36,972 nucleotides of DNA, taken from positions 1 to 36,972 of the forward strand of contig CALDDP010000249.1 in the NCBI GenBank assembly GCA_937936805.1, in the 5' to 3' direction. This stretch comes from an uncultured Gammaproteobacteria bacterium (GTDB lineage: Bacteria > Pseudomonadota > Gammaproteobacteria > GCA-001735895). A model generated the notes under the pieces. That model was given only the letters and a program-made list of their open reading frames with translations. It ran no database searches and was not told the DNA's origin. The translations under genes were made by a program, and so were the position numbers. Below, piece by piece: positions 1 through 36,972 of the stretch; position 1 is the stretch's first letter, and every line of letters starts with the position of its first letter.

Positions 1-315
1 CAGCGCGTACAGGTTGCCGGCGCGTTGCTGATAACCTATGGCGCCGGCGCGGTGACCGGGCCGATCCTGGCAGGCCAGTTCATGAACCTGCTCGGACCGC
101 AGGGATTGTTTTTCTACTTTGCGCTGATCTGCCTGTTGCTGTCCGCATTTGCAATTACGACGCGGCGGCGGCGCGCCGGCAGCCCCGACAAGCGCAAGCC
201 TTTTGTCGCCGTTCCGGCATCGCAATCTACCTCCAACCAGCTTTATCTTTCTGCGCATGACGAAGCACCGGAACATGTCACCTTGATCGATATCGACGAA
301 GACGACGATAAGTAG
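1..315 (+). CDS. MFS transporter, C-terminal end (5' end outside window)
   Basis: This reading frame is open from base 1 and ends with TAG at 313-315, so the gene begins upstream of the window. The visible 104 residues hold the last two membrane segments of a major facilitator protein, with the motif ITYGAGAVTGPILAG followed by FFYFALICLLLSAFAI. A cytoplasmic basic stretch (TTRRRRAG) and a roughly 50-residue hydrophilic tail ending in an acidic run (DIDEDDDK) follow. The glycine-rich penultimate helix resembles the YcaD-like MFS subgroup, but the substrate cannot be told. Only 7 bases separate it from the next gene, so it is the upstream visible member of a transporter operon. Confidence 0.7.
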   Translation, partial: QRVQVAGALLITYGAGAVTGPILAGQFMNLLGPQGLFFYFALICLLLSAFAITTRRRRAGSPDKRKPFVAVPASQSTSNQLYLSAHDEAPEHVTLIDIDEDDDK

Positions 316-322
316 CCCTGCA

Positions 323-1678
323 GTGGCAATTGAAATGAATCAGCCGCCGGGCGCGTTGAGCATAACGCATCGCAAGGTCTGGATGCTGGCCGGACCGATC
401 ATTCTCTCCAATATCTCGGTGCCGCTCGTGGGTGCGGTCGATACCGCCGTGGTGGGGCATTTACCCGAGCCCCATTCGATCGGTGCGGTTGCACTGGGTG
501 CGCTGATATTCAGTTTCCTTTACTGGGGGTTCGGTTTTTTGCGCATGGGCACCACCGGATTTGTCGCGCAGGCCTACGGTGCCGGCGACTGGCGCAGATT
601 ATCGGATACGTTATTGCGGGTGTTATTCCTCGCGCTTGCACTTGGCCTCGCCACCATTATCATTGGCTGGCCCCTGATCGATTTTGTCCTTTACCTGATC
701 GACAGCAGTGCGACCGTGGAAGGGCTTGCCAGCGACTATGCGCAGGTCAGAATCTGGAGCGCCCCCGCGGTGCTTTGCGTTTACGCCTTCACCGGGATCT
801 TTATCGGCATGCATAATACCCGTGCCGCTTTCGTCTTGCAGCTGATACTCAATATAACCAATGTGCTGCTCGATGTTTTGTTCGTGCTCGGATTCGACTG
901 GGGTGTCGAGGGCGTTGCGCTGGCGTCGGTGATCGCCGAATACCTGGCCATGTTTTGTGGCTTTTACCTGCTGCGCATCCCGATTCGAAATGCGTTCGCA
1001 CATTTCAATCGGGCCCGGCTACTCGAGCCTGCCGCTCTTGGCAGCCTGCTTAAAGCGAATACCAATATCTTCATCCGCACGCTATGTCTGTTGTTCGCCT
1101 TCAGTTACTTCACCGCCAGGAGTGCGAGCCAGGGTGAAGTTATTCTCGCGGCGAATGCAATCCTGCTGCACCTGCAAAGCATCATGGCATACGGGCTGGA
1201 CGGTTTCGCCCATGCGGTCGAGGCTCTGGCCGGCAGCGCTTACGGTGCAGGCAGGAAGCGAGAATTTCGTCGTGCGGTTGCACTCACCACTTTCTGGGGC
1301 GCGATTATTGCGTTCCTCGCTGGCGCCATCTACTTCCTGTTTGGCGCTGCGATAATAAATCTGTTCACCGGTATCGACGACGTTGCGGACACCGCGTTGC
1401 GCTACCTGCCATGGATGATTGTTGCCCCGATCCTGTCAGTATGGAGCTTCCAGCTGGACGGTATCTTCATCGGTACCGGGCACACCCGGGAAATGCGCAA
1501 CGCCATGCTGATTTCGATGCTGGTTTATGTCGCGCTATTGCAATTGACCATTCCGCTGTTCGGCAATCATGGCTTGTTTCTCGGTCTGGCGTTTTTCATG
1601 TTGCTCCGCGCCGTATCGCTGCTATTCTATTTCCCCGCAATCGAAGCCGCGATAAAAGCCTCCGACGGGACCGATTAA
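323..1678 (+). CDS. MATE family efflux transporter (DinF-like)
   Basis: The 451-residue product is a multidrug and toxin extrusion antiporter of the inner membrane, expected to export small cationic or aromatic compounds in exchange for H+ or Na+. The N-terminal sequence has the family pattern (WMLAGPIILSNISVPLVGAVDTAV, then GFLRMGTTGFVAQAYGAGD). Twelve hydrophobic segments are spread over the usual MATE length, and the second half repeats the first (LDGFAHAVEALAGSAYGAG). It looks closest to the DinF branch. The longest start is GTG at 323, and an ATG at 335 is an equally possible start. The stop codon overlaps the next ATG by one base (1678), which indicates translational coupling. The substrate is unknown. 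Confidence 0.88.
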   Translation: MAIEMNQPPGALSITHRKVWMLAGPIILSNISVPLVGAVDTAVVGHLPEPHSIGAVALGALIFSFLYWGFGFLRMGTTGFVAQAYGAGDWRRLSDTLLRVLFLALALGLATIIIGWPLIDFVLYLIDSSATVEGLASDYAQVRIWSAPAVLCVYAFTGIFIGMHNTRAAFVLQLILNITNVLLDVLFVLGFDWGVEGVALASVIAEYLAMFCGFYLLRIPIRNAFAHFNRARLLEPAALGSLLKANTNIFIRTLCLLFAFSYFTARSASQGEVILAANAILLHLQSIMAYGLDGFAHAVEALAGSAYGAGRKREFRRAVALTTFWGAIIAFLAGAIYFLFGAAIINLFTGIDDVADTALRYLPWMIVAPILSVWSFQLDGIFIGTGHTREMRNAMLISMLVYVALLQLTIPLFGNHGLFLGLAFFMLLRAVSLLFYFPAIEAAIKASDGTD

Positions 1679-2445
1679 TGCATACCATCATTATTCTCTG
1701 GGCTCATCCCAGGTCGATGTCGACCGCAATCGAGCGCATTATGCGTGAGCGCGGTGATTTTGATTGTCTGCACGAACCATTCCTGCACTACTATTATCTC
1801 GAGCGTAGCGGCGGTAAGCCGTTGCCACATTTCGATACCGAACAGGACCATCCGCAGAGCTATGCAGACACGCGCGACCTGATTCTGCAACGCGCCGAGA
1901 AAGCGCCGCTTTTCGCCAAGGATATGAGCTACTACGTGATGCCTGAAATACTTCGGGACGAAAAATTCTGCCGGCGGGTACGCCATTGTTTTTTAATCCG
2001 CAATCCGCTGCACTCGATCCTGTCTTATTACAAGCTTGACAGCGATGTCGGACTGGATGAGATTGGGCTCGAAGCGCAGTGGCGGCAGCTGCAGGGTTTA
2101 CAAAAAATAGGGATAAGCAACAGCGTCGTACTCGAAGCTGAAGCGGTGCAAACCGATACTGAGCATACAATGCGCCTGTTCTGGAATGCTCTCGACCTGG
2201 ACTACGAAGAACAGGCGCTGAGCTGGAAACAGGAATCTACCCCGCAGGACTGGCAATACGTGCAGGGTTGGCATCGTAGCGTCAGCGGTTCACGGGGGAT
2301 TCGTCAGCCATCGGCCAGGGCAACACAACAGGCACAGACCGAGTTTGATCAACTCAGCGAGCAGGAACCGAGATTAAGGGAATACCTGCTTCATCACCTG
2401 CCGTTCTATGAGCGTCTGCGGGAACATAGCGTGACACAAAAGTGA
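1678..2445 (+). CDS. sulfotransferase-like family protein
   Basis: This 255-residue protein starts at ATG 1678, overlapping the MATE stop by one base. The open frame extends further upstream, but that part lies inside the MATE gene. The N-terminus IILWAHPRSMSTAIER matches the PAPS 5'-phosphosulfate loop of sulfotransferases (strand, loop with R-S, helix). CFLIRNPLHSILSYYKL matches the 3'-phosphate binding motif with the conserved Arg and Ser. A sulfotransferase fold is well supported, but the acceptor is unknown and catalysis is not proven. It ends inside the start of the following MFS gene (GTGA overlap), so it is embedded in an operon of transporters and may modify a compound that one of them moves. 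Confidence 0.75.
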   Translation: MHTIIILWAHPRSMSTAIERIMRERGDFDCLHEPFLHYYYLERSGGKPLPHFDTEQDHPQSYADTRDLILQRAEKAPLFAKDMSYYVMPEILRDEKFCRRVRHCFLIRNPLHSILSYYKLDSDVGLDEIGLEAQWRQLQGLQKIGISNSVVLEAEAVQTDTEHTMRLFWNALDLDYEEQALSWKQESTPQDWQYVQGWHRSVSGSRGIRQPSARATQQAQTEFDQLSEQEPRLREYLLHHLPFYERLREHSVTQK

Positions 2446-3674
2446 AGCCGACCGGGGGGGACAGCAAACACCGCTTTTTACTGGGCGCGCTGTTTATGGG
2501 CCACCTGAGCAATGACTGGGTGGCGGGAACCCTGTGGTTACTGGCGCCCGCGATTGCCGCCAGTATGGGGCTGGGGCCGGCCGAAGTCGGTTTGATCCTG
2601 ACTATCAACGGCATCGGTGCCGGTTTGGCTTATATACCCGCGGGCGTAATATCAGATCGTTCGAGCCGACCGGGGTTCCTGATGTTGCTCAGTTTCTGGT
2701 GGGTTGCGATCGGCTATTTGAGCGCGACCCTGGTGCCCGGATTCTGGGCGATTACGCTGTTGCTCGCGTTTGGCGTCATGGGAGATGCTTTCTGGCACCC
2801 GATTGCAACCGGGGTCCTGGTCAAGGAGATGCCGCAACGTCGTGCGCAGGCGCTGGGTATTCACGCGGTTGGTGGCAGTATCGGGGCCGAGGTGCTGGGA
2901 CCGCTCAGTACCGGTTTTTTACTCGGTTACTTCGACTGGCAAACCACCTTGCAAATCCTGGTAATACCGGCGGTAATCATGGGATTGCTATTCATTCCGG
3001 TCGCCACCAGGATCACCCGCGACAGTCCGGGGCAGATTACCCATATCGACTTCAGGGGCCTTGCCCGTCAGTGGTTCAAGCCCACGGGCCTGGTATTGAT
3101 GCTGGTAATGATTCTTTACAACATGGCGCTGGTGGCGCAGTTGGCGATGGCACCGCTATATTTTCAGAATCAACACGGGCTATCACCTTTTCATGCCGGC
3201 CTGATTTTCGCCGCGATCTTGATGATCGGTTCTATTTGCCAGCCATTTTTCGGCAAGTACACCGATAGCAGAGGGCGCAAACCGATGATCCTGCTGGTAT
3301 TATTTGGTGCCAGTTTTTTCGCCCTGTTTGCCGGTCTGAGTGATAGCCTCTACTGGGTAGTCCTGGGCTTGCTGCCGGCGGTGGCGATCCTGACCGCGGT
3401 GCGGCCGGTGATACTCGCGGCGGCGGTTGAGTATACCGGTAAATCGGAGGCGACAACGCTTGGTATCGTATTTACCGTGCTCGACGGGGTAGGCATGTTC
3501 GGCGCGTTGCTGGCGGGCCTGATAGGCGAGTTCGAATTACGCTACGCCTTTATCATGGCTGCGGCGATGGCGCTCGCCGCCGCAGTACTTTGCCTGTTTC
3601 TGAATTTCGGCAAAAGTTCAACAGACCCCGACCACGTGGTGGTTTCGCAGGTCGCTAGTCCAGCTGATCCTTGA
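2442..3674 (+). CDS. MFS transporter, fosmidomycin-resistance (Fsr)-like
   Basis: This is a 410-residue inner-membrane transporter with about 12 hydrophobic segments. The N-terminal GHLSNDWVAGTLWLLAPAI, the loop with DRSSRP (an MFS motif A variant) and the region AFWHPIATGVLVKEMPQRRA followed by GIHAVGGSIG resemble the Fsr branch of the MFS. The second-half motif GKYTDSRGRKP is the repeated motif A. The chosen start is GTG 2442, which overlaps the previous stop by four bases. No separate Shine-Dalgarno sequence is seen, so translation is probably coupled. The 3' end overlaps the convergent phosphoribosyltransferase gene by 20 bases. The substrate is unknown; a drug, sugar-phosphate-like compound or metabolite are all possible. 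Confidence 0.82.
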   Translation: MKPTGGDSKHRFLLGALFMGHLSNDWVAGTLWLLAPAIAASMGLGPAEVGLILTINGIGAGLAYIPAGVISDRSSRPGFLMLLSFWWVAIGYLSATLVPGFWAITLLLAFGVMGDAFWHPIATGVLVKEMPQRRAQALGIHAVGGSIGAEVLGPLSTGFLLGYFDWQTTLQILVIPAVIMGLLFIPVATRITRDSPGQITHIDFRGLARQWFKPTGLVLMLVMILYNMALVAQLAMAPLYFQNQHGLSPFHAGLIFAAILMIGSICQPFFGKYTDSRGRKPMILLVLFGASFFALFAGLSDSLYWVVLGLLPAVAILTAVRPVILAAAVEYTGKSEATTLGIVFTVLDGVGMFGALLAGLIGEFELRYAFIMAAAMALAAAVLCLFLNFGKSSTDPDHVVVSQVASPADP

Positions 3675-4218
3675 TAATAGCGTACAGCTCGGGACGATTT
3701 GCCGCGACTTCTTCAATGCTCAACCCCTCCAGCGAGTGTGGATATTTAAGCCAGCGGTCAGTTTGGTGCAGGTAGTAATCCGGCACCCGTTCAGTCCGTT
3801 TGCGGGTCGGCTTGAAGTAGGGCACCGCAACACGAATATCATGCGGTGTGTTCAGCCTGGCTTTGTTGTGTAAATGAGTAATTACGGCGTCGATCGTCAA
3901 GCCGGTGTCAAACACGTCATCGACGATCAGCAGGCTATCTTCCCGGGTACAGTTCTTGACCAGGTAATTCATACCGTGGATTCTAATCTCGTCCGCCTGC
4001 CCGTCGATACCGCTATACGAAGATGTACGTATAGCGATGTGGTCGGTCTCGATGCCATACCATGCCAGCAATTCCTGCACAGCGATGCCCATGGGGACGC
4101 CGCCACGCCAGATGGCGATTATGATGGTGGGGCGAAATCCATCCTTGATGATTTCGGCGCCGAGCCGAAATGAATCCTCGAGCAACTGCTGGGCTGATAA
4201 ATATTGTTTTTCACTCAT
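3655..4218 (-). CDS. phosphoribosyltransferase (hypoxanthine/xanthine PRT-like), paralogue 1
   Basis: This type I PRTase fold protein of 187 residues has the PRPP-binding signature LLIVDDVFDTGLTIDAV and an N-terminal glycine loop (IIIAIWRGGVPMG). Family members transfer phosphoribose to purine bases or related nucleobases in the cytoplasm. A GTG at 4242 would add eight residues. I prefer the ATG at 4218 because the protein then lines up end to end with its paralogue at 4293 (MSEKQYLSAQQLLEDSFRL against MQKRFIGEQELLEDSYRL). The hood region HIAIRTSSYSGI is also shared with that paralogue. The two genes are head to head, and the 3' end overlaps the convergent MFS gene. Base specificity cannot be read from the sequence. 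Confidence 0.82.
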   Translation of the reverse strand: MSEKQYLSAQQLLEDSFRLGAEIIKDGFRPTIIIAIWRGGVPMGIAVQELLAWYGIETDHIAIRTSSYSGIDGQADEIRIHGMNYLVKNCTREDSLLIVDDVFDTGLTIDAVITHLHNKARLNTPHDIRVAVPYFKPTRKRTERVPDYYLHQTDRWLKYPHSLEGLSIEEVAANRPELYAIIKDQLD

Positions 4219-4292
4219 CTCGCGTGCATTAATCCGGGTCACTTGTTAGGCTGCGCAAGAATATCATATGAACCTGGAAGGACACGGTTTCG

Positions 4293-4883
4293 ATGCAAAA
4301 GCGCTTTATCGGGGAACAGGAACTACTTGAAGATTCCTATCGGCTGGCGGTGCAGATCAAGCAAAGCGGTTTTCGCCCCGATTTTATCGTCGGGGTATGG
4401 CGCGGTGGTTCCACGGTCGGTATTTACGTGCAGGAATGTCTGCAATACCTCGGAATTGAAACCGATCATATCGCTATCCGTACCTCGTATCAGGGCCGGG
4501 ATGATTATTTTCGCCAACTCGAACAGGGCAGTTCGATACGGGCTCACGGTCTGCAGTACCTGTTTGAAAACCTGAACGCCGATGATGCGCTGCTAATAGT
4601 GGATGACGTTTACAGTACCGGACGCAACGTGCATGCCGTCATCGAACGCCTGCAACAGAAAAACAAGCGCAACATGCCAGCCGAGGTGCGGATTGCAGCA
4701 CCTTATTACCGCGTCGATGCCGGCAAATTGAATCCACCGCCTGATTATTTCCTGCAGCAAACCAGCGACTGGCTGGTATTGCCCTATGAATTGACCGGTA
4801 TCAACCGGGCTGAGCTCGAACAACACAAGCCCTGGATTGTGCCGCTTCTCGATGAATTGAAACCTGGCTGGCAACAGACATGA
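4293..4883 (+). CDS. phosphoribosyltransferase, paralogue 2
   Basis: This is a 196-residue relative of the gene at 3655-4218. It has the same order of motifs: IVGVWRGGSTVG loop, HIAIRTSYQGRDD hood segment and LLIVDDVYSTGRNVHAV PRPP loop. It also shares the C-terminal PDYFLQQTSDWLVLPYEL block, which corresponds to PDYYLHQTDRWLKYPHSL in the paralogue. The ATG at 4293 follows GGAAGG at 4276-4281. The stop overlaps the aminotransferase ATG (ATGA, 4880-4883), so it opens the operon PRT, aminotransferase, tag, CmcJ-like. The acidic pair and Thr-Gly of the PRPP site are intact, so activity is expected. Whether it shares a substrate with its neighbour or forms a heteromer with it is open. Confidence 0.83.
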   Translation: MQKRFIGEQELLEDSYRLAVQIKQSGFRPDFIVGVWRGGSTVGIYVQECLQYLGIETDHIAIRTSYQGRDDYFRQLEQGSSIRAHGLQYLFENLNADDALLIVDDVYSTGRNVHAVIERLQQKNKRNMPAEVRIAAPYYRVDAGKLNPPPDYFLQQTSDWLVLPYELTGINRAELEQHKPWIVPLLDELKPGWQQT

Positions 4884-6055
4884 AATTTTCTTCACTGACC
4901 GACAGGGTCAAGGGTGGTGCCGCCGACGTATGGGATATGCACTACCTGGCCAGGCAGGCCAAAGACCGCGGTGAAGACGTAATCGTGCTCAGCGTGGGTG
5001 ACCCTGACTTCCCCACGCCGGACGCCGTGATCGATAAAGCCCTGCAGGCAATGCGCGAGGGTGATACTCATTACACCTCGATCCTCGGCCACGATGAACT
5101 GCGTGAGTCGATTGCGCGACAGCATCGCAGCAGCAGTGGACAGGTGATCGAGGCGAGCAACATCATTACCACTTCGGGTGCACAAAATGCGTTGTTTGCC
5201 TGCTCGTTATGCCTGCTCGACCCGGGTGACGAAGCGATTGTGCTGCAGCCCATGTATGTAACCTACGAGGCGACGGTACAGGCACCGGGTGCAACCCTGG
5301 TGCCGGTAGTGCTGGATGCCGAGAATGGTTTTCGACTGGACCGTGAGAGGCTGAGCAACGCGATTAGCGAACGTACGCGGGTGATATTTTACGCCTCACC
5401 GAGCAATCCAACCGGTATCGCGCTCGACCGGGAAGAGCTCGAGTTCATCGCGCAGCTCGCGCGACAGAACGATCTGTGGGTAATTGCCGACGAAGTTTAT
5501 GGCAACTTTGTATTCGATGGAGAGTTTAACCATATATCCTCTTTGCCAGGCATGTCTGAACGCACCGTCACCATCGGTAGCATGTCAAAGTCATACGCAA
5601 TGTCGGGCTGGCGCGTGGGCTGGGTGATTGCGCCACACGAACTTATCGCCAACCTCGAAAAACTGGCCTTATGCATGCTTTATGGATTACCCGGGTTCAT
5701 CCAGCAGGCAGCTGCATACGCCCTGCAAAACTGTGCACCTGACCTGCAGCATATGCGTGAAATCTATCATCGCCGCCGTGATTACCTGTTCGACGCGTTT
5801 TCCGAAATGCCCGGCTTGCAGCCATTATTGCCGGATGCAGGCATGTTTATGATGTTAAATGTGCTCGGAACGGGCATGAATTCTGCCGAATTTGTCAGGG
5901 CCCTGTATTCAGCCACGGGTGTATCGGTGCTGGACGCTACCGCCTTCGGCGCCAGCGCTGCCGGTTACGTGCGTGTCTCGTACACCGTAAGCGACACCGA
6001 GCTGGAGGAAGCCTGTCGGCGCATCAAGGCATTTGTGGAACACACCAATGGCTGA
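4880..6055 (+). CDS. class I/II aminotransferase, arginine:pyruvate transaminase (AruH)-like
   Basis: This 391-residue PLP-dependent fold type I aminotransferase has the Schiff-base lysine at K237 in GSMSKSYAMSGWRVGW. Other family motifs are SVGDPDFPTP near residue 38, SPSNPTG near 173, the DEVY motif near 204 and the C-terminal substrate Arg in VRVSYT. From memory, long blocks such as QPMYVTYEA and LALCMLYGLPGFIQ resemble Pseudomonas AruH, which makes 2-ketoarginine from arginine and pyruvate. No other arginine transaminase pathway gene is in the window, so a different amino donor is quite possible. The start ATG overlaps the upstream stop, and the 3' end overlaps the Tag start by eight bases, so it is mid-operon. 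Confidence 0.82.
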   Translation: MKFSSLTDRVKGGAADVWDMHYLARQAKDRGEDVIVLSVGDPDFPTPDAVIDKALQAMREGDTHYTSILGHDELRESIARQHRSSSGQVIEASNIITTSGAQNALFACSLCLLDPGDEAIVLQPMYVTYEATVQAPGATLVPVVLDAENGFRLDRERLSNAISERTRVIFYASPSNPTGIALDREELEFIAQLARQNDLWVIADEVYGNFVFDGEFNHISSLPGMSERTVTIGSMSKSYAMSGWRVGWVIAPHELIANLEKLALCMLYGLPGFIQQAAAYALQNCAPDLQHMREIYHRRRDYLFDAFSEMPGLQPLLPDAGMFMMLNVLGTGMNSAEFVRALYSATGVSVLDATAFGASAAGYVRVSYTVSDTELEEACRRIKAFVEHTNG

Positions 6056-6623
6056 ACCCGGCAAAACCCGTTGCTGGTGGTGCGGTGACGACGAACTATA
6101 CCAGGACTACCATGATTCGGAGTGGGGCGTGCCGGTACACGATGATCGCCTGTTGTTCGAGTTTCTCTGCCTGGAAGGAGCGCAGGCGGGATTGAGCTGG
6201 ATTACCATATTACGCAAACGGGAAAACTATCGCCGCGTCTTCGATAATTTCGATGCCGGCAAAATTGCGCGCTACGAGGATAAAAAGATAGCCGCTTTAC
6301 TACAGGATCCCGGCATCGTACGCAATCGACTCAAGGTGAATGGTTTCGTCAAGAATGCACGCGCGCTGCTCGAATTGCAGGAGCAGGGTATGTCACTGGA
6401 TGAATACCTGTGGAATTTTGTCGATGGTGAGCCGCTGCAAACCGATCGCAAAACAATAGAACAGGTTCCATCCAATACGGCCGTTTCGGACGCGATGTCG
6501 AAGGATTTGAAAAAGCGAGGCTTTACATTTGTCGGCAGCACCATATGTTATGCCTTTATGCAGGCTGCCGGGCTGGTCAACGATCATACGCTCGATTGTT
6601 TCCGCCACCCAGAATTGAAGTGA
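6048..6623 (+). CDS. tag: DNA-3-methyladenine glycosylase I
   Basis: Tag removes 3-methyladenine from alkylated DNA as the first step of base excision repair. The protein from ATG 6048 has 191 residues, close to E. coli Tag. The zinc ligands are present: C9 and H22 with the same 13-residue spacing as in E. coli, and a C-terminal NDHTLDC that places His and Cys four apart. The core EGAQAGLSWITILRKRENYR and the block KKRGFTFVGSTICYAFMQAAGLVNDH are typical of Tag. A TTG at 6033 is in frame, but the ATG matches the family start better. It overlaps the aminotransferase by eight bases and is followed after seven bases by the CmcJ-like gene. Confidence 0.95.
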   Translation: MAEPGKTRCWWCGDDELYQDYHDSEWGVPVHDDRLLFEFLCLEGAQAGLSWITILRKRENYRRVFDNFDAGKIARYEDKKIAALLQDPGIVRNRLKVNGFVKNARALLELQEQGMSLDEYLWNFVDGEPLQTDRKTIEQVPSNTAVSDAMSKDLKKRGFTFVGSTICYAFMQAAGLVNDHTLDCFRHPELK

Positions 6624-6630
6624 GGTTGAT

Positions 6631-7452
6631 ATGTCATTGCAGGCGCAGGTTGAATTTTTAGCCGGGAGATCGGAGCGACCCATTTATTATGCGTCCAGTG
6701 CGGGGCGCAACGCGGCCCATGAAATCGACCAACCGATGAGTATTGTCTCTGTTGAGGTCGAGGATGCCAGGCTGCGAGTGGATAACGATTTAAAAGATGA
6801 ATTTGGACTGCATCCATCGGGTTTCAGTCTGCATAAGTTCCCCACCCGGGTACAGAATTTTCTCGACCAGTCCGAGATCGACTCGGTTTATGCGACAGAA
6901 ATCGAAGACTTCCTCAAGGCGAATACCGGATGCTACCGCGTCCATATCTTCGATTACACGGTCCGCGCCTCCGACCCGGAGCTGCGCGAGCTCAAGCAGG
7001 TGCGTGAACCGGCTTACCTGGTTCACAATGACTACACTTCGAACTCCGGTTTTGTCTGCCTGCAGGAAAGCCTGGGCGATGAAGCCGATAATCTCGCTCA
7101 GGGCAGGTTTCAGATTATTAATATCTGGCGTCCGCTGGTCGATCCGGTTGAAGATTTTCCACTTGCGCTATGTGACACACGCAGCCTGACAACAGCCGAC
7201 CTGGTCGACACCGAACGTCGCGCGGCCAATCACACCGGCGAAATTCAGCTTGCGCTGCACCGGGATGAGCAACGCTGGTTTTACTTTTCGAAAATGCGCC
7301 CTGACGAGGTGTTATTGTTTAAGACCTTCGATTCGATCGATGGCGGGGTTGATCCCTGCAGTATTCACAGCGCGATTCGACTGCCCGATGCCCCAGCAGA
7401 TGCGAAACCTCGCGAGAGTGTCGAGGCGCGTGCACTGGTATTTTATCGCTAA
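6631..7452 (+). CDS. CmcJ/NvfI-type 2-oxoglutarate oxygenase-like protein
   Basis: This 273-residue protein resembles the CmcJ/NvfI/AsqJ-related family, known mostly from secondary metabolism and fungal oxygenases. An Fe(II) facial triad can be proposed: H132 and D134 in LVHNDYT, and H246 in CSIHSAI. An Arg in PRESVEAR (about 261) could bind 2-oxoglutarate. The block INIWRPLVDPVEDFPLALCD is characteristic of the family. GAGGTTGAT precedes ATG 6631 as a good ribosome site. It is the last gene of the PRT-aminotransferase-tag operon and ends 10 bases from the convergent OsmC gene. The substrate is unknown. Hydroxylation of an amino-acid-derived compound is a guess from the neighbouring aminotransferase. 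Confidence 0.72.
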   Translation: MSLQAQVEFLAGRSERPIYYASSAGRNAAHEIDQPMSIVSVEVEDARLRVDNDLKDEFGLHPSGFSLHKFPTRVQNFLDQSEIDSVYATEIEDFLKANTGCYRVHIFDYTVRASDPELRELKQVREPAYLVHNDYTSNSGFVCLQESLGDEADNLAQGRFQIINIWRPLVDPVEDFPLALCDTRSLTTADLVDTERRAANHTGEIQLALHRDEQRWFYFSKMRPDEVLLFKTFDSIDGGVDPCSIHSAIRLPDAPADAKPRESVEARALVFYR

Positions 7453-7462
7453 GCTGCTGTGC

Positions 7463-7984
7463 TCAAACCAGGTCGATACTAACCGGTACTTCCCGACACA
7501 AGGTATGTCCTACCGGTGAGGTCCCGACGACCTTTTCGTGCAGCGCCTTAATGTCTTCTGCCGTTGCATCACTATCAATTTTAACTTTTACCGATATATT
7601 GTCGTAGCCGGCATTGCCGCTAGCCAGACCCAGGAAGGTATGCAGATCGAGATCGCCTTCAAGTTCGATGCTGAGATCCCTGAGTTCGATTCCCGCAGCG
7701 GTCGCATTGGCGGCGTAACCAACGGCAAGACAATTGCCAAGTGCGGCCAGCACCTGCTCGACCGGATTAGGCCCCGAATCGGTGCCGCCAAGCGCATCAG
7801 GCTCGTCAGAGGTCAGCGGTTCAAAGTCACGAATCGTAGCCTCGGAACGGAAACCGCCTTTCCAGTTTACTTTGGCATTCCATTTGGTCGCGGCTACTTC
7901 GGGTTCCTGCTGAATCTTGCCAGCGAGGCCGGCAACGGCATCGATGTTGACATCATTCAGAGTAGTGGTTACAGATGCAGTCAT
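7463..7984 (-). CDS. OsmC/Ohr-family protein
   Basis: This is a 173-residue OsmC-like protein; the family reduces organic hydroperoxides with paired cysteines. The frame is open to 8074, but ATG 7984 has a GGGAGA ribosome site eight bases upstream, and the first 30 codons of the longer version look non-coding. The family core is seen in GPNPVEQVLAALGNCLAVGYAANATAAGIEL, with the peroxidatic-type Cys in the GNC motif. At the classical second cysteine, E. coli OsmC has CPVSQ and this protein has SPVGH, with a different Cys four residues later (HTLC). It may be a YhfA-like member without standard peroxidase chemistry. It is convergent with the CmcJ-like gene and divergent from glycerate kinase. 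Confidence 0.83.
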   Translation of the reverse strand: MTASVTTTLNDVNIDAVAGLAGKIQQEPEVAATKWNAKVNWKGGFRSEATIRDFEPLTSDEPDALGGTDSGPNPVEQVLAALGNCLAVGYAANATAAGIELRDLSIELEGDLDLHTFLGLASGNAGYDNISVKVKIDSDATAEDIKALHEKVVGTSPVGHTLCREVPVSIDLV

Positions 7985-8145
7985 TACAATTTCTCCCGCG
8001 CGATAATCCTGGATTGGGCTGACATCATAATCCCTTACCGGGTATACAACAAATTCTGCAATAATATCCGCCACTGTCTTGCCTGCGTCTTGTTTTTATT
8101 ACGTTTTCACGACACAGTATTGCAACGTTGATTTTGGGAAATCGA

Positions 8146-9279
8146 ATGGTCAGATCAGACCCTGGAAATGCAGCGATAAATCATATCTGGAATGCGGCGG
8201 TTACGTCCGTTTCCGGATACCAGGCGGTTGCCAACGCGCTCAGTGCAGACAGCGATTTCTATCCTGACCTGGTACTCGCGGTTGGCAAGGCGGCGGCAGG
8301 CATGTGCGAGGGAGCACTGGATAATCTGCCAACCTGCGATGCGCTGGTGGTGACCAAGTATGGTCACGCCGATGCGGATATCCTGTCCCGTGACCGGGTC
8401 ACGGTCATCGAGGCAGCGCATCCGATTCCGGATCAGCAGTCACTCGAGGCGGGGCGGGTGTTGCTCGAGCGAATGCGTTCGATGCCTGCCGATGCCCGTG
8501 TATTGTTGCTGGTGTCAGGGGGGGCTTCGGCGCTTGCCGAAAGTTTACCCGAAGGTATGTTACTGGCGGATTTACAGGCAATCGCTGATGAAATGATTGC
8601 CGGAGGCAAGACGATCGGGCAGATCAATGCGCGGCGCAAACAGACCTCGCTAATCAAGGACGGCAAGCTCGTGGAAGCTTTCCATGGCGCTGAAATTCGC
8701 GTGTACGCCATTTCAGATGTCGAGGGCGATGGTATTGAGACCATCGGTTCCGGGCTTGGCGATTGTCATCGCGCCAGAACAGTCGCAAGTTCCAGGATCG
8801 TCGCTTCAAATCAGATCGCGCGGGATCAGGCTGAGCAAAAAGCAGTCGAACTGGGTTTCACGGTGCGTATCAACGAAGAGTCGCTCTACGGGGATGTGTT
8901 CGAGTTGGCCCCCGTGATCGGTAAGCAGCTGCAGCGAGCTGAACCCGGGGTATATATCTGGGGTGGCGAACCCACTGTGATTTTACCGGATGATCCGGGC
9001 AGGGGTGGGCGCAATCAGAGTCTGGCATTAGCGCTTGCCGAATATATAGCAGAACGGGAAAACGTAAGCCTGCTGGTCGCAGGTACCGACGGTACGGACG
9101 GGCCGACCACCGCTGCCGGCGGGCTGGTCGATGGCCGGACCTGGAGCGATCCCGATGCTGCCCGCCAGGCTCTGCAAGAAGCGGATGCGGGCAATTATCT
9201 CGAGCAGCATGACAGCCTGTTTGTGACCGGCCCGACCAATACCAATGTTATGGACCTGGTTATCGCTATCGTGGACTAA
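8146..9279 (+). CDS. glycerate 2-kinase (MOFRL family)
   Basis: This 377-residue enzyme phosphorylates D-glycerate to 2-phosphoglycerate, feeding glyoxylate or serine carbon into glycolysis. It has the family's N-terminal part (VLAVGKAAAGM, LLLVSGGASAL, INARRK, YAISDVEGD) and the C-terminal MOFRL part (GGRNQSLALALA, VAGTDGTDGPTTAAGG, TGPTNTNVMDL). It is somewhat shorter than the roughly 420 residues common in the family. The start ATG 8146 has GGGAA six bases upstream; TTG 8128 is possible but less likely. The last four bases overlap the convergent prpE gene. Functionally it pairs with the glyoxylate aminotransferase at 17731-18900, which would supply hydroxypyruvate. The reductase between them is not in the window. 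Confidence 0.88.
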   Translation: MVRSDPGNAAINHIWNAAVTSVSGYQAVANALSADSDFYPDLVLAVGKAAAGMCEGALDNLPTCDALVVTKYGHADADILSRDRVTVIEAAHPIPDQQSLEAGRVLLERMRSMPADARVLLLVSGGASALAESLPEGMLLADLQAIADEMIAGGKTIGQINARRKQTSLIKDGKLVEAFHGAEIRVYAISDVEGDGIETIGSGLGDCHRARTVASSRIVASNQIARDQAEQKAVELGFTVRINEESLYGDVFELAPVIGKQLQRAEPGVYIWGGEPTVILPDDPGRGGRNQSLALALAEYIAERENVSLLVAGTDGTDGPTTAAGGLVDGRTWSDPDAARQALQEADAGNYLEQHDSLFVTGPTNTNVMDLVIAIVD

Positions 9280-11144
9280 AGCAATACCTTGATTTCATCG
9301 AGTGCGGCCGGGTCTTCGATCGTCGAAGGTACCACGTAGTCGTCTCCATCGACCATCGCACGCAGGGTTTTACGCAGGATCTTGCCGGAGCGTGTCTTGG
9401 GCAGACGTCCAACCACCAGAGCCTCTTTAAATGCGGCAACCGCGCCGATGTCCTGGCGCACCAGGGCGACCAGTTCCTGCACGATTTCATCGGGTTTTAC
9501 GCCCTCGGTGTCCTTCAGCACGACGAAGCCCATCGGCAACTGGCCCTTGAGTTCGTCACGGCGGCCGATGACGGCGCATTCGGCCACCATCGGGTGCTTA
9601 CCGACGATTTCTTCCATTTCGCCGGTGGACAGTCGATGTCCGGCAACATTAATGACATCATCGACGCGACCCATGATGAACAGGTAACCATCCTCATCGA
9701 AATAGCCGCCATCACCGGTGGTGAAATAACCGGGGTAGGTTTCCAGATAGTTTGATTTGAAGCGCTCGACATCACCCCAGATAGTGGTCAGGCAACTGGG
9801 CGGCAAAGGTAGTTTAATCGCGATAAAACCCTGCTCGTCGGACGGCAACTGATGGCCCGCTTCATCGAGGATCTGCACATTGAATCCCGGCACCGGCATC
9901 GTCGATGAACCCGATTTAACCGGCATGGATTCAAGGCCGTGCAGGTTCGCTGCAATCGCCCAACCAGTCTCGGTTTGCCACCAGTGATCGAGAACCGGTA
10001 CCTTGAAAGTTTCTGCCAGCCATTCGTAAGTTGGCGGATCAAGACGTTCACCGGCGGCAAAGATAGTCTGCAGGCATGACAGGTCGTATTGCCGGGCGAG
10101 CAATGCTTCCGGGTCTTCTTTCTTGATGGCACGAAAGGCGGTCGGTGCAGTAAACAACGCTTTCACGCCGTGCTCGGATATGACGCGCCAGAAAGCACCA
10201 GCATCCGGCGTCATAATGGGTTTACCTTCGTAAAGTACCGTTGTGCAACCGTGAATAAGGGGACCATAGACGATGTAGGAATGACCGACTACCCAACCGA
10301 CATCTGACGCAGCCCAGTACACTTCGCCGGGTTCGATGTCATAAATTGCGCTCATACTGTACTTCATCGCTACTGCGTGGCCGCCGTTTTCACGCACCAC
10401 ACCCTTGGGTTTGCCGGTCGTGCCCGAGGTGTAAAGTATGTAGAGCGGATCGGTTCCCCTGACTGCAACGCATGCGGCAGGCTCCGCGTCGGCAATAGCC
10501 TGTTCCCAGTCCAGATCTTGCCCCGTCTGCATACTCGCTGTTGCCTGTGACCGTTGCAGTACTATGCAACGACCGGGCTTATGCTCTGCCATCTCGATTG
10601 CTTTATCGACAATGGGTTTGTATTCGATAACACGGTTTATTTCGATGCCACAGGAAGCAGTTAGCAAAACCTTCGGCGTCGCGTCGTCGAGACGCACCGC
10701 GAGCTCAGGCGGTGCGAAGCCGCCAAAAACAACCGAGTGCACCGCACCCAGACGGGCACAGGCCAACATTGAAATTAACGCCTCGGGAATCATCGGCAGG
10801 TAAATGACGACGCGATCACCTTTCTCGACCCCCTGGGCCTTGAGCATACCGGCACATAACGCGACTTCATCACGCAATTCACGGTAGCTAAATTTCTTTT
10901 GCTGGTTGGTGACCGGTGAATCATAGATTAGCGCGATCTGATCGGCACGACCATTGTCGACATGATAATCGAGTGCCAGATGGCAAGTGTTCAACTCGCC
11001 GTCGGCAAACCAGCGATGGATACCATGTTCGTCGACGCTGAGCACGTTGGTGGGAGGTTTGTACCAGTCGATCTGTCTGGCTTTTTCCGCCCAGAAAGTG
11101 GCGGGATCATTTATCGATGCCTGATACTCGTCTTGATATGACAT
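9276..11144 (-). CDS. prpE: propionyl-CoA synthetase
   Basis: This 622-residue ANL-superfamily acyl-CoA synthetase makes propionyl-CoA from propionate, ATP and CoA, entering the methylcitrate route. The AMP-binding P-loop is TSGTTGKPKGVVRENGGHAV, where the VRENGGH sequence is typical of PrpE; Acs at 24662 has VLHTTGGY. Other motifs are WWQTETG, the hinge GRVDDVINVAGHRLSTGE and the C-terminal catalytic and acetylatable lysine in KTRSGKILR. The length matches PrpE rather than Acs. ATG 11144 has AAGGGG about seven bases upstream. A sigma70-like promoter overlapped by a palindromic operator lies just upstream. No methylcitrate cycle genes are adjacent, so it is a detached prpE. Acetate may be a side substrate. 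Confidence 0.9.
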   Translation of the reverse strand: MSYQDEYQASINDPATFWAEKARQIDWYKPPTNVLSVDEHGIHRWFADGELNTCHLALDYHVDNGRADQIALIYDSPVTNQQKKFSYRELRDEVALCAGMLKAQGVEKGDRVVIYLPMIPEALISMLACARLGAVHSVVFGGFAPPELAVRLDDATPKVLLTASCGIEINRVIEYKPIVDKAIEMAEHKPGRCIVLQRSQATASMQTGQDLDWEQAIADAEPAACVAVRGTDPLYILYTSGTTGKPKGVVRENGGHAVAMKYSMSAIYDIEPGEVYWAASDVGWVVGHSYIVYGPLIHGCTTVLYEGKPIMTPDAGAFWRVISEHGVKALFTAPTAFRAIKKEDPEALLARQYDLSCLQTIFAAGERLDPPTYEWLAETFKVPVLDHWWQTETGWAIAANLHGLESMPVKSGSSTMPVPGFNVQILDEAGHQLPSDEQGFIAIKLPLPPSCLTTIWGDVERFKSNYLETYPGYFTTGDGGYFDEDGYLFIMGRVDDVINVAGHRLSTGEMEEIVGKHPMVAECAVIGRRDELKGQLPMGFVVLKDTEGVKPDEIVQELVALVRQDIGAVAAFKEALVVGRLPKTRSGKILRKTLRAMVDGDDYVVPSTIEDPAALDEIKVLL

Positions 11145-11193
11145 TGCTTACCCCTTATGCGAACGCTTTTACTATTTTTAAGACATTTGACAC

Positions 11194-11222
11194 ATCATAT
11201 TACGAGCGCCAATTGTAGACAA
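11194..11222 (-). promoter_or_regulatory. sigma70-like promoter of prpE
   Basis: Reading the minus strand, TTGTCT (11222-11217) and TATGAT (11199-11194) are separated by exactly 17 bases. This places a transcript start near 11187, about 43 bases before the prpE ATG. The -35 box lies inside the palindrome at 11212-11223, so a protein bound there should block RNA polymerase. This was found by reading the sequence and has no experimental support. Confidence 0.55.
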
Positions 11223-11223
11223 T
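11212..11223. promoter_or_regulatory. palindromic operator 1 at prpE (ATTGT-AG-ACAAT)
   Basis: The arms ATTGT and ACAAT are perfect inverted repeats around a two-base centre. The GT-NN-AC core is the pattern of operators bound by GntR-family (FadR/FCD-type) repressors. It covers the prpE -35 box. A second copy of the same palindrome lies 63 bases away, centre to centre. Confidence 0.6.
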
Positions 11224-11274
11224 GCAGGTTTCTCAATGCCGTATATTAGGATTAATAATCATGTATCGGCGTGA

Positions 11275-11286
11275 ATTGTCGACAAT
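11275..11286. promoter_or_regulatory. palindromic operator 2 upstream of prpE (ATTGTCGACAAT)
   Basis: This is a perfect 12-base palindrome with the same arms as the site at 11212-11223. The centres are 63 bases apart, six helical turns, so two dimers would sit on the same DNA face. It lies 19 bases downstream of the LysR stop codon. No GntR-family gene is in the window, so the cognate regulator must be elsewhere. Confidence 0.55.
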
Positions 11287-11305
11287 CTATCTGATATTAA
11301 AATTG

Positions 11306-12229
11306 TTACTCACTGTCACTTCGATCAAAGCACTCGTTCATGATTTCGATGAAACGCTTGGATGGCGCGGACAGGAATTTGCCCTTGCGGGTGACGATGC
11401 CATAGCTGCGCTTCGGAAAATACTGGTCTACTGGAATAACGCTCATTCTGGCGCGGTCTTCTTCAGTGATGCAAACGTCGGTGACAATGGAAATTCCCTG
11501 GCCGAGGCTGACGTATCGTTTGATTACTTCCCAGCCACCGGCTTCAAGCGTGACGCGAAAATTAACGTTGTGCTGGGCAAACACCATTTTCACGATATGC
11601 CATGTGCTCAGGTGTCGCGGCGGCAGAATCATCCCGTACTTGCCGATGTCACCCAGGGTAATCCTGTCCATCTGCGCCAGTGGATGATCGAGTGGCGTGA
11701 TCACCACCGGGTTGTAAGTGACGATCGGGTCGTATACGAGGTCATCCGGCACCTCAAGCATCGATCCGATAGCAAAATCGACCGAATCGGTGCGCAACAT
11801 TTCCATACCGTTGCGACCGGTCTCATTGGCGAGCCGCAGTTTAATCGCAGGGTACTGCCTGGAAAACTTACCAACCGGTCCCGGCAGAACATATAGAATT
11901 GTCGATTCACCAGCGGCAATATTAAGCTCACCCGAGGTCAGGTTGCCGCAGTGGGCATCGAAGGTTTCCTTGAGCCGGTCGATCCCCTGGACGTGCGGCA
12001 GGCATAAATCATAAAGGATGCTGCCTTCGGTGGTCAGGCTTAACCTGGGACCGCTGCGTTCGAACAGGATGGTATCCATTTCTTCTTCGAGCGCATGAAT
12101 TTGTAATGAAATAGTTGGCTGGCTGGCAAACAGGGACTCGGCCGCTTTGGTCATGCTACCTAGCCTGGCGGTCTGGCAGAATGCACGCAGCTTCTTCAGA
12201 TGGTTCTGCTTGTAGTAGGAATTAGCCAT
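11306..12229 (-). CDS. LysR-family regulator, CysB/Cbl-like
   Basis: This 307-residue LysR-type transcription factor begins at ATG 12229. The frame continues upstream to 12277, but those codons lie in a spacer with an inverted repeat. The N-terminal winged helix is KLRAFCQTARLGSMTKAAESLFASQPTISLQIHALEEEM, and a periplasmic-binding-protein-like effector domain follows (GELNIAAGESTILYVLPGPV). The start KQNHLKKLRAFC and the GMILPPRHLS segment resemble the CysB-like group, which responds to sulfur or nitrogen metabolites. It lies downstream of the lipoprotein operon and upstream of prpE on the same strand. It could regulate prpE, but the palindromes there do not have the T-N11-A form usual for LysR sites. 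The effector is unknown. Confidence 0.86.
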   Translation of the reverse strand: MANSYYKQNHLKKLRAFCQTARLGSMTKAAESLFASQPTISLQIHALEEEMDTILFERSGPRLSLTTEGSILYDLCLPHVQGIDRLKETFDAHCGNLTSGELNIAAGESTILYVLPGPVGKFSRQYPAIKLRLANETGRNGMEMLRTDSVDFAIGSMLEVPDDLVYDPIVTYNPVVITPLDHPLAQMDRITLGDIGKYGMILPPRHLSTWHIVKMVFAQHNVNFRVTLEAGGWEVIKRYVSLGQGISIVTDVCITEEDRARMSVIPVDQYFPKRSYGIVTRKGKFLSAPSKRFIEIMNECFDRSDSE

Positions 12230-12244
12230 GGTATTGCTCGTGAG

Positions 12245-12270
12245 CCGCATTATTGGATAACTCAATGCGG
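12245..12270. promoter_or_regulatory. inverted repeat before the LysR gene
   Basis: CCGCATT (12245-12251) and AATGCGG (12264-12270) form perfect 7-base arms around a 12-base AT-rich spacer, 15 bases upstream of the LysR start. The size and place suit an autoregulatory LysR site. A 5'-leader hairpin is the other reading. Confidence 0.35.
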
Positions 12271-12357
12271 AAATCAAACATAATTCGTTTATTTAATCAT
12301 GCTGCCCGGCTTTAAACGTGAAGCAGCGAATCACTAGCATTCAAACTGCTTGCAGAT

Positions 12358-13326
12358 CTATTCCGCAGAAGTAATCAAATCGTACAGGTAAGTTGTCATC
12401 TCTTCGCTCAGCTTATCCTTCGCCCGTTGGGCCACCATACCCTTGTCGGTTGCGGATACCTTGAGTGGCCACCTTTTACTGGCTATTGCCTCACCCTGAT
12501 AAACCAGGCTAAGTTCCGTCGAGCCGCGTAACCAGTACCAGCCCTGCTTCTGCTGTACCGGTTCGGTATCCATCGTGGCCGTTAGCCGGTAAGGCGCATT
12601 CTTATCCAGCGTGATACCCAGCGCGGCAATTGCGCTTTCCACGCTCTGGTGCAGCTGCGCTGAGTCTGCCTCGACGTTAAAATGCAAAATAACAAGCGCG
12701 TTACGCAGAAGTTTTTCCAGGCTGGCCCGATCATAATACCCTTTGATGCCTTTGCCGCTGACGATACTCAGATTACGGTTCAGGTTGCTGCGCTGATGTT
12801 CGATTTTTCTGGCCTGCTCCAGCGCCGCCAGTGCCACCACGGCATTTGGCGCCTGTTGACTGGCATACCTTACCCGATCTTCAATTTGTCGGTCAGCGCT
12901 GCGCACACCCTCACGAAAGCGCCGCTCTGCCGGGGCTTTTTCCAATACAGCGAGGGCGTAGGATTTCCCATCTTCGGCTTGCCAGTTTTCCACCAGTTGC
13001 GCACCTTCGAGAACCTGCCTGGCCTCGGTGCTCACGTAACGCGAGGTCGCCTGGGTATTGCTGACGGAACGTTGTGACTGGTCACTAGTCACCTGGGCCT
13101 GGGAAAAGTCCAGCGAGCTATCCTTGATCGCGACTTCAAATATTTTTGCCAGGTTCGCCAGCGCCCGGCCATCCGCGGTGTTGCGATCATCTGCCTCACC
13201 GACGGCGCTGAGATAGCGCTGTTGGGGATATTGTTCTGCGGGTTTATCCAGCCAGTCGGGCTGCGTTGAGCCGCAGGCCGTTAATACAAATCCCAGAATA
13301 AGGGTTGTGCCAATTTTAATCTTCAT
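12358..13326 (-). CDS. LPP20-like lipoprotein (last gene of lipoprotein operon)
   Basis: This 322-residue predicted lipoprotein has the lipobox LTAC with the lipidated Cys at residue 18. The residues after Cys (GST) do not include the Asp that retains lipoproteins in the inner membrane, so outer-membrane sorting is likely. Residues from about 23 on (PDWLDKPAEQYPQQRYLSAVGEA, then ADGRALANLAKIFEVAI) match the LPP20 pattern: a PDW motif, a 'YLxAVG' strand, then a long helix. The 150-residue C-terminal part (GKGIKGYYDRASLEKLLRNALVILHF onward) is not recognised. It lies 29 bases downstream of the COG3014 gene on the same strand. The function is unknown; its company suggests envelope or peptidoglycan-related work. 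Confidence 0.72.
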   Translation of the reverse strand: MKIKIGTTLILGFVLTACGSTQPDWLDKPAEQYPQQRYLSAVGEADDRNTADGRALANLAKIFEVAIKDSSLDFSQAQVTSDQSQRSVSNTQATSRYVSTEARQVLEGAQLVENWQAEDGKSYALAVLEKAPAERRFREGVRSADRQIEDRVRYASQQAPNAVVALAALEQARKIEHQRSNLNRNLSIVSGKGIKGYYDRASLEKLLRNALVILHFNVEADSAQLHQSVESAIAALGITLDKNAPYRLTATMDTEPVQQKQGWYWLRGSTELSLVYQGEAIASKRWPLKVSATDKGMVAQRAKDKLSEEMTTYLYDLITSAE

Positions 13327-13355
13327 AGATTTTCATCCTTATGGACCATTTAACT

Positions 13356-14675
13356 TTACAGCCTCGATTCCCTTGCTGCCGGTTTGTATGGTGAAACCTG
13401 GGTATAGGAAAATATTTTCCGGCTAACGGCCGGTACAAATAGTACGATTTTTTCGCCCCCACTAACAGTTAGCTTCGTCTCTGCAGGTCCTGCCTGCGGT
13501 GATCCTGGATAATGCGGAAAAGGTAGCGAGTACTTGCCCGCAGGCAGCGTAAAGCGGGCAAACTGAACGGTCGATGGCAACATGTTCCAGCTGCGGGTAT
13601 CGGCCACTTCGCTCAACATGGTGAAAATATTGACGAATAAACCAAGGCTGTCATTCTGGCTCCCGGCACTTTTTACTATTCCATATTTGCTTATCATGCG
13701 CGTCAGTGTCATGGCATGGATTGCCGCTGATTCATCTTGCAGATCTTCTCTTGAAAGCGCCTCAATGTCTTCAATTGTTTCGGTGCGATGGAGTTCTCCG
13801 GCCATGCTCAGTACGAGAGGGTTTTCTACATAATTCGACGGCGGGTAATAAGGCAGAGCCAGGGATACTGCCTGGCCCAGGGAAGGCACCCACACGCTGG
13901 TGGAATTACCCCGTTTAGCGGTCACTACACCGTCCCAGTAGATCACGATAATTTCTGCTGCGTTCCATGCGGGCGGTTTGACAGCTGAGGTGAACTGCTC
14001 GCGGTACTTCCTATACTCTTCATCCAGTCCCAGCCGCTGAGTGAGATCAAGCAGGCTTTTTTCAAGGGCCGGGGGAGGTGACATATCGCGTAGGGCCATT
14101 ATTTTCGCCGCCTTGCGATAACTGATCATCGCGTCATCGAGCTCACCACCTAATTCGTAAACCAGGCCCGCAATATAATGTGCGCTGGCCAGTTGACCGA
14201 TGGGCTTGTCTTCCTGGGCCAGCTCTTTCATTACTACATCCGCCTGTAAAACCTCGACTCTGGCAGCATCCAGATCGTCAAGCATCAGGTAGTTGATCGC
14301 CAATAACAGGTGCAGTAGCACCCGCTCGCTGGCGCTACCGTCATAACTACGCAGGGTTTCATTGACTATGGAGGCACCCAGGTTTTCACTGACGCTGATC
14401 GCCTGCAGGCTGTTAAGGATTAGTTTAGCGCTCTGCAGGTCGTGATTAGCGCCTTCGAAGTCACCGGTTATACTTTTCAGCAGGCCGCTGTTAAGCAGGT
14501 ACTGCGCACGATCACGCTCGGGGGCGTCGATTGACTGCAGGGATAGCAGGATCGCCTCGGGTGTCGAACGCTCAAGCTGCTCGGCGAGAGAATTCACCTC
14601 CTTTTGATGCGCTGCACAGGCCGGTAATAAAACAGGCAGCAGAGCGGTTAATACGGTTTTTCTTATGGATAGCAT
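13356..14675 (-). CDS. COG3014-type TPR lipoprotein of unknown function
   Basis: This is a 439-residue predicted lipoprotein with signal peptide and lipobox LPAC (Cys near residue 19). The N-terminal half is helical with TPR-like pairs, for example AQYLLNSGLLKSITGDFEGANHDL and ASAHYIAGLVYELGGELDDAMISYRKAAK. The C-terminal half is beta-rich and ends in an extended segment with SGGEKIVLFVPAVSRK. It resembles the uncharacterised COG3014 group, usually found beside lpoB-like and LPP20-like genes. It is third in the four-gene operon, 39 bases after lpoB. A scaffold role in an outer-membrane or periplasmic complex with the other three is an inference from gene order only. Confidence 0.7.
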   Translation of the reverse strand: MLSIRKTVLTALLPVLLPACAAHQKEVNSLAEQLERSTPEAILLSLQSIDAPERDRAQYLLNSGLLKSITGDFEGANHDLQSAKLILNSLQAISVSENLGASIVNETLRSYDGSASERVLLHLLLAINYLMLDDLDAARVEVLQADVVMKELAQEDKPIGQLASAHYIAGLVYELGGELDDAMISYRKAAKIMALRDMSPPPALEKSLLDLTQRLGLDEEYRKYREQFTSAVKPPAWNAAEIIVIYWDGVVTAKRGNSTSVWVPSLGQAVSLALPYYPPSNYVENPLVLSMAGELHRTETIEDIEALSREDLQDESAAIHAMTLTRMISKYGIVKSAGSQNDSLGLFVNIFTMLSEVADTRSWNMLPSTVQFARFTLPAGKYSLPFPHYPGSPQAGPAETKLTVSGGEKIVLFVPAVSRKIFSYTQVSPYKPAARESRL

Positions 14676-14714
14676 TCAGTCGGTCAGCGAGCAACGATCG
14701 AAACACGCAACTCA

Positions 14715-15305
14715 CTAATAACGCACCGAGGCATTTTCAATCAGTTTCTTGATTTTCTTCTGACCTAGCCATACCTTGCGATTATCGGCGAGGCTGATCA
14801 TGGTTAAATCCACCTGGTAATAACGGACCTGCTGATCACCCTCCACATCAACAATCGTATTTATCTGGCCTTTTAGCATGAAGTCCGCGCCAGTCTCCTG
14901 GCCTGCTTCGTTGCGTGTTTCCTCGCTGGCATTCAAATCCTGATCGGTTCTTTCCTCGCGAATTTCACCGCGCTCGTCGCTGGATGCAACAAACTCGACC
15001 CGGCCTGAATTGACCAGAGCACGTTCCATATCGGCAACAAAGGTATTCATATTGATATGCTCGTGACTGAAATTGCGCACGGTACCGACAATAACCGCCG
15101 GAGCACGACCGCGCTGGCCGGCGAAGTTTGAAGTCCAGGGGTGTGAGAGCGCGTCAGCGATCATTTCCTCTGCCACCAGGCGCGAGTCGGTATCGTTCCA
15201 GGCCCCGCTGAGATCGACTGTTTCATCCACATCTATGCGGGTGACCTTCGTACCGCAGCCTGCCACGAGTAAACTCGTCAATATTACAGCCCAGTAGATT
15301 TTCAT
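14715..15305 (-). CDS. lpoB: penicillin-binding protein activator LpoB-like lipoprotein
   Basis: This 196-residue lipoprotein has lipobox VAGC (Cys 17). In E. coli, outer-membrane LpoB reaches through the periplasm to stimulate PBP1b. The fold markers are seen: DLSGAWNDTDSRLVAEEMI near residue 32, PAVIVGTVRNFSHEHINMNTFVADMERALVNSGRVEFV, then ADFMLKGQIN and the C-terminal strand pair VDLTMISLADNRKVWLGQKKIKKL. The linker between Cys and the domain is short, unlike the long disordered linker of E. coli LpoB, so reach and partner may differ. It starts three bases after the upstream LPP20 stop and is clearly cotranscribed. Confidence 0.82.
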   Translation of the reverse strand: MKIYWAVILTSLLVAGCGTKVTRIDVDETVDLSGAWNDTDSRLVAEEMIADALSHPWTSNFAGQRGRAPAVIVGTVRNFSHEHINMNTFVADMERALVNSGRVEFVASSDERGEIREERTDQDLNASEETRNEAGQETGADFMLKGQINTIVDVEGDQQVRYYQVDLTMISLADNRKVWLGQKKIKKLIENASVRY

Positions 15306-15307
15306 TG

Positions 15308-15853
15308 TTACTCAGTCTCCATGAAACGTTCAAAATTAGCAGAGGCGTTTTCTTTGTAGTGGCCCTTGAAGGCTTCACTCAGAGAGGTCGCTGTTGCCAG
15401 CGATTTATCGACGGCCTCCATATCAAGTTCCGCGAAAGCATAGACGTTTTCGGTATCTTCATCCTTCCAGTGACCCAGTATACGCGCACCACTTAAAGCC
15501 AACTGGGTCGTGCTGCGAATTTCACGCTCGACGCTCTGGTCGGCTGTACTACCGGTGCTGGCGGTGTAATCTCTAATTACCGCGTCCACATAGGTGGAAA
15601 GCACGCGCGCGATTTCAGCGCGGGCGCGGTTGTCGGCAGTGGCTTTTTGCAGGGAAACATCTCCCATAGCCGGCGCCATTCCAACACCGTGGATCAAACG
15701 GCCATCATCATCACTAACCGCCTGCGTGCCTTCGTTGACCCAGTCGGGGGCATCGCTGAGACCCATGTCACTTTCAATAACGGTTTTATCGGAACAGGCG
15801 CCGAGCAACAGCGCCAGAAACAATACACTCAGGGTATTTTTTAATTTTGTCAT
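15308..15853 (-). CDS. LPP20-family lipoprotein (first gene of lipoprotein operon)
   Basis: This 181-residue lipoprotein has lipobox LGAC and Ser-Asp after the Cys. The LPP20 pattern is clear: APDWVNEG, a strand with RLIHGVGMAPAM, a helix with KATADNRARAEIARVLSTYV, and the late block VYAFAELDMEAV. The ATG at 15853 follows AAGGAG, a strong ribosome site, so this is the operon leader. LpoB follows after two bases. LPP20 proteins are outer-membrane-associated and known from Helicobacter and flagellar contexts, but no flagellar gene is near. The function is unknown; together with the LPP20-like gene at 12358 it brackets LpoB and COG3014. Confidence 0.8.
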   Translation of the reverse strand: MTKLKNTLSVLFLALLLGACSDKTVIESDMGLSDAPDWVNEGTQAVSDDDGRLIHGVGMAPAMGDVSLQKATADNRARAEIARVLSTYVDAVIRDYTASTGSTADQSVEREIRSTTQLALSGARILGHWKDEDTENVYAFAELDMEAVDKSLATATSLSEAFKGHYKENASANFERFMETE

Positions 15854-16146
15854 TTATCGTGCTCCTTGATAAAAATTATCGGTATTACCTATTTAAGCAT
15901 ACTTTACGAGCTGCCTGCAGAGGACACCGCGAATCAATGCCGAAGCCACCATCGGATTGACAGTGCGGCACAGGCTGCGAGGAACTTCCCGGATCGGTAA
16001 ACAGGACTTCACGAGGCACTTTATAGCTCAAAATCGAGCAAGAATAACTTCGCCAGGAGACTGTGACTACTGGCGAAACAAGTTGAGCCGCGGAAATTAA
16101 GCATTTATACTGGCCGCTTAAGTAATGTGTATCCAATGGCAACACA
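15854..16146. other. 293-base divergent intergenic region with an inverted repeat
   Basis: No gene is supported here. The left side holds the ribosome site of the lipoprotein operon. GATAA/TTATC arms at 15868-15880 lie next to it. At 16049-16056 and 16070-16077 the arms TTCGCCAG and CTGGCGAA form a perfect 8-base inverted repeat around a 13-base spacer, about 70 bases before the ribbon-helix-helix gene. It lacks a T-run, so an operator is more likely than a terminator. No clear sigma70 promoter was recognised. Confidence 0.5.
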
Positions 16147-16359
16147 ATGGCAAAAACAGCGGCCCTGCGAATTCGAATTGAACCTGGATTGCATAAACAA
16201 TTTCTTGATACCTGTAAAGCGCATGACATATCGGCCTCGCAAGTATTGCGAGAGTACATGAAGCAGTATGTATCGGCGCATGAACAAACTACACAGCAGG
16301 ACTTTTATCAACAGGCCACTTTTTTCATGCCCACACTAATTGAAAATAACCCAGGCTAG
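16147..16359 (+). CDS. small ribbon-helix-helix DNA-binding protein
   Basis: This is a 70-residue protein. Residues 4-44 (TAALRIRIEPGLHKQFLDTC, then the ISASQVLREYMKQYV helix) have the strand-helix-helix layout of Arc/CopG-type dimers, with alternating basic residues on the DNA-contacting strand. The last 25 residues are polar and could bind a partner. It is followed five bases later by the Ser/Thr kinase gene, so the two are probably one transcript. Antitoxins often have this fold, but no toxin-like reading frame is adjacent. A repressor of its own operon is a simpler view. Possible targets include the inverted repeat at 16049-16077. Confidence 0.72.
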   Translation: MAKTAALRIRIEPGLHKQFLDTCKAHDISASQVLREYMKQYVSAHEQTTQQDFYQQATFFMPTLIENNPG

Positions 16360-16364
16360 GCAGC

Positions 16365-17618
16365 ATGGGAGACATGCCGCAAAAGATAGGGAAATACGAA
16401 ATCAGAGCGTCGCTGGGTGAAGGGGGAACTGGCGTCGTTTACGAAGGATTTGATCCTGACATCCAACGCCGCGTAGCGATTAAATCCCTGCATCCGCATC
16501 TGATGAGCGGCAAGGTGGGTGAAGAACTGTTAACGCGGTTCAAACGGGAGGCAGTCTCGGCAGCAAGATGCATCCACCCCAACGTGGTCAGCATTCTTGA
16601 GTACGGGGAAGACGGCAACAGGCCATTCATCATCATGGAATATGTCGACGGGGTCTCACTGCACAGGCTTATCAAGCACAGGCTCAAGCATGGGCGCGGC
16701 ATCAGCCTGAGGCGCAGTATTGCCATCATATCGCAGTTACTCAAGGCACTGCATACAGCACACGGATTAAATATTATTCATCGCGATGTCAAGGCTTCCA
16801 ATGTCTTGCTTGTAAACAAGAGTGGCAAGATCAAGCTGGCCGATTTCGGTATGGCCAGGATCACCGAGAATTCCGACCTGACAATGATCGGGAGCTTCAT
16901 GGGTACGCCTCGATACATGGCACCTGAGCTGAGACTTGGATTAGAGGCCGATTCTCGTGCCGATGTCTTCTCGGCGGCGCGATTACTTCTCGAGTTGCTC
17001 AAAATGATGCCGGATAGCTCCCTGGTGCATTGCTCCCACCTAACCGAAATTGTCAATATGCCACCTGGAAACCGTATTGACTACTCGGCGGTTTACCCGA
17101 CCGCGCTTATTCCTGTTGTGACCAAAGGTCTCGAGGTCGATCGCAAGAAAAGGTATCAAACAGTGCTGGAGTTCATGCACGATATAAAACAGGCTCTGCC
17201 CAGGCTCCAGCAGAAGTCGTCGACACCGGCAGAGCGGCTAGCCCCGCTCAAACAGAAATCAGCACGGGATTTTGTGCCAAGCGAAGATGAGCTGGATTCG
17301 ATGACAACCCTGCTGGCCGATTTCATAGGCCCGGTTGCGAAATTCATCATGGAAGAGCATGAAACCAAAAGTACATCGGCAAACAATCTGGCGGCAGAGA
17401 TTTCAAAAGAAATTCCGGAGCAGGAAAAGCAGGCCGAATTTCTCAGGCGCTGGAATATGATGAGCGTATCCAGGCGAACGCTGATCAACAAGAAGAGATC
17501 CGATGTCCCCCCGGAAACAACGGGCCCGCAACCGCTGCCCGGGCAGGTGCTGAATAAAGCCGGCAATGATTTGGTGCACTATATAGGTACAATCGCAAAA
17601 TCATTTCTGCGCCACTAG
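16365..17618 (+). CDS. Hanks-type serine/threonine protein kinase, soluble, with extra C-terminal region
   Basis: This is a 417-residue kinase. All catalytic motifs are present: glycine loop GEGGTGVVY (18-26), VAIK lysine (K40), helix C Glu (about 62), HRDVKASN (139-146), DFG (160-162), a MGTPRYMAPE activation segment end and an Asp in DSRADVFS. No transmembrane segment or PASTA repeats follow, so it is cytoplasmic. The last 110 residues hold a motif seen twice: LADFIGPVAKFIMEEH near 316 and LVHYIGTIAKSFLRH at the very C-terminus. I recognise the first as similar to accessory regions at the ends of other bacterial kinases, but cannot name it firmly. ATG 16365 is used; ATG 16374 is possible. 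The likely partner is the upstream RHH protein. Confidence 0.9.
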   Translation: MGDMPQKIGKYEIRASLGEGGTGVVYEGFDPDIQRRVAIKSLHPHLMSGKVGEELLTRFKREAVSAARCIHPNVVSILEYGEDGNRPFIIMEYVDGVSLHRLIKHRLKHGRGISLRRSIAIISQLLKALHTAHGLNIIHRDVKASNVLLVNKSGKIKLADFGMARITENSDLTMIGSFMGTPRYMAPELRLGLEADSRADVFSAARLLLELLKMMPDSSLVHCSHLTEIVNMPPGNRIDYSAVYPTALIPVVTKGLEVDRKKRYQTVLEFMHDIKQALPRLQQKSSTPAERLAPLKQKSARDFVPSEDELDSMTTLLADFIGPVAKFIMEEHETKSTSANNLAAEISKEIPEQEKQAEFLRRWNMMSVSRRTLINKKRSDVPPETTGPQPLPGQVLNKAGNDLVHYIGTIAKSFLRH

Positions 17619-17682
17619 CACCGTACAAACGTCAGCAAAGACAAAAAGTGCCCTCGATGGCTGTGGATCAAATCGTTAAAGG

Positions 17683-17696
17683 AGACCGGAAGGTCT
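17683..17696 (+). other. small hairpin after the kinase gene
   Basis: AGACC and GGTCT pair around a GGAA loop, which fits the stable GNRA tetraloop rule, and GTTT follows. It lies between the convergent kinase and aminotransferase genes. The stem is short for an intrinsic terminator, so its role as 3'-end signal is only a suggestion. Confidence 0.3.
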
Positions 17697-17730
17697 GTTT
17701 AAGGAAGATTATCCCGCCATCGCGATCGCT

Positions 17731-18900
17731 TTAGAAATCACTCGCCAGATAATCAAGGGCGGCGTTTATACCACCCCTGGTAAAGGGTATTCCAGCGGCG
17801 ATCAATCCCATTTCAACGCCGGACAGCGTACCCGCCAGCATCAGGTCGTTAAAATCACCCAGATGGCCAATCCGGAATACCCGACCCTGTACTTTGGCGA
17901 GTCCGGTACCGAGCGACATGTTGAAACGATCAAGAATCACCTTACGCAAATAATCGGCATCGTGATCTTGCGGCACCATTATCGCGGTCAGGGCAGCGCT
18001 GTACTCGTCGGGATTCAGGCAGAGGATTTCTAGGCCCCATGCACGCACCGCGCGGCGGGTTGCCTCAGCATGGCGGTTATGCCTGGCAAACACATTTTCC
18101 AGTCCTTCATCGTGTAGCATCTGCAGTGATTCGCGCAGCGCGTAAAGCAGGTTGGTAGCCGGGGTGTATGGAAAGTAACCGTTTTTGATGGCGTTGATCA
18201 TCGGCTGCCAGCGCCAGTATGCAGCCGGCAGGGTTGCCGTTTCGGCGGCCCGCAGCGCTTTGCCGCTAATCGCATTGAAACTGAGACCCGGCGGCAACAT
18301 CAACCCTTTCTGTGAGCCGGCAACGGTGACATCAACCCCCCATTCATCGTGGCGATAGTCGATCGAACCCAGCGACGAGATAACATCAACCATGAACAGG
18401 GCGGGGTGCGCAGCGCTATCGATGGCTTTCCTGATGTCTGCGATACGGCTGGTGACGCCGGTCGAGGTTTCATTGTGAACCACCATCACCGCCTTGATCT
18501 GACGATTTTTATCGGCCTGCAGCCTGGCTTCAACTTCGTCAGGGTCCACACCATGGCGCCAGTCGCCCGCAACAAATTCGACATCCAGGCCAAGGTCGCT
18601 GGCGATACCGCGCCACAGGGTAGCGAAATGTCCGGTTTCGAACATCAATACCTTATCACCCGCGGACAGCGTGTTAACCAGTGCCGCTTCCCATGCCCCG
18701 GTACCCGAGGAGGGATAAATGACCACTTCGGCCGAGGTCTTGAAGACCGCTTTCAGATCTTGCAGAATCTGCAGCGTGAGTTGCGCAAACTCCGGGCCAC
18801 GATGGTCTATGGTCGGCATATCCATCGCGCGCAGTACCCGATCGGGAACATTGCTTGGTCCGGGAATCTGAAGAAAGTGGCGCCCTGCAGGTATCGACAT
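17731..18900 (-). CDS. class V aminotransferase, serine/aspartate-glyoxylate type
   Basis: This 389-residue PLP enzyme belongs to the alanine/serine-glyoxylate aminotransferase family. Family hallmarks are FLQIPGPSNVPDRVLRAMDMPTIDHR at the N-terminus, SSGTGAWEAAL, VVHNETSTGV, the GSQKGLMLPPG motif with the Schiff-base Lys near 198, NGYFPYTPATNLLYALRE, and FRIGHLGD near the C-terminus. Such enzymes move an amino group to glyoxylate, giving glycine and, from serine, hydroxypyruvate. Both SgaA and the aspartate-specific BhcA look similar by eye, so the donor is undecided. ATG 18900 follows GGAGAG by six bases. It is divergent from the FAD/Fe-S dehydrogenase gene. None of the other enzymes of the beta-hydroxyaspartate cycle was recognised in the window. 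Confidence 0.87.
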   Translation of the reverse strand: MSIPAGRHFLQIPGPSNVPDRVLRAMDMPTIDHRGPEFAQLTLQILQDLKAVFKTSAEVVIYPSSGTGAWEAALVNTLSAGDKVLMFETGHFATLWRGIASDLGLDVEFVAGDWRHGVDPDEVEARLQADKNRQIKAVMVVHNETSTGVTSRIADIRKAIDSAAHPALFMVDVISSLGSIDYRHDEWGVDVTVAGSQKGLMLPPGLSFNAISGKALRAAETATLPAAYWRWQPMINAIKNGYFPYTPATNLLYALRESLQMLHDEGLENVFARHNRHAEATRRAVRAWGLEILCLNPDEYSAALTAIMVPQDHDADYLRKVILDRFNMSLGTGLAKVQGRVFRIGHLGDFNDLMLAGTLSGVEMGLIAAGIPFTRGGINAALDYLASDF

Positions 18901-19040
18901 CAATTACTCTCCTGGTGTACTAATGAGCGGATAGAGTGGCTCAAGGTGTTTGTTATATCTGTTGCTTTGGGCGACAATCCTGCCTTACCTGAATTTGTTG
19001 CGCAAGCTCCACTGTTCAGGGCTTGTTAACAGGTATTTCG

Positions 19041-21968
19041 TTGTCCACAAACTACATACTTTCAAAAAAAACGGCAGCCAGTATTGGTGACAGTGGTCTG
19101 GCGGCGAGACTGCGACACGAACTGGAAGGCGAAGTTATTTTTGATGCCTTCAGCCGCGGTCGCTACAGTACAGATGCCTCTATTTACCAAATTGAGCCGA
19201 TTGGTATCGTGGTGCCACGCAACGAACAGGACATACTGCGTGCCATTCAAATTGCAGCTGACGCCGACGTTCCGATCCTGCCGCGCGGTGGCGGCACGTC
19301 ACAAATTGGACAAACTGTGGGAACCGCGCTGGTTATGGATACGAGCAAGTATCTGAACCAGGTGATCGAGTTTGATCCCGGGGTTAGCAGCATCTGCGTT
19401 GCTCCGGGTATGGTGCTGGATCAGCTCAACAAACAGCTGAAACCGCACGGACTGTTTTATCCGGTCGACGTCTCTACCGGAAATCGGGCGACTCTCGGCG
19501 GTATGGCGGGTAACAACAGCTGCGGGGCGCGCTCTATTCGTTACGGCAATATGGTGCACAATGTCCAGGCCATTGATGCCTTGCTGGCCGACGGCAGCAA
19601 TATCCATTTTGCCGATCAAGCCCATACCACCCGGAATGAATCCAGTGCTGAATTAATACGCAAACTGGTAGCGCTGGGCCAACGCGAAGCGACTGAGATT
19701 GCACGCCGGTTCCCGCAGCTATTGCGGCGGGTCGGGGGATACAACATCAATGAAGTAACCAGTGCAGATGATGCAAACTTCGCGCGTTTACTGGTAGGTT
19801 CGGAGGGGACGCTGGCGTTTTTTACTCGTTTGCACCTGGAATTGCAACCCATTCCCGCGCATAAAGTGCTGGGGGTTTGTCATTTCCCGACTTTCCACCA
19901 GGCGATGGATTCAGCCCAGCATATCGTCAAACTGGACCCGAGCGCGGTTGAACTGGTGGACCGCACGATGATTGATTTATCGCGTGAAATTCCAATGTTT
20001 CGTGCTACCGTCGACCGCTTCGTCCGGGGCGAACCGGACGCGCTGCTGCTGGTGGAATTTGCCGGTGATAATCGTGACCAGCAATTGAGCAAGCTTCGTC
20101 AACTGGTGGAACTGATGGCTGATCTCGGCTTTTCCGATGCCGTAGTCGAGGCGCTTGACGCGGAGTTCCAGGCCGCGGTATGGGAAGTCCGCAAATCCGG
20201 ACTCAATATCATGATGTCGATGAAAGGCGAAGGCAAACCGGTGTCGTTTATCGAAGACTGCGCGGTACAGCTGGAAGACCTTGCCGAGTACACCGATCGG
20301 CTGACACGGGTGTTTGAAAAATACGGCACCACCGGCACCTGGTACGCCCATGCCTCGGTGGGCTGCCTGCATGTGCGCCCGATCCTCAATATGAAGGAAC
20401 CCGACGGTGCGCGGAAAATGCGCGCTATCATGGAGGAAACGCTGGATATTGTGCAGGAGTACAAGGGTTCGCATTCCGGCGAGCACGGTGACGGGCTGGC
20501 GCGTTCGGAGTTTCATCAACGTATGTTCGGCTCACGTATGCAGCGTGCATTCGAAGAAGTAAAAGATAGTTTCGACCCTGCGGGATTATTCAATCCGGGC
20601 AAGATAGTCGGTGCGCCCAAAATGGATGATCGCGACCTGTTTCGCTATGCGCCAGGTTACCAGGTGACGGCCCTGCAAACCGCGCTGGACTGGTCGGAGT
20701 GGGGCGGGTTCGGACCCGCCGTCGAGATGTGTAATAACAATGGTGCCTGTCGCAAGGCGGATGTCGGCGTAATGTGCCCTTCCTATCGCGTCACCCGGGA
20801 TGAACAGCACCTGACCCGCGGGCGAGCGAATACCCTGCGCCTGGCGATCAGCGGACAGCTGGGTGACGATGCGCTGGTTTCGGCTGAGATGTACGACACC
20901 ATGGATCTGTGCGTCGGATGCAAAGGTTGCCGGCGCGAGTGCCCCACCGGGGTTGACATGGCAAAGATGAAAGTGGAATTCCTGTATCATTACCGCAAAC
21001 ATCATCGCCTGCCACTAAAGGACCGGCTGATTGCCCATTTACCGCGTTACGCGCCCGTTGCCGCGCGCTTGAATTACATCATGAATCTGCGAGATTCAAT
21101 TCCGGGGCTGGCATGGCTGAGCGAAAAGCTCCTCGGTCTGAGCGCCGCGCGCAGACTGCCGCGGTGGCGCGCGGATTACTTCGACGACCGCCATGAAGCG
21201 ACTGCCTCGATGCAGGCGAACGGTCGAGAAGTAGTGTTACTGGTAGATACTTTCGAACGCTATTTTGAGCCTGAAAATGCGCGCGCTGCAAAGACCGTGC
21301 TCGAGGCGGCAGGCTACCGGGTACATCTGCCACAACCGGCCGACGCAAGGCACCCCCTGTGCAGTGGTCGTACCTTCCTTGCGGTGGGACTGGTAGAAGA
21401 TGCTCGGAATGAAGCCCGACGCCTGCTCGCAGCGCTTAAGCCTTATATTTTACGCGGAGTTCCGGTAATCGGCCTGGAACCCTCCTGCCTGTTAACCCTG
21501 CGCGATGAGTTTAAAAGCATGCTGCCCGGTGAGGAAACCACCGCGCTGGCCGAATCCGCCCTGTTGCTGGAAGAATTTCTCGCGCAGCAACATCAGGCGG
21601 GGGAACTGCCGCTTAAGTTCAGGCCCCTGACAGCCAGGCGAGCGCTCGTGCACGGACATTGCCACCAGAAGGCGTTTGCTACGATGACCGCGATGCAACA
21701 GACCCTGGCCCTCATACCCGAACTCGAGGTTGAAGTCATCGATTCCGGTTGTTGCGGTATGGCCGGGGCCTTCGGTTATGAAGCCAGTCATTATGACGTA
21801 TCGATGAAAATGGCCGAACTCAGTTTACTGCCAACGATACGAGCATCCAGCAATGACACGCTGCTGATTGCCAATGGTACCAGTTGTCGACATCAGATTC
21901 GTGACGGTGCAAAACGCGAAAGCCGCCATATCGCCTGCGTTTTACAGGAGGCATTGCAGGCAAGCTGA
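19041..21968 (+). CDS. FAD-linked and Fe-S 2-hydroxyacid dehydrogenase (D-2-hydroxyglutarate/D-lactate/glycolate type)
   Basis: This 975-residue fusion is a respiratory-type flavoprotein. The N-terminal half is a PCMH FAD domain (PILPRGGGTSQIGQTVG near 80, GNNSCGARSIRYGNM near 155) with the FAD-oxidase C domain (WYAHASVGCLHVRP, HSGEHGDGLARSE). Two cysteine clusters for 4Fe-4S centres follow near residues 563-580 and 622-633 (CVGCKGCRRECPTG). The C-terminus holds a CCG-type domain with HGHCHQK and GCCGMAGAFGYE. The architecture matches YdiJ-like D-2-hydroxyglutarate dehydrogenases, but lactate or glycolate remain possible. No ATG fits: TTG 19041 has ACAGG seven bases upstream and is preferred over TTG 19023. 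It shares the divergent promoter region 18901-19040 with the glyoxylate aminotransferase. Confidence 0.87.
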   Translation: MSTNYILSKKTAASIGDSGLAARLRHELEGEVIFDAFSRGRYSTDASIYQIEPIGIVVPRNEQDILRAIQIAADADVPILPRGGGTSQIGQTVGTALVMDTSKYLNQVIEFDPGVSSICVAPGMVLDQLNKQLKPHGLFYPVDVSTGNRATLGGMAGNNSCGARSIRYGNMVHNVQAIDALLADGSNIHFADQAHTTRNESSAELIRKLVALGQREATEIARRFPQLLRRVGGYNINEVTSADDANFARLLVGSEGTLAFFTRLHLELQPIPAHKVLGVCHFPTFHQAMDSAQHIVKLDPSAVELVDRTMIDLSREIPMFRATVDRFVRGEPDALLLVEFAGDNRDQQLSKLRQLVELMADLGFSDAVVEALDAEFQAAVWEVRKSGLNIMMSMKGEGKPVSFIEDCAVQLEDLAEYTDRLTRVFEKYGTTGTWYAHASVGCLHVRPILNMKEPDGARKMRAIMEETLDIVQEYKGSHSGEHGDGLARSEFHQRMFGSRMQRAFEEVKDSFDPAGLFNPGKIVGAPKMDDRDLFRYAPGYQVTALQTALDWSEWGGFGPAVEMCNNNGACRKADVGVMCPSYRVTRDEQHLTRGRANTLRLAISGQLGDDALVSAEMYDTMDLCVGCKGCRRECPTGVDMAKMKVEFLYHYRKHHRLPLKDRLIAHLPRYAPVAARLNYIMNLRDSIPGLAWLSEKLLGLSAARRLPRWRADYFDDRHEATASMQANGREVVLLVDTFERYFEPENARAAKTVLEAAGYRVHLPQPADARHPLCSGRTFLAVGLVEDARNEARRLLAALKPYILRGVPVIGLEPSCLLTLRDEFKSMLPGEETTALAESALLLEEFLAQQHQAGELPLKFRPLTARRALVHGHCHQKAFATMTAMQQTLALIPELEVEVIDSGCCGMAGAFGYEASHYDVSMKMAELSLLPTIRASSNDTLLIANGTSCRHQIRDGAKRESRHIACVLQEALQAS

Positions 21969-22057
21969 TCCTTTTCGGCAGGGCGACGGGTTACTGGACA
22001 AGAGCGGCGAATGGCGTTTTAGCGGATACGATTTGATATACACAAATGAGACTCGAT

Positions 22058-22537
22058 ATGAACTTCAAAACTGCAGATTTGAGTGATGAAAACAAGGGCA
22101 GGGTACAGGCTGTATTGCCCGGGTTACGTAATTTTGGAGGCAATGCCCGTTTTTACGGTGAAATGGTTACGATTAAATCCTCTGGCGACTTTTCGCTGGT
22201 GCGTGATCAGGTCAGAACTTCCGGTGGCGGCAGGGTGCTGGTCGTCGATAACAATGCATTGATGGATGGCGCCATACTGGGCGATTTGCTTGCGGCGGCG
22301 GCGCGGGATAATGCCTGGCAGGGAGTAGTTATCAATGGTTGTATCCGTGACTCTGCCGATATTGCTTTGATGACTATCGGCGTCAAGGCGCTGGCAACCA
22401 CACCGACACGCGGCAGCAGCGAGGGCAAGGGTGAGTTAAATGTAGAGGTCGAGTTTCTCGGTGCTGTTTTCAGACCCGGCGAGTACCTGTACAGCGATGA
22501 AGATGGAATCCTGCTCTGCGCTGAGGCGTTGTTTTGA
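22058..22537 (+). CDS. RraA-like protein, probable class II aldolase/oxaloacetate decarboxylase
   Basis: This 159-residue protein belongs to the RraA/HMG-aldolase family (FGGNARFYGEMVTIKSSGDF, GRVLVVDNNALMDGAILGDLLAAAA). E. coli RraA, the RNase E inhibitor, lacks the catalytic Arg-Asp pair. This protein has GCIRDSADI, the R-D-x-x-D pattern of active 4-hydroxy-4-methyl-2-oxoglutarate aldolases, so an enzymatic role on a 4-carboxy-2-oxo acid is more likely than RNase control. An ATG at 22046 is in frame; ATG 22058 fits the family start. It lies 89 bases after the hydroxyacid dehydrogenase on the same strand, probably in one transcript, and ends one base from the convergent aceK. Confidence 0.8.
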   Translation: MNFKTADLSDENKGRVQAVLPGLRNFGGNARFYGEMVTIKSSGDFSLVRDQVRTSGGGRVLVVDNNALMDGAILGDLLAAAARDNAWQGVVINGCIRDSADIALMTIGVKALATTPTRGSSEGKGELNVEVEFLGAVFRPGEYLYSDEDGILLCAEALF

Positions 22538-22538
22538 G

Positions 22539-24359
22539 TCAACGCGCAAAACGGAGTTTTTGCGCATAGGGGAAAACGTCCTCGTAAATTCCGACCGCGA
22601 TGTTTTCCTGCTTCTGCACCCAGAAATCGGCTTCGAGTAAATCGCGATGGTGTTTCATGAACGCCTGGCGTAGCCGATTATTGGCAAACAGGAAAGTAGC
22701 GAATTGCTCGGGAAAAACATCGTTGGCCGCCACGCTATACCAGGGTTCTGCAGCGAATTCATCTTCCGGGTAAAGTGGCTCGGGTATCTTGCGAAAGTTG
22801 CATTCGGTCAGGTAACAGATTTCATCGTAATCGTAAAACACGACACGGCCCAGGCCTTGCCCGGTAACGCCGAAATTTTTCATCAGCAAATCCCCCGGGA
22901 AGATATTCGCCGCAGCCAGTTCCTTGATCGCATCGCCGTAACCTTTCATCAGGTGGCCGAGATAATGGTCGTCGGCCCGCTGTGCAGCCAGGTTTAACGG
23001 TGTCATTCGACGTTCGATGTAAAGGTGCTTGATGACTATCTGGTTACCTTCCTCAGAAACGCTATCAGCGCAGGTTTCGTATAGCTCTTCGAGTAAATCC
23101 CCGGCAAAACGCGCGCGCGGCAGCGCAACATGGGAATACTCGAGTACATCCGACATACGCCCGACCCGGTCGTGCATCTTGACCAGGCGGTAAGTGTCCA
23201 GCACTTCCTGGCGCGTCGTTTTTTTGGGCGGTGGGAAGCGATCACGTATTACCTTGAACACGTATGGATAGGAGGGTAACGTGAACACCGCCATCACCAT
23301 GCCCTTGATACCGGGGGCAAATATCAGCTCGTCTTCCGAGTGTTTTAGATGATGCAAAAAATCACGGTAGAAAACTGTTTTGCCCTGTTTGTGAAAACCA
23401 ATCGCCGAGTAAAATGATTCCTTGCTGCGCATTGGCATCAGGCGACGCAGGAAGGTAACAATCGAGGACGGCACCGGGTGGTCAACCATGAAATAGACAT
23501 AGGAGAATTCGAATAACCGGGTCAAACCCTGCCTGCCGATGATAATTGCATCGCAATAAACTGAAGCCTTCCCGCTATGCAAAATTGGAATTGCGAAAGG
23601 CACCTCAAGATTCGAGTTTATCGCCCGCCCGACGATATAAGCAGCCTTGTTACGGTAGAAGATGCTGCTGATTACCTGGAACTGAAAATTCAAATGCGCC
23701 CGCCGTGGCCGTGGAAAGGTATGTTTGATCAGCGCCTGGGCAATGTTGCGCACATCGCGATCGATGTTTTCGAAGGGCAGATTGAATCCACTGTCGAGCA
23801 GGACCTGTTTGATCGACGACCGAAACCCGCGCTTGGCAGGATAATAAACGTGGTAGGAGGGTTTTTCAGAGTCGATAAATTCGGTCGAAACCACGCTGCG
23901 AACGAAGATGTAGTCGTTGCCGAAGTAGTCTCGATGAAACAGTGCACAGAACACCGAGTTGTAGAAGGTCTCTGCCAGCTCGGGTTGCAGATGGTTGCTG
24001 ATTAACTGTACGTAATCACGTTTGACGTCAAACCAGAGCTGGCTGTCAAAAGGTTCGAGATCGAACAACTGCCGCAGCTCGGCAATCGCATCCTTGACGC
24101 GAATGTCGTAAAACATGATTCGTTCACGCGCGGCTACTCGCTCTGCCTCCCAGTCAGCGTTCTCGAAACGCTGCTTGGCGCCCTTCGTAATTTCACTGAA
24201 AATGGTGAAATGTCGATCGAAACCGTTGAGAATTGTGCTTGCGATCTGGGTCGACAGTCCTTTATCCGTGTTATTCAATTGAAGCTCCAGGAGGTCGCAT
24301 ATACCCCCGGCGTAAGTGGGTAGATCGGCGGATGACCAGGCAGTTGTTGCAGAATCCAT
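22539..24359 (-). CDS. aceK: isocitrate dehydrogenase kinase/phosphatase
   Basis: AceK phosphorylates and inactivates isocitrate dehydrogenase, sending isocitrate to the glyoxylate bypass during growth on acetate, and reverses this as phosphatase. The 606-residue length is near the family norm. Recognisable parts are the N-terminal regulatory half (RHFTIFSEITKGAKQRFE), the ATP region APGIKGMVMAVFTLPSYPYVFKVI and the catalytic segment with FPGDLLMKNFGVT and VVFYDYDEICY. In E. coli it follows aceBA; here it is alone, divergent from acs, and no malate synthase or isocitrate lyase is in the window. ATG 24359 has no strong ribosome site. Confidence 0.97.
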   Translation of the reverse strand: MDSATTAWSSADLPTYAGGICDLLELQLNNTDKGLSTQIASTILNGFDRHFTIFSEITKGAKQRFENADWEAERVAARERIMFYDIRVKDAIAELRQLFDLEPFDSQLWFDVKRDYVQLISNHLQPELAETFYNSVFCALFHRDYFGNDYIFVRSVVSTEFIDSEKPSYHVYYPAKRGFRSSIKQVLLDSGFNLPFENIDRDVRNIAQALIKHTFPRPRRAHLNFQFQVISSIFYRNKAAYIVGRAINSNLEVPFAIPILHSGKASVYCDAIIIGRQGLTRLFEFSYVYFMVDHPVPSSIVTFLRRLMPMRSKESFYSAIGFHKQGKTVFYRDFLHHLKHSEDELIFAPGIKGMVMAVFTLPSYPYVFKVIRDRFPPPKKTTRQEVLDTYRLVKMHDRVGRMSDVLEYSHVALPRARFAGDLLEELYETCADSVSEEGNQIVIKHLYIERRMTPLNLAAQRADDHYLGHLMKGYGDAIKELAAANIFPGDLLMKNFGVTGQGLGRVVFYDYDEICYLTECNFRKIPEPLYPEDEFAAEPWYSVAANDVFPEQFATFLFANNRLRQAFMKHHRDLLEADFWVQKQENIAVGIYEDVFPYAQKLRFAR

Positions 24360-24661
24360 CTACATTCGTCTGCAGTTGCAAAGACGAAAGCAGTCCGAAA
24401 GCAGGTTTTCCGACCGCTAACAGCAGCCACGGCTCAAACAGCATTCCTGCGCGAGGTGCCCCGGTTACTGAAAATTGGAACCGAGTGTCACTTATCGCGA
24501 TGTCGAGGTCAATGAGATTGAAAAATCGGTTGATTTGGATCAAATTTGTTCATCCTTTTAGCCGAAAGTGATCGAGTGAACATCTTGTCGCATGCGAGGG
24601 TTTATGTAAGCATACCCTTGCCCGAGAGAAAACCTGATAATTAAATCCCGAGGAAGGCACC
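24360..24661. other. 302-base divergent aceK/acs control region
   Basis: No gene is supported here; small open frames on both strands look random. The region contains a perfect FNR-type box (24530-24543), a 10-base palindrome TCGCATGCGA (24588-24597), and an imperfect hairpin with AGGGT/ACCCT arms at 24597-24618. The acs ribosome site GAGGAAGG lies just before 24662. No convincing -10/-35 pair was identified for either gene. Confidence 0.5.
24530..24543. promoter_or_regulatory. FNR/Anr-type box between aceK and acs
   Basis: TTGAT-TTGG-ATCAA is a perfect match to the consensus TTGAT-N4-ATCAA of FNR-family oxygen sensors. It is 119 bases upstream of the acs start and 170 bases from the aceK start. 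The centre (24536.5) would be at -41.5 for a transcript starting near 24578, but no good -10 box is visible there. Which gene it serves is unresolved. Confidence 0.6.
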
Positions 24662-26608
24662 ATGTCCGAAAACAGTATCTATCCAGTTCCTGCTGAATTT
24701 GCTGCGCAGGCGAATATCACTGCGGCCCAATATGATGAAATGTACCAACAGTCTGTAGAAGATCCCGAAGGCTTCTGGTCGGAACAGGCTGAAAATTACC
24801 TCTCCTGGTTTAAACCATGGAATTCAGTCTGTGACTGGAGTTTTGATGCCGACGATCTGCACATAAAGTGGTTCGAGGGCGCCGAACTCAATGTCTCGTA
24901 CAACTGTATCGATCGTCATCTGGATACCCGCGCAGACCAGGTTGCCATCATATGGGAAGGGGATGACCCTGGCGAAGATCGCAAAATTACCTATGCCGAA
25001 CTGCATGAGGAAGTCTGTAAATTCGCCAATGTATTAAAAGCGCGAGGCGTCGGCAGGGGCGATCGCGTTTCGATTTACATGCCGATGATTCCCGAGGCAG
25101 CGGTCGCAATGCTGGCCTGCACTCGGATCGGAGCAGTGCACTCGGTTGTGTTTGGAGGTTTCTCCCCTGACGCGTTGCGTGATCGTATTCAGGATTCGGA
25201 TTGCCAGGTGGTGATTACCGCAGACCAGTCCGTACGCGGTGGCAAACTGGTGCCTTTAAAGGCCAATGCCGACAAGGCGGTCAGCGCCTGTCCCAGCGTG
25301 AATAGTGTGATCGTGGTGCAACGCGGTGGCGATCCGGTCGACTGGACCAGTGGCCGTGACGTCTGGTATCACGAGGCCATGGCCGAGGCTTCTGTGGAGT
25401 GCGAACCCGAGATGATGGGTGCCGAAGATCCGTTGTTTATCCTGTATACATCGGGCTCGACCGGTACGCCGAAGGGCGTCTTGCACACCACCGGCGGTTA
25501 TCTGTTGCAGGCGGCAATGACTCATAAACTGGTGTTTGATTATAAAGATGGTGAAATTTACTGGTGTACGGCCGATGTCGGCTGGGTAACCGGACACACC
25601 TATATCGTCTATGGGCCACTTGCCAACGGCGCCACCACGTTAATGTTTGAAGGTATCCCCACTTATCCCGATATTTCACGCTTCTGGCAGGTTTGTGACA
25701 AACACGACGTCTCAATTTTCTATACCGCGCCAACCGCGATTAGAGCGTTAATGGGCGCCGGTGACGAACCGGTCAAAAAGACCTCGCGCAAATCGCTGCG
25801 TTTACTCGGCACCGTGGGCGAACCGATCAACCCCGAGGCATGGTTGTGGTATCACAACATCATCGGTGATGGCCGTTGCCCGATAGTTGATACCTGGTGG
25901 CAGACCGAAACCGGGGCACATATGATGACGCCGCTGCCCGGAGCGACCGCTACCAAGCCGGGTTCCGCGACCTTCCCGTTTTTTGGTGCACAACCGGTTC
26001 TGCTCGACGACCAGGGCAATGAAATCGACGGCAACCCGGCGGAGGGAAATCTTGCGATGCGCGCGCCCTGGCCCTCGATGATGCGCTCTGTATATGGTGA
26101 TCACAAGCGCTTCTACGAAACCTATTTTGCCATGTTCAAAGGCTATTATTTCACCGGTGACGGGGCACGCCGCGACGAAGACGGGTATTACTGGATTACT
26201 GGACGAGTGGACGATGTACTCAATGTTTCCGGGCATCGCCTGGGTACCGCAGAAATTGAATCCGCACTGGTGAAACATGCAAAAGTCGCCGAATCCGCGG
26301 TGGTCGGTTATCCGCACGACATAACCGGGCAGGGTATCTACGCCTATGTCACCCTGATGGGCGGCGAAGAGGGCAGCGATGCTTTGAAAGATGAACTGGT
26401 GAAACTGGTGCGCGCTGAAATAGGGCCCATTGCCAAGGTTAATATCATCCAGTGGGCACCCGGGCTACCGAAAACCCGTTCCGGTAAAATAATGCGCCGC
26501 ATACTGCGCAAGGTAGCCGCCAACGAACTCGATAATCTTGGTGATACTTCAACCCTGGCTGATCCCGGCGTGGTAGATAACCTGATCGACAACCGCATTA
26601 ATCGATAA
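24662..26608 (+). CDS. acs: acetyl-CoA synthetase
   Basis: This 648-residue AMP-forming ligase converts acetate, ATP and CoA to acetyl-CoA. Size and sequence match the Acs group: FVLYTSG-type P-loop ([22 protein letters not shown]), [26 protein letters not shown] with the acetate-pocket Trp, [23 protein letters not shown], and the lysine in [11 protein letters not shown] that protein acetyltransferases modify in other bacteria. GAGGAAGG precedes ATG 24662. A strong terminator follows, so it is a single-gene transcript. Together with divergent aceK it forms an acetate-use module. It is clearly different from the PrpE-type paralogue at 9276-11144. Confidence 0.96.
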
Positions 26609-26627
26609 AGCCTGACTAACTGTAGTT

Positions 26628-26655
26628 AAAGCCCCGCACAATGCGGGGCTTTTAT
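26628..26655 (+). terminator. rho-independent terminator after acs
   Basis: AAAGCCCCGC (26628-26637) and GCGGGGCTTT (26643-26652) form a perfect 10-base stem around the loop ACAAT, running into TTTTATT. It is 20 bases after the acs stop. This is the strongest intrinsic terminator in the window and separates acs from selO. The stem's symmetric A and T flanks would also let it work on the minus strand. Confidence 0.93.
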
Positions 26656-26704
26656 TCGAAGAAGTAAATTATACTCCGGCTTTTAATTTCCGGTAGCAAC
26701 AGGC

Positions 26705-28186
26705 GTGTCAGTTTTACCCCAGTTGAAGGTGCAAACCCGGGTTAGTCGCTTACCCGATAGTTTCTATCGTCGGGTCGACCCTCAGCCACTGAACAATCCA
26801 TACCTGGTCGCATTCAGCCCCACGGTAGCGGACCTGCTCGATATCGACCCGTTGCTGTTTCAGGACCAGCAACTGGTCAATCTGTTGAGTGGCAGTGAAA
26901 TCAGCGCCGACAGCGATCCGATCGCGATGCTCTACGCGGGCCATCAGTTCGGGCATTTCGTACCTCAGCTGGGTGACGGACGCGCCCTGATGATCGGTGA
27001 AATCACCGACTCAGGTGGTTCAGACTGGGAAATTCAGCTCAAGGGTTCGGGACTGACTCCATTTTCAAGAATGGGCGACGGGCGCGCGGTGTTGCGCTCT
27101 ACTATTCGTGAATATCTCTGCAGTGAAGCTATCGCCGCGCTGGGGATTCCTACCACACGCGCTCTGTGTATTACCGGCAGCAATGACGCGGTTTATCGCG
27201 AACGTCCCGAAACCGCTGCGGTTTTGACCCGGCTCGCGCCGAGCCATCTGCGTTTTGGCAACTTCGAGGTATTTTTTTACCGACAGCAGTATGCAGAACT
27301 GAAGATCCTGGCTGATTTCATAATCGAACATTTTTATCCGGATTGCAGCACCGCCGAAAATCCATACTCAGAAATGCTACGCCAGGTTATCGAGCGCACC
27401 GCCAGGCTGGTTGCGCAATGGCAACTGGTCGGCTTTACCCATGGCGTACTGAACTCAGATAATATGTCGATGCTGGGATTAACCATCGATTATGGTCCGT
27501 ATGGATTTCTCGATACCTACCAGTCCGCATTCGTCTGCAATCATTCCGACGAACTGGGTCGCTATGCCTATGATCAACAACCACGCATCGGCCTGTTCAA
27601 CCTGTCCTGCCTGGCGCAGGCGATGCTGCCATTACTTGATGAGGATAGTGGTGAACAGGCAGCCGAGCACGCAAAACAACTACTCGCGGACTATCAACCG
27701 GCTTACCTGGCACATTACTACCGGGGCATGGCTGCGAAACTTGGGCTGCAGTCTTTTCGTGAAGGTGACGAGGTTTTGATTTCATCGCTATTCGAATTGA
27801 TGGAACAGGCGGTTGATTTCACCAATTTTTTTCGTCGCCTGAGTAACACCGACCTGGCGGAAGATAATGATAGCCGGATGCGGGACATGTTCATCGACCG
27901 TGAAGGTTTTACAGCCTGGCAACAGGATTACCTGGCTCGTTTGGAGGCGGATGCAACGGATCAGGAAACGAGGCGACGGCAAATGCTCGCAGTCAATCCC
28001 CGGTTCGTCCTGCGTAACTATCTCGCACAGCAGGCCATCGAGCGTGCCGAAGAGGGGGATTTTAGCGAGGTGGAGATTTTGCACGACCTGTTGCAGCACC
28101 CGTTTGACGAGCAACCCGAGCGCGAAGAGTATGCGGCCGAACCTCCTGACTGGGCACGCCATATAGATTTAAGTTGTTCCTCCTAA
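26705..28186 (+). CDS. selO: protein adenylyltransferase SelO
   Basis: SelO (YdiU) is a pseudokinase that transfers AMP to Ser, Thr or Tyr of target proteins and is linked to oxidative stress. The 493-residue product has the family signature: NPYLVAFSPTVADLL, YAGHQFGHFVPQLGDGRA, the block EIQLKGSGLTPFSRMGDGRAVLRSTIREYL, and GFTHGVLNSDNMSMLGLTIDYGPYGF with the inverted-ATP catalytic Asp and Asn. It ends in SCSS, with Cys where mitochondrial homologues have selenocysteine. The start is GTG 26705. A possible -10 box TATACT is at 26670-26675, after the acs terminator, so it has its own promoter. It ends 64 bases before lexA. Confidence 0.95.
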   Translation: MSVLPQLKVQTRVSRLPDSFYRRVDPQPLNNPYLVAFSPTVADLLDIDPLLFQDQQLVNLLSGSEISADSDPIAMLYAGHQFGHFVPQLGDGRALMIGEITDSGGSDWEIQLKGSGLTPFSRMGDGRAVLRSTIREYLCSEAIAALGIPTTRALCITGSNDAVYRERPETAAVLTRLAPSHLRFGNFEVFFYRQQYAELKILADFIIEHFYPDCSTAENPYSEMLRQVIERTARLVAQWQLVGFTHGVLNSDNMSMLGLTIDYGPYGFLDTYQSAFVCNHSDELGRYAYDQQPRIGLFNLSCLAQAMLPLLDEDSGEQAAEHAKQLLADYQPAYLAHYYRGMAAKLGLQSFREGDEVLISSLFELMEQAVDFTNFFRRLSNTDLAEDNDSRMRDMFIDREGFTAWQQDYLARLEADATDQETRRRQMLAVNPRFVLRNYLAQQAIERAEEGDFSEVEILHDLLQHPFDEQPEREEYAAEPPDWARHIDLSCSS

Positions 28187-28189
28187 CTG

Positions 28190-28218
28190 TTGCATCTTCT
28201 CATTTTATTCTCTAAACT
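28190..28218 (+). promoter_or_regulatory. probable lexA promoter
   Basis: TTGCAT (28190-28195) and TAAACT (28213-28218) are separated by 17 bases, a fair sigma70 arrangement with weak hexamers. The left repeat arm of the operator-like array occupies the whole spacer and the right arm starts just past the -10, which is the layout expected for autorepression. Confidence 0.4.
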
Positions 28219-28238
28219 GACTGAGAATAAAACGAGAA
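28197..28238. promoter_or_regulatory. four-part operator-like repeat array before lexA
   Basis: Two 16-base arms (28197-28212 and 28223-28238) are inverted repeats with one mismatch, around a 10-base spacer. Each arm is itself a direct repeat: TTCTC-N6-TTCTC on the left and GAGAA-N6-GAGAA on the right. The repeat period is 11 bases, about one helical turn. No CTGT-N8-ACAG box of the E. coli type is present. It lies 12 bases before the lexA start and overlaps the proposed promoter, so it is the best candidate for this LexA's own binding site. Confidence 0.6.
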
Positions 28239-28250
28239 GAGTTACGACAA

Positions 28251-28850
28251 ATGCTAACTTCACAGGAACAAAAGACACTCCAGTTCATCCGCAATTACCT
28301 CGCCCAATACGGCTATGCACCGAAATTCAAGGAGATCGGCATGGCCATCGGCGTATCGTCGCACGGGACTATCCATCGCTATGTGCAGTCGCTCGAAGAC
28401 AAGGGTTACATCGACCGGGTCAAGGGCAATTCGCGCGGCATGAGCCTCGTGGATTTGCCCCTGGTAAGCCCACCGACAATTCCCCTTGCCGGCAAAATAG
28501 CGGCCGGCTTCCCGATCGAAGCGATCGAGGATCAGCAGGAATTGAATCTTGCCGAAATGTTCATGGGCCCTGAATTGTTCGCCTTGCGCGTTACCGGAGA
28601 TTCGATGATGGACGCCGGTATTCTCGATGAAGACTATGTGATCATTAAAAAACAGCCCGTTGCCAATGATGGGGATATAGTCGTGGCGATGATCGACAAG
28701 GCCGAGGCCACGTTAAAACGCTTTAAGCGCAGGGGTGAGGCTCAAATCGCGTTAATTCCGGAAAACCAGGACATGGAGCCGATGATATACCCCGCTGAAC
28801 GAGTCAGTATTCATGGGGTTCTGGTAGGGCAACTGAGGAACTACAGGTAG
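28251..28850 (+). CDS. lexA: LexA-family SOS repressor with atypical recognition helix
   Basis: This 199-residue LexA-like protein binds DNA with the N-terminal domain and self-cleaves when RecA is activated. The self-cleavage apparatus is intact: scissile Ala85-Gly86 in KIAAGFP, Ser118 in TGDSMMDAGI, and Lys156 in ATLKRF, at nearly the same positions as in E. coli LexA. The N-terminal winged helix starts with the usual QEQKTLQFIRNYLAQYGYAP, but the recognition region VSSHGTIHRYVQSLEDKGYI differs strongly from the E. coli FRSPNAAEEHLKAL. An altered operator is therefore expected and fits the repeat array just upstream. It is a single gene, convergent with suhB. It might be a second LexA specialised for a subset of genes. 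Confidence 0.9.
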   Translation: MLTSQEQKTLQFIRNYLAQYGYAPKFKEIGMAIGVSSHGTIHRYVQSLEDKGYIDRVKGNSRGMSLVDLPLVSPPTIPLAGKIAAGFPIEAIEDQQELNLAEMFMGPELFALRVTGDSMMDAGILDEDYVIIKKQPVANDGDIVVAMIDKAEATLKRFKRRGEAQIALIPENQDMEPMIYPAERVSIHGVLVGQLRNYR

Positions 28851-28889
28851 AGTTATCGGCGCAACGCCAGGCTTTACGGGAAAGTTCGA

Positions 28890-29678
28890 CTACGCTTTAA
28901 TCTGCGACTGTATGACACGCAGCATATCAGTAATAATGCGTGGGTTGCCGACGACGATTTGCCCGTTTTCGAGGAAAAGTCCGTCACCACTGTAGTCGGT
29001 AACTAGGCCGCCGGCTTCTCGAACAATTAAAGCGCCAGCTGCCACATCCCAGGCATTCAGGCCGGATTCCCAGAAACCATCCAGCCGACCCGCGGCAACA
29101 TAGGCCATATCCAGGGCCGCTGAGCCGGCGCGTCGGATATCGCTAACCGAGGAGAAAAAGGCATTGAATAGCCGCAGGAACTCATCGAGATTTTCGGGGT
29201 TCTTGAACGGGAAACCGGTTGCGATCAACGCAGCGTCGATTGTCCTCAGGTTGCCAACACGAATTCGTCTATTGTTCAGGGTAGCGCCATCTCCGCGACT
29301 GGCGGCGAACAGTTCCTGCTTGATCGGATCATAGATCACACCCTGAGTCAGTTTGCCGAGATGTTGACAGGCAATTGAAACGGCGTAATGGGGAAAACCA
29401 TGCAAATAATTGGTGGTACCATCGAGCGGATCAATGATCCAGCGATATTCAGCGTCAGCTTCGATGACACCCGATTCTTCCGCGACAATGCCATGACCTG
29501 GGTAGGCCTTCAGCAATTCCTCGATAATGATCGCTTCAGCCTGCCGATCGACTTCGCTGACATAATCGTTTTGTGCTTTTACTTCGATCTTTAAGTCGGG
29601 TATTTTGTTGATTTTACGAACTATAAAATCGCCAGCACGGTGGGCCGCTCGAATCGCGATGTTGAGCATTGGTTGCAT
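28890..29678 (-). CDS. suhB: inositol-1-monophosphatase SuhB
   Basis: This 262-residue Mg2+/Li+-sensitive phosphatase hydrolyses inositol monophosphates; in E. coli SuhB also joins the rRNA antitermination complex. It starts at ATG 29678 (MQPMLNIAIRAAHRAGDFI, very close to E. coli MHPMLNIAVRAA). Metal-site motifs are EESG near 68, WIIDPLDGTTNYLHGFPHYAVSIA near 80, and AWDVAAGALIVREAGG near 210. The RRAGSAALDMAYVAAGRLDGF block is family-typical. It is divergent from trmJ with about 100 bases between, the same arrangement as in many Gammaproteobacteria. Confidence 0.96.
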   Translation of the reverse strand: MQPMLNIAIRAAHRAGDFIVRKINKIPDLKIEVKAQNDYVSEVDRQAEAIIIEELLKAYPGHGIVAEESGVIEADAEYRWIIDPLDGTTNYLHGFPHYAVSIACQHLGKLTQGVIYDPIKQELFAASRGDGATLNNRRIRVGNLRTIDAALIATGFPFKNPENLDEFLRLFNAFFSSVSDIRRAGSAALDMAYVAAGRLDGFWESGLNAWDVAAGALIVREAGGLVTDYSGDGLFLENGQIVVGNPRIITDMLRVIQSQIKA

Positions 29679-29779
29679 CGGTGGGAATTCGTCGCACTGA
29701 GAAAGGCGCGCAGTCTATCAAACGGTCTTGAATTAAACCAGAAGTAAACCGATCCGACGATTCGGCGGGACAGCAGGCA

Positions 29780-30505
29780 ATGAAGTTACAGAATATCAAG
29801 ATAGTCATGGTGGGAACGACCCACCCGGGAAACATCGGTGCCGCGGCAAGAGCCATGAGTAATATGTGTTTCACCCATCTGACCCTGGTCGATCCACAAT
29901 GCCCGGTGGGTGAAATCGCCTATGCCCGGGCCTCTGGTGCCAATGCCATCCTTGACCAACGCGAAACCTGCACGGATCTTGCGCAGGCGCTCGCGGATTG
30001 TAGCTGGGTAGTCGCCGCCACTGCGCGACGGCGTTCCCTGGCCTGGCCGGAACTCACTCCGCCGGACCTGGCCGCCAGGCTTACCGGGATGGATAACACG
30101 ACCCGAACGGCGCTGGTGTTCGGACGCGAGCATTCGGGTTTGACTAACGAGGAAATACAACTTTGCAATTACATGGTATGCATACCGACCAACCCCGATT
30201 TCAGCTCGCTCAATGTCGCCTCGGCGATCCAGGTGCTGTGTTATGAAATCTTTCAGCGCCAGGCTGCGGCGCCAACGACAGTCCGTTCGCCCGAGACAAA
30301 TGATTTGCCGGTCCCGCATACCGAACTTGAAGGCTATTTCGAGCATCTGGAAAGTATTCTGCAGATGACCGGTTACCTGGACCCGCAGCAGCCAGGAATG
30401 ATTATGCAACGATTACGGCGGCTTTATCTGCGCAGCGAGGTAACGCGCAACGAGATAAACATTTTACGTGGCATGCTGAGTGCAATCGAAAAACAACGGC
30501 GCTAG
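29780..30505 (+). CDS. trmJ: tRNA (cytidine/uridine-2'-O-)-methyltransferase TrmJ
   Basis: TrmJ is a SPOUT-class enzyme that 2'-O-methylates position 32 of several tRNAs using S-adenosylmethionine. The 241-residue protein has the trefoil-knot motifs VMVGTTHPGNIGAAARAMSNM at the start, TALVFGREHSGLTNEE in the middle and CIPTNPDFSSLNVASAIQVLCYEIF as the SAM-binding knot. A C-terminal helical extension (GYFEHLESILQMTGYL, then MQRLRRLYLRSEVTRNEINILRGML) is typical of TrmJ. ATG 29780 is used, with GGGACAG-rich sequence upstream. In many relatives the next gene is cysE or iscR; here a Spy-like and two-component block is inserted first. Confidence 0.95.
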   Translation: MKLQNIKIVMVGTTHPGNIGAAARAMSNMCFTHLTLVDPQCPVGEIAYARASGANAILDQRETCTDLAQALADCSWVVAATARRRSLAWPELTPPDLAARLTGMDNTTRTALVFGREHSGLTNEEIQLCNYMVCIPTNPDFSSLNVASAIQVLCYEIFQRQAAAPTTVRSPETNDLPVPHTELEGYFEHLESILQMTGYLDPQQPGMIMQRLRRLYLRSEVTRNEINILRGMLSAIEKQRR

Positions 30506-30515
30506 CGAGCAGGCT

Positions 30516-30578
30516 GTTACAAACTGTTACAAATCGTTACGCTGCTGAAAAGCTTTGTAACGCACAACTGACTAGAAT
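30516..30578. promoter_or_regulatory. phased GTAAC repeats and -10 box before the Spy-like gene (CpxR-like sites)
   Basis: On the minus strand GTAAC occurs three times with exactly 5 bases between copies (30540-30536, 30530-30526, 30520-30516). A plus-strand copy sits at 30557-30561 inside TTTGTAAC. GTAAA also occurs at 30587-30591. GTAAA-N5-GTAAA is the known CpxR box form. A -10 candidate TAGAAT is at 30573-30578 with no good -35, as is usual for promoters activated by OmpR-family proteins. The response regulator at 31153 is the likely ligand. Confidence 0.6.
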
Positions 30579-30613
30579 TCTTCTCCGTAAACAACCAACT
30601 ACGGAGATTATTG

Positions 30614-31072
30614 ATGAAACTTTCGAAGCGTATAATTGCTGCCGCTTTACTTATCGTTGGCAGTTCCGGTGCAGTATATGCATTCAGCAAACATAACGAC
30701 TGGGGTATGTCCCCCGAGGAAAAGGTCGAGTTCGTGACCGATCGGGTCACCAGCAAGCTGGACCTTGACAGTAAGCAACAGCAAAATTTTGCCGAACTGG
30801 CCACTACCGTTGCCCGAATCATGCAGGATGCCAGGATTACAAAGGCTCAGGACCTTACTGAAATTGAGAGCCTGTTACAGCAGCCCAGTTTCAACCAGGC
30901 CCGGGCGCTTGAACTGGTGCAGCAGAAAACCAGTATGATCAACGAAAAGGCCCCTCTCGTTATTGCGTCACTGGCGGTGTTTCTCGACTCGTTGAGCGCA
31001 GAGCAAAAGCAGCAACTGGAGAAGTTTTTGCAGCATCGGCACAAACACTCCCGCCATGGCGACAGTGATTAA
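30614..31072 (+). CDS. Spy/CpxP-like periplasmic protein
   Basis: This is a 152-residue secreted protein. The signal peptide is clear (KRIIAAALLIVGSSGAVYA, cleavage near residue 23). The mature part is all-helical with LTxxQ-like motifs (LDLDSKQQQNFAEL and LSAEQKQQLEKFL), as in Spy and CpxP, which act as periplasmic chaperone and kinase inhibitor. The C-terminal tail is His-rich (HRHKHSRHGD), so metal binding is possible. ATG 30614 has GGAG seven bases upstream; a TTG just before it is not needed. It is first in the block with a response regulator and kinase, the same order as cpxP with cpxRA but on one strand. Confidence 0.82.
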   Translation: MKLSKRIIAAALLIVGSSGAVYAFSKHNDWGMSPEEKVEFVTDRVTSKLDLDSKQQQNFAELATTVARIMQDARITKAQDLTEIESLLQQPSFNQARALELVQQKTSMINEKAPLVIASLAVFLDSLSAEQKQQLEKFLQHRHKHSRHGDSD

Positions 31073-31088
31073 ACCCGAGCATTACCCG

Positions 31089-31119
31089 CAACGCGACTTC
31101 TCAAGCAGGAGTCGCGTTG
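31089..31119 (+). other. stem-loop between the Spy-like gene and the response regulator
   Basis: CAACGCGACT (31089-31098) and AGTCGCGTTG (31110-31119) pair perfectly over 10 bases with an 11-base loop. No T-run follows, so full termination is unlikely. It may limit readthrough or protect the upstream message, which would give more Spy-like protein than regulator. Confidence 0.55.
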
Positions 31120-31152
31120 TACAATGCAGGTTTAAATCACTCGGGCAACCGA

Positions 31153-31818
31153 ATGCGTAAATTATTACTAATAGATGACGACGAACGACTAGCTGAATCA
31201 CTGCGGCAGTATTTCGCCAAATTCGAATTGGAGCTAGATAATGAAACTCACCCCCTCAAGGCGATTGAACTCATCAAGCTGCATAGCTTTGACCTGATTG
31301 TTCTCGATGTGATGTTGCCTGAAATCGATGGCTTCGAGACCTGCCGCCGGATCCGGCAATTTAGCGAAATTCCGATTGTAATGTTGACCGCGCGTGGCGA
31401 AGTTATGGATCGGGTGGTTGGACTGGAGCTTGGTGCGGATGACTACCTGCCCAAACCCTTCGAACCACGCGAACTGGTGGTACGCATCCAGAATATCTTC
31501 AAGCGCGCCAGCACGGTAAATACGAACAGCGTTTACCGTCTGGGCGAGTTACGGCTGGATGTTGCCCGCAAGCAGCTAAAGCGTAATGACGTCGAAGTGG
31601 CCACTACCGCAGCCGAGTTTGGCCTGCTGTGTTTACTGGCACAAAATCAGGATCGCGTGTTATCGCGGGACGAAATTATGCAGGCTTTGCGCGGTCTGGA
31701 TGCGGATATTTACAGTCGCGCAATCGATGTACTGGTAAGCCGGCTCAGGCATAAGTTGCAGCAACCTGAATTGATTCGCACGGTGCGAGGACAGGGATAT
31801 CAGCTGGTGAATCGATAA
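31153..31818 (+). CDS. OmpR-family response regulator, CpxR-like
   Basis: This 221-residue regulator has an N-terminal receiver domain with acidic pocket (IDDDE at 7-11), phosphoacceptor Asp52 in LIVLDVMLPEIDG, Thr in MLTARGE and Lys in LPKPFEP. A winged helix-turn-helix follows from about residue 125 (ATTAAEFGLLCLLAQNQDRVLSRDEIM, then SRAIDVLVSRLRHKL). The frame is open to 31117, but ATG 31153 fits the family start MRKLLLIDDD. It overlaps the kinase gene by one base. Probable targets include the GTAAC repeats before the Spy-like gene, giving an autoregulated envelope-stress circuit. RstA-like identity is the main alternative. Confidence 0.92.
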   Translation: MRKLLLIDDDERLAESLRQYFAKFELELDNETHPLKAIELIKLHSFDLIVLDVMLPEIDGFETCRRIRQFSEIPIVMLTARGEVMDRVVGLELGADDYLPKPFEPRELVVRIQNIFKRASTVNTNSVYRLGELRLDVARKQLKRNDVEVATTAAEFGLLCLLAQNQDRVLSRDEIMQALRGLDADIYSRAIDVLVSRLRHKLQQPELIRTVRGQGYQLVNR

Positions 31819-33122
31819 TGTGGGATTACTTGCAAGCCAGGTGGCAAAGCCTGATCTTCAGGTTACTGTTTTATTTTTTGATTTCGAGCCTGGCGCTGGC
31901 AGTGATACTCGCCACCAGTTTTGCACAGCGTTTGAAACCGCATGTACATAACGAAATCCTGCCTAATGTCGCGCGCTATATCGACTACCTAATCGATGAT
32001 ATCGGCAACCCACCAGACCTGCCGACAGCCCGGAAACTGGCGAATGAGTTGCCGTTTGAAATCAGAATCGAGGGCAGGGGAGTAGACTGGGCCTCCAGCC
32101 CGAAACTGAAGGCGATCGACAGTTATGATTTCAAACCTGCACCCCGTCCTTACGATGACGTCTACTTCAGCCATCATAGAAGGGATCAATACCTGTTGAT
32201 CCAGGAACAGGGATACCGGTATTTATTTGCCGTCGATAACAGTTTTCGCCAGGGTGCCGAGCGTCGCCATTGGGTGTTATTTGTAGCGCTCGGTTCGGTT
32301 CTGTTTTTGCTTTACCTGGCGATCAGAAGAATGTTCAGACCGATTGCTGCGATCTCCAGCCAGGTAAAAAAGATAGGCGAGGGGGATCTTACGCAAACAG
32401 TCCAACTGCAGGGCAAAGGGGAACTGGCATTGCTAGCTACCGGAATCAACCGAATGGCGGCACAGATCAAGGCAATGCTGGAGAGTAAATCCGGTTTGCT
32501 GCTGGCGATAAGTCATGAACTGCGCTCACCAATGACGCGGATGCGCGTCAACCTCGAGCTACTCGAGGAGAGCGAAATTCAACAAAAGCTGATCGACGAT
32601 ATCCGTGAGATGGAAACGCTTGTCGCGGCCATACTGGAATCTGAAAAGCTAAACAGCAGCCATGCACCGTTAAACTTGAGTCGTTGCGAACTGCTCAACC
32701 TTATCGAGGAAGTCGTGCAGCACCATCCATGTCGTGATCGCATCAAGACCAGCATGTCTCCGATTGAACTCGATGTGGATCAGTTACGCATTAAACTACT
32801 GATAAAAAATCTGCTTGATAACGCCTGCCATTATTCTGGCGACGAGCAGAACCTGGTTGATGTCAGCCTGCGCCATGACCAGAAATTTGCCCTGATCGAG
32901 GTCCAGGACAGGGGCATTGGAATCGCGGCGGAGGATATACCGCGGCTAACCGAAGCATTTTATCGATCGGATCACGCAAGGCAGCGGGATACGGGGGGTT
33001 ATGGTCTCGGCTTGTATTTGTGCAAGCTTGTTGTCGAGGCTCATGGTGGACATATTATCATCGATAGTGAACCCGGCAGGGGTACCAGAATAAGCGTCAA
33101 ACTTCCGTTTGATAATAGTTGA
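31818..33122 (+). CDS. sensor histidine kinase, CpxA-like
   Basis: This is a 434-residue inner-membrane kinase. Transmembrane segments are at about 12-34 and 152-169, enclosing a periplasmic sensor of about 115 residues. A HAMP domain covers about 170-222. The dimerisation helix holds the phosphoacceptor His233 in LAISHELRSPMTRMR. ATP-lid motifs are NLLDNACHYS (N box), DRGIGIAAEDIPRLTEAFYRSD (G1/F) and GGYGLGLYLCK (G2). The ATG overlaps the regulator stop. The periplasmic part contains a short basic/His segment (SHHRRDQ). With the Spy-like protein upstream, sensing of misfolded envelope proteins or metal is plausible. The TGA stop (33120-33122) lies inside the IscR-type operator of the next operon. 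Confidence 0.92.
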   Translation: MWDYLQARWQSLIFRLLFYFLISSLALAVILATSFAQRLKPHVHNEILPNVARYIDYLIDDIGNPPDLPTARKLANELPFEIRIEGRGVDWASSPKLKAIDSYDFKPAPRPYDDVYFSHHRRDQYLLIQEQGYRYLFAVDNSFRQGAERRHWVLFVALGSVLFLLYLAIRRMFRPIAAISSQVKKIGEGDLTQTVQLQGKGELALLATGINRMAAQIKAMLESKSGLLLAISHELRSPMTRMRVNLELLEESEIQQKLIDDIREMETLVAAILESEKLNSSHAPLNLSRCELLNLIEEVVQHHPCRDRIKTSMSPIELDVDQLRIKLLIKNLLDNACHYSGDEQNLVDVSLRHDQKFALIEVQDRGIGIAAEDIPRLTEAFYRSDHARQRDTGGYGLGLYLCKLVVEAHGGHIIIDSEPGRGTRISVKLPFDNS

Positions 33123-33146
33123 CCATTTTAGTCAGGATTGTATACT
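33115..33146 (+). promoter_or_regulatory. iscR promoter with type 1 IscR site
   Basis: TTGACC (33119-33124) and TATACT (33141-33146) with a 16-base spacer form a strong sigma70 promoter. Bases 33115-33139 match the E. coli type 1 IscR consensus (ATASYYGAC, central AT-rich part, YAGTCRRSTAT) at 22 of 25 positions; the mismatches are one in the middle and two near the right end. The site covers the -35 and most of the spacer, the position used for autorepression in E. coli. It also overlaps the last codons of the kinase gene. Confidence 0.8.
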
Positions 33147-33175
33147 GATGCGGTTTGACGTTAACCTCATTTACG

Positions 33176-33634
33176 ATGCGACTATCCACTAAAAGCCGTT
33201 ATGCAGTGACATCACTGCTCGACCTGGTAATGCATTCCGACCATGGTCCTGTCTCGCTCGCCGACATTTCCATCCGGCAGGGCATTTCACTCTCGTACCT
33301 GGAACAGTTGTTTGCCAAAATGCGGCGCAACAAGCTGGTAGTGAGCACCCGTGGCCCGGGTGGCGGTTACAGCCTGGGCGAGTCACCTGACCAGGTCTGC
33401 ATTGCGGATGTGATCAACGCGGTCGATGAGGAAATGCAGGTCGCCGACAAGGATGTAAGCAACGGCTCTCCGAGTTACGAGCCCTGTTTGACCGAGCAGT
33501 TGTGGCAGGAGCTGAGCACTGAAATTGAAAATTATCTGACCACGATTTCGCTCGCCGATATGATGCGTAATAACGAAGTACAGGAACTTTCCCGTGCGCA
33601 TGATTTGCGCCAGAAGCAACCCAAGCTTATTTAA
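33176..33634 (+). CDS. iscR: IscR-like Rrf2 regulator lacking most Fe-S ligands
   Basis: This 152-residue Rrf2-family regulator leads the isc operon. The winged helix is close to E. coli IscR (MRLSTKSRYAVTSLLDL, LADISIRQGISLSYLEQLFAKMRRN, VSTRGPGGGYSLG), including Glu43, which matters for site selection. It aligns with E. coli IscR without gaps up to residue 110, so positions compare directly. Of the [2Fe-2S] ligands C92, C98, C104 and H107, only C104 is kept; the others are K92, S98 and E107. Cluster binding in the normal way therefore looks impossible, and it may act as a permanent apo-form. ATG 33176 has no clear Shine-Dalgarno sequence. The C-terminal tail is shorter and lysine-rich. Confidence 0.9.
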   Translation: MRLSTKSRYAVTSLLDLVMHSDHGPVSLADISIRQGISLSYLEQLFAKMRRNKLVVSTRGPGGGYSLGESPDQVCIADVINAVDEEMQVADKDVSNGSPSYEPCLTEQLWQELSTEIENYLTTISLADMMRNNEVQELSRAHDLRQKQPKLI

Positions 33635-33638
33635 ACCG

Positions 33639-34787
33639 ATGCCCGTTTACCTCGACCATAACGCTACTTCACCGATGCACCCGGAAGTCGTGGATGCCAT
33701 GTTGCCGTTCCTGCAGAATCCGACCGGCAATCCATCGAGCCTGCACAGCTATGGTCGTATGGCGCGCTCAGCAATTGAATCGGCGCGCGCGGAAGTCGCA
33801 GTCCTGTTGGGCTGCTCGAGCCAGGCCGTGATTTTCACCTCGGGCGGAACCGAGGCGAATAACCTGCTGTTAAAAGGATATGTCGATAGCAGCATCGGTC
33901 GACCCATTGTCAGTACTGAAATAGAACATCCCAGCATTCTCGAGCCACTCAGGCAGCTGCAGGCTGAAGGGCAGGCCGTGGTTTTACTGAAACCTGATCA
34001 CGACGGGCGTATCGACCTGCAGTCGGCCAGCCCGGTTCTGGCCAGTGCCAATGCGCAATTGTTATCGATTATTTATGCCAATAACGAAACCGGTGTAATC
34101 CAGCCGGTTGCCGAGCTTGCAGCGATGGTCGATCGCGATTCCTGCCTCGTGCATAGTGATGCCACCCAGGCCGTAGGTAAAATACCGCTCGACATGGCGC
34201 AGCTGGATATCGATTCCCTCAGTTTCTCGGCCCACAAGCTACGCGGACCACAGGGTGTGGGGGCACTGATTGTCAATCGCAAACCGAGGAATATTCTGAT
34301 CAGCGGTGGGCACCAGGAAAATAATCTTCGCGGCGGTACCGAGAATGTCGCCGGGATTGTGGGATTAGGTAAGGCGGCGCGACTTGCACGACTTGAAATG
34401 GAGCAGAAAAAACACCACCTTACTGAACTGCGAGATCTTTTTGAAATCAGGCTGGCCGCCATTCCGGGCAGCGTCGTTTTCGGCCAGCAGGCACCACGAC
34501 TACCGAACACGACCTATTTTTCGTTGCCCTATTATCATGGCGAAACCCTGTTGATGGAGCTGGATCGGGCTGGTTTCGCTCTTTCCAGCGGATCGGCCTG
34601 TCAAAGCGCCGTGACCGCTCCCAGCCACGTACTCAAGGCAATGGACGTCGACGACAATCTCGCTTTAAACGCAGTTAGAGTAAGTTTTGGCATGAATAAC
34701 AGCCTGCAGGAAGTCGAAATGTTAGCTACGAAACTTCAGCAATTAGTAAACAAGTTGCCCACGGTAATCCGCCAGGCAGCGGTGTAG
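33639..34787 (+). CDS. cysteine desulfurase, IscS/NifS-like, without the IscS tail
   Basis: This 382-residue PLP enzyme takes sulfur from cysteine as a persulfide on its own Cys. Motifs are [24 protein letters not shown], the PLP lysine K200 in [12 protein letters not shown], and the catalytic Cys321 in [10 protein letters not shown]. coli IscS is 404 residues and ends with a tail that contacts IscU; this protein stops about 20 residues earlier, and its identity to IscS is modest. It is more like the general NifS/IscS-like class I group. ATG 33639 follows the iscR stop by four bases without a ribosome site of its own, so coupling is likely. The next gene is iscA, not iscU. Confidence 0.9.
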
Positions 34788-34797
34788 AGAGATACAA

Positions 34798-35121
34798 ATG
34801 GCAATCCATCTTAGCGATATTGCAGCATCCCGAGTGCAGCATTTTTTAGCCAACCGCGGCAAAGGCCTCGGCTTGCGTCTAGGTGTCAAAACTACCGGCT
34901 GCTCCGGGCTCGCCTATGTCATCGAATTTGTCGATGAGGTTCAGGATGACGATGAAGTGTTCGAGACCAAGGGAGTCAAGGTTGTGGTTGACAGGAAGAG
35001 CCTTGTTTTTCTAGATGGTACCGAGGTCGATTTTGCCAAGGTCGGGCTCAATGAAGGATTTCAGTTCAAGAATCCCAATGCCAAGGATGCCTGTGGCTGC
35101 GGCGAAAGCTTTACCATCTAA
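34798..35121 (+). CDS. iscA: iron-sulfur cluster assembly protein IscA
   Basis: This 107-residue A-type carrier delivers Fe-S clusters, particularly 4Fe-4S, to target enzymes. The three conserved cysteines are at 35 (TTGCSGLAY), 99 and 101 (CGCGESF), exactly the family spacing. [16 protein letters not shown] is the usual central block. It starts 10 bases after the desulfurase stop, in the position where iscU would normally come first. Confidence 0.96.
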
Positions 35122-35139
35122 ATTCCAGACATCACTTCT

Positions 35140-35679
35140 ATGCAGTCCCCGGACCTTAGCCAGACTTATTTCGAGCTATTTGGAATAAACCCTGCTTTCG
35201 ATATCGATTGCAGCCGTTTACATGCCGAACAGCAGCGCCTGCAGGCTGCCTATCATCCCGACCGATACGTCAGCGCCAGTGAACACGATAAACGGGTTTC
35301 GGTGCAGGTAGCATCCTGGGTTAACCAGGCCTATGAAACGCTGCAGGATCCGGTAAAGCGTTCTCGTTATCTGCTGGAAATCAGTGGGGCCGATATTCCT
35401 GATGATTCGACGACAACCTCCGATACTGAATTTTTAATGGAGCAAATCGAATTGCGGGAGCAGGTCGAGTCCTGCCGGCATGGAGAAGGTGGTCTGCAGC
35501 GAAGTTACCAGATCGAAACACAGCTGGCGCACCGAGCAGACGAACTGGCCAGGGAATTCACTTCTCACTTTACAGCTGCCGAGCTTGACAAGGCCGTCGC
35601 CAGCAGCCGAAAAATGCAGTTCCTGCAGCGTATCCAGCAACAGTTATCCGAGCTTCAGTTCGAACTGGAGGAATCCTGA
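35140..35679 (+). CDS. hscB: Fe-S biogenesis J-domain co-chaperone HscB
   Basis: HscB is a J-protein that brings the IscU scaffold to HscA and stimulates its ATPase. The 179-residue protein has an N-terminal J domain with the HPD motif at 39-41 (AAYHPDRY), the linker segment [23 protein letters not shown], and a C-terminal three-helix region ([19 protein letters not shown]) that holds the IscU-binding face in E. coli. The family length is about 170. It overlaps the hscA ATG by one base. Confidence 0.94.
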
Positions 35680-36972
35680 TGGCCCTGCTGCAGATATCTG
35701 AACCGGGTGAAGCAACCGCCCCCCATGCGCATCGCCACTCAGCGGGAATCGATCTCGGCACGACCAACTCGTTAGTGGCGACGCTGCGCAGTGGCGAGGC
35801 AGTTTGTTTACCCGATGAAAATGGGCGCAGTTTGTTGCCATCGATAGTCAACTTCGGTGACGCGCAAACCCTGGTGGGATACGAGGCGCAGGCGCTGCAA
35901 ATCAGCGATCCGCTGAACAGCATCGCTTCGATCAAGCGACTGATGGGTAGGGCCCGGGAAGACGTGATTCAACTTGGTGATGCCGTCCCCTATGAATTTG
36001 TTACCAGCGAAGGAAGCAACGTGCCGAGAATCCGTACTCGTAAGGGTGATCTGAGTGCGGTGGAAATATCTGCCGAAATTCTCAAAACATTGGCCTATCG
36101 CGCTACTCAAAGTATTGGCGGTGACCTGGACGGCGTCGTCATCACGGTACCGGCTTACTTTGACGATGCGCAACGCCAGGCAACACGCGACGCGGCGACC
36201 CTGGCCGGGTTAAATCTATTCCGCCTGTTGAATGAGCCCACCGCGGCTGCTGTCGCATACGGCCTCGACCGGGACACTGATGACCTGATTGCCGTTTATG
36301 ATCTCGGTGGTGGTACCTTCGACATCTCGATTCTGCGGCTTAACAGGGGCGTGTTTGAAGTCCTGGCAACCGGGGGAGATTCATCGCTGGGTGGCGATGA
36401 TATGGATCATGCGCTGGCAGAGTGGATCATCAGGCAGGGCGGGTTTGCCGATATCGATGCCAGAATGGCGCGCAATATCCTGCTGGCTGCTCGGCAGGCC
36501 AAGGAAAACCTCACTACGACCGCATCGGCCGATATTCTGATCGACTATCAGCAACAGCAGTGGAGTGGAACTATCGATCGACACCAGTTCGACGAATTAG
36601 TACGCCCACTGATCCAGAAAACCCTGACTGCCTGCAGGCGAGCTTTGCGAGATGCCGGAATCTCTAAAAACGATATCGGCCAGGTGGTCATGGTCGGAGG
36701 TTCGACCCGCGTACCTCTGGTGCAGTCGACCATAGCCGAGTTTTTCGAACGTGAACCCATGTGCGATCTTGATCCCGATAAGGTAGTCGCGATCGGCGCC
36801 GCGATACAGGCGGATATCCTGGCTGGAAACAAGCCAGACAGCGACATGCTCCTGCTCGACGTGCTGCCGTTATCGCTCGGCATAGAAACCATGGGTGGAT
36901 TGAGCGAAAAGATCATCAACCGGAATACCGCCATTCCGGTGGCCAGGGGGCAGGACTTCACCACCTTCAAGG
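35679..36972 (+). CDS. hscA: Fe-S chaperone HscA (Hsp70 type), 3' end outside window
   Basis: The reading frame is open from ATG 35679 to the last base, giving 431 codons of an expected roughly 620. The Hsp70 nucleotide-binding domain is complete: [12 protein letters not shown] near 29, [52 protein letters not shown], and [12 protein letters not shown]. The start of the substrate domain is visible ([18 protein letters not shown]). The N-terminal extension before the ATPase core ([17 protein letters not shown]) is typical of HscA as opposed to DnaK. HscA uses ATP to act on IscU bound through its LPPVK motif; no IscU is encoded in the visible operon. Confidence 0.95.

Follow-up and report, generated by a model that had tools for sequence, protein, structure and literature searches.

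Introduction

In E. coli, type 1 operator sites are bound by holo-IscR alone (PMC5411485). The residue E43 is thought to clash with the TT half-site, and an E43A protein binds type 1 sites without a cluster (PMC5411485). In P. aeruginosa, an IscR devoid of the ligand cysteines fails to bind the isc promoter (PMC6599224). A ligand-poor IscR is already known from the Rhodobacteraceae (R. sphaeroides, PMC4618611; D. shibae, 7zpn), where it heads an isc-suf operon, all canonical cysteines are gone and the essential Cys lies elsewhere, at position 142. In the laboratory mutants IscR(C92A) and IscR-3CA, the canonical cluster cannot form and the DNA-reading residues are intact. CymR, a cofactor-free Rrf2 regulator of cysteine metabolism, acts without an Fe-S cluster altogether.

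In this study, we analyzed IscR2, a ligand-poor IscR paralog encoded in the window, which is the whole stretch of 36,972 nucleotides from an uncultured gammaproteobacterium. IscR2 resembles IscR of E. coli and P. aeruginosa in its fold, in its recognition-helix and wing residues, in an ungapped alignment over 141 residues (with the E. coli protein), and in the place of its gene, which opens an isc operon behind a type 1 promoter site. It differs from them in the loss of three of the four ligands, in an operon without iscU, and in the presence of a second, ligand-complete IscR in most relatives. With the Rhodobacteraceae proteins it shares the position at the head of Fe-S assembly genes without the canonical ligand set. 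Unlike them, however, it keeps C104, shows the replacements K/R92 and E107, and is accompanied by a normal paralog in the relatives. The aligned D. shibae IscR has Ser at 104 and Asn at 107, and the window protein has no Cys near position 142, where the Rhodobacteraceae single-Cys IscR has its essential and only Cys (in PCPAV). The laboratory mutants are like IscR2 in their DNA-reading residues and in their inability to form the canonical cluster, whereas the replacements in IscR2 are natural, selected and fixed, and its own promoter carries a site of the type that the mutants do not bind. CymR shares the Rrf2 fold but is far more distant, with about 30% identity in the structural alignment.

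Results

The features of the locus are as follows.

31117 to 33122, plus strand: genes of an OmpR-type response regulator (31117-31818) and a histidine kinase (31818-33122), which precede iscR2 in most loci of the genus (ORFs, profiles, relatives' loci)
33115 to 33139, plus strand: predicted type 1 IscR site, three mismatches to the 25-bp consensus, kept in the 36 loci read (consensus match, conservation)
33119 to 33146, plus strand: promoter-like TTGACC-16 bp-TATACT, with the -35 inside the type 1 site and overlapping the kinase stop codon (sequence)
33176 to 33634, plus strand: iscR2, ligand-poor IscR paralog of 152 aa with K92, S98, C104 and E107 (ORF, orthologue alignment, phmmer)
33639 to 34787, plus strand: iscS2, NifS/IscS-like cysteine desulfurase of 382 aa, an orthologue of the additional desulfurase found in other isc operons of gammaproteobacteria (tree, profiles)
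34798 to 35121, plus strand: iscA (ORF, profile)
35140 to 35679, plus strand: hscB (ORF, profile)
35679 to 36972, plus strand: hscA, truncated by the contig end, with fdx next in relatives (ORF, relatives' loci)

The iscR2 reading frame starts at the ATG at 33176 and runs over 152 codons to 33634. Residues 1-141 of its product aligned with residues 1-141 of E. coli IscR without a single gap (phmmer). The residue-for-residue match up to about residue 110 given in the initial annotation was therefore conservative. The annotated ligand changes were borne out by the same alignment: C92 is replaced by Lys (codon 33449-33451), C98 by Ser (33467-33469) and H107 by Glu (33494-33496), and C104 (33485-33487) is the sole ligand left. 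The codon of C75 is located at 33398-33400.

IscR2 scored 121.4 bits against the Rrf2 profile PF02082 (cut-off 30) and 132.9 bits against the Rrf2 profile TIGR00738 (curated cut-off 73.3), which places it in this family. Against the IscR equivalog TIGR02010 it scored 168.5 bits, below the NCBI cut-off of 207.55; the ligand-complete IscR1 of one relative, with 201 bits, was also narrowly below the cut-off. The canonical set C92/C98/C104/H107 is represented by C104 alone in all 36 orthologues. Because of the ligand set and the equivalog score, IscR2 does not belong among the standard IscR proteins. Its gene holds the place that is typical of iscR, at the head of an isc operon behind a type 1 site, in this case an operon lacking iscU. 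Judging from the sequence, IscR2 would work like an Rrf2 regulator of isc genes.

The AlphaFold model of IscR2 has a mean pLDDT of 83.7. Residues with low pLDDT form blocks over 81-110, and those at 91-93 are below 50; the matching region is disordered in apo-IscR (PMC5411485). The solved folds nearest to the model belong to E. coli IscR, followed by T. potens IscR and, lower down, by CymR, the nearest structures being 4hf1, 4hf0, 4hf2 and 4chu. S40, E43, Q44 and R59 are invariant in both IscR2 and IscR1, and R59 is taken here to be one of the DNA-reading residues of IscR. The other three residues are DNA contacts of IscR (PMC5411485).

IscR2 was found in 37 of the 41 genomes of the order, all of which belong to one family with three genera; the carriers include the Olavius algarvensis Gamma 3 endosymbiont (L040). 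Only one of the four genomes without IscR2 (G025) is more than 90% complete. In a tree of 123 IscR proteins, all 36 variant rows formed one clade with 100/100 support. The stem of this clade is long, at about 1.0 change per column, and its sister group was therefore not placed by the tree, which contains no Rhodobacteraceae IscR. The group defined in the initial annotation by K92, S98 and E107 is thus a clade, but its definition is too narrow at two positions. Position 92 is Lys in 30 and Arg in 6 of the 36 proteins; position 98 is usually Ser but may also be Ala, Pro, Gly or Thr, and is never Cys. C104 and E107 are present in 36 of 36, and E102, P103, L105 and T106 are likewise invariant, whereas most of 94-100 is variable. 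Apart from C104, neither a Cys nor a His is conserved across the 36 proteins of the clade. C75, which had been put forward as a possible alternative ligand, is present in 27 of the 36; since Ser or Asn is found in the other 9, it cannot serve as a general second ligand in the order.

The median pairwise dN/dS of iscR2 was 0.077 over 97 pairs, indicating purifying selection. A sequencing error, which the initial annotation had named as a possible cause of the unusual residues, and gene decay are ruled out by the 36 orthologues together with this low dN/dS.

Among IscR proteins sampled from other gammaproteobacterial families, 38 of 40 keep all four ligands by our own count. Some other unusual proteins were seen as well. 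In another family, a second iscR (L140, 2883-3771, G076:C14) lies directly before iscU, behind type 1-like sites. Its product has none of the four ligands except a His-like position, and a complete isc operon (L126) is also present in that genome; the protein seems to be a ligand-poor IscR paralog that arose independently. In IscR-like proteins of Halothiobacillus (L089, 9001-9381; L100, 3386-3790), the ligand region is rearranged (DKSCPDKRNFAQ), and one IscR (L159, 323-718, G094) has three Cys residues and Lys in place of H107.

Throughout this order of marine gammaproteobacteria, the isc genes are divided between two loci, each with its own iscR in first place. The initial annotation mentioned neither this division nor the lack of iscU in the window locus. 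Locus A, present in most relatives, is iscR1-iscS1-iscU, and its IscR1 has the C-C-C-H ligands. Locus B, that of the window, is iscR2-iscS2-iscA-hscB-hscA-fdx and has no iscU. IscR1 is about 43-49% identical to the window IscR2, and all four ligands were present in each of the 19 IscR1 proteins read. By our own count, IscR2 occurs in 37, IscR1 in 35 and both in 32 of the 41 genomes. Many other gammaproteobacterial families have a single isc operon, which in several of them is iscR-iscSv-iscSc-iscU-iscA-hscB-hscA-fdx, with two desulfurases. Loci A and B together partition this operon. In a quick IscS tree with some weak branches, IscS2 grouped with the first and IscS1 with the second desulfurase of the two-desulfurase operons. 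The simplest history that these gene orders suggest is probably that a two-desulfurase isc operon was duplicated and that the copies lost complementary genes, iscR being kept in both. An alphaproteobacterial isc-suf origin of iscR2-iscS2 was not supported, since in the same quick tree, with its weak branches, IscS2 falls among the gammaproteobacterial extra desulfurases and the alphaproteobacterial sequences group apart. IscS2 seems to be dispensable in some lineages, because iscS2 is deleted or fragmented in three loci (L046, L062 and L049), where iscR2 and iscA-hscB-hscA stay.

The second, complete IscR that the initial annotation had proposed to search for is thus found in most relatives, as IscR1, but not in the incomplete genome of the window itself. 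The bin of the window (87% complete) contains neither IscU nor IscR1. In L108, the locus A that was read gene by gene, cysG follows the isc genes. SdhB and CysG, which flank locus A there, have no close match in the bin of the window (remote hits of 28% and 24% identity). Since these flanking genes are also missing, the absence of locus A is most likely an assembly gap in which the whole block is unassembled, and a true loss of IscU and IscR1 is unlikely.

Just upstream of iscR2, the sequence ATAGTTGACCATTTTAGTCAGGATT at 33115-33139 (site B) fits 22 of the 25 positions of the type 1 consensus as printed in PMC6599224; shuffled sequences gave no such match. Column identity over site B averages 91% in the 36 loci, compared with 54% in the 5' flank. 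Each of the two isc promoters has one or two predicted type 1 sites. At several iscR2 loci from the two smaller genera, another type 1-like site lies upstream. At locus A, a palindromic predicted type 1 site (site A) lies just 3' of a -10-like TATAAT. Site A is symmetric, with CT/CT half-sites, whereas site B is asymmetric, with TT/CT half-sites. In 31 genomes of the genus, a strict type 1 pattern matched almost solely at the two isc promoters, with a reversed control near zero, and 30 of the 31 contain at least one strict site.

The type 2 targets implied by the initial annotation found no such support. The conserved site before the iscR2 operon is of type 1, and type 2-like patterns showed no excess over the control in the window or in six genomes of the genus; a motif as weak as this one may, however, have drifted. 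No evident conserved type 2-like regulon emerged from a scan of the window or from two patterns run on these six genomes. SUF is the main type 2 target of apo-IscR in E. coli. As the SUF core proteins were absent from 23 of the 24 genus genomes searched, this target is missing, and the members of the genus appear to depend on ISC alone. P. aeruginosa likewise relies on ISC alone (PMC11559095). The sole SUF-bearing genome of the 24 has two SUFBD hits beside a NifU_N hit (G015:C39:19937-24420); these genes were either acquired or are a binning contaminant.

A CpxP-like protein, an OmpR-type response regulator and a histidine kinase (30611-33122) are encoded directly upstream of iscR2 in most loci of the genus and several of the family. 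The stop codon of the kinase gene lies inside the -35 of iscR2. It is possible that these neighbours link envelope stress to Fe-S assembly.

Discussion

The central puzzle of this locus is that IscR2 keeps S40, E43, Q44 and R59 and has lost three ligands, yet its own promoter carries a type 1 site. In E. coli and P. aeruginosa, IscR lacking its cluster fails to bind type 1 sites (PMC5411485, PMC6599224), so that any action of IscR2 at such sites would need a change in IscR2 itself. The cluster independence suggested in the initial annotation is well supported by the sequences as far as the canonical cluster is concerned, the loss of its ligands being fixed in the 36 orthologues. It is not proven, as a non-canonical cluster at C104 would still be allowed. 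IscR2 probably regulates without the usual cluster.

We tentatively favour the explanation that IscR2 belongs to a pair of regulators, in which IscR1 senses for both loci and IscR2 acts independently of the canonical cluster at the same type of site. IscR1 would likely sense the Fe-S status through its [2Fe-2S] cluster and repress both loci at type 1 sites, and its control of both isc promoters can be expected. IscR2 would act at the same site class as a level-set repressor or as a competitor on top of the sensing by IscR1, its amount rather than the occupancy of a cluster deciding the outcome. Among several options this one is favoured because both the DNA-reading residues and the promoter have been conserved and because the scans gave no type 2-like regulon. 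More speculatively, the pair of basic residue 92 and E107 may form a charge bridge across the former cluster space, in place of two ligands, and hold the loop; alternatively, K92 might correspond to the basic residue at 91 of normal IscR, displaced by one position. Such a bridge is not visible in the model, owing to the pLDDT below 50 at residues 91-93. The invariant C104 speaks against the regulator pair, for a protein acting entirely without a cluster would have no need of it, except for structural reasons.

This Cys would be accounted for if IscR2 still senses the Fe-S status by means of a non-canonical cluster bound via C104, which two subunits might share, for instance, or to which E107 might contribute an extra ligand. 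We consider this unlikely, while taking it seriously, since the cluster of R. sphaeroides IscR also depends on one Cys: the single-Cys protein gives an Fe-S spectrum that is abolished by C142A (PMC4618611). Both C104 and E107 are invariant, and IscR2 has retained E43 and a type 1 site at its promoter, features that it has in common with cluster-dependent IscR. In R. sphaeroides, however, the Cys that is essential occupies another position, and the IscR2 clade offers no other conserved Cys or His. In addition, the loop 93-100, which forms a cluster-stabilised turn in NsrR (PMC5411485), is mostly variable in IscR2.

It is also conceivable, if rather improbable, that IscR2 is a locked apo-IscR that acts at type 2-like promoters only, its amount being the signal and being set by IscR1 through the type 1 site. 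Clusterless E. coli IscR does regulate type 2 promoters (PMC12594620), and E43, which is invariant, makes contact with the CC bases in type 2 sites (PMC5411485); but the absence of SUF and of any type 2-like excess or evident regulon in the genomes scanned speaks against this reading. A role mainly as a partner of IscR1, by heterodimer formation or titration and with C104 serving at best as a thiol switch or in a structural capacity, seems very improbable to us. The coexistence of the two proteins in 32 of the 41 genomes and the asymmetry of site B beside the symmetric site A would agree with it, but E. coli IscR homodimers already bind asymmetric type 1 sites (PMC5411485). The regulator pair could further be elaborated into a circuit, which we regard as quite unlikely in this specific form: holo-IscR1 would run the chaperone and carrier half through site B, and cluster-free IscR2, with K/R92-E107 replacing the cluster, would cross-control the scaffold half through site A, whose CT/CT half-sites are free of the TT step by which apo-IscR is kept out.

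In the open-licence literature, where the names iscR1 and iscR2 mostly refer to unrelated ISCR mobile elements, we found no report of a ligand-poor IscR beside a normal IscR over a split isc system. The cluster-dependent reading of two site classes by IscR is still argued from apo structures and from comparison with NsrR. An order whose genomes combine two IscR proteins that share their DNA-reading residues, one ligand-complete and the other ligand-poor, with essentially two type 1 sites each, amounts to a natural separation-of-function experiment on this question. The arrangement also illustrates operon fission: paralogous regulators have come to control complementary halves of what is apparently the sole Fe-S assembly pathway. 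It cautions, too, that cluster sensing is not implied by the annotation name IscR.
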